Of a DNA stretch of 64,000 nucleotides, positions 1 to 64,000 are shown in pieces (position 1 is the stretch's first letter; each line of letters starts with the position of its first letter). Below the pieces are notes generated by a model. The model was not told the DNA's origin. It saw nothing but the letters and a program-made list of their open reading frames with translations, and made no database searches. The stretch is taken from the NCBI RefSeq assembly GCF_014397005.1, contig NZ_JACGWS010000016.1, positions 1 through 64,000 on the forward strand, in the 5' to 3' direction. The stretch is from Kordia aestuariivivens. GTDB taxonomy: Bacteria; Bacteroidota; Bacteroidia; Flavobacteriales; Flavobacteriaceae. The translations under genes were made by a program, and so were the position numbers.

Positions 1-92
1 CTGTAAACTAACTTCGCTTTTTTATTGTGACCGTTTTTAATCTCAATTAATCAAAGCTTGAGATCAAAACAAAATTAGACCAAAAAGAAAAT

Positions 93-116
93 CGCCTAAA
101 AATTACTTTTTAGACG
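93..116 (+). terminator. Hairpin followed by T-rich tract, terminator-like
   Basis: A 10-bp stem with one mismatch (93-102 against 107-116, loop TTAC) is followed by a T-rich stretch at 120-130. It would end a gene lying to the left of the window. The rest of 1-567 holds no convincing gene on either strand, only AT-rich DNA and presumably the promoter of the gene at 568. Confidence 0.4.
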
Positions 117-567
117 ACCTCTTTTTAATTTCTATTACACAAACACTACAACTTCTTGGTTGATTTCATACTAGGCTCTCTTTAGTTTTATCTAAAAAAC
201 TAATTTTTAGACCAATAATAGTTCTTACTTCATACCCAAATCATAGGGATTCTATTACATTTTTATTTATTCAAAAAATTGATATTACGTACTACTACTT
301 GTGTTTCAAACTAGGTGCTTTTACTCCTATAAAAACAAGGGAATTACATGAAATTTAAAAGTACCTAAAAACTGAACCTTTCGATTCTTGAAAACAGAAT
401 CAGAAAAACACACTATACTTAGCATTATTAAAATATAACATCATATCTGGTTTAGGCATATTTAGTTGTAACTATATATGTATAAATCTAAGGTATATAA
501 GATCATAAAATTTGGGTGTAAGCTGAAAAACCAGTAAAGAGTAGGCAAAAAAATAACATTACAAGTT

Positions 568-1221
568 ATGAATGAATTTAATTCTCTTCTTGAGGAGTCA
601 GATCTAAAAGAATTTTCTAATCTATTTGAAGGAAGTAAAATAACAACTTTAAAACAATCGTCAAGTTTACTAACAGAAAGAAAAAACCTCTTCAATATAA
701 ATGAAACAGGTGGCGATTTATTAATTTCTATTGGTGAAACAGTAGTGATAGGAGAAGAAATGAATACGGGTATAGAGCCGCAAATTGTTTCTACTAAAAG
801 TGTTGACAAATTCAAACAATGGATTGGAAGAAACAATAAATATGCGGATAACTATCCTTGGAAAATGCCTTCTAAAGCTTGGAATAATAAAAAATTCACA
901 TCTACAGCGGAACTTAGTGCTACCGAAGTTTCAGATATAGAAAAAGCAGGTTGGATTTATTTGTTTAATGACGCGACTAAAGTAGCTGACTACAAAAATG
1001 CTATTGAGCAATACCGTGGAACTTTTGAAGCTTCAGTATATAATTTCCGTAGAATCATCATTCAACCAGGAGGAAAACTTATTCTGAAAGGTAATCCAGC
1101 AATATTATTAATTGAAGAAATGGAGATTCAAGGAAACGGACAATTTGAAACACGTGCCATTTGTCACACTTCAATAGGAAGTCTAACAAAGACAGAACAA
1201 GCAATATTTATTAATAACTAA
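568..1221 (+). pseudogene. Hypothetical protein with in-frame stops; probably decaying gene
   Basis: The ATG at 568 opens a 217-residue reading frame ending at TAA 1219-1221. It has no signal peptide and no family I recognise. The C-terminal half (about residues 165-200) has short alternating hydrophobic strands (QPGGKLILKG, LLIEEMEIQGNGQF) suggestive of a beta-solenoid-like fold. The same frame carries on after the stop with similar-looking text (IIDLISIVCNDFEIKGGHIY) to TAG 1318-1320, then on to TAA 1354-1356. This suggests a gene of about 262 codons broken by two nonsense changes, each explicable as C to T in a Gln codon. A functional truncated protein is the alternative. It lies 14 nt before the glycine-rich gene if the extended frame is counted, so the two may have been a unit. 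Function unknown. Confidence 0.5.
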
Positions 1222-1370
1222 AAAGGTAGTTATGCAAGTAATCCTTTAATAATAGATCTTATTTCTATTGTATGTAATGATTTCGAAATTAAAGGAGGAC
1301 ATATTTATGCTCAACATTAGAGCGCAAGTAACTATCAAAATATTAACAAAAACTAATTAAATTATTTATT

Positions 1371-2039
1371 ATGTCAACAGATTCCAAAAATATATCAGTA
1401 GTAGGAAGAGCAGGAGCTAACGGAGTTAAAGGAACTGACGGAGGTCAAGGAGCTAATGGAGTTAATGGTAGAAATGCACATTGTAATTGGGCAACAGGTT
1501 GTGAACAATCTACGGCTGGTAGTCCAGGAGCTTCAGGAGCACATGGTGCTCCGGGACAAAATGGCGAAGACGGTCAAGCAGCAAGTCCAGCAACCTTTAA
1601 TATTGGAGAATTAACAGGAAATATAGAAGTTTTTAGTGCTGGTGGAAACGGCGGAAACGGTGGAAACGGTGGAAGCGGTGGAAGCGGTGGAAACGGTGGA
1701 AACGGTGGAAAAGGTGATTCTAGTGGTGCTTATAGCGCAAATGGATCTCCTGGCGGAAACGGAGGCAACGGTGGTAATGGTGGAAATGGTGGAAATGGTG
1801 GAAACGGTGGTAATGGAACCACAGTCACTGTTACTTACAAAAAATCCGACCAGTATAGTATAGCAGGAAAAACAGATAAATCAGCTGTTGGAGCTGGTGG
1901 AAAAGGTGGAAACGGTGGAAGCAGCGGTGGAAGCGGAATTCCATCCGGTAGCGCAGGTCAGTCAGGTATGGTTGGAGCAGCTGGTATAAGTGGTACTATT
2001 CAAGGTACTGTGAGTGTTATTAATATTGTTGCTGACTAA
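1371..2039 (+). CDS. Glycine-rich collagen-like repeat protein
   Basis: A 222-residue protein dominated by Gly-X-Y and Gly-Gly-Asn repeats. Residues 10-75 are collagen-like (GANGVKGTDGGQGANG) and contain two Cys. Two Gly-Gly-Asn/Ser arrays lie at about residues 90-115 and 127-150, with a shorter one near 175-190. Between and after the arrays are short beta-strand-like segments (TFNIGELTGNIEVFS, GTVSVINIVAD). There is no classical signal peptide, so how or whether it is exported is unclear. The composition suggests a structural or surface protein; a substrate of the neighbouring enzymes is conceivable but unsupported. It follows the decayed gene at 568 on the same strand and precedes the prenyltransferase gene by 205 nt. 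Confidence 0.75.
   Translation: MSTDSKNISVVGRAGANGVKGTDGGQGANGVNGRNAHCNWATGCEQSTAGSPGASGAHGAPGQNGEDGQAASPATFNIGELTGNIEVFSAGGNGGNGGNGGSGGSGGNGGNGGKGDSSGAYSANGSPGGNGGNGGNGGNGGNGGNGGNGTTVTVTYKKSDQYSIAGKTDKSAVGAGGKGGNGGSSGGSGIPSGSAGQSGMVGAAGISGTIQGTVSVINIVAD
1641..1816 (+). repeat. Imperfect 9-bp tandem repeats encoding Gly-Gly-Asn
   Basis: Two runs of a degenerate 9-mer (GGTGGAAAC and variants) lie at about 1641-1711 and 1751-1816, in frame within the glycine-rich gene. A shorter run occurs near 1893-1935. Unit length is a multiple of three, so slippage would change protein length without frameshift. Confidence 0.85.
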
Positions 2040-2244
2040 TTGGTCGAATAGACAATGAACTCATCTTGACTTTCAATGTTTAACCGAAAATGAGTAGAAA
2101 CTTGTTCAGATGCGGCACTTTTTGAAAGTCATAGCAACGATACGACTAAAAAAAGTAACAAAATATGGGCGAATTTCTACCATTTTTTAGGAAATAGAGA
2201 AAGTCAAGAAGAGTTCAATAAGTAAAGAACAATTATATTTTATA

Positions 2245-4173
2245 ATGAAAGAAATATTAAGTCTAAGGAATGAGGTAAATACGTTATTGAATTTAGCTCA
2301 TTCCTATTCTGAGAATACAAAAGAAATCAATCTTTTAGGTGAAATTTTATTAGATTTTGACAAAAATTCCGCGCGTCTTGGAGGAGTTTCAGAACTCAAT
2401 AATGATGGATCACCCTTACAATTATGTTTATCTTCAAATGCTAAAAAAGTGAAGATGAGACTTATTGCTGATCCCGCATGCGAAATTTTTCAGCCCAAAC
2501 TTAGAATTGCTGCTAGTAAAAAAATCTTAGAAGAGACATTAGTTCAGACAAAAACTACTTCATTAAAAGCATACTGTGATTATTTATTTCATGAAGTCTT
2601 ACATTATGATACAGTTTCTCAACTCAATGATTTCTACAGAGGTGCTTGTTGGATTGGTGCTTCACCAGATCAACCAGGAATTGCTTTATATTTAGATACC
2701 AAACCTCTAGGAATTGAAGGTGGATGGGATATGTCAGAAAAATGGTTAGCTAAAGTGCTTCCTGATGCAAGTGAAAGTCTAAAAATTGTCCAAATTCTTA
2801 GGAAATATGCGGTAACTGCTAGTATTGGATTGGAAGCTCTTACGCCACAATTGGGAAGAGCAAAAATTTATTTTAGGTTAACAGCACCCACACTCTTACG
2901 TAATTTGGGAACCAATCCACTGAATACTCCACAAATAAACAATTTCCTTACAAAAGTGATCGCAAATCAATCCATGAGTTTATCTGGAACGGTATTTAGT
3001 ATTGGTTTTGATTTAAGTACAGGAGATTTAGAAGATGCAAAAATTGATTTATGTGGACATTGTATAACGAAATCAAATGCTGAATGGATAACAGTCATAA
3101 ATGAGCTAACAAAAGAAAACGGATTACAAAAAATAGATCTTGAAAAATCTTTATTGGATAACCAAAATGAAGTAGCTTTTTTAGGCATGGGAGTTTCTTC
3201 TTCTAATGCAACAAGAATCAATGTATACCTAAAACCTAAATGGCCAGTAAACTTTGAATCTAGTTCAGCTAATTTCAACGATTATACCCAAACAAAACTT
3301 CAAAGAGCTATTCAATATCTAATTGATATCCAAAATGAAAATGGATCATGGGGAGATTACTATTTACCAGTTGGAACATCTATAGGTTGGATAACAGCTT
3401 ATGTTGGCTATGCCCTTGCTGAGATTGGACATATTCCTGGGTTTCAAAAAGCTATGGAGGCCGCAAACAAAGCAGCCGATTGGCTAGAAAATTATAGAGA
3501 TTATGAAAAAGGTTGGGGATATAATTCAACAACCGGAGCTGATGCTGACTCTACCGCTTGGACACTTAGATTGTTAAAACTATTAAAAAGATCTACTCAG
3601 TCAAAAGATGAAGAATTTTTAATGTCATACTGGAAACCATCAGGAGGTTTTTCAACATATACAGAACCAGACCATTGGGCTGATGCGCATCCTTGCGTTA
3701 CTCCAGTAGCATATATGGCATTATCAACAAAAAATCAAGAACTGCTATATCCTGAACTCATTCAGTATCTAAAAAATAGTGCGCCAAATAATGGGCAATG
3801 GCCAAACTATTGGTGGAAGAATAACCTCTATAGTACCTATCACTATTTAGAATTATTTAAAAAATTAGAATTGTCAGAAAATGAATTCTATCAAAATATT
3901 GAGTATCCATCTAATAGAGAAACGGTATTTGAGCAAGCACTAAAAATTGGTAGTATGCAACTTCGAAATATGGATGCCACTGCTGATATTAAGAATATAC
4001 TACACACACAATTACTTGACGGTAGATTCCCTGGCGGTTTTAACCTCAGAGTTACTGATCCATCCTGTGAAAAACCATGGGAAAACCCTAAAGGAAAGTT
4101 ATATTGTGATTATGCTAGCACTATCACAACCGCAACAGTGATTAAAGTGCTAAAACTAATGATTTATGACTAA
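2245..4173 (+). CDS. Fusion of DMATS/ABBA-like prenyltransferase and terpene-cyclase-like QW-repeat domain
   Basis: 642 residues in two parts. Residues 45-335 show the strand pattern of bacterial DMATS-type aromatic prenyltransferases: a DGSPLQLCLS segment (54-63), R72, a GIALYLD strand (145-151), an R205-x-K207-x-Y209 diphosphate-binding-like motif, and a final strand with R324 and Y328. Residues 345-642 resemble prenyltransferase/squalene-cyclase repeats, with a QW motif (QNENGSW, 363-369) and a D433-A-D435-S-T-A motif close to the DxDDTA of class II terpene cyclases, with the third Asp replaced by Ser. The C-terminal part is only about one alpha/alpha barrel long. The natural reading is prenylation of an aromatic or indole substrate followed by protonation-initiated cyclisation, but catalysis by the second domain is inference. 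It is followed by PhyH, P450 and methyltransferase genes on the same strand. Confidence 0.6.
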   Translation: MKEILSLRNEVNTLLNLAHSYSENTKEINLLGEILLDFDKNSARLGGVSELNNDGSPLQLCLSSNAKKVKMRLIADPACEIFQPKLRIAASKKILEETLVQTKTTSLKAYCDYLFHEVLHYDTVSQLNDFYRGACWIGASPDQPGIALYLDTKPLGIEGGWDMSEKWLAKVLPDASESLKIVQILRKYAVTASIGLEALTPQLGRAKIYFRLTAPTLLRNLGTNPLNTPQINNFLTKVIANQSMSLSGTVFSIGFDLSTGDLEDAKIDLCGHCITKSNAEWITVINELTKENGLQKIDLEKSLLDNQNEVAFLGMGVSSSNATRINVYLKPKWPVNFESSSANFNDYTQTKLQRAIQYLIDIQNENGSWGDYYLPVGTSIGWITAYVGYALAEIGHIPGFQKAMEAANKAADWLENYRDYEKGWGYNSTTGADADSTAWTLRLLKLLKRSTQSKDEEFLMSYWKPSGGFSTYTEPDHWADAHPCVTPVAYMALSTKNQELLYPELIQYLKNSAPNNGQWPNYWWKNNLYSTYHYLELFKKLELSENEFYQNIEYPSNRETVFEQALKIGSMQLRNMDATADIKNILHTQLLDGRFPGGFNLRVTDPSCEKPWENPKGKLYCDYASTITTATVIKVLKLMIYD

Positions 4174-4241
4174 AAAACACACGATGCATTGTTATGATGT
4201 GGTTCAATTTAATTCGATCAATTTTAAAATAAATCTGAGAT

Positions 4242-5072
4242 ATGAAATATGATACTAAATGGGATATTTTTCATGATGAAGCAATGAACTCTGAATTTGC
4301 AGCGCAAGGATATCAAATACTTACAATTGATAATTTTGATGTTTTGAATGAATTGTTAGCAGTATATAATGAAACCTCTTTAAATTATAATGCTGGCTTT
4401 ACGGCAACTCTTTTAGTTCCAGATCATTCACATCGAAAACTAATTCATGAAAAAGTAGCTAGTATTTTGGCACCTACCATAAAACGTTATTTCAAATCAT
4501 ACCGACAAATGTGTTGTGGATATGCGGTAAAAAAAGGAAATGATGTCAATAGTTATATGCCATTGCATCAAGATATATCTATGGCAAAACCTGAAGGTAG
4601 AGCGGGACTAAGCTTTTGGTTTCCTTTAGTTGCTACCGATAAAGAAAATGGGAATCTTCAACTTGTGCCCAAAAGCCATCTTTTCTACCGACATGAAAGA
4701 GCCGCAGGAACATCTTTTCCTTTACTAGAACAAGAAGAGAAACTTAGAGAACATTATTTAAAGCCTATACCTACAAAACTTGGACAGGCAATTGTATTTG
4801 ACCAAACTCTATTTCATGCTTCTCCTCCGAATATGAGCGAAAAAGATAGAGTCGTAGCAACAAATGTTCTTTTGCCAGAAGAAAAACCAACTTTCTATTA
4901 TCACAGAAAAGTCGAAACCACTCCTGTTGAACTTGAAGCGTATAAAGTTGAAGATGATTTCTATTTTAGCCATCAATTAGGAACACGACCTAAAGATTTG
5001 GAAGCAATCGAGAATTTTAAAGAACATGCACCAAAAAAAGATACCTCTCTTTTTCCTAAACTGATGATTTAA
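4242..5072 (+). CDS. Phytanoyl-CoA dioxygenase (PhyH) family Fe(II)/2-oxoglutarate oxygenase
   Basis: 276 residues, normal for PhyH-family oxygenases. The iron-binding facial triad is visible as H109-x-D111 (in MPLHQDISM) and distal H192 (in LFHASPPN). R203 (KDRVVATN) sits where the 2-oxoglutarate carboxylate is bound. Segment SFWFPLVATDKENGNL (about 124-139) is the typical core before the second His. Such enzymes hydroxylate or otherwise oxidise small molecules using O2 and 2-oxoglutarate, and many act in natural-product pathways. It lies 68 nt after the prenyltransferase/cyclase fusion and 122 nt before the P450, so a tailoring role in the same pathway is likely. The substrate is unknown. 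Confidence 0.85.
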   Translation: MKYDTKWDIFHDEAMNSEFAAQGYQILTIDNFDVLNELLAVYNETSLNYNAGFTATLLVPDHSHRKLIHEKVASILAPTIKRYFKSYRQMCCGYAVKKGNDVNSYMPLHQDISMAKPEGRAGLSFWFPLVATDKENGNLQLVPKSHLFYRHERAAGTSFPLLEQEEKLREHYLKPIPTKLGQAIVFDQTLFHASPPNMSEKDRVVATNVLLPEEKPTFYYHRKVETTPVELEAYKVEDDFYFSHQLGTRPKDLEAIENFKEHAPKKDTSLFPKLMI

Positions 5073-5194
5073 AGAGACTCACTATGAATATTTACTGAAT
5101 ATGAATTATTTACATCAAGAATCATAAAAGCTTCAATAGTATCTTAGTATATTCAAAAACAGAAAAAATTACCTTAGTTGATCATTAATAGCTT

Positions 5195-6382
5195 ATGATA
5201 AAAACAGCAGATACATTTTCGATTGGCATGAAAAATCCATATCCTTCATATACATATATGCAGGAGCATTCACCAGTACATCAATTGCCATCAGGTCAAT
5301 GGATCATTTTTGATTATAAAAATGCACATGAATTATTACAAAGTCCAAAATGTTTGCATTGGGGACAAGATGAACGGGTTTTTGGAAACCTTCCTCCAAT
5401 GGAAAAAGCAATCGCAACAACCTTGTATACATTATCTCCAGGAAGTGATCGTCCGTATCGAAAGCAAATTTTACATCAATTAGCGGGGAGAAGTTTAAAA
5501 ATTGATGAAAAGTCAATGCAAGATTTGGCAGATGATTTACTGATAAATTTAAAAGGGAAAAACAACATTGATATTATCAGTGATTTTGCGCATCCTTTTA
5601 CATTCGGAACTATTTGTAGAATTATTGGAATTCCAGAAAATCAACGAGAAACATTTAGCAATTTAGTTGCAAAAATGGACGGCGGTTATTTATCTTGTAT
5701 TGATATTGAAACAGGAAAACAAACAATAGAAGGTGCCGCTTTCATTCAACAATTAAAAGAACTCATCAAACTAAAGCAAAACGAATTGGGCAATGATCTT
5801 TGTTCGGTATTGTTAGAAAGTAGTCATCAAGAACCCGATCAGGAAGCTTTTTTGATCTCCATGCTGATTTTACTGTTTTACGCAGGTCATCAAAACATGA
5901 TGAACTTTTTTGGAAATGCACTTTTAACACTACATGAACATCCCAAAATGCAGCAAGAATTTAGGGAACATCCGAAGTTACTAGACAAAGGAGTTGATGA
6001 ACTCATTCGGTATGACAGTCCGTTGCAATACATTATGCTCATCGCAAAAGAAGACATTAAGATTGATGATAAACATATTTCGGCAGGAAGTCAATTGCTA
6101 ATATCAGTAGGAGCAGCGAATAGAGATGCTTCCGTTTTTGAAAATCCTGAGCAACTCATATTAGACAGAGAACATAAACATTTAGGCTACGGAGTAGGAG
6201 CTTTTCGTTGTATTGGTGCTCGTTTGGCGCAATTGCAAGCGTCTACAGGATTAAATAGTTGGTTAAAACATGTCGTAGCATACAATCCTAAGCTAGATGA
6301 AGTTTCTTGGAGAATGCATCCTTTTGTACAACGAGGTCCAGCTTCTGTTCCTGTAAAAATTGATTGGAATGACGACAACTAA
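5195..6382 (+). CDS. Cytochrome P450 with atypical I-helix
   Basis: 395 residues, the usual size of a soluble bacterial P450. The haem-ligand loop is GYGVGAFRCIG with C339 as thiolate ligand. The K-helix ExxR motif is E269-L-I-R272, and the PERF-like region precedes the haem loop. The I-helix reads YAGHQNM (229-235), so the usual acid-alcohol pair after Ala-Gly, which delivers protons to O2, is replaced by Gln/Asn. This hints at an unusual reaction or peroxide use. The end of the gene overlaps the methyltransferase gene by 14 nt (from ATG 6369), implying co-transcription and coupled translation. No redox partner gene is visible nearby. Confidence 0.9.
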   Translation: MIKTADTFSIGMKNPYPSYTYMQEHSPVHQLPSGQWIIFDYKNAHELLQSPKCLHWGQDERVFGNLPPMEKAIATTLYTLSPGSDRPYRKQILHQLAGRSLKIDEKSMQDLADDLLINLKGKNNIDIISDFAHPFTFGTICRIIGIPENQRETFSNLVAKMDGGYLSCIDIETGKQTIEGAAFIQQLKELIKLKQNELGNDLCSVLLESSHQEPDQEAFLISMLILLFYAGHQNMMNFFGNALLTLHEHPKMQQEFREHPKLLDKGVDELIRYDSPLQYIMLIAKEDIKIDDKHISAGSQLLISVGAANRDASVFENPEQLILDREHKHLGYGVGAFRCIGARLAQLQASTGLNSWLKHVVAYNPKLDEVSWRMHPFVQRGPASVPVKIDWNDDN

Positions 6383-7106
6383 CAGTTCTTTTATTGATAA
6401 CTATGACGATATGATTCTTTCTCCAGTGATGAGAGAATTGTATAATGAGAGTGCTTTTTATAATGTAGGCTATTGGGAACATTCAAACATGCTCCTCAAA
6501 GAAGCGTGTCAAGCTTTAGTAGAAAAACATTTAGATTTGGTCAATCTTACAACAGCACCATTAACGATCTTAGATGTCGGTTGTGGTTTGGGAGCAACTA
6601 CAAATGCCATTAAAAAAAAGTTTCCCAATGCAAAAGTTACAGGAATAAATATTTCTTCTAGGCAAATTTCCTATGCACAACAACAGTATCCCAATTGCGA
6701 TTTTAAAGTGATGGATGCTGCACAACTTTCGTTCCCTGAAAATCATTTTGATTTGATTATTTCTGTAGAAGCCGTATTTCATTTTCATACGAGAGAAACT
6801 TTTTTAACAGAAGCATATAGAGTCTTAAAAAAAGAAGGAGAATTTATTTTTTCGGATGTACTCTTGTACGATTCTCATTGGGTTGGAAATTGGTCTGTTC
6901 CTAAAGAAAATATGTTGACTTCTTTAGAATCGTATCAAAACTTACTTTTAAAAACGCCTTTTCAATTAGATTTGTTTCAAGATATTACCAAAGAATCTTG
7001 GATGGGTTTTTGTCAACACATTCGTGAGAAAAAAGGAATGACAGCACTCGCCAATGGACTTCAAGAGACTATTATTGCGTATCTACTTATGAGGTTAAAG
7101 AAATAA
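6369..7106 (+). CDS. SAM-dependent methyltransferase (class I)
   Basis: ATG 6369 gives 245 residues; a TTG at 6360 would add three more residues but is less likely. SAM motif I is clear (ILDVGCGLGATT, about residues 66-77). It is followed by an acidic-loop region (VTGINISSRQISYA) and motif II/III-like segments (FDLIISVEAVFHF, YRVLKKEGEFIFSDV). The order matches the small-molecule O/N/C-methyltransferases of the UbiE/sterol-methyltransferase type. The start lies inside the P450 gene in another frame, a translational-coupling arrangement, so it probably methylates the same scaffold. It is the last gene of the 2.2-7.1 kb locus and faces the convergent lipoprotein gene. Confidence 0.85.
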   Translation: MTTTNSSFIDNYDDMILSPVMRELYNESAFYNVGYWEHSNMLLKEACQALVEKHLDLVNLTTAPLTILDVGCGLGATTNAIKKKFPNAKVTGINISSRQISYAQQQYPNCDFKVMDAAQLSFPENHFDLIISVEAVFHFHTRETFLTEAYRVLKKEGEFIFSDVLLYDSHWVGNWSVPKENMLTSLESYQNLLLKTPFQLDLFQDITKESWMGFCQHIREKKGMTALANGLQETIIAYLLMRLKK

Positions 7107-7134
7107 TTCAAGATGAGTTCAGTATAAAAATAGA

Positions 7135-7156
7135 ATCTTCATTTGAAAACGAAGAT
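7135..7156. terminator. Hairpin between convergent genes
   Basis: ATCTTC at 7135-7140 pairs with GAAGAT at 7151-7156. A-rich sequence lies to the left (7127-7132) and T-rich to the right, so it could serve both the methyltransferase gene and the convergent lipoprotein gene, whose stop it abuts. Confidence 0.45.
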
Positions 7157-7788
7157 CATTTTTTAGCAACCAATTTTTCTTTTTCCATAGATTTCATCAC
7201 AGCTTTTACATACGTATTGATTCTTTTGCTGATGTCTGATGGATCAATAACAGTATACGTTCCTGTCCAAACTAACGTTTTTTCTGCATCTTTATGCAGA
7301 CTATAAATAGCGGTTTCTATGTATAATACTTTGTATTTTTTATAATAATCTTGTTCAAAATAATCTTCCTGAGAAGTTAAGTAGCCACCAAGAAATTTTC
7401 GCAACTTATAATCAAATTTTGGCGATGCTCCTGTGCGCGATTCGTTTTCCTGAACGTTTTTTACTTGAGAAATTAACACGGTATCATAACCAACAGTGAG
7501 TAGTTTGTCTATTTGCGCTTCAATTTCTGAATCGGTTTGTTGTGTATCTTGAAACAGTTTTTTAAACACAACAGTACTTTGTATCGCATTGATATTCCGC
7601 GCATTTAATTCCGTGACGAATTTGAATTCAGAATCGCTTCGTGTTTCAAAATTAGGAGAAACACTCACCACCAATATATTCGTAGGATTAAAATCTTGAT
7701 GTTTGGGGTTTTTCCAACTATTATTTAAGTTTACAGAGGAACATCCAACAATGATAAAAGCGAATACTATTCTTATACATATTTTCAT
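7156..7788 (-). CDS. Putative lipoprotein, paralogue of its upstream neighbour
   Basis: 210 residues with a short N-terminal hydrophobic stretch and a lipobox ending in C16 (FIIVGC), so it is probably a membrane-anchored lipoprotein exposed to the periplasm. After the Cys both this protein and the one encoded at 7802-8473 have the same layout: a NSWKNP/DNWKNP motif, a strand LVVSVSPN/LIVGLTSN, then D-TVLISQV/D-TILFTKI, and a terminal strand LVWTGTYTVIDP/LIWKGYIDIVDP. They are clearly tandem paralogues. I recognise no characterised function. Gap to the upstream gene is 13 nt, so they share an operon whose promoter is at 8992-9034. Confidence 0.8.
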   Translation of the reverse strand: MKICIRIVFAFIIVGCSSVNLNNSWKNPKHQDFNPTNILVVSVSPNFETRSDSEFKFVTELNARNINAIQSTVVFKKLFQDTQQTDSEIEAQIDKLLTVGYDTVLISQVKNVQENESRTGASPKFDYKLRKFLGGYLTSQEDYFEQDYYKKYKVLYIETAIYSLHKDAEKTLVWTGTYTVIDPSDISKRINTYVKAVMKSMEKEKLVAKK

Positions 7789-7801
7789 TAGCGTAGTTAC
7801 G

Positions 7802-8473
7802 TTAGTCGATGAGTTCTTTTTTTACAGGAATAATCGTTCGTTGATTGATCAATTGTTGTTCTTCTAAAACTGCAATTGCTAGTTTTACATAATCGTCTAC
7901 AGATTCATCAATAGAAGTAGGATCTACAATGTCAATATATCCTTTCCAGATTAGTTCTCTATCTTTTGTTGGACAGATGCAATACATGGAGGTTTCCGAG
8001 TGATAAATGGTATATTGATCATAATATTCAGGATTGTAATAAATATCTTGATATCGTAAATATTCATCTGTGAATTTTCGATACGTTTCATCATAATTAT
8101 GATAATTTTCCTTGTAGGCTACTTTATCTTCCACGCCAATAATTTTTGTGAATAAAATCGTGTCAAACCCATCATCAATAAGCTTATCTTCCAGTGCTTT
8201 TAATTCCTCTTCTGTCATTTTTTCAGTTCTAAAAGAAGGATCAAAAAGTGTTAAACTTCCAACGGCTTCAGAACCTCGTAATTCGAGTTCATCTTTGAGT
8301 TGCTTTTCAAATTTTTGGCGCGCTTCTATATTTGATGTAAGTCCAACGATTAATACTTTTTGTGGTTCATACCGATCAATATCAGGGTTTTTCCAATTAT
8401 CTATCAATTGTGTGGTTGTACAGCTTATAACTGTGATAACAAGTAGTACTAGTAAAAAAAATAATCGCTTCAT
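7802..8473 (-). CDS. Putative lipoprotein, paralogue of its downstream neighbour
   Basis: 223 residues. A hydrophobic signal (LFFLLVLLVITVISC) ends at lipobox C18, followed by TTTQLIDNWKNP. The body matches the downstream paralogue strand by strand, but it is longer in the middle (a KMTEEELKALEDK helix) and has a charged tail. The family recurs in Bacteroidota as uncharacterised lipoproteins. The gene is 11 nt downstream of the 150-residue gene and is expected to be co-transcribed from the Crp/FNR-like promoter upstream of that gene, which links it to the stress regulon. No enzymatic motif is visible. Confidence 0.8.
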   Translation of the reverse strand: MKRLFFLLVLLVITVISCTTTQLIDNWKNPDIDRYEPQKVLIVGLTSNIEARQKFEKQLKDELELRGSEAVGSLTLFDPSFRTEKMTEEELKALEDKLIDDGFDTILFTKIIGVEDKVAYKENYHNYDETYRKFTDEYLRYQDIYYNPEYYDQYTIYHSETSMYCICPTKDRELIWKGYIDIVDPTSIDESVDDYVKLAIAVLEEQQLINQRTIIPVKKELID

Positions 8474-8484
8474 GACTGTGATTT

Positions 8485-8937
8485 TTAAAGATTTCTATCG
8501 AGTAAGGTTCTATATTTTATTTCTTTCTTAATCTCTTTTATAATTGTAAATAGTTGTGTTTTTAGCATTTTATATTCTTCTAAGAATTGATCAATTTCAA
8601 TCGCTAATTTTTTGTGTACTTCTTTGTATTCTTTTTCTTCTTCAGGCTGATCAATATCATCCACTAAAACTTTGAGTTTCTTTTCGTGCGCAATTACCGC
8701 ATCAATAAGTATATTATTTTGCTTTTCGGATCGGTTGATGGCATCGACCATTTCTTTATCACTTGAAAAATCTTTAAACTCTAATAATTCAATCGTGTAT
8801 GTTTTGATGAGGTCTTCAAAAAAAAGATGTTCGTCTTTTACAAAATTCAATTCTGAAAGCCACGCAAGTGAAGCTTTGTGTATGTCTTCAGGACTTAACC
8901 ATTTTATATAATTTGCAGTTGTTTGTGTTGTTTTCAT
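8485..8937 (-). CDS. Hypothetical helical protein, first gene of a stress-type operon
   Basis: 150 residues, no signal peptide, predicted to be almost wholly helical. Residues 60-145 are rich in Glu/Lys/Leu with heptad-like spacing (HEKKLKVLVDDI, HKKLAIEIDQFLEEYKML), suggesting a coiled coil. I recognise no family. It is the first gene after the promoter at 8992-9034 (palindrome and perfect -7 element) and is followed by the two paralogous lipoprotein genes, so its product is expected to rise under the same conditions as the universal stress proteins. Confidence 0.7.
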   Translation of the reverse strand: MKTTQTTANYIKWLSPEDIHKASLAWLSELNFVKDEHLFFEDLIKTYTIELLEFKDFSSDKEMVDAINRSEKQNNILIDAVIAHEKKLKVLVDDIDQPEEEKEYKEVHKKLAIEIDQFLEEYKMLKTQLFTIIKEIKKEIKYRTLLDRNL

Positions 8938-8991
8938 AGGTTGTTTTTTTAGCTATTAAAGCAGAAAATAGTTAGACATTATTTTATACTT

Positions 8992-9034
8992 CAAAATTAC
9001 CGATGAAACCCAGGCGATACAATGATATATATCA
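8992..9034 (-). promoter_or_regulatory. Crp/FNR-like box plus -7 element, promoter of the 8937-7156 operon
   Basis: The box TGATATATATCA lies at 9023-9034. On the minus strand it is followed by exactly 23 nt and then TAATTTTG (8992-8999), a perfect TAnnTTTG -7 element. The centre of the box would be near -41, the class II activator position. Confidence 0.7.
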
Positions 9035-9084
9035 GCTTACTAAATTAAACAATGATTTTTTTTTGGATAGATTATTTATGGAAA

Positions 9085-10458
9085 TCAGACCATTACTTTT
9101 ACAACATCTGTCAATTTTGGAATGCTTGCGTCCCAATTGTATACATCTTTTATTTTGACTCTAAACGCATCTAAAGCGGTTGGTTCGCCATGAATTAGAT
9201 ATATTTTTTCAGGAATATTTTTAATCGTTTGCATCCAGTTTAGTAAATCTTTCTGATCGGCATGCGCCGATAAACTATCTACACTTTTGATGGTTGCTTT
9301 TACAGGATAATACTTCCCGAAAAATCGAATTTCATGAACACCTTCTTGCAATTGTCTGCCACGTGTTCCTTCTGCCTGATAGCCAACTAATAAAACGGTA
9401 GTTGATGGTTCGTCAATCAATTGTTGTAAATACGTAAGCACTCTTCCACCAGTAACCATTCCGCTACCAGCGATCACAATCTTAGAGCGTTTATCATCAA
9501 TCGTTTCCCAAGTTTCTTTGTACGATTGTACAATATTGATATGATTGCACATCGCGTTGCATTCTTCAGGCGATAGTTTGTGCCATTTTGGAAAACGTTT
9601 GAATACTTCCAACACATTTGCGCCCATCGGACTGTCTACAAAGATGGGAATGTTTGGAATTTTGTTCTTTTTGTAGAGTTTCCATAGAATGTACATCAAC
9701 GTTTGCAAACGTTCCACCGCAAAACTCGGAATGATTAGATTTCCTCTAGTGTGAATGATATTTTTTATGATTGTAGTCAATATTTCTTCTACATCTTCTT
9801 CAGGATGTAATTTATTGCCGTACGTACTTTCTATAAACAAAAAATCTGCCCATTCAGGTGTTTTTGGATCGCTTAATAAATAGTCGTTTTGGCGTCCAAT
9901 ATCTCCCGAAAATACAAATCGTTTTGCATTAATATCCAATTCTATAAATGTAGCTCCAATGATATGCCCGTTGTATTGAAATCGATAGGAGATATGTTCT
10001 GATAAGGAAATCCATTTGGATTCAATTTCTACTTGAAATAATTGGAGTGTTTTTGTAACATCGTCCAACGTGTAAAAAGGCAATGCAGGATGGTGTTTTG
10101 AATACTGTTCTTTGTTTGCTTTTTTAGCTTCTTCTTCATGAATTTTAGCACTGTCTCTTAGAATAATTTCAGCAATGGCTAAGGTTGGCGCTGTACCAAT
10201 AATTTTCCCGCGAAACCCTTGTTGGAACAAACGTGGCAAATATCCAACATGATCTAAATGTCCGTGTGTGAGTAAAACGACATCAATAGCGGCGACATCT
10301 ACAGGAAGATCGCACCAATTGAGTTCTCGGAGTTCTTTGAGTCCTTGAAACATACCACAATCAATCAAAATAATTTTTTCTGAGGTTTCAATAAGAAACT
10401 TAGATCCCGTAACGACACCAGCAGCGCCTAAAAAGTTGATGTTTACAAATTTATCCAT
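9085..10458 (-). CDS. MBL-fold beta-CASP hydrolase (RNA-processing exonuclease-like)
   Basis: 457 residues. The metallo-beta-lactamase zinc motif is T-H65-G-H67-L-D69-H70. Further metal ligands lie near FSGDIGR (about 205) and SAHAD, with a closing LIHGEP segment. The GSGMVTGGRVL and LVGYQAEGTRGR segments are typical of the beta-CASP subfamily (CPSF73/RNase J-like, KH-less type). Family members are nucleases acting on RNA. In this context, beside a ribosome-hibernation factor and universal stress proteins, it may work in RNA turnover under energy limitation. It is the last gene of a four-gene operon starting at the USP gene at 12670; the gap to the gene upstream is 9 nt. Confidence 0.9.
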   Translation of the reverse strand: MDKFVNINFLGAAGVVTGSKFLIETSEKIILIDCGMFQGLKELRELNWCDLPVDVAAIDVVLLTHGHLDHVGYLPRLFQQGFRGKIIGTAPTLAIAEIILRDSAKIHEEEAKKANKEQYSKHHPALPFYTLDDVTKTLQLFQVEIESKWISLSEHISYRFQYNGHIIGATFIELDINAKRFVFSGDIGRQNDYLLSDPKTPEWADFLFIESTYGNKLHPEEDVEEILTTIIKNIIHTRGNLIIPSFAVERLQTLMYILWKLYKKNKIPNIPIFVDSPMGANVLEVFKRFPKWHKLSPEECNAMCNHINIVQSYKETWETIDDKRSKIVIAGSGMVTGGRVLTYLQQLIDEPSTTVLLVGYQAEGTRGRQLQEGVHEIRFFGKYYPVKATIKSVDSLSAHADQKDLLNWMQTIKNIPEKIYLIHGEPTALDAFRVKIKDVYNWDASIPKLTDVVKVMV

Positions 10459-10467
10459 GGTAGTTAA

Positions 10468-11319
10468 TTAGTGATTTTTTATGCCACATAGTTGTGATAT
10501 TTCATGAAAAATCTTTTGTTGTCGTATTTCGGAAACATTCAAGTGATCTAAAAAGAATTTGTCATGCAACAATTCTCTGCAAAGCACAATATCTCTACTA
10601 AGTAAAAACTGTTTTTCTCTTTTGGTGAGTAATGTTGATACTGTAATTGGATATAATCCCAAGCGATCAATTCGATCTTTTAAACCTTCATTTTGCGGAT
10701 AATCCCAACTCAATAAATACAAACCAGCACAGTTTCCATATTTTAAAGCATCTTCTGTAAATCGTGTATTGGTCACAACCCAACCTTTGGTTAATGACGT
10801 TTCATTTTTTGGATTTGCATTCCAATGTGTTTTTACATCTTGATAGCGTGAGTGTATGTACAACGGCACTTTTACGTTACACGTAATTCCTTGTTCACTA
10901 TGAAATTTACATTCAATCACTGTGGTTTCATTATTTTTAGTTACAATGACATCAATTTCGTGCGTGACACATTTTCCTTGCAAAAATTGACCAACTTCAG
11001 CTGTATAGCCCGAATATTTTAACACAGCACTCACAAAACGTTCAAAAGGAAATCCGGTAGGACCTAATTCATAAATTGCTTTTTTGAGCTTGTATTTTGA
11101 AGCTAAATAACTTTTTTTCTTTTTTAATAAAGCAAACGCTCTGTTGTAGATTTCTTTGGTCGAAATTCCTTGGTATAATTCATCACGTACTTTATCTACA
11201 ATATGCTGAATTAACGCATCATCTGCGCCAGTTCTTTTTAAGGAAGAACGCAGCTTGTTGAATGAGAATTTCACTTTTTTGCCAGATGCTTTTGTAATGA
11301 TTAGCGATGTGTCTTCCAT
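10468..11319 (-). CDS. ATP-cone domain fused to PD-(D/E)xK (Mrr-like) nuclease domain
   Basis: From ATG 11319 it has 283 residues; a start at 11379 would add 20 residues of poor sequence. Residues 5-90 form an ATP-cone (ITKASGKKVKFSFNKL, then a helical RSSLKRTGADD region), the nucleotide-sensing module of ribonucleotide reductase and NrdR. Residues 93-190 resemble a type IV restriction/Mrr-like endonuclease, with D123 (EIDVIV) and E136-C-K138 as a plausible PD-(D/E)xK site. The combination suggests a nuclease gated by nucleotide level. It sits between an eRF1-like gene and an MBL hydrolase gene in the same operon. Its target is unknown, and no methyltransferase partner is present. Confidence 0.75.
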   Translation of the reverse strand: MEDTSLIITKASGKKVKFSFNKLRSSLKRTGADDALIQHIVDKVRDELYQGISTKEIYNRAFALLKKKKSYLASKYKLKKAIYELGPTGFPFERFVSAVLKYSGYTAEVGQFLQGKCVTHEIDVIVTKNNETTVIECKFHSEQGITCNVKVPLYIHSRYQDVKTHWNANPKNETSLTKGWVVTNTRFTEDALKYGNCAGLYLLSWDYPQNEGLKDRIDRLGLYPITVSTLLTKREKQFLLSRDIVLCRELLHDKFFLDHLNVSEIRQQKIFHEISQLCGIKNH

Positions 11320-11398
11320 TTGTTTGTTGTAAAAAAAACTGCCAATACAATATTGTTTTTGACAGTTTTTTTGATTCAAATTAGTTTCCAGAAATTAT

Positions 11399-11806
11399 TT
11401 AATTCGATTTAAAAAAATCTTTTACCAAAGCTTTCACTTGATTATCCGTCATGCTATCTGCTTTTTTGATGCCTTTTATTTTTGTGCTTAAATCCTTATG
11501 ATTTTCTTGTAATTCCTTACTGAATTTTTCATTAGTTCCAGCAGGTCCAAAAATAGCCAACGCTTCTGTATCCTTAATTTCAGCAGCAATTTCTTTAAAA
11601 TAGTTTTTCATTTGATGCTTCTCTCGTTCTAAATATTTACGATCCTGAACAACATCTTGTGGACCGCCTTTTAGTCGTGTTCCCGAACCGCCATGCGGAT
11701 GAAAATTCTCAATCTTTGAAAGAATGGTTTGTAGTGTTTCTTGTTCGTTTTCTAAGGTTACAATAAGTGCTTTGTACTTATCTAGCCAAATGCCTGTCTT
11801 TTTCAT
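11399..11806 (-). CDS. eRF1/baeRF-like small protein
   Basis: 135 residues, soluble. It begins with MKKTGIWLDKYKALIVTL, the strand pattern of host-attachment/eRF1-like proteins. A basic GTRLKGGPQDVVQDRKYLER region follows, then ALAIFGPAGTNEKF (about residues 92-105), which resembles the core strand and loop of archaeo-eukaryotic release-factor-related proteins in bacteria. Such proteins are thought to act at the ribosome, which fits the USP/hibernation-factor setting, but no peptidyl-hydrolysis GGQ motif is present. It is the second gene of the operon, 12 nt after the USP gene. The assignment rests on pattern only. Confidence 0.5.
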   Translation of the reverse strand: MKKTGIWLDKYKALIVTLENEQETLQTILSKIENFHPHGGSGTRLKGGPQDVVQDRKYLEREKHQMKNYFKEIAAEIKDTEALAIFGPAGTNEKFSKELQENHKDLSTKIKGIKKADSMTDNQVKALVKDFFKSN

Positions 11807-11818
11807 GAGCTGTATGTT

Positions 11819-12670
11819 TTAGTTTCTTAAATCGTGTAGTACCAATACGGGAACTTTAAAAAAAGTAACTTCTTTTACCAACGGATTTGTTAAAATACTT
11901 CCGAAAAACGAGTGTTTCTTATTGATAAAAGCTACCATGTCACTATCTCTACTATCTACAAAAATGTTTATGGCATCATTTATAGAATTGAGTGGTAAGG
12001 TGTGAAACGAGTAGGTATTGTCTTCAAAAATTTCTTTTAGTAATTCTTGACGCTCTTTTTGACTTTTGTTTAATTCCCTATCTGAAATGTGTAAAACCGC
12101 AATATTCGCATTGCATTTTTTTGCAATTGATGTTACGTATTGCAATTCTCTTCGTTTGTAATGTGTTTTATAACTTGTTGGAAATACAATTTCTTTGGGT
12201 AGCTCATGCGGAGCATTTTCAGGAACAGCCAATACAGGGCAATTGCGCACTTTTTCCATGGTATAAATGGCTACACTTCCAAAAACAGCATCTTTTCTGT
12301 TTGATTCTCCTTTTGTTCCCATGATGACAATTTCTATATCTTTTTCCTCCACCACATTTTTAATGGCTTCCACGACATCATTAAATTTAGAAATAATCTT
12401 AAATGTATGTTGTGAATGCTCAGAAGCGCTCATCTTCAGTAAATCGACCACGTTTGCTAATTCTTTTTCAGAGGCAGCTTTTGCGGTTTCATAAGATTCG
12501 CTTCCTTCCACCATATTGAATAAACTATCCATTAGGTTTTTAGGTGCAGAAAATACATTCAAAAGGTAAAAATCACAGACTTCATCTTCATATAATCGTG
12601 TTGCATATTTTATGGCAAGCCATGCATTTTTTGAGAAATCGGTAGGTACTAATATTTTATGTCTCATCAT
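11819..12670 (-). CDS. Universal stress protein, two tandem Usp domains
   Basis: From ATG 12670 (or the adjacent ATG 12667) it has about 283 residues; the longer frame up to 12712 would run back through the promoter region. Domain 1 starts with KILVPTDFSKNA and carries the ATP-loop signature MGTKG plus FGSVA (about residues 110-130). Domain 2 starts near PKEIVFPTSYKTHYK and is degenerate. Tandem-Usp proteins are cytoplasmic and generally bind ATP or dimerise under stress or starvation. This gene heads the operon with eRF1-like, ATP-cone nuclease and MBL genes and has its own Crp/FNR-like promoter. Confidence 0.9.
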   Translation of the reverse strand: MMRHKILVPTDFSKNAWLAIKYATRLYEDEVCDFYLLNVFSAPKNLMDSLFNMVEGSESYETAKAASEKELANVVDLLKMSASEHSQHTFKIISKFNDVVEAIKNVVEEKDIEIVIMGTKGESNRKDAVFGSVAIYTMEKVRNCPVLAVPENAPHELPKEIVFPTSYKTHYKRRELQYVTSIAKKCNANIAVLHISDRELNKSQKERQELLKEIFEDNTYSFHTLPLNSINDAINIFVDSRDSDMVAFINKKHSFFGSILTNPLVKEVTFFKVPVLVLHDLRN

Positions 12671-12690
12671 GATTAATTTTAGGTTATGTA

Positions 12691-12733
12691 TTAAAATACA
12701 AGACTTTAGCAATAAATCCTATGATATAAATCA
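12691..12733 (-). promoter_or_regulatory. Crp/FNR-like box plus -7 element upstream of USP gene at 12670
   Basis: Box TGATATAAATCA at 12722-12733; 23 nt further on the minus strand is TATTTTAA (12691-12698), a weak match to TAnnTTTG. The box ends 51 nt before ATG 12670. Confidence 0.6.
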
Positions 12734-12735
12734 GC

Positions 12736-13563
12736 TTACTCTGGAATCACCATGAATGGAATTTTAAGATGAAAACCTATTTTTTTGATGACAGGTTCAT
12801 GCGTGATACTTTCTATAAAACTGTGTGAGTAATATACCATTGCTAAGATGTCTATTTCAAGTTCTTCTATACAATCATTGATCTCCTTTGATTTGCTTGC
12901 ATACGTTGGAATCCAGTGAAAACTGTGTACATGATTTTTTAGATATTGCCTCAGTGTTGTTAAGTTCTTTTCTTGACGATCAGTTAATTTATCTTCTTTA
13001 TTGATATGAATCACTCTAATTGTTGCGTTGTATAGATCAGCTAATCTTTTTAGAAAATGTAATTCTTTGGCATCACAATACCTGTTGAAATCAGTTGGAA
13101 AAGCAATCTGTTTTGGAACTACAAATTCGTAATTATCAGGAATTGCCAACACAGGGCATTTTTTCACCTTTTTAAACATTTTTGTGGTATTGCTTCCAAA
13201 AAGAATGCCTTTTGCACCTGTTGCGCCTTTTGTTCCCATTGCCACCAAATCAATAGCATATTTATCAATGGCACCTTCAATGGCATCATCTAAATTTCCT
13301 AAACTTAAAAGAATTTCAAATTCATGATTGCCGTTTGCGTTTGTTTCTTCTAATTGTGCCTTTAATTTTAATAAATCATTTTTGGCATTATCACGCATTG
13401 TTGTTAGCAATTTATTGGAAAAACTTGAAATCCTGGAGGCTTTCAATTGCGTAGCGTTTAAGAGATAAATTGTGCAAGTTTCGTTTGCATATAACTTTAA
13501 GGTATATACAATTGCGTTCCATGCATTGTCTGAAAAATCGGTTGGTAAAAGGATATTTGTCAT
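12736..13563 (-). CDS. Universal stress protein, two tandem Usp domains
   Basis: ATG 13563 (TNILLPTDFSDNAWNA) is chosen because the upstream alternative at 13602 lies across the promoter spacer. 275 residues. Domain 1 has MGTKGATGAKG and FGSNTTKM, a good ATP-binding loop of the G-x2-G-x9-G(S/T) type. Domain 2 begins at PKQIAFPTDFNRY and lacks the glycine loop. It is about as similar to the other USPs here as they are to each other, pointing to old tandem duplication. Single-gene unit under its own Crp/FNR-like promoter. Confidence 0.9.
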   Translation of the reverse strand: MTNILLPTDFSDNAWNAIVYTLKLYANETCTIYLLNATQLKASRISSFSNKLLTTMRDNAKNDLLKLKAQLEETNANGNHEFEILLSLGNLDDAIEGAIDKYAIDLVAMGTKGATGAKGILFGSNTTKMFKKVKKCPVLAIPDNYEFVVPKQIAFPTDFNRYCDAKELHFLKRLADLYNATIRVIHINKEDKLTDRQEKNLTTLRQYLKNHVHSFHWIPTYASKSKEINDCIEELEIDILAMVYYSHSFIESITHEPVIKKIGFHLKIPFMVIPE

Positions 13564-13587
13564 TGTCTTCACTTTTAATGGATAGCT

Positions 13588-13630
13588 TAAATTTAAGATC
13601 ATAAAACACGATGTACTATGATATAAATCA
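13588..13630 (-). promoter_or_regulatory. Crp/FNR-like box plus -7 element upstream of USP gene at 13563
   Basis: Box TGATATAAATCA at 13619-13630; after 23 nt on the minus strand comes TAAATTTA (13588-13595), one mismatch to TAnnTTTG. The box lies 55 nt before ATG 13563 and only 9 nt past the stop of the preceding gene. Confidence 0.65.
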
Positions 13631-13639
13631 GTTTTGAAA

Positions 13640-14482
13640 TTATGCTTTTGCAGGAATTACTAAAAACGGAATGTTTAAGTGAAATCCTATTTTTTTAACT
13701 TTAGAACCGAAAAACAAGTTTTCAAAAAACGAATGTTTATTATTTATCATTGCCAATAAATTTATCCTCGATTTTGATTGAAATTCAGTAATTGATTTGG
13801 CAACATTGGTATCATGAACGGTATGAAATAAATGTGCAGTATTTTTAAAAAACACAGCTAATGTTTCCTTGTTCAATTTTTGTCCGATGGTTAATTCATC
13901 AGTGTGCGTTACATGTAAAATATTGATTCTTGAATGGTGTAATGTGGCAATATCTTTAATGAATTGGAGATGTTTTTCTTGAAAACTAATTTCGTAATCA
14001 GAAGGAAATAATAGTTCGTGTGGTTCTTCAAAAGCAAAATTATTCGGAATTGCCAATAAAGGACATTTTGCATCTTTTAGTACGTGTATTGTATTAGTGC
14101 CAAATAAAATCCCTTTTAATCCTGAAGCACCTTGCGTTCCCATAACAATCAAATCCATGGCGCCTTCTTCTTGTAAATCATTAATTTCTGTCACCAACAT
14201 ATTAAATGATGATTTTTGAGTGAACGTATGTTTTGGATTCGGAAATTCCAATTCAATTTTTCGTTGCATCGTGTTTAATCCAGTTATTGAAGCTTCTTTC
14301 ATTGCATCTATAAGTCCAAATTGAGCTGAACCGACTTCCATGTATTCTACCTGATAAATAATTGGTGTATACGTGTTTAGTAAGATGAAGTTACATTCTT
14401 GCTCTTTAAACAATTGAACAGCATAGAATATAGCATTCAATGAATTGTCTGAAAAATCGGTTGGTAAAAGGATGTTTATCAT
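13640..14482 (-). CDS. Universal stress protein, two tandem Usp domains
   Basis: 280 residues starting MINILLPTDFSDNSLNA. Domain 1 carries MGTQGASGLKG and FGTNTIH, the nucleotide-binding loop; domain 2 starts at PHELLFPSDYEIS without the loop. Insertions in the first domain (a TPIIYQVEYMEVG stretch) set it apart from its neighbours. It starts 24 nt after the stop of the USP gene at 14507-15355 and has no palindrome of its own, so it should be the second gene of that operon. Confidence 0.9.
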   Translation of the reverse strand: MINILLPTDFSDNSLNAIFYAVQLFKEQECNFILLNTYTPIIYQVEYMEVGSAQFGLIDAMKEASITGLNTMQRKIELEFPNPKHTFTQKSSFNMLVTEINDLQEEGAMDLIVMGTQGASGLKGILFGTNTIHVLKDAKCPLLAIPNNFAFEEPHELLFPSDYEISFQEKHLQFIKDIATLHHSRINILHVTHTDELTIGQKLNKETLAVFFKNTAHLFHTVHDTNVAKSITEFQSKSRINLLAMINNKHSFFENLFFGSKVKKIGFHLNIPFLVIPAKA

Positions 14483-14506
14483 GATCGTTATTTTTAAATG
14501 AAACTA

Positions 14507-15355
14507 TTAATCGCGGCGCACATTTTGGAGTGCCAAAAATGGAATATCTATATATAAACTCAGCTTTTTTATGGTAGATTGCAGTAATATATCTTCCAAA
14601 AAAGAACGCCGTGTGTTTACCATTACGAGCATATCAATGGCGTTTTCTTTGATGTAGGTATAAATTGCGTTGCTAATGCTTGTGTTGTTTGTCGTTTTAA
14701 AGTTGAGTGTATTTTTACACAATTCATCTCTTAAAAATTGCTGATTATCTTCTTGTCGGATTGATAACTTTCCACTTTTAGAAACGTGCAACATGTCAAT
14801 GGTAGCTTTGTATTTAGAAGCCATTTCACACACCAACTTTAATTCTCTTCGTTTGTATGGAATCATATAATTTGTGGGAAATAAAATATGTCTTGGTGGC
14901 GTATACGTATAATTTTCAGGAATTGCCAATACTGGCGATTGCACATATTTTAAGACTTGTAACGTGTTGCTTCCAAAGGTGAATTTCCGATCGTTGGTTT
15001 GTCCGCGCGTTCCCATGACGATGCAATCAATATTCTCCCGATCGACAATAGAGTCAGATTCATCAATAAGTGTATTATTGGCAGAAACTATCGTATACGT
15101 ATGTCTTGGATTTGGAGAAATTTCATGTACAGCTTCTAATATTTCGTTTAATTGCTGTTCCGCTTTTGCACCTATAACTTCTGCAGCTTTCGCAACATTT
15201 TCTCTTTTCAGCAACGCGTTATCTGCATAAATTTCATCTTGATAGGTATGCATGATAAAAAACTCACTTCTATCATATTTGAATAATTCCAAAGCAAACT
15301 TTAATGCATTCATTGCATTCGCTGAAAAATCGGTAGGAACTAATATTTTTCTCAT
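14507..15355 (-). CDS. Universal stress protein, two tandem Usp domains
   Basis: 282 residues, start RKILVPTDFSANAMNA. Domain 1 retains MGTRGQTNDRK and FGSNTLQV as the ATP loop; domain 2 begins at PRHILFPTNYMIPYK. The phrase YKRRELK is shared with the USP at 11819-12670, marking these two as the closer pair. First gene of a two-gene USP operon with promoter at 15381-15423. Confidence 0.9.
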   Translation of the reverse strand: MRKILVPTDFSANAMNALKFALELFKYDRSEFFIMHTYQDEIYADNALLKRENVAKAAEVIGAKAEQQLNEILEAVHEISPNPRHTYTIVSANNTLIDESDSIVDRENIDCIVMGTRGQTNDRKFTFGSNTLQVLKYVQSPVLAIPENYTYTPPRHILFPTNYMIPYKRRELKLVCEMASKYKATIDMLHVSKSGKLSIRQEDNQQFLRDELCKNTLNFKTTNNTSISNAIYTYIKENAIDMLVMVNTRRSFLEDILLQSTIKKLSLYIDIPFLALQNVRRD

Positions 15356-15380
15356 TGCTGTATGATTTTAATTAGATATT

Positions 15381-15423
15381 TAAAAATACATTTCAGCATC
15401 GCGAAAAACTATGATATTTATCA
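15381..15423 (-). promoter_or_regulatory. Crp/FNR-like box plus -7 element upstream of USP gene at 15355
   Basis: Box TGATATTTATCA at 15412-15423, then 23 nt, then TATTTTTA at 15381-15388 on the minus strand (one mismatch to TAnnTTTG). The box ends 56 nt before the ATG. Confidence 0.65.
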
Positions 15424-15462
15424 GCTACAAAGAAGTAATCGCCTGATTTTAAAAAGAATTTT

Positions 15463-15765
15463 CTATAAATAAGGTTTTAAAGTACTTTTCCTTTTTTCAA
15501 GTTGTCTCTGTAAATCACTAATGGTATTTTTTACCGCTAATTCATAGTTTTTTTCATTTGAAGAAGCAAATATTCGCGGACCATTCAAGCTGAGTTCTAT
15601 TTCGCAGATATCGCCTTTTCCTTTGGGATCTTTTTCCTTTTTGAAAAATACCTCAGCACGAATTAACATACTATATTTTTGCGCCAATTTGTTTAGTTTT
15701 CCAGTGGTGTATTCAGTCATGGCTTCACTTGTTGCCATACCTATAAATTGAATATGTATTTTCAT
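15463..15765 (-). CDS. hpf: Ribosome hibernation promoting factor, short form
   Basis: 100 residues, the length of short HPF/RaiA proteins. The beta-alpha-beta-beta-beta-alpha pattern is visible: KIHIQFIG strand, a long helix (EAMTEYTTGKLNKLAQKY), strands RAEVFFKKE, CEIELSL and RIFASSNE, and a C-terminal helix (YELAVKNTISDLQRQLEKRK) with a basic tail. The protein binds the 30S mRNA/tRNA channel and stabilises inactive 70S/100S ribosomes. It follows the USP gene at 16635 by 12 nt and shares its promoter, so ribosome hibernation and USP synthesis are co-regulated. Confidence 0.85.
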   Translation of the reverse strand: MKIHIQFIGMATSEAMTEYTTGKLNKLAQKYSMLIRAEVFFKKEKDPKGKGDICEIELSLNGPRIFASSNEKNYELAVKNTISDLQRQLEKRKSTLKPYL

Positions 15766-15777
15766 TTGTATATAAAT

Positions 15778-16635
15778 TTAATAGTGTTGAACTTTATCAT
15801 GTAATACCAAAAATGGAATTGTAATGTGGTAGCTAATCTTTTCTACTTTAGAATGAAATAATATTTGTTGAAAATAATTTAGATTCTTAGCAACCATTAC
15901 CATCAAATCAATATCTCTGCTTTCTACAAAACATTGTATGGCATCTTCTACTTTGGTATTGGTTAAAAAATGCGAACTATATTCATATTCTTCAAATATT
16001 GCTTCTAACAATTCTTTATGTTCTTGTTGTTCAATGTTGAGTTTTTCATCTTTTTTATTAATATGAAGAATTCTAAGTGACGATTTTGTGTTTTTTAAAA
16101 TATCTGAAAGCGGTTGCAGTGTTCTAATATCATACGATAACGCATAATCGGTTGGAAAGGCAATTTCTTTTATGGTTTTGTATGTTGCCTTTTCAGGAAC
16201 GACTAATGTGGCACATTTTACTTTCGTAATTACGTCGCCTGTATTGCTACCAACAATATATTGCTTTAATCCTGATGCGCCTTTGGTTCCCATAGCAATC
16301 AGGTCAATATGCTTTTCTTCAACATGTTTCCGGATCGATTTTATGAAAAAATTGTAATCGGTGAGTGTATAAAATCGATGAAGTTTATTATTGGGAAACC
16401 CAGAAGAAACACGGATTAATAATTCTTTTAATTTCCTTTTTGCGGGTTTTGTATACAAATCTTCTATTGCTTCATAAGAAGGCAAATAGGGTACGTCTCC
16501 CGATGCTACAGTTCTTAACTCATTGACATGTAGTATGTAGAAATTGCAGGCAGTGTTTTTAAAAAAATTCAAGACATACTTAATAGCATTCCATGAATTT
16601 TCAGAGAAATCCGTGGGTAATAAAATATTCTTCAT
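15778..16635 (-). CDS. Universal stress protein, two tandem Usp domains
   Basis: 285 residues beginning KNILLPTDFSENSWNA. Domain 1 contains MGTKGASGLKQ and VGSNTGDV, consistent with nucleotide binding; domain 2 begins at IKEIAFPTDYALS. First gene of an operon with the hibernation factor. Its promoter has the only perfect TAnnTTTG among the USP genes but an imperfect box, a trade-off expected if both elements contribute to strength. Confidence 0.9.
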   Translation of the reverse strand: MKNILLPTDFSENSWNAIKYVLNFFKNTACNFYILHVNELRTVASGDVPYLPSYEAIEDLYTKPAKRKLKELLIRVSSGFPNNKLHRFYTLTDYNFFIKSIRKHVEEKHIDLIAMGTKGASGLKQYIVGSNTGDVITKVKCATLVVPEKATYKTIKEIAFPTDYALSYDIRTLQPLSDILKNTKSSLRILHINKKDEKLNIEQQEHKELLEAIFEEYEYSSHFLTNTKVEDAIQCFVESRDIDLMVMVAKNLNYFQQILFHSKVEKISYHITIPFLVLHDKVQHY

Positions 16636-16655
16636 TTAAGTTTTCCTTAGAGTAA

Positions 16656-16698
16656 CAAATCTAATTTGAAGTGTCCTTGTAAAATATGATATTGGTCA
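16656..16698 (-). promoter_or_regulatory. Crp/FNR-like box (one mismatch) plus perfect -7 element, USP-hpf operon
   Basis: Box TGATATTGGTCA at 16687-16698 (second half GTCA). On the minus strand, 23 nt later, is TAGATTTG at 16656-16663. The box is 51 nt before ATG 16635. Confidence 0.65.
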
Positions 16699-16722
16699 TA
16701 TTTTTGCTTAAAGTGAAAATTT

Positions 16723-17772
16723 TTAGCAGATTTCTTGCAGTTTTTGAAGATCTAAAATTCGAATGTTTCTTCCTTCCATTTCTATCAGACCTTGCTTTTT
16801 AAAACTAGACATGGTTCTAATTAAGGTTTCGGTGGCAATACCCGCAACACTGGCTAAATCGTTTCGTGAAATTTTTATAGGATCATTCGGTTTATGATTC
16901 AATTTTTCAGCAAATTTGATAATAGTAGCAGCTGTTTTTTTATGAACAGAACTGTACGCCATTTGCAATAACTGATCTTTTACATTCTTAAGATCGTCCG
17001 TTAATAACTGAATTAGCGCTAAAGTAACTTTGTGGTTTTGGTGCAAAACATTCATCAGCTCGCTTTTTGAAATTCCGACAATTTCGGTTTCTTTTATCGT
17101 AGTTGCAGTTTCTTGATACGGAATGTTTTGCGTGAACGAAGTATATCCAAATAAGTCATCTTCTTTATGCAATGCAGTTGTTAATTCTTTTCCTTGTTCA
17201 TCAAGTTTATGACATTTTACAACACCTTTGAGGATTAAGTATATAAAATTAGAATTTTGCCCTTCTTTATAAATGATTTCATCTTTTGAAAAATCGAAAA
17301 GAGTTCCGTTATCATCAAAAAAGTTTTTTAAATCATGCAATGTCTTTAGTTCATCTTCATGAGTTGTATTCTTTTGATACTGTTCTCTTTCTTCAAGTAG
17401 AATGGCTGCTTTCGCAATGCGACTTTCAATAGCGCTAATCAATTCTTCTTCACTAAAAGGTTTGGTAATATAATCATCAGCGCCTAAATCCATTCCTCTT
17501 CGAACATCTTGACGCTCTGTTTTAGCTGATAAAAAGATAAATGGAATATACTTAGTTATATCATTTTGAGCTAAGATTTCAAGCACGCCATAACCGTCTA
17601 ATTCTGGCATCATGATATCGCAGATAATAATATCTGGCAAGGTTTGTATTGCTGTTTCAACGCCAATTTTACCATTCGGAGCAGTGGTAACTGCATACCC
17701 GGAAAGTTCCAGCAATTCGGCTATATTTTCTCGTAAGATTGTATCGTCTTCAATTAATACTACTTTTTTCAT
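16723..17772 (-). CDS. Response regulator with receiver, cyclic-nucleotide-type sensor and Crp HTH domain
   Basis: 349 residues in three parts. Residues 1-120 are a receiver with acidic pair D9/D10, phospho-acceptor D52 (IICDIMMPELDG), S82 and K104 (ITKPF). Residues 150-260 are a cNMP-binding fold (IIYKEGQNSNFIYLILKG, DDLFGYTSF). Residues 265-349 are a Crp-type HTH with recognition helix around TETLIRTM, where E and R have the Crp/FNR spacing used to read TGA half-sites. There are no FNR-type clustered cysteines, so it is not an Fe-S oxygen sensor. The start overlaps the histidine kinase gene by 4 nt, so they form a two-component pair. It is the best local candidate to bind the repeated TGAT-N4-ATCA boxes. 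Confidence 0.9.
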   Translation of the reverse strand: MKKVVLIEDDTILRENIAELLELSGYAVTTAPNGKIGVETAIQTLPDIIICDIMMPELDGYGVLEILAQNDITKYIPFIFLSAKTERQDVRRGMDLGADDYITKPFSEEELISAIESRIAKAAILLEEREQYQKNTTHEDELKTLHDLKNFFDDNGTLFDFSKDEIIYKEGQNSNFIYLILKGVVKCHKLDEQGKELTTALHKEDDLFGYTSFTQNIPYQETATTIKETEIVGISKSELMNVLHQNHKVTLALIQLLTDDLKNVKDQLLQMAYSSVHKKTAATIIKFAEKLNHKPNDPIKISRNDLASVAGIATETLIRTMSSFKKQGLIEMEGRNIRILDLQKLQEIC

Positions 17773-19013
17773 ACGACTGCTTTATTAGGTATTTCTATTG
17801 TAAATGTTGTTCCTTCGTTTTCAGTACTTTCAAACGAGATCGTTCCGTTTAAATTTTCTAAATGACTTTTAACAATATTTAATCCAATACCAGTTCCTTG
17901 TGTTAACAATGCATTTTCCGCTCTAAAATAACGATTAAATATATTTTTTTGTTCACTTTCAGGAATTCCAATGCCATTATCTTCAATCTTAAACGTAGTT
18001 AGCGCATCATTTTGCGTAATCGTAATTGTAATGACTGTATTTTCAGGGGAATATTTTATAGCGTTATGTACCACATTTGACAAGGCTAATTCAATAATTT
18101 TTTCATCTTGGTGGAGCGAAAAATTATCAATATCATCTGGATATTTAATATGTTGTCCATCTTTCAATAACATATTCGCATTATACACCACTTCATTCAT
18201 CACTTTGCTTAACTTGAACGTACTTGCGTTGTACTTAATTTTACCTTTTTCTAGTTTTTCAACGGATAAAAAGTCGTTTAAAATATTATTGAGGTAATGT
18301 ACTTTATCTGTGATGGTTTTTATGTGCTTATTGCGTTTTTCTTGCTGTTCCGTAAGTTTGTATTTGCCCAGCAACATAGTAGCGGTTAAAATACCGCTCA
18401 AAGGCGTTTTAAATTCATGCGAAACTAATGATAAGAATTTGGTTTTTAGTTCATTCAATTCGCGTTCTTTCTTTAAAGCATCTTGCGCTTCTTTTTCTGC
18501 TTGCACTCGTTTTTGATTTTCATCATCGAGTTCAAGATTTACTGTTTTTAATTGATGAACAACAGCTTTTAATTCTTTGGTGCGTTCTTCAACTTTTTCT
18601 TCTAAAAACGTATTTAATTCATAGATTTTTTTCTCTTGCTCTTTTCTTGCAGAAATATCTATGACCAGTGCCATGACATAATTTTTTCCGTACACTGAAA
18701 ATGGATTTAAACCAGCTTCCACAGGAAACGAGCTTCCATCTTTTCGCGCACCAAAAATATCGCGCCCTTGTCCCATTTGGCGACGTTCTTGCTGTTTCAT
18801 GAAACCTGTAAAGTGTGCGCTGTGACCTGCGTGATAATTTTTAGGAATTAAGACATCAAGCGGTTGTTGTAAAAGTGCTCCTTTTGGATAGCCAAACATT
18901 TTTTCGGCGGCATCATTTGCTTCTACAATATGTTGATGCTCATCAACGACAATAACTCCTTCAGATACAGCTCCTAAGAGAATATTAAATATGTCTTGAT
19001 CTTGACGAAACAT
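17769..19013 (-). CDS. PAS-domain hybrid-free sensor histidine kinase
   Basis: From ATG 19013 (MFRQDQDIFNILLG) it has 414 residues; the longer frame to 19070 adds an unlikely leader. No membrane segment is seen, so it is cytoplasmic. Residues 5-125 are a PAS domain (SEGVIVVDEHQHIVEAN, ARKDGSSFPVE). A coiled-coil linker (about 130-195) follows, then the H-box LSLVSHEFKTPL, N-box VVHNAIKYSPE, and G boxes DNGIGIPES and GTGIGLNIV. It should autophosphorylate and pass the phosphate to D52 of the receiver-Crp protein encoded directly downstream. The PAS ligand is unknown; no Cys/haem motif is evident. The regulator gene starts within its last codons. Confidence 0.9.
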   Translation of the reverse strand: MFRQDQDIFNILLGAVSEGVIVVDEHQHIVEANDAAEKMFGYPKGALLQQPLDVLIPKNYHAGHSAHFTGFMKQQERRQMGQGRDIFGARKDGSSFPVEAGLNPFSVYGKNYVMALVIDISARKEQEKKIYELNTFLEEKVEERTKELKAVVHQLKTVNLELDDENQKRVQAEKEAQDALKKERELNELKTKFLSLVSHEFKTPLSGILTATMLLGKYKLTEQQEKRNKHIKTITDKVHYLNNILNDFLSVEKLEKGKIKYNASTFKLSKVMNEVVYNANMLLKDGQHIKYPDDIDNFSLHQDEKIIELALSNVVHNAIKYSPENTVITITITQNDALTTFKIEDNGIGIPESEQKNIFNRYFRAENALLTQGTGIGLNIVKSHLENLNGTISFESTENEGTTFTIEIPNKAVV

Positions 19014-19082
19014 AGGTAGGTTGTTATGGTTTAGTATACGATCTATAAAGCTACAAAAAAAAACACGCATAAATCGTATTCA

Positions 19083-19125
19083 TGATTTATATCATAGCTA
19101 AGAAATGATAAACAAATTAGTTTTG
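19083..19125 (+). promoter_or_regulatory. Crp/FNR-like box plus perfect -7 element upstream of gene 19146
   Basis: Box TGATTTATATCA at 19083-19094, 23 nt, then TAGTTTTG at 19118-19125. The box lies in the divergent region with the kinase gene; on the kinase side no -7 element occurs at the same spacing, so it mainly serves the + strand operon. Confidence 0.7.
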
Positions 19126-19145
19126 TTACAAAGCTAGTTATATAA

Positions 19146-19559
19146 ATGGATTCTAAACAACATATAGCAATTGTATTTTATCAGCATTTGGCTAAATTAT
19201 TTTACGCCATTGCATCCATAGATAAAAAAATACAAAAAGTAGAGGTAGAAACACTGAAAAAAGAGATTTCGGTATTCAATACAATCACAAATCTTAAGAT
19301 GGTTAACGCTGATATTGACCCTGAACATCATATTATGGCAACCTTTGATTTACTTTATTTTGAAGAGGCTGATGGACAAACTTGTTATGATGATTTTATA
19401 GCTTTTAAAAAAAACTATGAAGCCTTATTTACAGCTTCCTTAAAAAAGGAAATTCTTGAAATATCAGGCAAAATTGCCGCTAGTTTTTCTAACCTCAATA
19501 AGTCTGAATTGATGCTGCTTGCAAATCTTAGTATCGAATTTAAAAAAACAACTCCATAA
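19146..19559 (+). CDS. Small helical protein, possibly TerB-like
   Basis: 137 residues, all-helical by eye, no signal. The N-terminal part (FYQHLAKLFYAIASIDKKIQKVEVETLKKEI) has the helix-acidic-loop look of TerB-like domains, in which paired acidic residues bind metal, but the motif is not strict. The last 60 residues are helical (FTASLKKEILEISGKIAASF). It is the first gene of a two-gene operon: the metal ATPase starts 12 nt after its stop, so a role in sensing or handling the pumped metal is reasonable. Assignment uncertain. Confidence 0.5.
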   Translation: MDSKQHIAIVFYQHLAKLFYAIASIDKKIQKVEVETLKKEISVFNTITNLKMVNADIDPEHHIMATFDLLYFEEADGQTCYDDFIAFKKNYEALFTASLKKEILEISGKIAASFSNLNKSELMLLANLSIEFKKTTP

Positions 19560-19571
19560 AATCATCTTTTT

Positions 19572-21536
19572 ATGACAGATTCAAAAAAAGAAGACACAAC
19601 ATCATATCTAATTTTTGGTAAAAAAACAGAATTGTATTTTGCGATTTTATGTGGCGTTTTCTTAGGGATTGGTTTTTTAATTGAAAAATTAACGACCATG
19701 TCAAGTTCTATTTTCTTGACAAGCTATAGTGTCTCCTACTTTTTTGGCGGTTATTTTGTGAGTATTGAAGCTTTTAAAAAAATAAGCAAAGGCGGTTTTG
19801 ATATTGATTTCTTAATGATTTTAGCCGCAATTGGCGCTGCATACATAGGAAGTTGGGCAGAAGGTGCATTGCTATTATTTCTATTTAGTTTAGGACATGC
19901 GTTGGAACATTATGCCATGCATAAAGCTGAAAAATCAATAGAAGCATTAAGCGAATTATCTCCTAAAACTGCACTCGTTAAAAAAAATGGAAAGCTTGAA
20001 GAAATCGCGATTAGTGATTTGAAAATCAATGATGTTATCATTGTCAAACCAAATACAAAAATTGCCGCAGATGGTGTGATTATATTAGGAAGTAGTAGCA
20101 TCAATCAAGCACCAATTACGGGCGAAAGTATTCCGGTTGATAAAACATGCATTGCGACTACAGCTAATTTACCTGAATTTAATGAAATAGATAAAAAGCA
20201 TATTGTATTTGCTGGAACGATCAACGGAGACGCGAGTTTGGATGTATTAGTACTTAAACTGCCTAAAGATTTTACCGTTTCACGATTGATAAAAATGGTG
20301 AGCGAAGTGGAAACTCAAAAATCGCCCACACAACGATTGACCAAAAGGTTTGAAAAATGGTATGTTCCCATCGTTTTAATTGTAGTTTTCTTATTGTGCT
20401 TTGCTTATGTAGTTATTGACGAAACGTTTGATGAAAGTTTATACCGAGCCATTACCGTATTAGTGGCTGCGAGTCCTTGTGCTTTGGCTATTTCAACGCC
20501 AAGTGCTGTATTGAGTGGAATTGCAAGAGCCGCGCAAAAAGGTGTACTTATCAAAGGAGGAAGAGCTTTAGAAGATTTGGGAACAATTACCACCATTGCA
20601 TTTGATAAAACAGGAACACTTACCGAAGGAAAACCAAAACTTACCAATATTATTCCTGCGCAAAATTTTAAAGAACGAGCATTTGTACAACTCGTCTTAG
20701 AAGTTGAGAGTTTAAGCAATCATCCATTAGCAAAAGCCATTGTAAAGGATTTAAAAGCACAGTATAAAGTTGAATCATTCCAAAAAGCTTCTGATGTAAA
20801 GGCAATTCAAGGAAAAGGAATTATAGCGACGTATAGGAATGAAAAAGTGTGTATTGGGAATTTAAAATTAATGGAAGATCAAGGAATTAAAGTAGATGAA
20901 TTTATCCGTTGTAAAATGGATGACCTTTTAAAAAACGGGCATACCGTAATGTTGATAGCTTATAAAAACACAATTGCTGGACTCATTAGCGTGATGGATG
21001 TTCCGCGAAAAGCCGCAAAAAGCACACTGCAACAATTAAAAAAAATAGGCGTAAAGTATATGGTAATGCTCACAGGAGATCATCAAAATGTGGGCGATGC
21101 CATTGCAACCCAAATTGGACTCTCAGAAGCAAAAGGAAATTTATTACCCGAAGATAAAGTGGCAGCAATACAAAGGTTATTGCAACGCGACAAAAAGATT
21201 GCCATGGTTGGCGATGGCGTAAACGATGCGCCTGCAATGGCATTAAGTACGGTAAGTATTGCCATGGGCGCAGCAGGAAGCGATGTAGCGTTAGAAACGG
21301 CTGATGTTGCTTTAATGTCTGATAAAATTGAAAACTTACCTTTTGTGATTGGCTTGAGTCGCGCATCGAAACGAATCATAAAACAGAATATTTGGATCAG
21401 TTTGGGAATGGTTTTCTTATTAGTTCCGATTACAATATTGGGACTTACCAATATTGGCTTTGCGGTTGCGCTTCATGAAGGATCAACCATTGTTGTGGTA
21501 TTAAACGCATTGCGATTGCTTCACTACAAAGTGTAA
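19572..21536 (+). CDS. P1B-4-type heavy-metal-transporting ATPase
   Basis: 654 residues. No N-terminal CxxC metal-binding domain. The transmembrane metal site is S301-P-C303, and the last membrane helix has H635-E-G-S-T; both are hallmarks of subgroup P1B-4 (Co/Fe/Zn-type exporters such as CtpD, CoaT, PfeT). The TGES phosphatase motif is at 183-186, phosphorylation D345 lies in DKTGTLTEG, and the hinge reads MVGDGVNDAPAM. About six to eight membrane segments are visible. The pump would export a divalent transition metal. Promoter shared with the preceding 137-residue gene and Crp/FNR-like, so metal efflux is tied to the redox or stress regulon, as would suit iron release. Confidence 0.9.
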   Translation: MTDSKKEDTTSYLIFGKKTELYFAILCGVFLGIGFLIEKLTTMSSSIFLTSYSVSYFFGGYFVSIEAFKKISKGGFDIDFLMILAAIGAAYIGSWAEGALLLFLFSLGHALEHYAMHKAEKSIEALSELSPKTALVKKNGKLEEIAISDLKINDVIIVKPNTKIAADGVIILGSSSINQAPITGESIPVDKTCIATTANLPEFNEIDKKHIVFAGTINGDASLDVLVLKLPKDFTVSRLIKMVSEVETQKSPTQRLTKRFEKWYVPIVLIVVFLLCFAYVVIDETFDESLYRAITVLVAASPCALAISTPSAVLSGIARAAQKGVLIKGGRALEDLGTITTIAFDKTGTLTEGKPKLTNIIPAQNFKERAFVQLVLEVESLSNHPLAKAIVKDLKAQYKVESFQKASDVKAIQGKGIIATYRNEKVCIGNLKLMEDQGIKVDEFIRCKMDDLLKNGHTVMLIAYKNTIAGLISVMDVPRKAAKSTLQQLKKIGVKYMVMLTGDHQNVGDAIATQIGLSEAKGNLLPEDKVAAIQRLLQRDKKIAMVGDGVNDAPAMALSTVSIAMGAAGSDVALETADVALMSDKIENLPFVIGLSRASKRIIKQNIWISLGMVFLLVPITILGLTNIGFAVALHEGSTIVVVLNALRLLHYKV

Positions 21537-21564
21537 GATTTATTCAGCCTAATTGCTTAAAAAC

Positions 21565-21607
21565 TGACCAAAATCATGTTTTTAGAATTTAGTTCTGCCT
21601 ACTTTTA
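21565..21607 (+). promoter_or_regulatory. Crp/FNR-like box (one mismatch) plus -7 element upstream of gene 21632
   Basis: Box TGACCAAAATCA at 21565-21576, 23 nt, then TACTTTTA at 21600-21607 (one mismatch to TAnnTTTG). The box ends 55 nt before ATG 21632. Confidence 0.55.
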
Positions 21608-21631
21608 ATCTTAACTCAGAAACTCAGAATT

Positions 21632-22087
21632 ATGATTAAGATCTTAAACGAAACAGAGAATTATGCATTGCTAGAAACGAATTACATCGGTCATTTAGCG
21701 TATATATACCGAAACCGACCATTTATTGCGCCAATCACGTATTTCTTTGATAAAGAGCGAAATATAATCATTGGATATTCTGCCGAAGGTCATAAAATAA
21801 CGGCGATGCGTAAAATCAATGAAGTGGCGCTAGAAGTTTCTGAAATTGATTCGGTAAATCATTGGAATACGATTGTGGTTCACGGAACGTATCAAGAACT
21901 CGATGGCAGCAATGCCAAAGCGTATCTTCATGATTTTTCATTAGGTGTAAAAGATTTAATCATCCGAAAAGAGCAACGAAAATTAGATTTTATAAATCAA
22001 TTTTCAAGCAAAATATACAAAGACGATATGCCAATTGTTTTTTTAATCAAAATTGAAGAAGTTACGGGACGAATGCGAAGAAGTTAA
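21632..22087 (+). CDS. Pyridoxamine 5'-phosphate oxidase-like flavin-binding protein
   Basis: 151 residues, typical of the small PNPOx-like/NimA-related split-barrel family. The opening (YALLETNYIGHLAYIYRNRPFIAPITYFF) is the usual strand-turn-strand with a conserved Pro before the FMN site. GYSAEGHKITAMRK (about 50-63) is the phosphate-binding His-Lys stretch, and NHWNTIVVHGTYQEL follows in the barrel. Such proteins bind FMN or F420 and reduce diverse small molecules; many are induced under low oxygen. Own Crp/FNR-like promoter; the 364-residue membrane protein gene follows after 37 nt and may be co-transcribed. Confidence 0.8.
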   Translation: MIKILNETENYALLETNYIGHLAYIYRNRPFIAPITYFFDKERNIIIGYSAEGHKITAMRKINEVALEVSEIDSVNHWNTIVVHGTYQELDGSNAKAYLHDFSLGVKDLIIRKEQRKLDFINQFSSKIYKDDMPIVFLIKIEEVTGRMRRS

Positions 22088-22124
22088 CACAGTATTTTAA
22101 AGTCAATCTACACAATTTACGATT

Positions 22125-23219
22125 ATGAAATATGCTTTTACTTTTTTAGTACTCATTCATGGAATCATACATCTTTTTGGTTTTGTGAACGCTTTCTTTT
22201 CTACGGAAGCAAGCAAACAAGTGCTTGGCATTTCCAAACCTATTGGTGCTTTTTGGTTGGTGACTTTTATCTTATTTATAGTAACTGCGGTTTCTTTCTT
22301 CAATAATAAAAAGTGGTTTTATATTGCTTTTCTCGCGGTGTTTGTATCACAAATTTTAATATTCACTGTATGGAATGATGCCAAATTTGGAACAATTCTG
22401 AATGTCATTATTTTAGTAGTAAGTATCGCCACTTTTGGAAATTATTCTTTTCATAAAATGGTTGAAAAAGAAGTTGAAGCAGTATTGAATGATTGTCAAA
22501 TCTCAAAAAAAACTATTTCTGAAAATGATCTTTTACAGCTTCCCGAAATTGTCCAGAAATGGCTAAAAACTTCTGGTGTTATTGGCAAACAAGATCTATC
22601 TTCAGTACGATTACAACAAAAAGGGTTGATGCGAACCAAACCCAAAAGCACCTGGATGCCTTTTGAAGCAGTACAATATTTCAATACTAAAAAACCAGCG
22701 TTTATTTGGCGTACAAATGTAAAAGCAATGCCAATGATTTCTATGGTTGGACGCGATAAGTTATGGAATGGAGAAGGGGAAATGCTCATTAAATTAGCGG
22801 GAATCATTCCTGTGGTAAACGATGGGAAAAATCATAAAGTAAATTCAGGAACAATGCTTCGTTTTTTGAGTGAAATGTGTTGGTTTCCTTCGGCTGTTTT
22901 AAATGATTATATAACATGGGAAACTATTGATGAAACTTCTGCGAAAGCTACTTTTACACATCACAATCAAGAAGTTTCGGGGATCTTCTATTTTACACCA
23001 ACGGGCGATTTAATAGCGTTTGAAGCCACACGTTATTATGGAGGCGGAACAGCAGCTAAACTTGAGAAATGGCGTATTGAAATGACTTCTTTTAACGTAT
23101 TTAACGGAATTAAAATTCCCAACAAAGCAAACGTGATATGGAAACTACAAGAAGGTGATTTTCATTGGCTTTCTGTTGAAATAATAGACATACGCTACAA
23201 TACAAAAAACAGCTATTAA
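22125..23219 (+). CDS. Membrane protein with four N-terminal helices and DUF6544-like domain
   Basis: 364 residues. Four hydrophobic helices occupy about residues 3-110 (FTFLVLIHGIIHLFGFV, FWLVTFILFIVTAVSF, FYIAFLAVFVSQILIF, VIILVVSIATFGNY). From about 120 on there is a soluble domain with LPEIVQKWLKTSGVIG, MRTKPKSTWMPFEAVQYF, MVGRDKLWNGEGEML and EATRYYGGGTAAKLEKW, which I recognise as a DUF6544/DUF6920-type domain of unknown function. Gene order suggests the same operon as the PNPOx-like gene. Its last 4 nt overlap the convergent gene at 23216-23704. Confidence 0.65.
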   Translation: MKYAFTFLVLIHGIIHLFGFVNAFFSTEASKQVLGISKPIGAFWLVTFILFIVTAVSFFNNKKWFYIAFLAVFVSQILIFTVWNDAKFGTILNVIILVVSIATFGNYSFHKMVEKEVEAVLNDCQISKKTISENDLLQLPEIVQKWLKTSGVIGKQDLSSVRLQQKGLMRTKPKSTWMPFEAVQYFNTKKPAFIWRTNVKAMPMISMVGRDKLWNGEGEMLIKLAGIIPVVNDGKNHKVNSGTMLRFLSEMCWFPSAVLNDYITWETIDETSAKATFTHHNQEVSGIFYFTPTGDLIAFEATRYYGGGTAAKLEKWRIEMTSFNVFNGIKIPNKANVIWKLQEGDFHWLSVEIIDIRYNTKNSY

Positions 23220-23704
23220 TAACCTAATTTGTTCTTTATCGTTGGTACTTCCCATTTGATCATTTCCTTTAAAAAATCATCTACTTTTTCTATGATGAGC
23301 TTTTCTGTAATGTCTTTCGGATCATACATTTCTAATTCTATACTGTCATTCTCTAAAGGTATTTGTTCTACATACGGGAATAAAATAAATGTATGGATAT
23401 CACCGCTATATGACTGCGAGAATATTAAAGCTCCACCTTGTATAAACTGATAGGCTGGTATTTTATTTGTACAATCCATCAGTTCTTTAGGGAAAGAATC
23501 AAACGAGATATTGACGGCTTCATTCGTGCCTATCCAATTCAGTTCTTGTACTTTCCAACCAATATCATATTTTTCGCAAATTGCGTGTAATGTATTGCGA
23601 ATTAAATTTTTGGTGTTGGTTTGCCAAATCGTTTTTTTGTCAACCACCGTTTTTATAGATGCTTTGTAATCGTTAACATGTTCTTCTAAATGTTCAATTT
23701 TCAT
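23216..23704 (-). CDS. Hypothetical protein, last gene of the MCE transport operon
   Basis: 162 residues, soluble, acidic, no signal peptide. It begins with a helical MKIEHLEEHVNDYKASIKTVV segment, followed by mixed alpha/beta text (WKVQELNWIGTNEAVNISF, GALIFSQSYSGDIHTFILFP) and a C-terminal helix. I recognise no family. The start is 6 nt downstream of the MlaD-like stop, so it is translated from the same transcript, and its 3' end overlaps the convergent gene by 4 nt. A cytoplasmic accessory to the lipid transporter is possible but unsupported. Confidence 0.65.
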   Translation of the reverse strand: MKIEHLEEHVNDYKASIKTVVDKKTIWQTNTKNLIRNTLHAICEKYDIGWKVQELNWIGTNEAVNISFDSFPKELMDCTNKIPAYQFIQGGALIFSQSYSGDIHTFILFPYVEQIPLENDSIELEMYDPKDITEKLIIEKVDDFLKEMIKWEVPTIKNKLGY

Positions 23705-23710
23705 AGCTTC

Positions 23711-24706
23711 TCAATTTGTTTTTTTCTTTTTAGCAGCTCTTTTTTCCTGACGCTCTAATTTTCTAAAATAACCTCTTGTCAAAAAATTATGCTTTAACGC
23801 TTCCATATTTTGGTTAAACTTATCCGTTCCTTCATTAATATTTTTGAGTGTAGATTTTAAACTGTTTACCAGAGAAGTATCTTTTACGATATAATTGAAA
23901 GTGCCTTCGCTTGCGTTAAATTCATTTACAACCGAATTGATGTTACTAAGAACATTTTCAATTTCAACACTGGATGTTTCCAAATTACTGACAATATTTT
24001 TTAGCTTTTCGCCAGAAATAGTATCATTTAGTAACATGCCTATGACCGTGTCATCATTTGTTTTTAGTGAGGTAATGATGTGATTCAATTCTGTAATCGA
24101 TCTTGAAGCTCCATTGCTAGCAATTTTCAAATTGGTAATGGATTGTTGCAACTCTTTTGCCATAATAGTATCATTGAGCAGGATTCCTAACGTACCTTTT
24201 CCCTCAATCATACTATTTGTAATTTTGAGTAAATCAGCCGTTAATATTGCTGCATTTTCATTGGTAACACTTAGCGTGCTCAACATATCATCAGCGCCTA
24301 TTTTGCTATACGATTCAATACGATCGCCGTTGCTAATTGTTTCTGAAACTCCTTTTCCAGGAACAATATTTAAAATCATATTTCCAACCAATCCATCAGA
24401 ACCAATGGTTGCCACAGCATTTTTTTTAAGATGTTTAATGATTTTTTCTTCAATATTCATCTTAACTTCTATCGTAGAATCATTAATCATTGTGATGTTT
24501 TTTACCGTTCCGATATTAATCCCGGAATAGCGCACATTATTTCCTTTTTGCAATCCGTTTACATTCTGAAAATGAGAACTTATGGTAAAGGTTGTGCTAA
24601 ACATATCTTTTCGTTGACCAATTAAATAAACGCCTGCAATGAATAAAAGCGTTCCTAGAATGACAAAGAATCCTAGCCTTAATTTTTGTGCGTTTGTTTT
24701 TTTCAT
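23711..24706 (-). CDS. MCE-domain lipid transport protein (MlaD-like)
   Basis: From ATG 24706 it has 331 residues; the longer frame to 24778 overlaps the ATPase gene and lacks a signal. One membrane anchor (LGFFVILGTLLFIAGVYLIG) is followed by the MCE domain (residues 40-115: HFQNVNGLQKGNNVRYSGI, IGTVKNI, IGSDGLVGNMILNI). A long helical C-terminal part with repeated LLNDT phrases follows (about 160-300), resembling the shaft of longer MCE proteins. It tethers to the inner membrane and forms a hexameric lipid channel in the periplasm with the MlaF-MlaE ABC complex encoded just upstream. No outer-membrane or shuttle component gene (MlaA, MlaC) is nearby. Confidence 0.9.
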   Translation of the reverse strand: MKKTNAQKLRLGFFVILGTLLFIAGVYLIGQRKDMFSTTFTISSHFQNVNGLQKGNNVRYSGINIGTVKNITMINDSTIEVKMNIEEKIIKHLKKNAVATIGSDGLVGNMILNIVPGKGVSETISNGDRIESYSKIGADDMLSTLSVTNENAAILTADLLKITNSMIEGKGTLGILLNDTIMAKELQQSITNLKIASNGASRSITELNHIITSLKTNDDTVIGMLLNDTISGEKLKNIVSNLETSSVEIENVLSNINSVVNEFNASEGTFNYIVKDTSLVNSLKSTLKNINEGTDKFNQNMEALKHNFLTRGYFRKLERQEKRAAKKKKTN

Positions 24707-24716
24707 ACCTAACTTT

Positions 24717-25475
24717 TTATTTAAAAAATGCTTTAATTTTTGGATCTTTTGAGGCGGATAATTCTTGAAATGTTCCAACGGCGTAATCTATTCCATCAAT
24801 CAATAATATCATTTGATCGGCAATAACTCTTGCACAATCAATATCATGTGTAATAATTAATGAAGAGGTTCCATATTTTTGTTGGACTTCTTGCATGAGC
24901 ATGATGATTTCTTTTGCCGTAATCGGATCTAAACCGCTGGTAGGTTCATCATACAAAATAATTTTTGGCTTTAAAATGAGCGTGCGCGCTAAAGCAATTC
25001 GCCGTTTCATACCGCCAGATAATTCAGAAGGCATTAAATCTTGTGTATTTGCCAATCCAACATTTTCTAAGGCTTCCGCCACCAATTCGTTAATATCTGT
25101 ATCTAAACTATTCTTTTGTTTATGCCGTCGCAGCGGAAATTCTAAATTTTCTCGTACCGTCATAGAATCATATAAGGCACTTCCTTGAAATAGAAATCCA
25201 ATATCAGCACGTAAAATATCTAGCGCTTCTTGATCGAGTTTGGTAATATCATTTTTCATCACAGAAATAGAGCCGCTATCAGCTTCTAGCAAACCCACCA
25301 AACATTTAATCATCACTGATTTCCCTGAACCCGATTTTCCCATGATGACCAAGTTTTCACCTTGATGCAATTGCATGTTGAACCCGTTCAATACATGATT
25401 GTCTCCAAAACTTTTACGTAAGTCTTTAATTTCAAGGACAATCTCTTGATTTGGTATGTTTTTTTTATCCATCAT
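24717..25475 (-). CDS. ABC transporter ATP-binding protein, MlaF type
   Basis: 252 residues. Walker A GKSGSGKS (about 46-53), Q-loop FLFQGSALYDSMTVREN, signature LSGGMKRRIALART, Walker B KIILYDEPTSGLDP and the switch His in LIITHDIDCARVI. The phrase SALYDSMTVREN is typical of the MCE-linked ATPases (MlaF/Ttg2A). It powers the lipid transport complex with the MlaE-like permease. Its start overlaps the permease stop (ATGA), a coupled-translation junction, and the MCE gene begins 10 nt after its stop. Confidence 0.95.
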   Translation of the reverse strand: MMDKKNIPNQEIVLEIKDLRKSFGDNHVLNGFNMQLHQGENLVIMGKSGSGKSVMIKCLVGLLEADSGSISVMKNDITKLDQEALDILRADIGFLFQGSALYDSMTVRENLEFPLRRHKQKNSLDTDINELVAEALENVGLANTQDLMPSELSGGMKRRIALARTLILKPKIILYDEPTSGLDPITAKEIIMLMQEVQQKYGTSSLIITHDIDCARVIADQMILLIDGIDYAVGTFQELSASKDPKIKAFFK

Positions 25476-26254
25476 AAATCATAAAAAATATCCGTTACAA
25501 ATACCGCTATAAAATCAATTATAAATAATAATAATGAGGTGAAAACCACGGCAGAATTTGCCGCCTTTCCAACACCTGCAGTTCCTTTTTTACAATAGTA
25601 TCCTTTAAAACTTCCGACAAGTCCAATTGCTAATCCAAAAAAGATGGATTTTATTGTAGCGGGAACAATATCACCAAATTCTAAAGAGTTAAAAACCTGC
25701 GTAAAGTAGAGCGTAAACGATACATCTCCTTTTACACTTTCAACCAAATACGAGCCAAATAATGCAATAGCATCACCAAAGAAAACAAGTAATGGTAACA
25801 TGAGTGTTACAGCCAAAACTCGCGTTGCAACTAAGTATTTAAAAGGATTTGTGCCAGAAACTTCCATTGCGTCAATTTGTTCCGTAACGCGCATAGAACC
25901 TAATTCGGCGCCAATTCCTGAACCAATTCTTCCTGCACAAACTAGCGCCGTAATGATAGGTCCAATTTCTCTAACAATAGAAATTCCTACCATTGATGGC
26001 ATCCAAGAAACCGCACCAAATTCTTGTAAAGTTGGACGTGTTTGTAAGGTGAGCACCAAACCAATGATAAACCCTGTAATTGCGACTAAGAATAAGGAAC
26101 GATTTCCCATGTAATAGCACTGTCGTAACAGTTCTTTTAACTCAAAAGGACGCTTGAATACTTCTTTGAAAAACCGTGCAGTGAAATATGATAATTCGCC
26201 TATTTCAATTAAAAAGGATTTGAATTGCGTTTTTATGTTGTGTATACCTGACAT
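25472..26254 (-). CDS. ABC transporter permease, MlaE type
   Basis: From ATG 26254 it has 260 residues; the longer frame to 26287 would cross the promoter. MlaE family signs: an interface helix with LLRQCYYMGNRSLFLVAITGF, IVREIGPIITALVCAGRIG, a MRVTEQIDAMEVSGTNPF coupling segment and KGTAGVGKAANSAVV near the C-terminus. Five or so membrane helices. It is the first gene of the four-gene Mla/MCE operon. The -7 element TATATTTG ends just 6 nt before this ATG, so the transcript is probably leaderless or nearly so. Confidence 0.9.
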   Translation of the reverse strand: MSGIHNIKTQFKSFLIEIGELSYFTARFFKEVFKRPFELKELLRQCYYMGNRSLFLVAITGFIIGLVLTLQTRPTLQEFGAVSWMPSMVGISIVREIGPIITALVCAGRIGSGIGAELGSMRVTEQIDAMEVSGTNPFKYLVATRVLAVTLMLPLLVFFGDAIALFGSYLVESVKGDVSFTLYFTQVFNSLEFGDIVPATIKSIFFGLAIGLVGSFKGYYCKKGTAGVGKAANSAVVFTSLLLFIIDFIAVFVTDIFYDL

Positions 26255-26260
26255 AGATAC

Positions 26261-26303
26261 CAAATATATAGGAATAGCCGGATGCATAAAATGATAAAAA
26301 TCA
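26261..26303 (-). promoter_or_regulatory. Crp/FNR-like box plus perfect -7 element, MCE operon
   Basis: Box TGATAAAAATCA at 26292-26303; on the minus strand, 23 nt later, TATATTTG at 26261-26268. The position argues against the longer start codon at 26287. Confidence 0.65.
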
Positions 26304-26314
26304 TGAAAGTAAGC

Positions 26315-26357
26315 TGATAATTATCATTTCAAGAATGTATAAGATGTGATACTTTTA
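26315..26357 (+). promoter_or_regulatory. Crp/FNR-like box plus -7 element, L,D-transpeptidase gene
   Basis: Box TGATAATTATCA at 26315-26326 (fully palindromic), 23 nt, then TACTTTTA at 26350-26357. It stands back to back with the box of the divergent MCE operon. Confidence 0.65.
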
Positions 26358-26394
26358 GTTTAGAATTAAAAAGTGAATCCCAAATACAGCAATA

Positions 26395-27321
26395 ATGTTC
26401 AAACTGCCTCTTAAAATAGTAATGGTACTTATCATTTTACTAATAATTATACGATTTTGTTGCCCAAGAGATGAAGGTGTTGAAATGTCTTTGCGACTTG
26501 ATACTTTTAATAATGAATCAGATTCTATTGAGTTGCAGCGTGTTGAAATTCATCAAGATATTTTGGTCGAAAATTACTTTCAGTATGTCGATTCTATTGT
26601 TTGTAAATACGATTCGTTGACAAATTATCCATTGACAGAACATCTTTTAGTGCGCGCAAATTCATGGATTATTGATACACTTCAACATACAGATTATTAT
26701 CTAATGAAAGCGCGCGATTCTTTTGTGTACAACCAGAAGAAAATGATTGCCTTACGCAAAGGTGCATTTATAAATATTCCAGATTCTATTGCTGCTGATC
26801 AACTGTTATATGCATTCCAACAAACAAAAATAGACATTAATATTCCTGAGTTTACACTTCGTATTTATGAAGATTCTGTGCAACTGTATAAGTTTCTGGT
26901 TAGAGTAGGGAGGAATGAAAAAAAATACCTTGAAATGTCGGGCAGAATTCAAGATTTAAAAACTAAAACAGGCGAAGGAACGATTGTGAGGCATGTTCGC
27001 AATCCGCGATATGTCAATCCTGTAAACAATCATGAATATTTTGTGACTAGGCGAGATGATCAAGAAGTTACCAAATTACCACAAATTCCATTTATAGAAA
27101 CTGAGTTAAACGGCGTGCGTCATGGACAATTGATTCATCCAACCACAAATCCGGTTACGTTAGGAAAAGCCTATTCTAATGGATGTATTGGGACAAATGA
27201 AGCTGATGCATGGATTCTTTATTATTACGCGCCAATTGGGACTAAAATAAAGATTCGATACGATTTGAACGTGCAAAATGAAAAAGGCGAACAGATTGTT
27301 TTAAAAGATATTTATCAGTAA
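26395..27321 (+). CDS. L,D-transpeptidase (YkuD) family protein
   Basis: 308 residues. A single N-terminal hydrophobic segment (LKIVMVLIILLIIIRFCC) anchors it or, through C18/C19 with a loose lipobox, lipidates it. The catalytic region at about 145-300 contains the FTLRIYEDSVQLYKFLVRVG strands, then HGQLIHPTT and SNGCIGTNEADAW with the nucleophile Cys. The canonical motif is SHGCIR/M; here His is Asn and Arg is Gly, a variant also plausible for longer Bacteroidota members. Function: 3-3 cross-linking or lipoprotein attachment in peptidoglycan. It is expressed from its own Crp/FNR-like promoter, linking wall remodelling with the regulon. Confidence 0.8.
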   Translation: MFKLPLKIVMVLIILLIIIRFCCPRDEGVEMSLRLDTFNNESDSIELQRVEIHQDILVENYFQYVDSIVCKYDSLTNYPLTEHLLVRANSWIIDTLQHTDYYLMKARDSFVYNQKKMIALRKGAFINIPDSIAADQLLYAFQQTKIDINIPEFTLRIYEDSVQLYKFLVRVGRNEKKYLEMSGRIQDLKTKTGEGTIVRHVRNPRYVNPVNNHEYFVTRRDDQEVTKLPQIPFIETELNGVRHGQLIHPTTNPVTLGKAYSNGCIGTNEADAWILYYYAPIGTKIKIRYDLNVQNEKGEQIVLKDIYQ

Positions 27322-27346
27322 AATTTAAAAACGAACATAAACTCAA

Positions 27347-27380
27347 AAAAGGTAGTTTTGTATTACTATTACTACCTTTT
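27347..27380 (+). terminator. Terminator-like hairpin after the L,D-transpeptidase gene
   Basis: AAAAGGTAGT (27347-27356) and ACTACCTTTT (27371-27380) form a perfect 10-bp stem around a 14-nt loop, 25 nt past the stop codon. The T tract is within the stem, so it could act in both directions. Confidence 0.55.
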
Positions 27381-27421
27381 GGTTCATCTGAAATAATGTT
27401 AAATTTATGGGTGTTGATAGA

Positions 27422-27440
27422 ATTACGGTTTTACCGTAAT
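27422..27440. repeat. Perfect 19-bp inverted repeat, possible operator
   Basis: ATTACGGT (27422-27429), TTT, ACCGTAAT (27433-27440). It stands in the 337-nt gap between the transpeptidase and NusG-like genes, upstream of a promoter candidate, and differs from the Crp/FNR-like boxes. The rest of the gap is AT-rich with a C7 run at 27581-27587. Confidence 0.5.
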
Positions 27441-27479
27441 CATTCGGATACAATACCTTCTTTCGACATCTGTAAATAA

Positions 27480-27507
27480 TTTGAAAGGAATATAATTACT
27501 ATACTTG
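27480..27507 (+). promoter_or_regulatory. Candidate sigma-70-type promoter for the NusG-like gene and NRPS locus
   Basis: TTTG at 27480-27483 and TATACTTG at 27500-27507 (one mismatch to TAnnTTTG) are 16 nt apart. A leader of about 145 nt would follow, containing a small hairpin (AAAGC/GCTTT at 27624-27636). Weak evidence: short motifs in AT-rich DNA. Confidence 0.3.
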
Positions 27508-27658
27508 TATTTGAAAAAATGATGCATTGATTCAAATTTCTTTAATTTGAATTTCAATAATCAAACACCAAAATTAATTTCCCCCCCAAAGATTACTGTA
27601 AAGAGCAACTCCTGTGACTGAGGAAAGCGAAGCTTTGTCTTAAAATGAACTTATAGCT

Positions 27659-28171
27659 ATGAAATTTAAATTAGGCTGGTACGTATTATATGTTAAATCT
27701 CGTTGGGAGAAAAAAGTACATGATTCTTTAGAAGAAATTTCTATTGAGCCTTTCTTACCTAAAATAAAAACCATACAACAGTGGAGTGATCGAAAGAAAA
27801 CTATTCTTAAACCATTGTTTCCTTCGTATGTTTTTGTCAATATAAAATCATCTTTAGACTTTCACAAAGCACTATCTGTCGATGGAGCATGTTGCTACAT
27901 CCGATTTGGAAAGGAATATGCCCGCGTGTTGGAAAAAGAAATTGATCAAGTGAAACTATTAGTGAATAGTAAAGAAATTGACGGGATAGAATTAAAACCT
28001 CAACTTCCAAAAATTGGAGAAATTAAAAAAATTACGCAAGGACCATTAAATGGATTAAATTGCGAGATTATTAGAGCGGATAATTACAATAAAATAATTG
28101 TGAGAATAAGTTCTTTACGTCAAAATATAATAGCAACAATACCACTAAATTCCTTTAAAAAAGCGGTGTAA
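27659..28171 (+). CDS. NusG-family specialised antiterminator (UpxY/LoaP/RfaH-like)
   Basis: 170 residues with the two-domain NusG layout. The NGN domain (about 5-105) begins GWYVLYVKSRWEKKVHDSL and contains FLPKIKTIQQWSDRKK and LFPSYVFVNI. A KOW-like region follows (IGEIKKITQGPLNGLNCEIIRA). In Bacteroidota, UpxY-type paralogues head long surface-polysaccharide operons, and LoaP heads long antibiotic operons in Firmicutes. Here the gene leads more than 36 kb of same-strand genes including two giant NRPS genes, so it probably lets RNA polymerase read through the intergenic hairpins. It sits after a long leader and before a 234-nt gap without a gene. Confidence 0.85.
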   Translation: MKFKLGWYVLYVKSRWEKKVHDSLEEISIEPFLPKIKTIQQWSDRKKTILKPLFPSYVFVNIKSSLDFHKALSVDGACCYIRFGKEYARVLEKEIDQVKLLVNSKEIDGIELKPQLPKIGEIKKITQGPLNGLNCEIIRADNYNKIIVRISSLRQNIIATIPLNSFKKAV

Positions 28172-28405
28172 TCATACAATCTTATATATTCATAAAAAAA
28201 TAATAACCTACTTGCTAAAATTTAAGGAAAATAATATACGATACATTAAAATATCTATTCAAAATTAAACAGATACTATAGTTTATTCTTATTCTTTAAT
28301 TTATTGTGAGAAGATTCATAAAAAAATAACAAATAAAAGTACATTTTTCTCCTTATTTTTTATAATTTAAAAACCTGAAATTACTCAATTTAAAAGACCC
28401 AAAAA

Positions 28406-30859
28406 ATGTTAAAAAACTATATAAAAATTGCTTGGAGAACTTTATTCAAGAACAAGTACTTTGCTTTAATCAATATGACAGGATTAGGTATTGGTATTGC
28501 TGCGTGTTTGTTTATTGTGCAATACGTGTTTTTTGAGTCTGATTTTGATACATTTCACAAAGAGTCTGATTTAATTTATCGTGTAACGCATAGTCGTCAA
28601 GAGAATAATGTATTAGTTGAAAACTCAGCAATGAACTTCTCAGCGATTGGTCCTACGATAAAACAAGATATTCCAGAAGTTGAAGTTGCAACGAGTCTAG
28701 AAAAACAGGATTGCATCATATCTGCTGAAAACTCATACGGAGATATAATATCCTATAAAGAAAATGAAGTATATTTTGTAGATGAAAACTTTTTAGATGT
28801 CTTTACATTTCCTATTATAAGTGGAGTAAAAGAAGCTTTAAAACAGCCAAATTCTATCATGCTAACTCAAAGCTTAGCGCGAAAGCTTTTTGGAGAAGAA
28901 GATCCAGTTGGGAAAACAATGAAAATTGTAAACTTTAACCAAGGAGTAAATTTAGAATTAGTTATTCGTGCAATACTTGAAGATGTTCCTGAAAATTCGC
29001 ATTTAAAATTCACTTGTTTAGTAACCACGGTAGACAAACCTAATTCATGGCGTTTTATTGATAAATATGCGTATGTAAAATTTTTTCCAGGAACAAAAGT
29101 GAAAAATGCAACTTCAAAATTGCCTGCGTATGTAAACAAGTATCTTGGAAACAATTCTGATGGTGTTACTAACATTCAATTAGCATTTCAACCAGTAGAA
29201 ACGATACATTTATATTCAGATCTTACCAAAGAAATCTCTGTAAACGGAAATGGTAAATTTGTATGGTTTATGTTGTTAATCGCAGCCTTAATCTTAATCA
29301 TTGCATATGTAAACTACATTAACCTCTCTACCATTAAATCAATGGACAGAGCAAAAGAAGTAGGCTTACGAAGAACATTTGGTTCTCAAAAAGGCGCATT
29401 GATAATGCAGTTCTTCTTTGAATCTTTAATATTAAGTTTCATAGGAATCTTCATCGCAATCATACTAGTATTAATCTTTAGAACTGGTTTTGAGGGACTC
29501 ACGGGAGTCACCGTGACAACTTTCTTCTGGACAGATTATAAAATATGGCTGCCATTACTAGCGTTGCTTATCTTAGGAAGTTTTCTTTCTAGTTTATATC
29601 CAGCATATCTATTATCTTCTTACAATCCTGTTCAAATTCTCAAGGGGAAATTGCCAATAGGAAGTTCTGGTACTTTTGTGAGAAAATGTTTAGTAGTTTT
29701 TCAATTCATTATCTCTATCTCTTTAATCATAGGAACCTTTACCATATACAAGCAGCTCGAATACATGCAGAAAAAGGATATAGGAATCAATATGGAGAGA
29801 AATATTGTAGTTCCTGCACCGTCAAATAATTTTGAATCACAAATGGGCGGACGTAACTTTTATCAAAAAATGCAGTCGTTTAGAGCAAACCTTTTGGAAT
29901 ATCCAGACATAGAAGGTGTAGCATCTGCTTCCGCAATACCAGGAATTGATCTTAACTGGAGGCGACCATACAAAAGAAAAAATGCAATCAATAAAAATAG
30001 CCTATACGCAACGTTCTCTATAAGTCCAGAATTTATAGATCAATTTGAAATAGGAACTGTGGCTGGGAAAGTATTCAATAGTAGCATGATGTCTATCAAT
30101 GAAATGCCAACAGGAAATACGCCAATCTTAATCAATGAAGCTGGTGTAAACGCATTTGGATTTGAAAGTGCTGAAAAAGCCATTGGAGAATTTATAACAG
30201 ATACAAACGGATCTGGAATGGAGTTTGAATATGAAATCATCGGTGTTATCAAAAACTTCAACCAAAAATCATTAAAAGAAACACTCACACCAATCGTATT
30301 CAGATTGGAAGATGGTTCTAGTATAGAATATTATACCATCAAAGTTGCTTCACAAAATGTTTCATCGTCCATAGCACGAATAGAAGAGTCATTCAAACAA
30401 AACTTCCCTGTAAGTCCTTTTGAATATTTCTTCTTAGAAGAATTTTTTAACGAGCAATACAAAGTCGATCAGCAATTTGGAAAAATATTTACCGTATTTG
30501 CTGGTTTGGCAATATTCATCACCTGTTTAGGTCTTTTTGGATTAACACTATTCACAAGTTTCCAAAGAGCTAAAGAAATTGCAATTCGAAAAGTATTAGG
30601 CGCATCCGTATTTAGCTTACTAACACTATTGATCAAAGATTTCGTTAAACTTATCATATTAGCAAGTGCTATTGCTTGGGTTGTCTCCTGGTGGGGATTA
30701 GAGCAATGGCTTCAAGGATATTCTACCAGAATAGGAATTAACTTCTTCTTCTTTGCCTTTGCTACCATCATTGTCCTCGTAATTGCATTCATAATTATTG
30801 GTGCACAATCTTGGAAAATCAATAAAAATGATCCTTTAATTGCGATAAAGCAAGAATAG
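28406..30859 (+). CDS. FtsX/MacB-type ABC transporter permease, no ATPase nearby
   Basis: 817 residues with the duplicated FtsX architecture: a first helix at about 22-42 (FALINMTGLGIGIAACLFIVQ), a periplasmic MacB_PCD-like domain (45-275), a three-to-four-helix block (280-450), a second periplasmic domain (475-680), and a last three-helix block (685-810). Conserved FtsX phrases are SMDRAKEVGLRRTFGS and QRAKEIAIRKVLGAS. Such Bacteroidota permeases normally pair with a LolD/MacB-type ATPase, which is absent here; it may be supplied in trans. Placement between the NusG-like gene and the NRPS suggests export, resistance or envelope adaptation for the product. Confidence 0.85.
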   Translation: MLKNYIKIAWRTLFKNKYFALINMTGLGIGIAACLFIVQYVFFESDFDTFHKESDLIYRVTHSRQENNVLVENSAMNFSAIGPTIKQDIPEVEVATSLEKQDCIISAENSYGDIISYKENEVYFVDENFLDVFTFPIISGVKEALKQPNSIMLTQSLARKLFGEEDPVGKTMKIVNFNQGVNLELVIRAILEDVPENSHLKFTCLVTTVDKPNSWRFIDKYAYVKFFPGTKVKNATSKLPAYVNKYLGNNSDGVTNIQLAFQPVETIHLYSDLTKEISVNGNGKFVWFMLLIAALILIIAYVNYINLSTIKSMDRAKEVGLRRTFGSQKGALIMQFFFESLILSFIGIFIAIILVLIFRTGFEGLTGVTVTTFFWTDYKIWLPLLALLILGSFLSSLYPAYLLSSYNPVQILKGKLPIGSSGTFVRKCLVVFQFIISISLIIGTFTIYKQLEYMQKKDIGINMERNIVVPAPSNNFESQMGGRNFYQKMQSFRANLLEYPDIEGVASASAIPGIDLNWRRPYKRKNAINKNSLYATFSISPEFIDQFEIGTVAGKVFNSSMMSINEMPTGNTPILINEAGVNAFGFESAEKAIGEFITDTNGSGMEFEYEIIGVIKNFNQKSLKETLTPIVFRLEDGSSIEYYTIKVASQNVSSSIARIEESFKQNFPVSPFEYFFLEEFFNEQYKVDQQFGKIFTVFAGLAIFITCLGLFGLTLFTSFQRAKEIAIRKVLGASVFSLLTLLIKDFVKLIILASAIAWVVSWWGLEQWLQGYSTRIGINFFFFAFATIIVLVIAFIIIGAQSWKINKNDPLIAIKQE

Positions 30860-30885
30860 TAATTACTATCATATTATACCTTATA

Positions 30886-30911
30886 TAGCCTAGCTTATTC
30901 AAGCTGGGCTA
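30886..30911 (+). terminator. Strong hairpin between permease and giant NRPS genes
   Basis: TAGCCTAGCTT (30886-30896) pairs with AAGCTGGGCTA (30901-30911), 11 bp with one G-U, loop ATTC. There is no clean T run after it, so it may be an attenuator or pause site rather than a full terminator. Confidence 0.5.
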
Positions 30912-30968
30912 CATTACTCTGTATTTTCATAAAACTCTCTTTCAGAAATTACCAAAACATTTTTCGTT

Positions 30969-33900
30969 GTGAAAAACAAATTCCTATACAAATCATTTGA
31001 GGATATTGTCTCGTTGTATCCTGAACATACGGCATTAGTTGAAGCTAGTGGCAAGACGAGTTACGCGTCGTTGAATTCATTTTCCAATAGATTAAGTAAT
31101 CTATTGTTGGATATTGGATTATCAGCTGATGATGCAGTTGGTGTATTATTACCTAGCGGAAAAGAACTCATCGGAAGTTTACTATCATGTCTCAAAACAG
31201 GAAGTACGTACGTTCCATTATCAAATAGTTTTTCGCTTTCGCGAATGCAGCAGGCAGTTTCAGAAACCTCAATGAAAGTGCTGATCACGGATGCAGACTC
31301 TTGGGAAACATTTCAGACTCAAAATAGTGAGCATAACTTTAGTCATGTATTGGTATTTAAAGCATCTGGTTCTTCTCTATTAGGCGATTTAGAATTGGGT
31401 GATTCAAATTTAATTTCATTAGAAAAAACAAGTTTAGAAATATACAAAGCGGATGCAGCAGGAGCATACGCAAAAACAAATCATAATTTAGAAAGTTACA
31501 GCAAAGACAATCTTTCAGTAGAATATCCAGTAGATAACAGTAGTTACATATTTTACAGTTCTGGAACGACAGGAAAATCGAAAGCAATTGTTGGAAGTCA
31601 AAAAGGAATCACGCACTATGTAAATTGGCACAAAGATACCTTCGGGTTCGACACGGAAAGTCGTGTAAGTCAAATTGCTTCTGTAACATTTGATGCGAGT
31701 TTAAAAGATATCTTAACGAGTCTCATCTCAGGAAGTTGTCTATGTATTCCAAGTGTGAAGACGAAAGAGAACATGATTCTGTTAGGAAGTTGGTTATCAG
31801 AAGAAAAAGTAACTGTTCTACAAACAGTTCCTTCACTTTTCAGGTTATTGACGAACAGCTTGCAAGAACAAAACATTTCACTGACAGCTTTACAAGAAGT
31901 TGTATTGGCTGGAGAAAAATTATACGGACGTGATGTTGCCTTATGGCGATCAATCTCAGGACACAAAGCTCGCATGAGCAACTTATACGGATTGACGGAA
32001 ACTACAGTTTTAAAAAGCTGTTACCACATTCCAGAAACAACATTGGAAGCCGGAACCGTATTGCCAGTCGGACAAGCCATAAAAAACACGATAATTGCAG
32101 TTATCAATGGTGATGAAATATGTAATGAAGAAGAAATTGGCGAAATCTACATCAAAAGTCCGTTTGTAAGTAAAGGATATTTAGATCAAGAATTGACGGC
32201 GAATCTATTTGTTCAAAATCCATTAGTAACAGATCGTGAAGATTTCGTTTGTAGAACAGGCGATATTGGTCGATATGATAGTGATGGAAACCTAGAAATA
32301 TTAGGAAGAATTGACGATCAAATAAAATTGCATGGTGTTCGAGTTGAACTCGATGGCATTCGTAGTTCGTTACTGAATCTAGAAAATATTGGTCAAGTAG
32401 AACTCGTGATTCACAATGATAACACGGTCGATTCATTACTTTGTTATTACAGCGGACACGAATACAGCGCAAGCGAATTACGCGAATTACTAGCTGTAAC
32501 TTTAGACAGAAGCAGCATTCCGGATTATTTCATGCACTTGGAAGAATTTCCATTAACGCTAAACGGGAAAGTTGACAAACGCGCATTACCAAAACCATCA
32601 GAATTACTCAGAGGAAGTAATTATGAAGCGCCGAAAGGAAACATCGAAGAATCGTTAAGCACCATTTGGTCTGAGCTATTAAGCGTTCCACAAAAAAGCA
32701 TCGGACGAAATGATTCCTTCTTCGATTTAGGAGGTTCTTCGTTAAAAGCGATTCAATTAATCTCGCGCGTTTACAAGCAACACGAAGTACAGTTAAGTAT
32801 TGGAGAAATCTTCAATCATTCTGAACTAAAAGCTCAAGCATCTCTAATCGCTGAATCAAAAGGCGAAACATACAATTCCATTGCCAAAGTTGAAGTACAA
32901 GACGATTACGCATTGTCGCATGCACAACGTCGTTTATGGGTTTTAGACCAATTGCAAGAAGACTTTACAGCATACAGTCGCCCAATTAGTTATGATATTC
33001 AGGGCGAATTAGACATTGATGTTTTAACGGAATCGTTCACAAAACTCATAGAACGTCACGAAAGTTTACGAACAACATTTATCTTAAAAGATGGCGAACC
33101 ACGTCAGTTGATTCAATCGACTGATTCGATTTCTTTTAAAATTTCGGTAACTGATGTTTCAAATGCAGCACATCAAGAAGCTGCCATTCAAGAAATTTTA
33201 TCTGAACTAGCTGCTTCATCCTTCGATTTAGCGAGTGGACCTTTATTCAAAGTAGTATTATTAGACTTAGGAAACAATCACCATCGTTTACTATTTGCTA
33301 TTCATCACATCATCTCTGATGATTGGTCAATGCAAGTATTAGTGCGCGACCTCATCAGTTATTACAACACCATTAGTAAAGGTGAAGCAACGACTTTAGA
33401 AGCATTACCAGTTCAGTACAAAGATTACGCAGCGTGGCAATTACAAGAATTGGCAGAAGGCGAATTGGCAAACGCTCGAAGCTATTGGTTAGAAAAACTA
33501 GATGGCGAATTACCAGTCTTAGACATGCCATCAGATTACGTGCGTCCATCGTTACAAACATACAACGGAGCGCAGACGTACGTTGCGTTCTCAAAAGAAA
33601 CAAGCACTACATTTAAACAATACTTAAAAGAACAAGACAGTACTTTGTTTATGGGACTTAGCTCATTAATCAAAGCATTATTATACAGATACAGCGGACA
33701 AGAAGATATTATTATCGGAACGCCAATTGCAGGAAGAGAACATTCCGATTTAGAAAATCAAATTGGTTTTTACATCAACAATCTTGCATTACGAACAGAA
33801 TTTGCAGGAAATGATAGTTTTACAAGTTTATTAAATCAAGTAAAAAAGACCTGTTTAGACGGTTATGATAATCAATCATATCCGTTTGATTTATTAGTTG

Positions 33901-36900
33901 ACGAACTCGATTTATCAAGAGATTTAAGCCGTTTTCCATTATTTGATGTCGTTGTCGTTTTAGAAAGCGATCAATCCTTATCAGAAGACACCGTAGAAAT
34001 GGAAGGACTTGATGTTTCTTCGGTTCGTGTGGATGTAGATACAAGTTTATACGATCTCACGTTTTGGTTCAAAGAAAGTGCAGAGGGCGAAATAGCGGTT
34101 CACATCGAATACAACACAGATATCTATGGCGATGACAGAATGAAACGCTTAGGCGATCATTTAGGAAAACTATTAGAAAGTGTTCTTGCAGATAGTACAA
34201 TTTCGCTAGACAAATTACCATTAATAGAAGCAACAGAACGCGAAACATTACTCAATAACTATCAAGGAAAAATAGTTTCTCAAGCTCCAGAAACAACCAT
34301 AATTTCATTATTTGAAGCGCAAGTACTTTCAAATGGAAATGCAGACGCGTTACATTATGAAAATACAACGTTAAGTTATCAAGAACTAGAAGAACGTTCC
34401 AATCAATTGGCGCACTATTTACAAGCCAAGCACAATATCCAAAAAGGGAGTATTGTCGCGATGATTCAAGATCGCAGCGAAAACCTACTCATCAGTATTT
34501 TGGCAATTCAAAAAGCTGGTGGCGCGTATTTACCGATTGACAAAAATTATCCTTCAGATCGTATAGAATATATGCTTTCGGACGGAAATGTGTCTTTAAT
34601 TATTGCCGATTCAGCTATAGCTGAATATGCTGTTGAAAATAGTATTCTGAATGACATTCAAGAAGAATTACAAAGTTATCCAACGACAAAACCAACAATC
34701 TCTCTTGATGGAGAAGATTTAGCATACGTAATTTACACTTCAGGTTCTACAGGAAGACCAAAAGGAGTGATGATCAAACACAATTCAGTAGTCAACTTAC
34801 TGAAATCAGTCGTGGACATTGTTGATGTTTCAAGCAACGACAACTTATTAGCAATCACAACGTTTACATTTGATATTTCTGTACTAGAATTTTTCACAAC
34901 ATTAAGTGTTGGTGGTGCAGTTACCATTGCTCCAAGTACTGTTGTTACTGACCCGAGATTGCTATCCGCAATGATCGATGAAAGTGGCGCTACCATAGTA
35001 CAAGCAACGCCAAGTGTATGGAATTTACTCTTAGAAGCAGGTTGGAAAGCATCAACTTCGTTGAAAAAAATAGCTGGAGGAGAATTTTTACCAATCTCGT
35101 TAGGTGCACGTTTACTAGAAATGTCTGGAGAATTGTACAACATGTTTGGACCAACGGAAACGACGATTTGGTCAACATGTCAACACATTCAAGCAGCAAC
35201 AGACTTAAATTCCATAGGAAAACCATTATACAATACCACACTTTACATTCTTGATGCATTCGGACAATTATTGCCGCATGGAGTAACAGGAAACCTATTT
35301 ATTGGTGGCGCAGGAGTTGCAAAAGGATATACAGATCATGAATTAACGACTAAAAAGTTCATAAAAAATCCTTTTAATAATGACGAAATCATGTATGATA
35401 CAGGTGATTTATGTCAGTGGGATTTCAAAGGAAGATTAATCTATCTCGGAAGAGGCGACAGTCAGGTAAAACTCAGAGGATATCGTATTGAGTTAGGCGA
35501 AATTGAGTCATTGCTTGCTACAGATTCAAAAGTAAATCAAGCCGTAGTTATTGTCAAAGGAAACGATCTTGTTGCGTATGTTACAGGAAAAGAAACGGTT
35601 AATGCAGATGCTTTAAAAACGATTCTCCGAAGCAAGTTGCCAGCATATATGGTGCCTGCTCACATCGTACAATTAGAAGAATTTCCATTAACACACAATG
35701 GTAAAATTAGCAGAAAGAAACTTGCTGAAAGAGCCATTGAATTTACAGAAAGAACACTTACAGTACCGCAAACAACTACTGAGCATGCACTGGCAGAATT
35801 GTGGCAAAATGTATTAGATAGTACTAACATTAGTACAACGGATGATTTCTTTGATATTGGCGGACATTCCTTAAAAGCAATTCAGTTAATACTAACTATT
35901 CATAAAGAATTAAATGTACAAGTTCGTCTTAAAGATATTTTTGAACATCCAAAACTAATTGATTTAGCTTCATATGTAGATCAACTAAACATAAGTCATT
36001 ACAAAACGATCATTCCTGTTGAAGTTAGTGATACTTATGCACTATCTCGTGCACAACAAAGATTATGGATATTAGAACAATTTGAATCTTTAGGTTCAGC
36101 GTCTTACAACATTCCGTTGAGTTATTGGCTCAATGGTACAGTAAACATCGAGCATGTAACAGAAGCATTTAAGCATCTTATAACACGGCATGAAATTTTA
36201 AGAACCAATTTTAAAGAAGTTGACCAAATCCCATATCAGTTTATTCATGATGTAAATACGGTAGATTTTAAGGTCGATTACCATGATGTATCAAATAAGG
36301 AAAACGCACTAGAAGCGGCCACGAGTTTGTCAGAAAAAACAGCTTTTATTCCTTTTGATTTAGCAAATGATCAACTATTACGGGTACAAATAAGTAAAGT
36401 AGAAGAAGAAAAATACTTATTCATGCTTTGTATGCACCACATCGTTACGGATGAATGGTCTAACAAAAACCTAGTCAAGGAGTTTTTAAGCATATATAAT
36501 GCACTGGAGCTAGGAATAGAACACAACTTAAAACCGCTTTCAATTCAATACAAAGATTATGCTGCATGGCAATTAAACGAGTTAGCAGGCGATAATCTTA
36601 ATGTGCATAAAAACTATTGGGGATATAAATTCGAAGGTAATATTCCTGTGATAGATTTCCCAATGGATGCTCCAAGACCAGCCATAAAAACATTCAATAG
36701 TACACAGTATAAATATTCCTTTGAACCCCAATTGGTCGCAAAATTTAGATCATTATTATCTAAAGAAAAGGCAACATTATTTGTCGGTCTTATGACGATT
36801 ACAAAAATGTTGATTTATAAGTATACTGGAGAAAAAGATATTATTCTTGGAACACCAGTAGTAGGAAGAGATCATGCCGATTTAGAAGATCAAATTGGAT

Positions 36901-39900
36901 TTTATATTAATGCATTACCATTACGAACGTTACTAAAAACAGAAGAAACGTTTACAGAATTTTTATATAAAGTTAAAAATGTTGTCGTTGAAGCATTTGA
37001 TCATCAAGTATATCCGTTTGATTTATTAGTAGAAGACTTAGGTTTTAATAGAGACTTAAGTAGGTCTCCTTTATTTGATATTGTTGTTTTACTACAAAAT
37101 ATGCAGAACATCCAGAAGTTGCCTACAATGGAAGGAGTGTCCATTGAAGATCATTTATTGATCAATGAAAAAAGTAAAGTAGATCTCAGATTGTTTTTTG
37201 TAGAAAATGAAGACGAAATAGATTTAAATTTAGAATACAACACGGATCTTTTCAAAGAAGAAAGAATACAGCGATTCTGTGTGCATTTTGAAGAACTGAT
37301 GAGCGCTGTTGTTGAAGCTCCTTCTCAAAAAATAAGTGAGCTAAATTATATAACCAATCAAGAACGTCAACAGTTATTATATGGATTTAATGAAGCATCT
37401 TTAGAATATGATGAGACATTAACTTTAGTTCAGTTATTTGAAAAACAAGTTGATGAAAATCCAAATGCCATTGCACTTCAAACGCCAACACAATCTTGGA
37501 CGTATGAAGAATTAAATCTTGCTGTAAACACACAAGCAAAATCTTTGCAAAGGGATTTCAATTTAACCAAGGGAACGCATGTTGGTTTAATGGTAAATAG
37601 AAATGAATGGTTAATTATTGGAATGCTGTCTATTTTAAAAGTAGGCGCAGTTTATATACCGATAGATCCTTCTCTTCCTGCGGAAAGAATTAGCTATATC
37701 ATATCAGACGCTAACATCTCATTATTAATTTCTGAGCATGATTTAATGAATCGTGCTTCAGATTTAATACCTAGTACTTTTAGTATAGATGATTTTTTCG
37801 AAATCATTGAAAAGCATGATCAAAATATAATACCAAATTATTCAGCAGATGATTCCGCCTATGTAATTTATACATCAGGATCTACGGGGAAACCAAAAGG
37901 AGTACTGGTAGCTCATAAAAACTGTGTCAACATGGTACTGAACAAGCAGGATGTATTCAAACTATCTACGCAAGATGGTATGTTACAATTTGCTTCTCCA
38001 TCCTTTGATGCCTCAATCGCTGAAATTTTTATGGCAATTACTTCGGGCGCAAGTTTAGTCTTAGCAGATAGCAAAATATTAAAAGATGCTATCACCTTAC
38101 CAAGTTATTTAAAAGAGAAGAACGTATCTATCGTGATTCTTCCTCCAGCATTTTTAGCATCACTACCAATAGAAGAACTTTCGTTTTTGCGAACAATAAT
38201 TACGGCAGGAGATGTTGCAAATAAAGAACTAGCGATAAATTATAGTAAAGAGTTAAACTATATGAATTGTTATGGGCCTACAGAATCTGCTGTTTGGACA
38301 ACAGTACATGAAGTAGTATCCTCAGATATTAATTACCAAAGAATACCGATTGGAAAACCAATAGGCAATCTTCAAGTATACATTTTAAACGAATCCTTTC
38401 AGCCACAACCACTTGGAGTTCCTGGGGAAATTTACATTGGGGGCGTTAGTGTGGCGCAAGGATATCTAAACAATCAAGAGTTAACAGAAGCTCGCTTCTT
38501 AAAAAACCCTTTTGCTGAGGGAAAAATGTATAAAACAGGAGATTTAGCTTCTTGGTATTCAAATGGAGAAATTGATTTCTTAGGCCGTATTGATTCACAA
38601 GTAAAAATACGAGGTTACAGAATAGAGTTAGGAGAAATAGAAAGTGTATTAAACAGTCATCCTCAAATTGGCAATGCAGCTGTAATTACCAAAGGAGAAG
38701 GATTCAATAAATTCCTAGTAGCTTACTACGATGGAGCTGAAGCAATAGCAGTTACTGATGTTCAGGAGTATCTAAAGAAATTTGTTCCAGAATATATGGT
38801 GCCATCTCACATTGTTTATTTGGAAAGTTTACCAGAAAACAATAGTGGGAAAATTGATAAAAAAGCACTTCCAAATCATATAGAGACAGCACCTAAAAAA
38901 CTCGTAGTACCAAACGACGCAATAGAAGCAGGATTTTTGGAAATATGGCAAGAAGTTCTAGGAGTTCAAGAAATTAGCAATCTGGATAGTTTCTTTACCA
39001 TCGGAGGTAATTCATTGCGGGCAATCCAATTGATTACACAAGTATCTAAAAAATTAGAAATTAAACTAGAACTTGATGATATTTTTGAAAATCCAGTATT
39101 TGAGAATCTTGTAACCTTAGTAAAAGCCTCTAGCAAAACAGATTATCAAAAAATTGAAAAAGTTACCGAACAACCGCTCTACAAACTTTCATATGCGCAA
39201 CGTAGATTATGGCTTTTAGAACAGTTTGAAGATGAAGTAGCAATACACAACATTCCTACTACGTATTGGCTTCAAGGCGAATTAAATATAGAAGCGTTAA
39301 ACAACGCATTTGAGTTTGTCATTGCACGTCATGAAAGTTTACGAACTTCATTTGTACAAAAAGAAGGCGAACCGTATCAAAAAATACAAGACATAGAAGA
39401 TTGCGCATTTGAAGTCACACAAGAAGATGTTGCAAATACAGAAAACCCGAAAGAAATTGCGCAAAACAAAGCAATCGCATTAGCGTTAATTCCTTTCAAT
39501 CTTGAAAATGCGCCTTTAATAAAAGCACACGTAATTAAAGTAGATACGAACGAATATCTTTTCTACTTGTGTGTACATCACATTATATTTGATGAACGTT
39601 CCATACATGTTTTCATAAAAGAAATCATGGAAAGCTACAAAGCATTCGTTCACAACACAACGCCAGTATTACCTGCATTACCAATTCAATACAAAGACTA
39701 TGCAGCTTGGCAAGAAAAAGAATTGCAAAGTGAACGATTGGCAGCACACAGAACGTATTGGTTGGATCAATTTGAAGAAGAAATAGAAGTATTAGATTTA
39801 CCAACAGACTACGCAAGACCGCCAGTACAAACATACAACGGAGATCAAGTACACCTTAGTCTAAGTCCAGAAACGAGTGAAGCATTCAGAACGTGTTTAG

Positions 39901-42900
39901 AAGCAGAAGGAACTACACTTTACATGGGATTAGTAACGCTTGTAAAATCGTTACTACATCGTTACACAGGACAAAACGATATCATCATTGGTTCGCCATC
40001 GGCTGGTAGAGAACATCCAGACCTAAGAGATCAAATAGGATTCTTTATCAATACATTAGTATTAAGAACACAAATTGAAGCGAACGAAAGCTTTAATTCG
40101 TTGTCTAAAAAAGTAAAAAATAACGTTTTAAACGCTTTTGAACATCAAGTATATCCGTTTGATTTACTAATTAACGAACTACAACTTGGACGCGACATGA
40201 GTCGTTCGCCATTATTTGATGTAGTTGTCGTACTGGAAAACTTATTAGGCAAAAACGAAATACCAGCATTTGAAGGATTGACGGTTTCAGACAATCAATT
40301 AGATGTTCCAATCAGTAAAATTGACTTGCGTTTCTATTTCGTAGAAAACGAATCTAACATTTCACTGACATTAGAGTACAATACGGATATCTATAGCAAA
40401 CACCGTATGGAAAATTTATTAGGACATTTAACGGCACTAATGAATTCAGTAGCTGAAAAGCCATCTGCAACAATTGATACATTAAATTACTTAACGACAA
40501 AGGAAGAACATTGGTTGCGTAATGAACTCAATCAAAAAGTACTCACGTATGATCAAGACGACACATTACTAGATATTCTTGAGCGTCAAACTGTAGCAAC
40601 ACCAGATAACATTGCCGTAGAGTTTGGAAACAAAACACTTACTTACAAGGAACTCAATGCACAAGCGAATAAAGTAGCACATCATTTGCGTAATGAATAC
40701 AACGTACAAAGAGGAGAAACGGTTGCCTTAATGGTTGAAAGAAACGAATGGCTTATCGTTGGATTCTTAGCAATACTAAAATCTGGAGGCGTTTATTTAC
40801 CAATAGATTCAAGCAATTCGATAGAGCGAAATAATTTTATGCTGTCTGACACAGATGCCAAAATACTCATCACGGAATCGTTGAACATGTTTAGTGTTGA
40901 CGATTTCACAGGAAGTTTATTTGCGATTGACATCGAATTGGACATGCTTGAAACATCTGTTGAAAATCCTTCAAAAGTAAACACAGCATCCGATCTTGCA
41001 TACATTTATTACACATCAGGATCTACAGGAAAACCAAAAGGAGTAATGCTTCGTCATCGTAATGCTGTACACATCATTCACAATCAGCGACAAGAATTTA
41101 AAGTAACAGCGGATGATTGTATCATTCAATTCTCATCAATGATTTTTGATGGTTCTATATTTGAATTCTTTGTTGCATTAGCAAACGGAGGGCGTTTATT
41201 AGTAGCGAAAAATAATATTATCAAAGATGCTGTTCAGTTGGTAAAATACATGGCAGAAAAGAAAGTGACGATGGCAATTTTGCCAGCGGCATATTTCTCT
41301 GCGGTTTCTGTGGATGAATTAAAATTCTTAAGAATTACAGTTTCAGCAGGAGACGTTGTAAACAAAGATCATGCAATAAAATGTAGTACGATTACAAATA
41401 CGTATAACGGTTACGGACCAACAGAATGTACTATTTGGTCAACTACGTATAAAATATCTGCTGAAGATTCGAAACGCGTTACATTGCCTATTGGACAAGC
41501 CATTGGAAATGTACAAGTACACATTCTTGATGCATCATTAAACTTGGTAGGCGAAGGAATTCCGGGAGAAATCTGCGTTGCAGGTGGCGGAGTTGCCAAA
41601 GGATACTTAAACAGAGACGAACTTACCAAAGAGAAATTTATAAAAAACCCTTTCGGTGAAGGAATTATGTACCGAACAGGAGACAAAGGAATTCGTTTGC
41701 CTGATGGAAACATTGACTTTTTAGGTCGAATTGACAATCAGGTGAAAATTAGAGGATATCGTATTGAACTGAACGAGATCGATAAAGTGATCAAATCACA
41801 TCCTACGGTTATTGAAACCTTAGTAACCACACACAAAACGGAAGATGACACTGCTTTGGTAGCATACTATACAGCTACTGAAAAAATAAGCGCGACAGAA
41901 GTTCAGGCGTACATGCGAAAGACTTTACCGGAGTATATGATTCCTCCATACATAGTTCAATTAGCCGATTTCCCATTAAATTCAAGCGGTAAAATTGACA
42001 AAAAGAAACTTCCTGAACCAGAAATAAAACTAGACACTACACATGTTTCACCAAGAAATGCTGTAGAAGAAAGTTTGGTCGCTATTTGGAGTGAAATACT
42101 AAACAAAGAAAAAATTGGCGTTGAAGATAATTTCTTTGAATCTGGCGGACATTCGCTAAAAGCAATTCAGTTAATCACAAAAATTTATAAAACACATCAA
42201 GTTCAGTTAAATATTGGCGATATTTTCAGCAGTCCGGTATTGATGGAACAAGCCTTATTAATTTCAAATTCAGACAAAAGCAGTTACATTTCCATTCCGA
42301 AAGTAGAAGTACAAGAAAACTATCCGCTATCGGCAACACAACAACGAACGTGGTTGCAAGTAGAACAAGTAAAAGACGCAATAACGCATAATGTCTTTAC
42401 GAGTTACAATCTTGTCGGAACGTTCAACAAAGAAGCATTCGAATTTGCGTTTCAACAACTTGTAGCACGTCATGAAAGTTTACGTACAGTATTTGAACTT
42501 GTAAACGGAGCACCAAGACAACGTATTATTGATGCAGCAGACAGTGCATTTGAAATTGGATTTTTAGATGTTTCTCAAGAAGATGAAGCAACCAAACAAG
42601 ATCGCAAAGCAGCATTTTCACGCAAAGTGTTTAATTTAAATCAAGCGCCATTATTCAATATTGATATCGTAAAACATGAAGAATCGCATCATGAATTACT
42701 ATTTGCAATGCATCACATCATTTCTGATGAATGGTCAATGCAAGTAATGGTAAAAGACTTGGTATTACTTTACAATGCTGCCGTAAAAGGAATCACACAT
42801 AATTTAGAACCGTTGCCAATTCAATACAAAGACTTTACAGCTTGGCAATTAGCGGAACTAAGTGGAGAAAAACTAGCGGTTCACAAAACATATTGGACAG

Positions 42901-45900
42901 AACAATTTCAAGGAGACATTCCGATGTTAGAATTGGCTTCTGACCGTCCGCGTCCTGAAATCATGAATCGTGCAGGTGCGCAATACTATTTCAAACTAGA
43001 TGAAACCTTAAGTTCAAAACTAAAAGAATTAGTGAAAAATGAAGGTGCAACCTTATTCATGGGCGTACTCTCTTTAGTAAAAGCATTACTATATCAATAC
43101 ACAGGACAACAAGACATTGTTATTGGAACTCCAGTTGCAGGAAGACAACATCCTGATTTAGAAGACCAAATTGGATTATACCTCAACACATTAGCATTGC
43201 GATCAAGATTTTCGGGTGAAGAAGGATTTACGGCACTTTTAAATGAAGTCAAAAAAGTAAGTTTAGACGGATTCAATCATCAAGTATATCCTTTAGACAT
43301 GCTAATTGAAGACTTAGGCGTATATCCACCAAAAAACAGAGGCGCATTATTTGATGTCGTTGTCATATTGCAAAACGTTCAACTAAACCTTTTAGAAGGT
43401 GTTGAAATGGAAGGATTAGAAGTTTCTGCGGAAGCCGAAGATTTAAAAACAAGTAAAGGTGACTTGCGATTCCAATTCATGGATCAAGGAACATTCTTGG
43501 ACGGAAGTATAGAATACAGCACGGAATTATATGATGAAGCGCGTATTTCTCGTATGGTAACGCATCTAGAAAACTTGTTGACAACGATTGTAGAAACTCC
43601 AAATCAGCCATTAAAAGAAGCACAGTATTTAGAAGATACGGAAGTAGAAAATACACAATGGTTTGAAAAGCCAATACAAAAAATACAACCAACATACATT
43701 CACAAAACCTTTGAGCATATTGTCTCATTATATCCTGAAAACACAGCATTAATTGCATCAGGAAGCGAAACAACATATCGAGACTTAAATACATTTTCCA
43801 ACCAACTAAGTAACTTATTATTGGGTATAGAAGTATCAGTTGATGATGCAGTTGGTGTATTATTACCTAGCGGAAAAGAACTCGTGGGAAGTTTAGTATC
43901 ATGTCTAAAAACAGGAAGCACGTACGTTCCATTATCGAATAGTTTTTCGCTTTCGCGAATGCAACAAGCGGTTTCAGAAACTTCAATGAAAGTATTGCTT
44001 ACGGACACAGACTCTTGGACAACTTTTCAATCAAAAAACATTGAACATAACTTCAGCCATGTATTGGTATTTAAAGATTCAGGATCTTCAATATTAGATG
44101 GTTTAGATTTAGGAAACTTTGATTTAATCTCACTCGAACAAACAAGCTTAGAAGTATACGAAGTAAACGACTCAGGTGAATATGTATTATCAAACCATAA
44201 TTTAGAAAGTTACAGCAAAGAAAATCTTTCAGTAGAATATCCAGTAAACAATAGTAGCTACATATTTTACAGTTCTGGAACGACAGGAAAATCGAAAGCA
44301 ATAGTCGGAAATCAGGAAAGTATTACACACTATATCAATTGGCACAAAAATACGTTTGGTTTTGATACAGAAACGCGTACAAGTCAAATTGCTTCTGTAA
44401 CTTTTGATGCAAGTTTAAAAGATATCTTAACAAGTCTAACTTCAGGAAGTTGTTTGTGTATTCCAAATATGAAGACGAAAGAGAATATGGTGCTTTTAGG
44501 AAGTTGGTTATCAGAAGAAAAAATAACAATTCTACAAACGGTTCCATCATTATTTAGGCTATTAACGAGTAGTTTACAAGAGCAAAACATTGCGCTGACA
44601 GCTTTACAAGAAGTTGTGTTGGCAGGAGAAAAACTATACGGACGCGATGTTGAATTATGGAGATCAATTTCAGGACATTCAGCTCGTATGAGTAACTTAT
44701 ATGGACTGACAGAATCAACCGTTTTAAAAAGTTGTTATCACATTCCGAATGAGGAAATAGAAGCTGGCGCTGTACTATCAGTTGGGCAAGCCATTGACAA
44801 TAGTATGATTGCTGTCATAAACGATAGTGGATTGAGCATGTGGGGAGAAATTGGTGAAGTCTACATCAAAAGTCCTTATGTTACCAAAGGGTATTTAGAT
44901 AAAGAACTAACAGCAAACTTATTTGTTCAAAACCCATTAGTAAGCAACAGAGAAGATTTGGTTTGCAAAACAGGCGATATTGGTCGTTATGATAGCGAAG
45001 GAAACTTAGAAATACTAGGACGAATTGATGATCAAATCAAATTGCATGGTGTACGAGTTGAACTCGATGGTATTCGTAGTTCATTACTAAATCTAGAAAA
45101 CATAGGTCAAGTAGAACTCATTGTTCATAATGACACTACTGTAGATTCTTTACTTTGTTATTACAGCGGGCAAGAATACAGCGCAAGCGAATTACGTTCA
45201 CTTTTATCAGCGAATCTAGAGAGAAGTAGCGTACCAGATTATTTCATGCACTTGGAAGAATTTCCATTGACATTAAACGGTAAAGTTGATAAACGCGCAT
45301 TGCCGAAACCATCAGAATTACTTAGAGGAAGCAATTACGAAGCACCCAAAGGAGCAATAGAAGAATCGTTGAGCGCAATTTGGTCCGAATTATTAGGGAT
45401 TCCGCTAACGAGTATTGGACAAACAGATTCGTTCTTTGATTTAGGTGGATCTTCCATAAAAGCAATTCAGTTAATCTCGCGCGTATACAAACAACATGAA
45501 GTGCAACTAAGCATTGGAGAAATCTTCAATCACTCAGAATTAAAAGCACAAGCATCTTTAATTGCTGAATCTAAAGTTGATCAAACCTACAGTTCTATTG
45601 AGCAAGTAGCGGAACAAGAAGATTATGCACTTTCGCATGCACAACGTCGATTGTGGATACAAGAAACACAGCAAAAAGAAGGAGACAATACCTATAATAT
45701 ATTCATGCGTTATCAAATGGAAGGTACGCTTGATATAGAAGTATTAAAAGAAACGTACGCACGTATCTTAATGCGTCATGAAAGTTTACGAACCGTATTT
45801 GTTTTAAAAGACGGAGAACCGAGACAAAAAATTCAAACGATGCAAGGGCAATCTTTTGAATTGGAATATGAGGATCTTCAAGAAAAAGATAATAGTACAG

Positions 45901-47015
45901 CTATCATTGATAAAGAAGTGCAAAAACTTGCTCATTATCATTTTGATCTTGAAAATGGCCCGTTGATGAAAGTAAAACTATTCAAGTTAGCGCCTCAAAA
46001 TCACATGTTGTTATTTGCAACGCATCATATCGTTTCAGATGAATGGTCTTCACAGATTTTTGTAAAAGAAATGTTGATTGTCTATAATGCATTAGCCGCT
46101 AATGAAGAACCAAATTTAGTTCCATTAACAATCCAATACAAAGATTATGTAGCGTGGAAAGAAAATGAATTATCGTTAAATGGAACTAAGAATCATCATG
46201 AGTTTTGGATGAAAAAACTAGAAGGAGATATTCCTGTTTTACAAATTCCTACTGATTTTCCAAGACCACCATTACAAACATTCAACGGATCAGAATTACA
46301 CTTTGAATTCACAGAAGAAATGTCGGCTAAGTTCAAGCAATTTTTGCAAGAACAAAATGCCACACTATTTATGGGTTGCCTAGCTATTGTAAAAGCACTT
46401 CTATATCACTATTCGGGACAAGAAGACATCATCATAGGAACACCAATTGCTGGTAGAGAACATCCAGATTTAGAAGGACAAATAGGGTATTACCTTAATA
46501 CACTCGCGTTGCGAAGCAAATTTGATCCTGCTGCAAAATTTGTTGACTTCCTTGCGGAAATAAAGAAAACAGCTGTAGAAGCTTTTGAACATCAAGAATA
46601 TCCATTTGATATGCTTATTGAAAACTTAAAGCTAAAGAAAGACTTAAGCAGATCACCTTTATTTGATGTTGTAATGATTTTGCAAAACATTGACTTGCAT
46701 AAAGAGTCAGACCTTGAAATGAAAGGCCTCTCTATACATACGATAAGAGAACCGCTTAACATTAGTAAAAGTGACCTTAGATTTCAGTTTGCTAATCGCG
46801 GAAACATCCTAAAAGGAAGTATAGAATACAATACGGACTTGTTCAAAGAAGAACGCATAGAACAACTGTTAGAGCATACAAAAACTTTAATAGAACTAGT
46901 GATTACAGATTCACAACGTTCCATCATAGACTTTGACTTTTTAACAGATACAGAACGCCAACAAGAACGACTCGCTTCAGATTTATTTGGTTCTGATATC
47001 AGTAAAGACTTCTAA
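30969..47015 (+). CDS. Giant NRPS, five A-PCP-C units, 5348 residues
   Basis: GTG start at 30969. Domain order is (A-PCP-C) five times: A domains begin near residues 1, 1108, 2150, 3198 and 4241. PCP phosphopantetheine serines are S591, S1634, S2682, S3729 and S4829. C-domain HHxxxD motifs begin at H779, H1823, H2870, H3915 and H5019. No epimerisation, methylation or thioesterase domain is seen. The protein starts with A and ends with C, so module boundaries fall between C and A. In all five C domains the Gly of HHxxxDG is Asp or Glu. A1 and A5 are near-copies with an unusual core (FYSSGTTGKSK, YGLTE in place of YGPTE). Hand-read pocket residues of A2 resemble the Gly code. It probably extends a chain begun on the FAAL-NRPS encoded at 58349. 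Confidence 0.95.
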   Translation: MKNKFLYKSFEDIVSLYPEHTALVEASGKTSYASLNSFSNRLSNLLLDIGLSADDAVGVLLPSGKELIGSLLSCLKTGSTYVPLSNSFSLSRMQQAVSETSMKVLITDADSWETFQTQNSEHNFSHVLVFKASGSSLLGDLELGDSNLISLEKTSLEIYKADAAGAYAKTNHNLESYSKDNLSVEYPVDNSSYIFYSSGTTGKSKAIVGSQKGITHYVNWHKDTFGFDTESRVSQIASVTFDASLKDILTSLISGSCLCIPSVKTKENMILLGSWLSEEKVTVLQTVPSLFRLLTNSLQEQNISLTALQEVVLAGEKLYGRDVALWRSISGHKARMSNLYGLTETTVLKSCYHIPETTLEAGTVLPVGQAIKNTIIAVINGDEICNEEEIGEIYIKSPFVSKGYLDQELTANLFVQNPLVTDREDFVCRTGDIGRYDSDGNLEILGRIDDQIKLHGVRVELDGIRSSLLNLENIGQVELVIHNDNTVDSLLCYYSGHEYSASELRELLAVTLDRSSIPDYFMHLEEFPLTLNGKVDKRALPKPSELLRGSNYEAPKGNIEESLSTIWSELLSVPQKSIGRNDSFFDLGGSSLKAIQLISRVYKQHEVQLSIGEIFNHSELKAQASLIAESKGETYNSIAKVEVQDDYALSHAQRRLWVLDQLQEDFTAYSRPISYDIQGELDIDVLTESFTKLIERHESLRTTFILKDGEPRQLIQSTDSISFKISVTDVSNAAHQEAAIQEILSELAASSFDLASGPLFKVVLLDLGNNHHRLLFAIHHIISDDWSMQVLVRDLISYYNTISKGEATTLEALPVQYKDYAAWQLQELAEGELANARSYWLEKLDGELPVLDMPSDYVRPSLQTYNGAQTYVAFSKETSTTFKQYLKEQDSTLFMGLSSLIKALLYRYSGQEDIIIGTPIAGREHSDLENQIGFYINNLALRTEFAGNDSFTSLLNQVKKTCLDGYDNQSYPFDLLVDELDLSRDLSRFPLFDVVVVLESDQSLSEDTVEMEGLDVSSVRVDVDTSLYDLTFWFKESAEGEIAVHIEYNTDIYGDDRMKRLGDHLGKLLESVLADSTISLDKLPLIEATERETLLNNYQGKIVSQAPETTIISLFEAQVLSNGNADALHYENTTLSYQELEERSNQLAHYLQAKHNIQKGSIVAMIQDRSENLLISILAIQKAGGAYLPIDKNYPSDRIEYMLSDGNVSLIIADSAIAEYAVENSILNDIQEELQSYPTTKPTISLDGEDLAYVIYTSGSTGRPKGVMIKHNSVVNLLKSVVDIVDVSSNDNLLAITTFTFDISVLEFFTTLSVGGAVTIAPSTVVTDPRLLSAMIDESGATIVQATPSVWNLLLEAGWKASTSLKKIAGGEFLPISLGARLLEMSGELYNMFGPTETTIWSTCQHIQAATDLNSIGKPLYNTTLYILDAFGQLLPHGVTGNLFIGGAGVAKGYTDHELTTKKFIKNPFNNDEIMYDTGDLCQWDFKGRLIYLGRGDSQVKLRGYRIELGEIESLLATDSKVNQAVVIVKGNDLVAYVTGKETVNADALKTILRSKLPAYMVPAHIVQLEEFPLTHNGKISRKKLAERAIEFTERTLTVPQTTTEHALAELWQNVLDSTNISTTDDFFDIGGHSLKAIQLILTIHKELNVQVRLKDIFEHPKLIDLASYVDQLNISHYKTIIPVEVSDTYALSRAQQRLWILEQFESLGSASYNIPLSYWLNGTVNIEHVTEAFKHLITRHEILRTNFKEVDQIPYQFIHDVNTVDFKVDYHDVSNKENALEAATSLSEKTAFIPFDLANDQLLRVQISKVEEEKYLFMLCMHHIVTDEWSNKNLVKEFLSIYNALELGIEHNLKPLSIQYKDYAAWQLNELAGDNLNVHKNYWGYKFEGNIPVIDFPMDAPRPAIKTFNSTQYKYSFEPQLVAKFRSLLSKEKATLFVGLMTITKMLIYKYTGEKDIILGTPVVGRDHADLEDQIGFYINALPLRTLLKTEETFTEFLYKVKNVVVEAFDHQVYPFDLLVEDLGFNRDLSRSPLFDIVVLLQNMQNIQKLPTMEGVSIEDHLLINEKSKVDLRLFFVENEDEIDLNLEYNTDLFKEERIQRFCVHFEELMSAVVEAPSQKISELNYITNQERQQLLYGFNEASLEYDETLTLVQLFEKQVDENPNAIALQTPTQSWTYEELNLAVNTQAKSLQRDFNLTKGTHVGLMVNRNEWLIIGMLSILKVGAVYIPIDPSLPAERISYIISDANISLLISEHDLMNRASDLIPSTFSIDDFFEIIEKHDQNIIPNYSADDSAYVIYTSGSTGKPKGVLVAHKNCVNMVLNKQDVFKLSTQDGMLQFASPSFDASIAEIFMAITSGASLVLADSKILKDAITLPSYLKEKNVSIVILPPAFLASLPIEELSFLRTIITAGDVANKELAINYSKELNYMNCYGPTESAVWTTVHEVVSSDINYQRIPIGKPIGNLQVYILNESFQPQPLGVPGEIYIGGVSVAQGYLNNQELTEARFLKNPFAEGKMYKTGDLASWYSNGEIDFLGRIDSQVKIRGYRIELGEIESVLNSHPQIGNAAVITKGEGFNKFLVAYYDGAEAIAVTDVQEYLKKFVPEYMVPSHIVYLESLPENNSGKIDKKALPNHIETAPKKLVVPNDAIEAGFLEIWQEVLGVQEISNLDSFFTIGGNSLRAIQLITQVSKKLEIKLELDDIFENPVFENLVTLVKASSKTDYQKIEKVTEQPLYKLSYAQRRLWLLEQFEDEVAIHNIPTTYWLQGELNIEALNNAFEFVIARHESLRTSFVQKEGEPYQKIQDIEDCAFEVTQEDVANTENPKEIAQNKAIALALIPFNLENAPLIKAHVIKVDTNEYLFYLCVHHIIFDERSIHVFIKEIMESYKAFVHNTTPVLPALPIQYKDYAAWQEKELQSERLAAHRTYWLDQFEEEIEVLDLPTDYARPPVQTYNGDQVHLSLSPETSEAFRTCLEAEGTTLYMGLVTLVKSLLHRYTGQNDIIIGSPSAGREHPDLRDQIGFFINTLVLRTQIEANESFNSLSKKVKNNVLNAFEHQVYPFDLLINELQLGRDMSRSPLFDVVVVLENLLGKNEIPAFEGLTVSDNQLDVPISKIDLRFYFVENESNISLTLEYNTDIYSKHRMENLLGHLTALMNSVAEKPSATIDTLNYLTTKEEHWLRNELNQKVLTYDQDDTLLDILERQTVATPDNIAVEFGNKTLTYKELNAQANKVAHHLRNEYNVQRGETVALMVERNEWLIVGFLAILKSGGVYLPIDSSNSIERNNFMLSDTDAKILITESLNMFSVDDFTGSLFAIDIELDMLETSVENPSKVNTASDLAYIYYTSGSTGKPKGVMLRHRNAVHIIHNQRQEFKVTADDCIIQFSSMIFDGSIFEFFVALANGGRLLVAKNNIIKDAVQLVKYMAEKKVTMAILPAAYFSAVSVDELKFLRITVSAGDVVNKDHAIKCSTITNTYNGYGPTECTIWSTTYKISAEDSKRVTLPIGQAIGNVQVHILDASLNLVGEGIPGEICVAGGGVAKGYLNRDELTKEKFIKNPFGEGIMYRTGDKGIRLPDGNIDFLGRIDNQVKIRGYRIELNEIDKVIKSHPTVIETLVTTHKTEDDTALVAYYTATEKISATEVQAYMRKTLPEYMIPPYIVQLADFPLNSSGKIDKKKLPEPEIKLDTTHVSPRNAVEESLVAIWSEILNKEKIGVEDNFFESGGHSLKAIQLITKIYKTHQVQLNIGDIFSSPVLMEQALLISNSDKSSYISIPKVEVQENYPLSATQQRTWLQVEQVKDAITHNVFTSYNLVGTFNKEAFEFAFQQLVARHESLRTVFELVNGAPRQRIIDAADSAFEIGFLDVSQEDEATKQDRKAAFSRKVFNLNQAPLFNIDIVKHEESHHELLFAMHHIISDEWSMQVMVKDLVLLYNAAVKGITHNLEPLPIQYKDFTAWQLAELSGEKLAVHKTYWTEQFQGDIPMLELASDRPRPEIMNRAGAQYYFKLDETLSSKLKELVKNEGATLFMGVLSLVKALLYQYTGQQDIVIGTPVAGRQHPDLEDQIGLYLNTLALRSRFSGEEGFTALLNEVKKVSLDGFNHQVYPLDMLIEDLGVYPPKNRGALFDVVVILQNVQLNLLEGVEMEGLEVSAEAEDLKTSKGDLRFQFMDQGTFLDGSIEYSTELYDEARISRMVTHLENLLTTIVETPNQPLKEAQYLEDTEVENTQWFEKPIQKIQPTYIHKTFEHIVSLYPENTALIASGSETTYRDLNTFSNQLSNLLLGIEVSVDDAVGVLLPSGKELVGSLVSCLKTGSTYVPLSNSFSLSRMQQAVSETSMKVLLTDTDSWTTFQSKNIEHNFSHVLVFKDSGSSILDGLDLGNFDLISLEQTSLEVYEVNDSGEYVLSNHNLESYSKENLSVEYPVNNSSYIFYSSGTTGKSKAIVGNQESITHYINWHKNTFGFDTETRTSQIASVTFDASLKDILTSLTSGSCLCIPNMKTKENMVLLGSWLSEEKITILQTVPSLFRLLTSSLQEQNIALTALQEVVLAGEKLYGRDVELWRSISGHSARMSNLYGLTESTVLKSCYHIPNEEIEAGAVLSVGQAIDNSMIAVINDSGLSMWGEIGEVYIKSPYVTKGYLDKELTANLFVQNPLVSNREDLVCKTGDIGRYDSEGNLEILGRIDDQIKLHGVRVELDGIRSSLLNLENIGQVELIVHNDTTVDSLLCYYSGQEYSASELRSLLSANLERSSVPDYFMHLEEFPLTLNGKVDKRALPKPSELLRGSNYEAPKGAIEESLSAIWSELLGIPLTSIGQTDSFFDLGGSSIKAIQLISRVYKQHEVQLSIGEIFNHSELKAQASLIAESKVDQTYSSIEQVAEQEDYALSHAQRRLWIQETQQKEGDNTYNIFMRYQMEGTLDIEVLKETYARILMRHESLRTVFVLKDGEPRQKIQTMQGQSFELEYEDLQEKDNSTAIIDKEVQKLAHYHFDLENGPLMKVKLFKLAPQNHMLLFATHHIVSDEWSSQIFVKEMLIVYNALAANEEPNLVPLTIQYKDYVAWKENELSLNGTKNHHEFWMKKLEGDIPVLQIPTDFPRPPLQTFNGSELHFEFTEEMSAKFKQFLQEQNATLFMGCLAIVKALLYHYSGQEDIIIGTPIAGREHPDLEGQIGYYLNTLALRSKFDPAAKFVDFLAEIKKTAVEAFEHQEYPFDMLIENLKLKKDLSRSPLFDVVMILQNIDLHKESDLEMKGLSIHTIREPLNISKSDLRFQFANRGNILKGSIEYNTDLFKEERIEQLLEHTKTLIELVITDSQRSIIDFDFLTDTERQQERLASDLFGSDISKDF
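30996..32862 (+). repeat. Duplicated A-PCP segment, copy 1 (A1-PCP1)
   Basis: Aligns without net indel to 43710-45576 at a constant offset of 12714 nt, checked at three points (tttgag at 30996, the GGTGTATT site at 31140, and the TTTCATGCACTT site near 32530). Many stretches of more than 30 nt look identical or nearly so. Confidence 0.85.
43710..45576 (+). repeat. Duplicated A-PCP segment, copy 2 (A5-PCP5)
   Basis: Second copy of the 30996-32862 segment within the same NRPS gene. The flanking C domains are much less alike, so the copied unit was A-PCP rather than a whole module. Both A domains give the same hand-read pocket residues. Confidence 0.85.
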
Positions 47016-47056
47016 CGAATTTAATTAATAATCAACTAACATTAAAACTTAAGCTA

Positions 47057-48811
47057 ATGACTAGAAATATTATTGGTATATCTGCTTTTTACCACGATTC
47101 TGCATGTTGTATAATTCAAAACGGAAAATTAGTAGCCGCAGTACAGGAAGAACGATTTACAAGAAAAAAAAATGACCCAGATTTACCGGTTAAATCTTTT
47201 ATGTATTGTTTAGATGAAGCAGGAATAAGCATTGCCGATATTGACTGTATTGCATATTATGAAGATCCAGTAAAAAAATCGGAACGTCAATTGTGGAGTG
47301 GAAGTACTCAAATTTCCGCAGACTCCATTCAGGAAATGGATCCGAACCACGTCATAAAACAAATTCGCAAAGAATTAGGATACGACGGACCTATCAAAAT
47401 TTACGAACATCACCAATCACATGCAGCAAGTGCATTCTATTTTTCAGAATTTGATTCTGCAGCTATTCTAACAGTAGATGGAGTAGGAGAATGGGCAACC
47501 ACAACATACGGAACAGGAAAAGATAACAAAGTTGAGCTTTTTGGAGAAGTAACATTCCCAGATTCAATTGGACTCTTATACAGTACCATTACCAGCTATT
47601 TAGGATTCAAAGTAAACAGCGGAGAATACAAAGTGATGGGATTGGCTCCTTACGGAGATGAAAAATACTTGCCGCAAATGCGTCAGCTATTGCACCTAGA
47701 AGAAGACGGGAAATATAGTCTAAATTTAAAATACTTTGACTTTTTACGTGGAGAACGCATGTATTCTGACGAATTGCCAAAATTATTCGGAATTCCAGTA
47801 AGAGAAACAGATACAGACATGTTGCAACACCACATGGATATTGCAAAAAGTTTACAGCGTTTCTTAGAAGAAACATTAATTAAAATGGCAAACTATCTGC
47901 ACGAGAAAACAGGAGAAGATAATCTATGTATGGCTGGAGGAGTTGCACTAAACTGTGTAGCAAATGGTAAAATATTAAAAAATTCGCCTTTCAAAAAAAT
48001 GTATGTACAACCGGCAGCAAATGATTCAGGTTGTGCATTAGGAGCTGCAGCATTGGCATACACAGAATTATATCCTGAAGAAAAAATTGAACCATTACAC
48101 AATGTATATTTAGGGCCACACGGTACCGCAAAAGAGATTGAAAACTTACTAAGTGCCACATCTTTAAAATATGAAGATTGTAGAGCAGAAGGAGATGCTA
48201 TTGAAAAAGTAGCGCAGAAACTTGCCGAAGGAAAAGTAATTGGTTGGTACAATGGACGTATGGAGTTTGGACCAAGATCATTAGGAGCACGCTCCATATT
48301 GGCAGATCCGCGCATATTGGATATGAGAGATCGTATCAATGCGATGGTAAAAAAACGAGAAGGTTTCAGACCATTTGCACCCGCAGTATTGGAGTCAAAA
48401 ATGTATGAACACTTTGATATTGATCATCCATCTCCTTTTATGTTAGAAACGTGTCAGGTAAAATCAAGAATAGATATGCCAGCAATTACACACGTTGATA
48501 ACTCTGCGAGGATTCAATCAGTAAATGATGATCACAATCCAAGATTTGCAAAATTACTACGTGAATTTGACAAACTTACAGATTGTCCAATTCTATTAAA
48601 TACATCTTTTAATATTAAAGATGAACCAATTGTTAGTTCACCAGAAGACGCTTTGGTATGTTTTATTACTACTGATATAGATTGTTTAGTACTAGAAGAT
48701 TTCATTATCAGTAAAGAGGGAAATGAAATTACCATGCTTGAAATGATTAATAACAACTTTACAGAAAGAGGACGCTTCGAGCTAAATCCAAATGTTTACA
48801 CTTTCATTTAA
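47057..48811 (+). CDS. Carbamoyltransferase, NodU/CmcH/TobZ family
   Basis: 584 residues, the usual length. The N-terminal ASKHA-like domain starts IIGISAFYHDSACCII and carries the metal/adenylate His cluster (EHHQSHAASAF, H118, H119, H122). MAGGVALNCVANGKI and MEFGPRSLGARSIL are family blocks, and the C-terminal Sua5/YrdC-like carbamoyl-adenylate part ends with CPILLNTSFNIKDEPIV. Such enzymes move a carbamoyl group from carbamoyl phosphate, through carbamoyl-AMP, to a hydroxyl of a natural product. It lies 41 nt after the NRPS, so the predicted peptide probably bears a carbamate. The SGNH/TPR gene follows 22 nt after its stop. Confidence 0.9.
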   Translation: MTRNIIGISAFYHDSACCIIQNGKLVAAVQEERFTRKKNDPDLPVKSFMYCLDEAGISIADIDCIAYYEDPVKKSERQLWSGSTQISADSIQEMDPNHVIKQIRKELGYDGPIKIYEHHQSHAASAFYFSEFDSAAILTVDGVGEWATTTYGTGKDNKVELFGEVTFPDSIGLLYSTITSYLGFKVNSGEYKVMGLAPYGDEKYLPQMRQLLHLEEDGKYSLNLKYFDFLRGERMYSDELPKLFGIPVRETDTDMLQHHMDIAKSLQRFLEETLIKMANYLHEKTGEDNLCMAGGVALNCVANGKILKNSPFKKMYVQPAANDSGCALGAAALAYTELYPEEKIEPLHNVYLGPHGTAKEIENLLSATSLKYEDCRAEGDAIEKVAQKLAEGKVIGWYNGRMEFGPRSLGARSILADPRILDMRDRINAMVKKREGFRPFAPAVLESKMYEHFDIDHPSPFMLETCQVKSRIDMPAITHVDNSARIQSVNDDHNPRFAKLLREFDKLTDCPILLNTSFNIKDEPIVSSPEDALVCFITTDIDCLVLEDFIISKEGNEITMLEMINNNFTERGRFELNPNVYTFI

Positions 48812-48833
48812 TCCTTTAAAAAGAGAAAAAATC

Positions 48834-50921
48834 ATGTCAAGACCTTCAAAATTACATAAAGCAGTTGCTACTGACTTAGCAACATTATTACCGATCACAG
48901 AAGAAAACCAACAAAAAGCATTTGACTTAATGGAAAAACTAGGATACACACGTCCTGAAGAAACCGAAGAAGAAACGCTTGAAGAAGATCCTTTCAAATC
49001 ACACATTGGTATTTACAAACCAGAAATAAAAGACGGAAAAAAATACTATCACAGAGACATTCTACAAAAAGGAACGTGGAGTTTCTTTGCAGATGTACAA
49101 ACCATTCCGCCAAAATCTGATAAAAAACGAATCGTACTCTTGGGTGAGTCGGTAACAAGAGGATTTCTATTAGATCCGGAATACACGCCAGCGATTGTAT
49201 TAGATCAACTATTAAAATCATACAAAGAAGAAGTTGATTACGAAATCATTGATTTAGCTGAAACTAACTTAGGAATGGCTGGAATCAAAGAACGATACAT
49301 TCAATGTATGGCACTTGAGCCAGATATGGTTGTCTTTTTAGCGGGTAACAATTGGCGAGAAGACTTATTGTTCTCCTTAGGAAGCAGTCCAGAAAAATTA
49401 CAAGCATTACAAGAATTAATGCAAGGTGAAGAAGGAATTGCTGCTGTAAAACCTTTAATAGAAGAATATTTCAGTGACCTTGTAGATGACTTCTTAGGCT
49501 TTGTCTCTAATATTTCAAAAGAAAATGGAGTTCCTGTATTATTTACAATTCCAGAATACAACTTACTCGATTGTAAAAGTACACCTGCAGAACGAATCGT
49601 TTCTGAATTGCCGTATGACAAACTAAAAACGTGGATTCTTGCCAAAGAAAAAGCAGAAGCGAATCTTGCGGATGGTAATTTAGATACGTGTATGGATGAA
49701 GCCAAAAAAATGGTGGAAGTAGATCCAAGTCATCCATACGGATTTGAATTGCTTGCAGATTGTAGCATCAAAAAAGAACAATACGAAGACGCAAGACATT
49801 ACTATGAATTGGCTAGAGATACGGCACTTTTTTGCAGAACCAATAGCAAACCAAGAACATTCAAAATAGTACAGCAAACCATATTAGCAAAAGCGGAAAG
49901 TCACGGAATCAAAGTAATTGATTTACCAACGGTTTTTAAAGCACACTTAGATGGAAAAGTTCCGGGAAGAGATTTATTCTTAGACTACTGTCACTTTAGT
50001 GTTGAAGGAATTCAAATTGCAATGGAAGCTGTTTACAAAGTAGTACTTCAAGAATTTAATGATACTAGAAAAACACACAAAGAAGTAAAAAGTATCATTC
50101 CATCCAATGAAGGATTAGCATTAGGACACTTATTTGCAGCAATACACAATGCGCATTGGGGACAATCGTATGATATTCTATTACATCACTGTTCAGAAGC
50201 ATTAGCAAAATCGAAAGACATTGCTAAAACAATGGTTTACTATTGTGATATGATCAGTAGAGCTGCCGCAAACAATGTGTGTAAATCGCTTGAAAAAATA
50301 TTGGAAGACAATACAAAACTAGACAGATACGTACACGCGCTAATTCCTGCAAGAAACATGAAAAACATGGAACTGGAATTGGTAGATGCAATGACAACAG
50401 TTTTAAAATCGCATGGAGTAGATATTACAAACTACCTATTAAAAATTCGTTTGGACGAACACGATATCAAAAACAGACGCATCAACTTATTGCAAAACTA
50501 TTACCATGCAACTTCGTATGATGAATATCAAGGACAAAAAACGGCGTTTTTGCAAGCAAGAGATACAAAATCTGACTTTTTCTTTGTTACAGATGCAAAA
50601 AATAATGCAGAATTAACCATCTCATTGCGTATACCAAGAATCATAAATGAAAATAATGATGAGGTAACTGTATATGTAAACGATACAGAAGTAATCAAAA
50701 TTGGAGTAAGTAGTACATGGCAAACACATACTATTGATGTATCAGCAGATGTACTTAAAAATGGTATAAACGTATTCAAAATAAAATGGCCATTAGTAGC
50801 TACAAGCAAAGAAGATCAAGACGATAACTCTTCAACAGCGATACTAGATGCTGCTTTCCGTGTATTTGGAGAAATATGCAACATGACAGTTTCTGGAGCG
50901 CAAAACTCAGTCTCTTCCTAA
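48834..50921 (+). CDS. SGNH-hydrolase-like protein with internal TPR-like insert
   Basis: ATG 48834 gives 695 residues; the frame could open at 48792, but that lies inside the carbamoyltransferase gene. Residues 100-250 hold SGNH block I (LLGESVTRGF, nucleophile S106) and a block III-like GNN (N172). The catalytic D-x-x-H is D384-Y-C-H387 (LDYCHFSVEG). Between them, about 275-330, is a TPR-like helical repeat insert (AEANLADGNLDTCMDEAKKM, SIKKEQYEDARHYYELA). The C-terminal 130 residues look like a beta-sandwich (LTISLRIPRI, EVTVYVNDTEVIKIG). It could be an esterase or O-acyltransferase acting on the carrier-bound or finished peptide. No signal peptide, so probably cytoplasmic. Confidence 0.65.
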   Translation: MSRPSKLHKAVATDLATLLPITEENQQKAFDLMEKLGYTRPEETEEETLEEDPFKSHIGIYKPEIKDGKKYYHRDILQKGTWSFFADVQTIPPKSDKKRIVLLGESVTRGFLLDPEYTPAIVLDQLLKSYKEEVDYEIIDLAETNLGMAGIKERYIQCMALEPDMVVFLAGNNWREDLLFSLGSSPEKLQALQELMQGEEGIAAVKPLIEEYFSDLVDDFLGFVSNISKENGVPVLFTIPEYNLLDCKSTPAERIVSELPYDKLKTWILAKEKAEANLADGNLDTCMDEAKKMVEVDPSHPYGFELLADCSIKKEQYEDARHYYELARDTALFCRTNSKPRTFKIVQQTILAKAESHGIKVIDLPTVFKAHLDGKVPGRDLFLDYCHFSVEGIQIAMEAVYKVVLQEFNDTRKTHKEVKSIIPSNEGLALGHLFAAIHNAHWGQSYDILLHHCSEALAKSKDIAKTMVYYCDMISRAAANNVCKSLEKILEDNTKLDRYVHALIPARNMKNMELELVDAMTTVLKSHGVDITNYLLKIRLDEHDIKNRRINLLQNYYHATSYDEYQGQKTAFLQARDTKSDFFFVTDAKNNAELTISLRIPRIINENNDEVTVYVNDTEVIKIGVSSTWQTHTIDVSADVLKNGINVFKIKWPLVATSKEDQDDNSSTAILDAAFRVFGEICNMTVSGAQNSVSS

Positions 50922-50961
50922 GCACAACCAAAACCATAAATTCACTAACAAAAAATTAATT

Positions 50962-52521
50962 ATGAAAAAAATATCACATAAAGAGTATATTATAATTGGT
51001 GCTGGTCCTGCTGGTTTGCAATTAGGGTATTTCATGCAAAAAAATGAATTGGACTTCTTAATTCTTGAAAAAAACGATATATCAGGATCTTTCTTTAGAA
51101 GCTATCCTCGTCATAGATCATTAATTTCTATCAATAAAGTATTCACAGGATACGACGATAAAGATTTCAATCTAAGATTTGACTGGAACTCGTTAATTTG
51201 CGATAAAGATGAACTACAATTCAAAGAATACAGCAGAAAATATTTCCCAAAAGCAGATACACTTGTTGAGTATTTAAACGATTTCGCTACTGGGTACAAT
51301 TTACCAATAGATTACGGAGTTGAAATCACTAATATAGGCAAAGATGAAAAGTTTTTACTAACAGCATCAAATGGAGATTCATACACCTGTAATCATTTAG
51401 TGGTTGCAACAGGTTGGGTTAAACCTTACGTTCCTAATATTCCAGGTATAGAATATGGTATACATTACATGGATATGGATATCAACAAGGAACTCTATCA
51501 AAATAAAAGAGTTTTAATTGTAGGGAAAGGAAACTCTGCTTTTGAAATAGCCGACGATTTAGTAGATACTACTGCGGTTACACATGTTTGTAGTGGTAGT
51601 ACTATAAAAATGGCATGGAATACGCATTATGTAGGAGATGTAAGAGCGGTAAACAATAACTTTTTAGATACCTATCATTTAAAATCTCAAAATGCAGTTT
51701 TAGATGCTGACATCACTAAGATAAAGAAGGAAAACGGACAATATGCAGTTACAGTTACATATAACAACATTGCAGGAGAAGAAGAAGAATTAGTCTACGA
51801 TAGTATCATTTTATGTACGGGCTTTAAGTTTGACAATTCTATTTTTGAAGAAAATTGCAGACCAGAAGTAGTGATTAGAGGTCGTTTTCCAAATCAAACA
51901 CCTGATTATCAATCTGTAAATGCTAAAGGTGTATACTTTGCAGGAACGCTTACACACATGCGTGACTACAAAAAGCAAGCTTCAGGATTTATACACGGAT
52001 TTAGATACAATGCATCATTCTTGGCTAGAATTTTAGCATATAGAAATCACAACATTCCATTGCCATCAACCGAAATAGCTTGGGAAACAGATGCGCTAAC
52101 TGATCAAATCATAGAACGCATCAATAACAATTCTTCATTATGGAATCAATATGGATACTTTGGAGATGTTGCTGTTATTGAAGACAACAAAGTACGATAC
52201 TATGAAAGTCTTCCTGTAGATTTCGTTAAAGAACAAATGATGGGTGAGAACAATGAATACTTCATCATCACTATGGAATTTGGGGAGAAAAAGGAGAAAG
52301 GCGATCACTTATCTAACACACGTGTACACAGAGACGATGTTGATAATGCTAAAAACAGTATTTTCATTCATCCAATTGTACGTCACTTCAGAAACAATGA
52401 AATGGTACGCGAATTTCACATCATTGAAGACTTAGAAGCTGTATGGAGAGAAGCAATTCATATTGATCCATTGAAAAAGTTTATCAAGTCAGTAAATGAT
52501 CTTTATAAAGTTGCGGAATAA
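50962..52521 (+). CDS. FAD-dependent monooxygenase-like flavoprotein (FOXRED2-like)
   Basis: 519 residues. The FAD-binding GxGxxG is IIIGAGPAGLQLGYFM (about residues 11-26). A second, NAD(P)H-type motif is VLIVGKGNSAFEIADDL (about 190-206). The segments FFRSYPRHRSLISINKVF and NLRFDWNSL closely recall animal FOXRED2/ERFAD and related bacterial flavoproteins. It has the layout of class B flavin monooxygenases but lacks an obvious FxGxxxHxxxW fingerprint. In an NRPS locus the likely task is hydroxylation or oxidation of an amino-acid side chain or the fatty chain, making, for example, the hydroxyl needed for carbamoylation. That link is inference. Confidence 0.8.
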   Translation: MKKISHKEYIIIGAGPAGLQLGYFMQKNELDFLILEKNDISGSFFRSYPRHRSLISINKVFTGYDDKDFNLRFDWNSLICDKDELQFKEYSRKYFPKADTLVEYLNDFATGYNLPIDYGVEITNIGKDEKFLLTASNGDSYTCNHLVVATGWVKPYVPNIPGIEYGIHYMDMDINKELYQNKRVLIVGKGNSAFEIADDLVDTTAVTHVCSGSTIKMAWNTHYVGDVRAVNNNFLDTYHLKSQNAVLDADITKIKKENGQYAVTVTYNNIAGEEEELVYDSIILCTGFKFDNSIFEENCRPEVVIRGRFPNQTPDYQSVNAKGVYFAGTLTHMRDYKKQASGFIHGFRYNASFLARILAYRNHNIPLPSTEIAWETDALTDQIIERINNNSSLWNQYGYFGDVAVIEDNKVRYYESLPVDFVKEQMMGENNEYFIITMEFGEKKEKGDHLSNTRVHRDDVDNAKNSIFIHPIVRHFRNNEMVREFHIIEDLEAVWREAIHIDPLKKFIKSVNDLYKVAE

Positions 52522-52527
52522 AAACAG

Positions 52528-52544
52528 CTTATCAACTTGATAAG
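52528..52544 (+). repeat. Perfect inverted repeat between flavoprotein and asnB genes
   Basis: CTTATCAA (52528-52535), C, TTGATAAG (52537-52544): 8-bp arms around one base, just after the flavoprotein stop. Hairpin potential is limited by the tiny loop; an operator is possible. Confidence 0.4.
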
Positions 52545-52578
52545 TAGTATCAATACAAAACATACCAATTTATAAAAT

Positions 52579-54456
52579 ATGTGTGGAATAAGTGGAATTT
52601 ATAATTTCGATAGAGAACGTGTTGCCGATGAAAAGATCATAGTTCAAATGGCAAACAAAATACAACATCGCGGACCTGATGATGCAGCTTGCTATGTTGA
52701 CGGTCACGTTGGTCTTGGCTTTGTGCGACTAAGTATCATTGATTTAGATCATGGAATGCAACCGTTTTTTAGTCCGGATAAATCCATTGTAATGACCTGT
52801 AACGGAGAAATCTACAATTACAAGGAATTGCGTCATAAAATGGAAGCTAAAGGATATACCTTTCAAACAAACTGTGATGTGGAAGTCATTGTGTATTTAT
52901 ACATGGAATATGGTGTAGATTTCTTAAACATGATCAACGGTCAGTTTGCTTTTGCACTCTATGACAAAAAGAATGAACTCCTATTCATGGCGAGAGATCA
53001 TTTCGGAATCTGTCCTTTATTCTATGCAAATTTAGACGACGCTTTCATATATGGTTCGGAAATAAAAGCAATCTTAGAACATCCTGATGTGACTCGAAAA
53101 ATTGATCACAAAGGATTAGATCAAATCTTTACATTTCCAGCAAACATTGCGCCAGTTACATTTTTTGATGATGTAAGAGGTTTAGAACCTGGACATTACG
53201 CGATCTTAAAAAACAATAAGCTAGAAACTAAAGAATACTGGAATCTAGATTATCCGACAAGTAATTACGACTATGGTAACAAATCAGAAGAATACTATGT
53301 AGAAAACTTAAATGATCTACTCTTAAAATCAGTTGACTATCGTTTAAATGCAGATGTTCCAGTTGGTTTCTACCTAAGTGGCGGACTCGATTCTTCCATG
53401 ATTGGAGGCATGATGCGACACATAGACAAAGACAAAGAATTCAACTCGTTCTCCATTTGTTTTCCGAACACTGAAAACAAAGACATTAACGAGCAACGTT
53501 TTCAGCGCATGTTAAGTGAGAAAGTAAACTCTAAACACAACGAAATAGAATTTAGGTGGGACAATTTTGAAAGTAAACTGCGCGATGTAATTTATTATTC
53601 AGAATCTCCACTAAAAGAAACCTATAATATCTGTTCAATTGCTTTATCAGAAAGAGCAAAAAGTGAAAAAATCAAAGTAGTACTTTCTGGAGAAGGCGCA
53701 GATGAATTATTTGGTGGATATGCAGGGTATAAATTTGATGGACGACGTGAAGGAAACATCGGATATAAAGACTTAGAACACTTGCGAGAAGATGAGGTTC
53801 GGAAAAAACTTTGGGGAAATCCAGATTTCATATATGAAAAAAATGAAAACGAATTCAGAGAAACAAAACAAGCGCTCTATTCGTCACTACTAAACAAATC
53901 ATACAAAGATTTCGATTGCTTACGCGAACCAGCAATTGATCATGCACGTATAAAAGGCAGACATCATTTTCATCAACGTTCGTATGTAGATTTCAAACTG
54001 CGTTTAGGTGGACACTTAATTGCAGATCATGGAGATCGAATGACTTTGGCAAACAATGTAGAAGGTCGCTATCCATTTTTGGATGTAGATCTTATCAATT
54101 TCGCTAAAACAATACCGCCATCATTGATGGTAAAAGATATGCAAGAGAAATACATACTCAAAAAAGTGGCAGAAAAGTATGTGCCTTCTCAAATAATAAA
54201 CCGTGAAAAATTCGGATTTGTGGCGCCTGGAAGCCCACATTTACTTCGAACCAATAGTGAATGGGTAAATGATCTATTGTCTTACGATCGTATCAAAAGT
54301 CAAGGGTATTTCAATCCAGATACCATAGAACGTCTCAAAAAAATGTATAGTAGAGATGGATTTATTTTAAATCCACCATACGATTTAGATTTATTAATCA
54401 TCGTATTAACTTTCAATATGTTCATTGATGTCTTTGATGTACCGAATGCTTCATAA
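52579..54456 (+). CDS. asnB: Asparagine synthetase, glutamine-hydrolysing
   Basis: 625 residues. Class II glutaminase domain with nucleophile C2 (MCGISGIYNF), then RGPDDAACY and the GEIYNYKELR block. The synthetase domain has the PP-loop S267-GGLDSS and LSGEGADELFGGY. Both halves look intact, so it should make Asn from Asp, Gln and ATP, or amidate an acidic residue of the peptide as AsnB-like enzymes do in some NRPS clusters. It lies 57 nt downstream of the flavoprotein gene and 32 nt before the exporter gene on the same strand. Confidence 0.95.
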   Translation: MCGISGIYNFDRERVADEKIIVQMANKIQHRGPDDAACYVDGHVGLGFVRLSIIDLDHGMQPFFSPDKSIVMTCNGEIYNYKELRHKMEAKGYTFQTNCDVEVIVYLYMEYGVDFLNMINGQFAFALYDKKNELLFMARDHFGICPLFYANLDDAFIYGSEIKAILEHPDVTRKIDHKGLDQIFTFPANIAPVTFFDDVRGLEPGHYAILKNNKLETKEYWNLDYPTSNYDYGNKSEEYYVENLNDLLLKSVDYRLNADVPVGFYLSGGLDSSMIGGMMRHIDKDKEFNSFSICFPNTENKDINEQRFQRMLSEKVNSKHNEIEFRWDNFESKLRDVIYYSESPLKETYNICSIALSERAKSEKIKVVLSGEGADELFGGYAGYKFDGRREGNIGYKDLEHLREDEVRKKLWGNPDFIYEKNENEFRETKQALYSSLLNKSYKDFDCLREPAIDHARIKGRHHFHQRSYVDFKLRLGGHLIADHGDRMTLANNVEGRYPFLDVDLINFAKTIPPSLMVKDMQEKYILKKVAEKYVPSQIINREKFGFVAPGSPHLLRTNSEWVNDLLSYDRIKSQGYFNPDTIERLKKMYSRDGFILNPPYDLDLLIIVLTFNMFIDVFDVPNAS

Positions 54457-54488
54457 ATTTTAATTCTCTTTCTTAAAACCAACACTAA

Positions 54489-56177
54489 ATGAATTTTATC
54501 AAAACATTATTAAACAGATCTAAAAAAGCCATGGGCTTCATGCTGATCTTAGGAATATTCAATAGTATTCTTAATGCGGGATTATTAATCTTTATAAACA
54601 ACACCATTATCAGAGAACCAATTCCATTCTTTCCAGAATATGATTGGGCGTTTTTCATTGCCATTATTTTAGCATCATTGCTATGTTCTCGTTTCTTTCA
54701 AACGTACATGATTCGGTTAACCAATAACTTATTGTTTGATTTTGAAATAATGATTCTAAAAAAATTACGAATGGCTTCCTATCAAGATTTTGAAGATATA
54801 GGAAATGAAAAAATATACACAGCCATCAATGATACAAAAGTATTAGGAAATGTTCCTGAAGTATTCATGAATGCGTTCAACTCCTTAATCGTAATCTTCG
54901 TTTGTTTCGGATATCTATTCTACATCTCTCCAATTGGAGCTGGTTTAGTGGTGGTAACAATGGTTTTCTTATTAATCTTTTATCTAGTAAGAAACAATGC
55001 TATTGAGAAAGAATTAAATGAACGAAGAGACCTTCAAAACACGTACTATCAGTATCTAGCTGATATGTTGCATGGTTTTAAAGAATTGAAAATGGGAATC
55101 TTGCGAAACAATAATATCTTCAATAAATTCCTAGTAAAAAACAGAGTAAAAGGAAAAGACATTGCCATAGATACTTCTATAAAATATATGGATAATGAAC
55201 TGACAGGATATTATAGTTGGTATATCATCTTAGGAATTGTCATGTTTGTATTACCAGGCGCTTTCAATATAAGTTCTGAAAAAACAACGGCTTTTCTAAT
55301 CACAATCTTATACCTTATTGGACCTGTAGCGGTTTTAATTACGTTAATTCCAACCTATACAATGGTAAAAATTGCAGCAGAACGCTTAAATCTTATAGAG
55401 CAAATGCTTGATCCAATTCAGGACAAAATTGAAAAAACCAAGCTAAACGATGCAGAACCATTTAAAGAAATACAATTCAAAAACGTAACATATTTCTACA
55501 ATGATGAAGAAAGAAACCAGAAATTTTACTTACAACCAATAAATTTGACCATCAAAAAAGGAGAAATCATATTTGTAACTGGTGGAAATGGTAGTGGTAA
55601 AAGTACATTTGGAAACCTACTTACAGGATTATATAAACCGTATGAAGGCGATATTTACTACAACGGCTTGCCTATTGACAGAGGTCAGTTAATGTATTAC
55701 AGTGATAAAATCTCAGCAGTCTTTACTACAAACTATATCTTCAGTGAAAACTATGATGAATTTCAATTAGCAGCTGACAATAACGAACTCACAGCACATA
55801 TTGATATGATGAAAATGCAGGAAATACTTCATCTAAATGAAGAGAAAAATGCATTTGATAAAAACCTGTCCAAAGGGCAACAAAAAAGGCTTGCGCTTAT
55901 TTATGCACTACTAGAAGACAAAGAAATCATCGTATTAGATGAATGGGCAGCGGAGCAAGATCCTGGGTTTAGAAAATATTTCTATGAAGAAATATTACCA
56001 CACTTAAAAGAGCAAGGGAAAACAATCATAGCAATTACCCATGATGACGAATATTATGACAAAGCAACGCGAGTTATCAAATTTAATTTTGGAAAAATTG
56101 TAAGCGATAAAGATAATTTGGCACAGTTTATGAAAAGTAAAACACAAAGGACTATAAAACAAGTAGGAAAAAGTTAA
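54489..56177 (+). CDS. Cyclic peptide export ABC transporter, fused membrane and ATPase domains
   Basis: 562 residues, half-size exporter. Six membrane helices occupy residues 15-300 (MGFMLILGIFNSILNAGLLIF, FFIAIILASLLCSRFF, FVCFGYLFYISPIGAGLVVV, IILGIVMFVLPGAF, AFLITILYLIGPVAVLI). The nucleotide-binding domain has Walker A GGNGSGKST (365-373), signature LSKGQQKRLAL (460-470) and Walker B IIVLDEWAAEQDP. The shortened, SKGQ-type signature and overall length fit the SyrD/PvdE-like cyclic peptide exporters. It would move the finished peptide, or a periplasmically matured precursor, across the inner membrane. The thioesterase gene starts 6 nt after its stop. Confidence 0.9.
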   Translation: MNFIKTLLNRSKKAMGFMLILGIFNSILNAGLLIFINNTIIREPIPFFPEYDWAFFIAIILASLLCSRFFQTYMIRLTNNLLFDFEIMILKKLRMASYQDFEDIGNEKIYTAINDTKVLGNVPEVFMNAFNSLIVIFVCFGYLFYISPIGAGLVVVTMVFLLIFYLVRNNAIEKELNERRDLQNTYYQYLADMLHGFKELKMGILRNNNIFNKFLVKNRVKGKDIAIDTSIKYMDNELTGYYSWYIILGIVMFVLPGAFNISSEKTTAFLITILYLIGPVAVLITLIPTYTMVKIAAERLNLIEQMLDPIQDKIEKTKLNDAEPFKEIQFKNVTYFYNDEERNQKFYLQPINLTIKKGEIIFVTGGNGSGKSTFGNLLTGLYKPYEGDIYYNGLPIDRGQLMYYSDKISAVFTTNYIFSENYDEFQLAADNNELTAHIDMMKMQEILHLNEEKNAFDKNLSKGQQKRLALIYALLEDKEIIVLDEWAAEQDPGFRKYFYEEILPHLKEQGKTIIAITHDDEYYDKATRVIKFNFGKIVSDKDNLAQFMKSKTQRTIKQVGKS

Positions 56178-56183
56178 CTTTAT

Positions 56184-56894
56184 ATGGTGAATTTAGTTTG
56201 TTTACATTTTGCAGGAGGAAACAAATATTCCTACACTCCTTTGGAAGCGTTTTTAGATCGTAACATTAAGTTGATTACACTAGAACTTCCTGGAAGGGGA
56301 AGACGATTTCAAGAACCTTTACTAACAAATGTAAATGAGGTCGTAAATGATTTATTTGAACAATTAAAAAACAACGTAACAAAACCGTATGCTATTTTTG
56401 GTCACAGTATGGGAGCGATTTTAACTCACTTATTGACGCGTAAAATAGTAGAAAGTGAATTTGCAAATCCAATTCACTTATTTGTTTCGGGTGCTAGAGC
56501 TCCAAAAATTAAAAGGCTTCCACCTTTTTATCACGATTTACCGAAAGATGAATTTGTAGATAAAATTAGAAAAATGGGTGGATGTCCAGAAGAAATACTA
56601 GCAGATGATGAACTTATGGCACTATTTGAGCCTCCGCTAAGAGCAGATTTTAAAGCGATTGAAACGTATGAATATAAAAAACAGGAACCTTTAAAAATTC
56701 CATTAACAGTTTTCATAGGAAACAAAGACAAAGTTACATGGGAAGAAGCAAAAGCTTGGCAAGATGAAAGTACGCATACCATTGATATCAAAGAATTTGA
56801 AGGAAATCATTTCTTCATATTTCAACACAAAAAAGAAATAACAGCGCTATTTAACTATTACATAAAAACAAAAACCTTATTAAATAACTATTAA
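56184..56894 (+). CDS. Type II (editing) thioesterase
   Basis: 236 residues, normal for stand-alone TEII enzymes of NRPS/PKS loci. Alpha/beta hydrolase with the nucleophile elbow G-H-S75-M-G, opening HFAGGNKYSYTPL and LELPGRGRR, the acid near IGNKDKVT (about 186) and the catalytic His in EGNHFFIF (about 213). It removes stalled or wrong acyl groups from PCP domains, including acetylated carriers. As no terminal TE domain occurs in the visible NRPS parts, it might alternatively help release, but editing is the default. Genes before and after are 6 and 10 nt away. Confidence 0.95.
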   Translation: MVNLVCLHFAGGNKYSYTPLEAFLDRNIKLITLELPGRGRRFQEPLLTNVNEVVNDLFEQLKNNVTKPYAIFGHSMGAILTHLLTRKIVESEFANPIHLFVSGARAPKIKRLPPFYHDLPKDEFVDKIRKMGGCPEEILADDELMALFEPPLRADFKAIETYEYKKQEPLKIPLTVFIGNKDKVTWEEAKAWQDESTHTIDIKEFEGNHFFIFQHKKEITALFNYYIKTKTLLNNY

Positions 56895-56904
56895 ATTAAA
56901 AACT

Positions 56905-57504
56905 ATGAACGTAAATACTAAAACACTAGTAACCGCTTTAATTACACTATTTATTGTCTTTTCTGCAACTGCCCAAAAGAAGATGAATGTAGATGTAAAA
57001 CCCAATTTAATAATGACCTACTCAGCTGACGGACCTCAAGGAAGTCAAGTATTATTTGCATTAAAAATCAATGAAATGGATGCAGAAACTGTTAAGTTCA
57101 AATACACGATGAGTAACGGAGACAAACAGTTTTCTGGAAACTGGGTAATGTCTGCAGAAGGATTAGAAAGTGGAAAATACTTTAACTGGCAAGGTCTTGG
57201 ACCTGGAGAAGTAAGAATTCTTCCTAAAGATCAAACCATATTTAGTGTATCAAAAGCGTTTTTTGACGAAATAAAAAGCAAAAAAACGGCACAATATGAT
57301 GAGAAAACTTTCGAATTGAAAGAAATTCCAAAAGGAAAAGAAATCAAAATTGATGGAGAAGAAGTGGACGCAATATACATCGTTGAAAAAGATGGGGAAA
57401 CACAATATTGGATTCTTAACAATAGAGATTTACCTTTCATCATCAACTCTAATGGTGCACAAGGACCTTCATTTAAACTTTCTAAAGTAGGAATGGGTAA
57501 ATAA
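56905..57504 (+). CDS. Secreted protein of unknown function in the NRPS operon
   Basis: 199 residues with a clear signal peptide (LVTALITLFIVFSATAQ, cleavage about residue 24). The mature part is beta-rich (NLIMTYSADGPQGSQVLFALKI, TVKFKYTMSNGDKQFSGNWVM) and ends with WILNNRDLPFIINSN and a short basic tail. I recognise no family. It lies only 10 nt after the thioesterase gene, so it is in the operon and exported; plausible roles are periplasmic chaperone, immunity or product-binding protein. A terminator-like hairpin follows. Confidence 0.75.
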   Translation: MNVNTKTLVTALITLFIVFSATAQKKMNVDVKPNLIMTYSADGPQGSQVLFALKINEMDAETVKFKYTMSNGDKQFSGNWVMSAEGLESGKYFNWQGLGPGEVRILPKDQTIFSVSKAFFDEIKSKKTAQYDEKTFELKEIPKGKEIKIDGEEVDAIYIVEKDGETQYWILNNRDLPFIINSNGAQGPSFKLSKVGMGK

Positions 57505-57536
57505 TAAAAAGGGAACAAAAATAAAAATTAATGCAG

Positions 57537-57581
57537 AATGTATCTAGAAAATTTCTAGGTACATTTTGTATTAATACAAAA
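57537..57581 (+). terminator. Two adjacent palindromes directly upstream of the PPTase gene
   Basis: Hairpin 1 pairs 57537-57550 with 57552-57565 (one G-T) and is followed by T-rich DNA, terminator-like. Palindrome 2, TTTTGTATTAATACAAAA at 57564-57581, is perfect and ends 4 nt before the PPTase ATG, covering its ribosome-binding region. Confidence 0.55.
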
Positions 57582-57585
57582 AATC

Positions 57586-58227
57586 ATGAGAGTTTATTAT
57601 GCTAACATAAACCAGCCGCTAAACACTTTTGACTTTCAAAGGTATCTTGACCAAATGCCGCTTGTTATTCAACAAAAAATTTGTCGTTACAAAAATTGGG
57701 AAGATGCACACACTTCGTTGGTAGGGAAACTATTGCTAATACAAGCTTTACAAGACATTGGGTTTCCAAAAATTGATCTATCTGTACTCACATACAATCA
57801 ATACGGTAGACCTTCCATTCCTGGGAAAATAGACTTTAACATTTCACACTCTAAAACTTTAGTGATGTGTGTTGTTACAACCAACGGAAGTATTGGAATT
57901 GATGTGGAAGCACTAAAACCAATAGACAAAACGGATTTTTACAATTGTTGGACACCAACAGAAACGAAAGCAATCTATACAGATCTAGAAGAGTACAATA
58001 CTTTTTACACGTACTGGACAAAAAAAGAAGCCGTAGTAAAGGCAATCGGAAATGGGCTAAACATTCCATTGCAAGACATAGAAATTACGGACAATCAGGC
58101 AACCGTACTAAATTATGGAAACTGGCACTTAAAAGAAATTCCACTTTCCGAACAATACATCGCTCATATTGCCACCAAAGAGCCCTACAATTCCCCCGTA
58201 GTTTTAATACAAAAACAATTTTCATAA
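57586..58227 (+). CDS. 4'-phosphopantetheinyl transferase, Sfp type
   Basis: 213 residues, Sfp/EntD size. The Mg-CoA motif is G-I-D106-V-E108, preceded by FNISHSKTLV (about 84-93) and followed by W144-T-K-K-E148-A-V-V-K-A. It transfers the phosphopantetheine arm from CoA to the serines of the PCP domains in both NRPS proteins. It is followed after 121 nt by the FAAL-NRPS gene. Expression may be tuned by the palindromes before its start and by read-through from upstream. Confidence 0.95.
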   Translation: MRVYYANINQPLNTFDFQRYLDQMPLVIQQKICRYKNWEDAHTSLVGKLLLIQALQDIGFPKIDLSVLTYNQYGRPSIPGKIDFNISHSKTLVMCVVTTNGSIGIDVEALKPIDKTDFYNCWTPTETKAIYTDLEEYNTFYTYWTKKEAVVKAIGNGLNIPLQDIEITDNQATVLNYGNWHLKEIPLSEQYIAHIATKEPYNSPVVLIQKQFS

Positions 58228-58249
58228 GCTGAATGTTCATACAGCTTAT
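58224..58249 (+). terminator. Hairpin spanning the PPTase stop codon
   Basis: ATAAGCTG (58224-58231) pairs perfectly with CAGCTTAT (58242-58249), loop 10 nt. No T tract follows directly; a weaker ATTCTT/AAGAAT pair with T6 lies at 58283-58303. Either could attenuate transcription into the next NRPS. Confidence 0.4.
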
Positions 58250-58348
58250 ACACAATTCAATATTCTCAAAAAAATAAGTCGAATTCTTTAAGAATAGATT
58301 TTTTCGCTCTTGCATTAAGCATAAGTGAACAACTTACCATATCACAAC

Positions 58349-61300
58349 ATGCGTATTGACAGTACTTTAGTAGACGTTTTGAAAAATGCCGCACAAGCAC
58401 AAACTGGGATTACGTTTATTCGTTCATCTAATGACGAATTAACGTATTCATATCAGGAATTGCTCAGTAAGGCATTATATACACTTCAGAATCTTCAAGA
58501 TTTTGGAGTGCAGTCTGGTGATGAAGTCATAATACAAGTAAATGATAACGCTGACTTCTTACAAGTTTTTTGGGCATGTATTCTTGGAAAAATAATTCCG
58601 GTTCCTGTGGCAATAGGAAGACAAGAAGGACACAAATACAAACTATACAATATTTGGAAAAAACTCAACAATCCTTTCTTAGTTTGGGATCAAGGATTAT
58701 TGGAAAAAATGATTTCATACAAAAGTGATGAAATTACCGAAACTGCATATCAAAAAATTGCCAAAACGACATTATTTACGACGGATGCTGTTCTCGAAAA
58801 ATCGCACGGAACTATAAATGATACGATACAATCTGAAGACATTGCGTATATTCAATTCTCGTCTGGCTCTACAGGAAATCCAAAAGGAGTTGTACTAACA
58901 CACGCTAACTTAGTAGCGAATATTGTTGATATCGCAAATCGTTCAGAAATTACACAAACAGATCGTTCCTTAAGTTGGTTGCCTTTAACGCATGATATGG
59001 GACTAATATGTTTTCACTTATCATGTACGCTACGGAAAATTGAACAATTCCTGCTACCAACCACACTATTCATAAGAAGACCTTTACTTTGGATGGACAA
59101 AGCAAGCGAGCATAAAGCAAGCTTACTCTACTCTCCAAACTTTGGTTGTCAATACATACTATCCGCTGTTTCAACAGCAAAAAAACCAATCGATTGGAAT
59201 CTTTCCAACGTACGAATCATGTACAATGGCGCGGAACCAATCTCGTGGAAACTGTGCAATCAGTTTCTAGAAGAAATGAGTCAATTTCAATTGGCTTCAT
59301 CCATACTATATCCAGGTTACGGATTGGCAGAAGCATGTGTGGCAGTAACACTTCCAATCGTTGGAAACCCTTTCAAAAGTTACTTTGTAGATCGCGATCA
59401 TTTAAAAATTGGAGATAAAATAGTAGAAGTAACAAACGGAAATACATCCAACAGTACCTCTTTCGTGGAAGTTGGAAGACCTTTAGCACAATGTGGTGTT
59501 CGCATCAGCAATGATCTTGACGAAGTACTTGACGATAAACACATTGGACACATTCAAATCAAAGGCGCAAATGTTACAGAAGGATATTACAACGATCCCG
59601 AAGTAAGTGCGGATTGCAAAACAAAAGATCACTGGCATAGAACAGGTGATTTAGGTTTTATGTATGATGGTGCTTTGATCATAACTGGACGTGCTAAAAA
59701 CTTGATTATCATCAATGGACAAAATATTTATCCGCAAGATATTGAGGAAGTAATCTCTGAAAAACTGAATCTAAAGCCAGGAGTTGTTGTTGCGTGTAGT
59801 GCTCGAAAAGATGTAAATCATTCAGAAGAATTACTAATATTTGTGCAACAACGTCGTGTATCGGAAGAATTCATTCCTACCATATGGAATGTAAAACGTG
59901 AAGTGCTCAACGAATTAAACTTAGAAGTTCAGCAAGTAATTGCGGTGCGAAGCATTCCAAAAACAACAAGCGGAAAAGTACAGCACTATCAATTAGTGCA
60001 ACAATATCTCAAAGGAGAGTACGAAGAACAAATTCAGACGATTGCTGAGTTAGAAAAAGAATTAATCCGCAAAGAAGACGAAAACGCAACTTCCTTAGAA
60101 GACAAGTTATGGTCAATTGCAAAAAACATACTTAAAAATGATACTCTAGAAGTTTCTCAAAACTTCTTTACAGATGGATTCAACAGTCTAAAAGCAACCG
60201 CATTACTATCAAGAATTCATCGACTTGGCTATCAAATATCAATAGAAACACTTTTCAAAAACGCGAGTGTAGCTGAATTAAGCGAATATCTAAAGAATGA
60301 AAAACGTGAACATGTAGCGCAAATTCAAGTTGCGGAAACAAAAGAAAACTATCCATTAACGCAAGGACAACAGCGGTTTTGGATGTTGCATCAATTCAAT
60401 CAAAGTACGGCATCACACATTACAAGTGTTTCAAAAATTAAAGGGGAATTTCATCCAGAAGCTTTCGCAAAAGCAATGAAAACGATTGTCAATCGACATG
60501 ACAGTTTACGAACAGTTTTCAAAACAAAAGCTGGCGAAGTCTATCAACAGATCATTCCAGCTATGAGTTTTGAATTTGAAGTTGGTGTGTTGGATTTCAG
60601 CAGTCAATTGGAGCCAGAAACATTAGCAAAATCACGCGCGTATGATGTTGCAAATAGCAGTTTTGATCTTTCAGAAGGACCTTTGCTTCGCGTGGAACTT
60701 ATCAAAATATCAGAAGCACAGTACTATTTCACTTTCGTGATTCATCATATTATCAGCGATGGTTGGTCCATTGACATTATCAGCAAAGAGTTACAATCCT
60801 TATACAAATCATACAGTTTAGGAAGTGATTCAGCACTTGCACCACTTCGTTTGCAATACAAAGATTACGTAGCTTGGTATGCATCGTATGAATCCACAAG
60901 TTCGTATGAAGCTTCTCGCGCATATTGGTTAGATCGTTTTTCAGGCGAATTACCAACTTTAGAATTACCATTTTCACACAATAGTGGCGATGCATTATCT
61001 TTTTCAGGAGCATACTTACATCATACTTTTGACAACAACATAAGTAAAAAATTAAAAGAACTTTGCGCTTCACAGCAGGTAACTACGTTTACCGGAATCA
61101 TGAGTGTGTTGAGCAGTTTATTCTATCAATTGACAGGAAACACCGATATGATTATCGGAACCGATACAGCAGGAAGAATTCATCAAGATTTAGAAAATCA
61201 AGTTGGATATTACTTGAACTTATTACCAATTCGAATTGATTTTTCAAGCGAAGACAGTTTTACAGAAGTATTAGCTTCAGTTCATGAACATTTATTGGCA

Positions 61301-64000
61301 GGTTACAGTCATCAATCCTATCCTTTTGATACGTTAATTTCAGAATTGGGATTACAGCGAAACATGGGGAAACTTCCTTTATTGGACGTTTTAGTATTAT
61401 TCCAAAACTTTGAAAATGCACTAGGTTTTAATGATTTAATTGAAGATGTATCAATCACAAGTCAAACGATTGAAACACCTACAAGCCTCAATGATTTACT
61501 CTTAGAATTTAACGAAAAAGATGATTCATTAGCATTAACAGTTCGGTACAACACGGCAATATACAACGAAGCACAACTGACGGTTTTTATAGCATCTTTA
61601 GAAGAATTACTCGCAAAAATAGTTGCTGAACCAACAAAAGAAATAGGTAGTTACAATATACTTTCTGAATCAGAAACAGATACTATTCTAAACTTTAGCA
61701 AAGGAGAAATACAAAAATATAATTCTGAATCGATTATTGATTTATTCAGAACGCAAGTAGCAAAAACGCCGAATGCAAGATGCTTAACGTACGAAGGAGA
61801 AAGTCTTACGTATCAAGAAGTAGAAGCACGCTCTAATCAATTAGCAGATCAATTAGTAAAAGATTACGGCATAAAAAACGGAAGCTTTGTTGGATTAATG
61901 ACAAATCGCGGATTTGACATGATCATCGGAATGTTGGGCGTCTTAAAATCGGGTGCAACGTATGTTCCAATTGACAGCGAATATCCTGTTGCACGAAAAA
62001 ACTATCTCATAGAAGACAGCGGATTAGAAGTATTAATCATCAGCAAAGAAATTGAAGCAACAACGACAGTTTCAACACTAGAATTAAGTGTTTCTGAACT
62101 ATCAACATACAATAGCAATTACAAAGCAATCAATCCAAACAAAGATAATGTAGCGTATTTGATGTACACATCTGGAACGACAGGGAAACCGAAAGGCGTA
62201 GCTGTGAGTCACGGTTCTATGTTAGATTATGTGGAAACATTCAAAAACTATTTTGAACTTACGGAAAACGATGTTGTCATTCAACAATCGTCTTTTTCGT
62301 TTGATACAAGCGTTGAAGAAATTTATCCAATTCTAAGTGTTGGTGGCAAATTAATCTTAACGCCTTCTGGCGGAAAAGATGTTGAAAAACTATTGGAACT
62401 CACTGAGAAGCATCGCGTAAGTGTACTAAGTAGTACGCCATTGGTGATACAAAGTTTAAACGAACTTATAGTAAACAATAACGTTCCATCACTACGAATT
62501 TTAATTAGTGGAGGAGACGCATTAAAATTAGAATACGTATCTAACTTCTCATCAAGAATCAAATTATACAATACGTACGGACCCACGGAAGGAACAGTTT
62601 GTACGAGTTATTACGAACTAACAAAATCAAGTGTTTCCAATTGTATTGGTTCGCCGATTGCAAACAGAAGTATTTTCATCTGTAATGAGAATTTAGCATT
62701 ACAACCAACTTTTGTCATTGGAGAATTGTATTTAGGTGGAAAAGGAATCGCACTTGGTTATCACAATCAAGTAGAATTAACAAAAGAAAAATTCATTGAA
62801 AATCCTTATGGCGAAGGAACACTCTACAAAACAGGCGATTTAGGTTATTGGGATAACGAAGGAAACATTCACTTCATTGGTCGAAAAGATCATCAATTAA
62901 AAGTACGTGGCTATCGCGTAGAAACGATGGAAGTTGCGAACGCAATTCTTCAAGTCAAAGAAATTAATGACAGTCATGTTGTTGGATATGAATCTCATGG
63001 AATTCAACATTTAGTAGGATATTTTACAGGAAATTGTTCTGAAATCGCTTTGCGCGAATATCTACGTGGCGAATTACCCGATTATATGATTCCAACGTAT
63101 TTAGTGGAGCTGGAATCTTTCCCGATGACGGCAAACGGAAAAATAGCGACAGACAAACTACCAGATCCAATCAGCGTAACCGAAAAGATATATCAAGAAG
63201 CAAGAAACGAAAGAGATGAAAAATTAATCGCGATTTGGAAAGCGGTTTTAAAAGTCGAAACCATTGGAATCACAGACAACTTTTTCGAGTTGGGCGGACA
63301 TTCTTTAAAAGCAGTTCAAATCGCAAGTCGCATTCAACAAGAATTTTCAGTTGCTATCGGATTGAAGGAAATATTCATGTATCCAGAATTGCAAGAACAA
63401 TCGGATATATTGGCAAAACTTGAAAAATCTAGTTACGAGGCAATTCCCGTGACAACGGTACAAGACGGATATCCATTATCATACGCACAACGCAGATTAT
63501 GGTTTTTAGATCAACTAGAAATCGCAAAACAATCGTTCAACTTATGTTGGTTGTGTAACATCGAATTAGGAAACAAAGCATTCAATCCAACGGCTTTCGC
63601 AAAAGCAATGAAAACAATTGTCAATCGTCATGACAGTTTACGAACGGTTTTCAAAACAAAAGCAGGCGAAGTCTATCAACAAATCATTCCAGCAGCAACT
63701 TTTGAATTTGAAGTTGGGATCTTAGATTTTAGTAGTCAATCTGAACCAGAAATAGTAGCAAAATCACGCGCGTACGATGTGGCAAATAGCAGTTTTGATT
63801 TATCAGAAGGACCTTTGCTTCGCGTGGAACTTATCAAAATATCAGAAGCGCAGTACTACTTTATATTCGTGATTCATCATATTATCAGCGATGGTTGGTC
63901 CATTGATATTATCAGCAAAGAGTTACAATCCTTATACAAATCATACAGTTTAGGAAACGATTCAGCACTTGAGCCACTTCGTTTGCAATACAAAGATTAC
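58349..64000 (+). CDS. NRPS starting with fatty-acyl-AMP ligase domain, truncated by window end
   Basis: ATG 58349; 1884 codons are visible without a stop and the frame is open at 64000. Residues 1-560 are an FAAL-type domain: SSGSTGNPKG (171-180), WLPLTHDMGL with H215, YNGAEPIS, YPGYGLAEA. A carrier domain with atypical DGFNS (S613) follows. C1 has a canonical HHIISDG at H799. An A domain starts near 1129 (YTSGTTGKPKG at 1273), then a PCP (LGGHS, S1652) and C2 (HHIISDG, H1843) run into the edge. The FAAL activates a free fatty acid and loads it on the first carrier, so the product is a lipopeptide. Pocket residues of the A domain resemble a Lys code. Much of C2 is a near-copy of C1. Confidence 0.95.
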   Translation, partial: MRIDSTLVDVLKNAAQAQTGITFIRSSNDELTYSYQELLSKALYTLQNLQDFGVQSGDEVIIQVNDNADFLQVFWACILGKIIPVPVAIGRQEGHKYKLYNIWKKLNNPFLVWDQGLLEKMISYKSDEITETAYQKIAKTTLFTTDAVLEKSHGTINDTIQSEDIAYIQFSSGSTGNPKGVVLTHANLVANIVDIANRSEITQTDRSLSWLPLTHDMGLICFHLSCTLRKIEQFLLPTTLFIRRPLLWMDKASEHKASLLYSPNFGCQYILSAVSTAKKPIDWNLSNVRIMYNGAEPISWKLCNQFLEEMSQFQLASSILYPGYGLAEACVAVTLPIVGNPFKSYFVDRDHLKIGDKIVEVTNGNTSNSTSFVEVGRPLAQCGVRISNDLDEVLDDKHIGHIQIKGANVTEGYYNDPEVSADCKTKDHWHRTGDLGFMYDGALIITGRAKNLIIINGQNIYPQDIEEVISEKLNLKPGVVVACSARKDVNHSEELLIFVQQRRVSEEFIPTIWNVKREVLNELNLEVQQVIAVRSIPKTTSGKVQHYQLVQQYLKGEYEEQIQTIAELEKELIRKEDENATSLEDKLWSIAKNILKNDTLEVSQNFFTDGFNSLKATALLSRIHRLGYQISIETLFKNASVAELSEYLKNEKREHVAQIQVAETKENYPLTQGQQRFWMLHQFNQSTASHITSVSKIKGEFHPEAFAKAMKTIVNRHDSLRTVFKTKAGEVYQQIIPAMSFEFEVGVLDFSSQLEPETLAKSRAYDVANSSFDLSEGPLLRVELIKISEAQYYFTFVIHHIISDGWSIDIISKELQSLYKSYSLGSDSALAPLRLQYKDYVAWYASYESTSSYEASRAYWLDRFSGELPTLELPFSHNSGDALSFSGAYLHHTFDNNISKKLKELCASQQVTTFTGIMSVLSSLFYQLTGNTDMIIGTDTAGRIHQDLENQVGYYLNLLPIRIDFSSEDSFTEVLASVHEHLLAGYSHQSYPFDTLISELGLQRNMGKLPLLDVLVLFQNFENALGFNDLIEDVSITSQTIETPTSLNDLLLEFNEKDDSLALTVRYNTAIYNEAQLTVFIASLEELLAKIVAEPTKEIGSYNILSESETDTILNFSKGEIQKYNSESIIDLFRTQVAKTPNARCLTYEGESLTYQEVEARSNQLADQLVKDYGIKNGSFVGLMTNRGFDMIIGMLGVLKSGATYVPIDSEYPVARKNYLIEDSGLEVLIISKEIEATTTVSTLELSVSELSTYNSNYKAINPNKDNVAYLMYTSGTTGKPKGVAVSHGSMLDYVETFKNYFELTENDVVIQQSSFSFDTSVEEIYPILSVGGKLILTPSGGKDVEKLLELTEKHRVSVLSSTPLVIQSLNELIVNNNVPSLRILISGGDALKLEYVSNFSSRIKLYNTYGPTEGTVCTSYYELTKSSVSNCIGSPIANRSIFICNENLALQPTFVIGELYLGGKGIALGYHNQVELTKEKFIENPYGEGTLYKTGDLGYWDNEGNIHFIGRKDHQLKVRGYRVETMEVANAILQVKEINDSHVVGYESHGIQHLVGYFTGNCSEIALREYLRGELPDYMIPTYLVELESFPMTANGKIATDKLPDPISVTEKIYQEARNERDEKLIAIWKAVLKVETIGITDNFFELGGHSLKAVQIASRIQQEFSVAIGLKEIFMYPELQEQSDILAKLEKSSYEAIPVTTVQDGYPLSYAQRRLWFLDQLEIAKQSFNLCWLCNIELGNKAFNPTAFAKAMKTIVNRHDSLRTVFKTKAGEVYQQIIPAATFEFEVGILDFSSQSEPEIVAKSRAYDVANSSFDLSEGPLLRVELIKISEAQYYFIFVIHHIISDGWSIDIISKELQSLYKSYSLGNDSALEPLRLQYKDY
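60461..60868 (+). repeat. Duplicated C-domain segment, copy 1
   Basis: Matches 63593-64000 at a constant offset of 3132 nt without indels. Encodes C1 from AFAKAMKTIVNRH through the HHIISDG region to RLQYKDY; the two protein segments differ at only about a dozen positions. The roughly 40 residues upstream differ greatly. Confidence 0.85.
63593..64000 (+). repeat. Duplicated C-domain segment, copy 2 (continues past window)
   Basis: Second copy of 60461-60868 in the same gene. The right-hand end of the duplication lies beyond the window, so its full extent is unknown. Confidence 0.85.

Follow-up and report, generated by a model that had tools for sequence, protein, structure and literature searches.

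A predicted prenyltransferase–terpene cyclase fusion in Kordia aestuariivivens and its glycine-rich partner protein

The window analysed here is a stretch of 64,000 nucleotides from the flavobacterium Kordia aestuariivivens. Its first genes form a run of six on the + strand, the third of which is an open reading frame of 642 aa with an ATG start (2245-4173) that encodes two domains, referred to below as P and C. The run consists of the following features.

568-1221, + strand: ORF1, 217 aa, with the beta-type stretch IQPGGKLIL at its C-terminus
1371-2039, + strand: gene of a glycine-rich protein (222 aa, 32% Gly), the proposed prenylation substrate
2245-3270, + strand: P domain of the fusion, residues 1-342, predicted DMATS-type ABBA prenyltransferase fold with R205-x-K207-x-Y209
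3271-4173, + strand: C domain of the fusion, MstE-type monodomain class II terpene cyclase by homology, with the acid motif D433-A-D435-S-T
4242-5072, + strand: PhyH-family 2-oxoglutarate/Fe(II) oxygenase (Pfam PhyH, E 8.7e-18), a proposed tailoring hydroxylase
5195-6382, + strand: cytochrome P450 (Pfam p450, E 3.5e-15), a proposed tailoring oxidase
6360-7106, + strand: SAM-dependent methyltransferase (Pfam Methyltransf_11, E 3.6e-24) overlapping the P450 gene, also proposed to act in tailoring

The start of the window is the start of the contig, and only 568 bp are seen upstream of ORF1. The genes from position 7156 onward lie on the opposite strand. The best NCBIfam match of the P450, TIGR04538, falls under the cut-off of that model. 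Between the six genes, no Trp-bearing ORFs of 20-150 aa were found. Elsewhere in the window (11819-16635, - strand), five clustered paralogues that form one BLAST cluster resemble universal stress proteins, a name given by eye.

The structure model predicts the P domain to be a ten-stranded barrel of five alpha-beta-beta-alpha units. A first-pass annotation, made from the sequence alone, had proposed an ABBA-like strand pattern with R205-x-K207-x-Y209; the motif is present, and structure prediction with fold comparison found the barrel in the N-terminal half. Among the best 50 entries listed, the closest solved folds are those of the tryptophan prenyltransferases 5-DMATS, PriB and IptA, to which the P domain is 13-15% identical. 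These three enzymes use DMAPP on free tryptophan. In DMATS-type enzymes, the R-x-K-x-Y strand serves in diphosphate binding and carbocation shielding. It is invariant in all ten aligned sequences (the window and nine relatives) and is still kept in the most divergent relative, found in genome G1066. Across the three phyla, R205, K207, Y209, K266, R324 and Y328 do not vary, and all six are placed on strands of the predicted barrel. By sequence, the P domain has no Pfam, NCBIfam or PDB family match. Against Pfam, including Trp_DMAT, nothing was found up to E 1, and ten members of the prenyltransferase family gave one match, at chance level. The cyanobactin (PatF/TruF-type) prenyltransferases have no sequence match to the P domain and are absent among the best 50 fold entries listed. 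As modelled, the P domain shares the DMATS fold without sequence membership of Trp_DMAT. The pTM of the full-length fusion model is 0.58, so the relative placement of the two domains is unsure.

The C-terminal half opens with a QW-like stretch (Q363 ... G367-S-W369), and its sequence matches 8pak (E 6.3e-23) and MstE (E 4.4e-16). There are only two D-x-D tripeptides in the whole fusion protein, at 37 and at 433 (DADSTAWT). The QW motif followed by DADSTA (D433-D435), which the first-pass annotation had read here, is present in both its parts. At the equivalent place, the acid motif is DADST in the solved relatives 8pak, 8paj and 6ij1, and DADTT in MstE; among the homologues described below, it is DSDST in Marinovum and DADST in G1066. 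D435 aligns with the second Asp of the MstE motif, at chain index 110 by count; equating this index with the catalytic D109 assumes a one-residue tag offset. The first-pass annotation had entered two caveats, a single alpha/alpha barrel and a Ser in place of the third Asp. Both are correct and neither is unusual: a single alpha/alpha domain is typical of MstE-type monodomain cyclases, and Ser at the third position is normal for the subfamily, since the solved relatives read DADST or DADTT. A degenerate acid motif owing to this Ser is ruled out, as MstE itself has DADTT. The half might also have been a non-enzymatic alpha/alpha toroid with no acidic pocket. This is rejected on the fold, since every C-domain row in the list of 50 is, to go by its title or molecule name, a cyclase or a prenyl-cyclising synthase, while the pocket is judged by sequence only, from D435.

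The prenyltransferase family looks rare and patchy. Besides the window's own copy, 397 genomes of its family contain no homologue of the N-terminal half, and 395 genomes of its phylum contain one. A scan of a collection of 84,980 species found eight loci, in three Aquimarina, Flavobacterium terrae, Marinovum algicola, two Mucilaginibacter and a Syntrophaceae MAG; the scan used two peptide patterns from a two-sequence alignment, and more relatives may exist. In 295 genomes of Marinovum's family, G1066 was found besides Marinovum itself (E 6.7e-6, a weak match that the neighbourhood confirms). Wider searches, in the phylum of Marinovum (349 genomes) and in that of the Syntrophaceae MAG (198), returned the starting genomes only. 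No other prenyltransferase was found in 99 relatives searched with the fusion. A search with the single P domain returned 70 stretches and one of viral contigs returned two, with no relative in either. Plasmid searches gave no relative, and one cyclase-only match: an MstE-like cyclase on plasmid NZ_CP097152.1 of Deinococcus sp. QL22 (418109-419074, - strand) that is 30% identical to residues 303-603 of the window fusion. Among the genomes that were searched whole, seven each have a single copy of the prenyltransferase. The loci thus number 11 in all, including the window and with none dropped, from about seven lineages in three phyla; they are not independent, as three are from Aquimarina, two from Mucilaginibacter and two are Flavobacterium-like.

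The arrangement of prenyltransferase and cyclase varies among these loci. The two are fused in the window and in Marinovum algicola (654 aa, L014 9839-11803, DSDSTA), the latter a full-length homologue at 36% identity. In G1066 (L026) they are split into overlapping genes, a prenyltransferase (8927-9973) and an MstE-type cyclase (8040-8933, DADSTAW) that is 36-37% identical to that of Marinovum and 28% to that of the window; neither product has a Pfam match, and both were assigned by alignment to the window and Marinovum. Seven of the 11 loci (Flavobacterium, Aquimarina, Mucilaginibacter and G154) have a standalone prenyltransferase and, further down the cluster, a separate DxDD-type cyclase. 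The DxDD-type motif is seen in all seven of these cyclases, and the MstE-type profile still detects all seven (E 9e-6 to 4e-10). BLAST against the window C domain gave no full-length match for the three that were compared, and to judge from such comparisons the separate cyclases are a different branch. In the Syntrophaceae locus (L017, 20.9 kb), neither cyclase profile found an ORF. Since the cyclase can be fused, adjacent, of a separate type or unseen, the constant core of the locus is the prenyltransferase and not the cyclase. A phylogeny of the 11 prenyltransferases has long branches and open forks and does not place the fused copies relative to each other, so the fusion may have had one origin or two.

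The second fusion in Marinovum and the split, overlapping pair in G1066 rule out an artefact of assembly or annotation. Given that the N-terminal half is a predicted ABBA barrel, that the C-terminal half matches class II cyclases, and that a fused homologue exists in another phylum, the fusion is not due to chance. The central claim of the first-pass annotation, that a prenyltransferase of the DMATS fold and a class II terpene cyclase form one protein, is supported for both halves by fold or sequence. The oxygenase also recurs: nine other loci have PhyH genes downstream of the prenyltransferase gene (seven by a BLAST cluster, with Pfam in addition for the F. terrae copies, and also Marinovum and G1066). 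The Syntrophaceae locus likewise has a methyltransferase downstream of the prenyltransferase gene.

Immediately before the prenyltransferase gene, each of the 11 loci has a glycine-rich gene of 221-246 codons. The encoded proteins have 31-36% Gly and GGN repeats and can be aligned over their length. The invariant columns are Met1, 41 glycines, C38, W40 and Y156. In the window, W40 is the sole Trp of the protein (codon 1488-1490) and lies in RNAHCNWATGCE. A homologous Trp within C-x-W is found in all 11 proteins, ten of which have a single Trp and one of which, the Syntrophaceae copy, has three. The Syntrophaceae copy keeps the motif Trp, but its three Trp and its lack of the second Cys of the motif count against reading W40 as the acceptor, as does the result that neither cyclase profile found an ORF in its locus. 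On the same side, no leader is recognisable by eye in the glycine-rich protein, and at about 220 residues it is far longer than the usual RiPP core.

The linkage of this gene with the prenyltransferase was examined with a profile built from the first ~65 residues of eight copies. In each of eight prenyltransferase genomes the profile has exactly one match, the neighbour gene; because these genomes supplied the profile, the match is by construction, but the lack of any further copy is a result. When 149 genomes related to that of the window were searched, the profile matched the window's own copy and nothing in the 148 others; for the prenyltransferase itself, the search with the fusion covered 99 relatives. 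In a hold-out over the seven lineages, the profile of the others found the left-out copies each time among 1114 ORFs, with E values from 5e-5 (G1066) to 6e-25 (Flavobacterium), and no ORF outside the family matched.

ORF1 or a relative precedes the glycine-rich gene in all 11 loci as well, so constant adjacency alone does not single out the substrate. The ORF1 proteins fall into two subgroups that are weakly linked. By phmmer against the 1114 ORFs of the loci, the window ORF1 matches the G1066 copy (E 1.3e-5) and the Syntrophaceae copy (E 0.001). In the other subgroup, E values are 1e-53 to 2e-68 among seven Bacteroidota copies, five of which built the profile, and 3.5e-9 to Marinovum; matches across subgroups are at E 0.001-0.009. 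Trp is present in the ORF1 of three loci (the window, with four, L017 and L026) and absent from the other eight. The Syntrophaceae ORF1 relative has a weak resemblance to the G8 domain (E 0.019). A further small protein (101-118 aa, with C-x-x-C) follows the prenyltransferase gene in seven loci (L012 11020-11361, L010 10943-11248, L015 10876-11232 and their equivalents), and its F. terrae copy has no Pfam match. By eye, Marinovum and G1066 have similar short frames downstream, which the profile did not detect.

Computation gave both folds, the fusion, the conserved sites, the order of the genes and the linkage between the prenyltransferase and glycine-rich genes. On the modelled folds, the fusion enzyme very probably adds an isoprenoid chain to tryptophan and then closes that chain into rings. 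The acceptor is most likely the glycine-rich protein of the neighbouring gene. This is suggested by three features taken together: a fold near that of the Trp prenyltransferases, a dedicated neighbour whose repetitive chain has one invariant Trp, and a cyclase that varies in its arrangement (fused, adjacent or exchanged for another kind). The architecture itself is already described in print. A 2026 review (PMC13290415) describes NctPC as a fusion of an ABBA prenyltransferase with an MstE-like cyclase; the enzyme transfers a geranylgeranyl chain to tryptophan and cyclises it. According to this review, both NctPC and ChrPC act on peptide Trp. The first-pass annotation, which knew of no described enzyme with this combination, is therefore wrong on this point.

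The reading that we consider probable is that the window fusion is a two-domain maturase of the NctPC type, which prenylates W40 of the glycine-rich protein and cyclises the attached chain, with the other enzymes of the cluster tailoring the product. The P domain would bind an allylic diphosphate (farnesyl or geranylgeranyl) and prenylate Trp40 of the upstream-encoded protein. In the C domain, D435 of DADST would protonate the terminal alkene, and the chain would become a polycyclic terpene still on the Trp. Decoration of the rings would then fall to the PhyH oxygenase, P450 and methyltransferase. The chain length, the order of the steps, the acceptor residue and the product are those that we infer. 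The prenylate-then-cyclise logic put forward in the first-pass annotation is supported, but a substrate made by the ribosome, whether protein or peptide, is more likely than the small-molecule indole-terpenoid that it suggested.

That small-molecule route is nevertheless the first alternative to be weighed. Here, the fusion would be a meroterpenoid synthase that prenylates free tryptophan, indole or phenol and then cyclises the chain, and the glycine-rich protein and ORF1 would serve as scaffold, storage or export. The set of PhyH, P450 and methyltransferase is typical of small-molecule clusters. By their titles, the closest solved P-domain folds among the best 50 listed take free Trp, or small molecules derived from it, as substrates, and MstE acts on a geranylgeranylated dihydroxybenzoate. 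However, this alternative leaves unexplained why the glycine-rich gene was met only with the prenyltransferase and in none of the 148 other relatives, and why the lone Cys-x-Trp is invariant in a protein that otherwise varies except for glycine, Met1 and one Tyr. The only other families in every locus are this glycine-rich gene with its invariant Trp and the small beta-type ORF, which makes a small-molecule product less likely. In addition, NctPC, which has been characterised and shares this architecture, is described as a peptide-tryptophan maturase (PMC13290415). On balance, a small-molecule synthase appears unlikely.

A ribosomal target other than W40 is a poorer candidate still, and a rather improbable one. 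The target could be C38, ORF1 or a peptide encoded elsewhere, with the glycine-rich protein as a recognition scaffold. C38 is as invariant as W40, ORF1 relatives are as constant as the glycine-rich gene, with four Trp in the window copy, and the cluster begins 568 bp from the contig end, so an upstream element could be missing. Against this, ORF1 is without Trp in eight of the 11 loci, the gaps between the six genes contain no short Trp-bearing ORF, and DMATS-type enzymes are aromatic prenyltransferases. Lastly, that the P domain is a degenerate or repurposed ABBA barrel, such as a binding domain without prenyltransferase activity on an MstE-like cyclase, is hardly credible: it would account for the missing family match and for some FgaPT2 active-site positions that seem changed (Gln59 in DGSPLQ, where we take FgaPT2 to have Glu), but not for six strand residues invariant in three phyla, nor for a Syntrophaceae copy in a 20.9 kb locus with no recognisable cyclase.

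A wider proposal, which includes W40 as the acceptor, may be put tentatively, as a possibility short of an even chance. An entire glycine-rich, collagen-like protein of ~220 residues, in place of a short peptide with leader and core, would bear one tailored polycyclic terpene on its lone Cys-x-Trp and serve as a lipidated protein of structural or surface type in Bacteroidota, Pseudomonadota and Thermodesulfobacteriota, and its dedicated ABBA prenyltransferase would have recruited at least two kinds of cyclase (fused MstE and separate DxDD). What may be new in this system is the constant glycine-rich partner of the prenyltransferase; no glycine-rich or collagen-like prenylation substrate was found in the open-licence literature. 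With a single enzyme, a single constant glycine-rich partner and a single conserved Trp, the question of the acceptor is compact and testable. Were the glycine-rich protein the substrate, a terpene would be cyclised on a full-length protein, a kind of protein lipidation likewise not found in that literature.

Several known systems share a part of this organisation. The HAD-fused terpene cyclases, such as the drimenol synthase AsDMS, likewise pair a class II beta-domain cyclase with a catalytic domain unrelated to it, but the fusion partner in AsDMS is a HAD-like phosphatase and not a prenyltransferase (PMC12365925). By the title of PMC9128629, these cyclases come from marine bacteria. MstE, merosterolic acid synthase (PDB 6sbb-6sbg), is standalone, and the substrates in its structures are prenylated dihydroxybenzoates, according to the PDB titles. 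The 5-DMATS of Streptomyces coelicolor, PriB and IptA act on free Trp by their structure titles, and the window P domain differs from them in having no Pfam match.

ChrPC, the trans-IDS-like counterpart of NctPC, follows the same two-step logic, but its P domain has an isoprenoid-synthase fold and is not an ABBA barrel, as the review describes it (PMC13290415). A fusion in genome G026 (L007 8090-10072, - strand, on C84), called ChrPC-like by domain order and by eye only, has a C domain to which that of the window is 27% identical. The N-terminal domain of this 660-aa protein is isoprenoid-synthase-like (DDIFD, by eye), and the domain fused to it is an MstE-type cyclase (DADSS). An M50 peptidase-like gene lies downstream of it, and an ORF in the same locus (11668-11877, - strand; VEELEQRLE...GTNGDWDLKY) resembles a leader with a Trp core. 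In another locus (L008, G057:C2), a standalone MstE-type cyclase (357 aa, DADSS; 9434-10507, - strand) touches a 338-aa gene (8418-9434, - strand) that, by eye only, may be isoprenoid-synthase-like or terpene-synthase-like.

The closest parallel is NctPC, reportedly a bifunctional RiPP maturase from the work of Hubrich et al. 2024 (Chem 10:3224). Like the window fusion, it is described in the review as an ABBA prenyltransferase and an MstE-like cyclase in one polypeptide, with Trp as acceptor (PMC13290415); the likeness is one of fold and text, not of sequence, and the order of its domains, with P first, is taken from its name. The window system differs from NctPC in its constant partner, a glycine-rich protein of 221-246 aa, and in a cluster that adds a PhyH oxygenase, a P450 and a methyltransferase.
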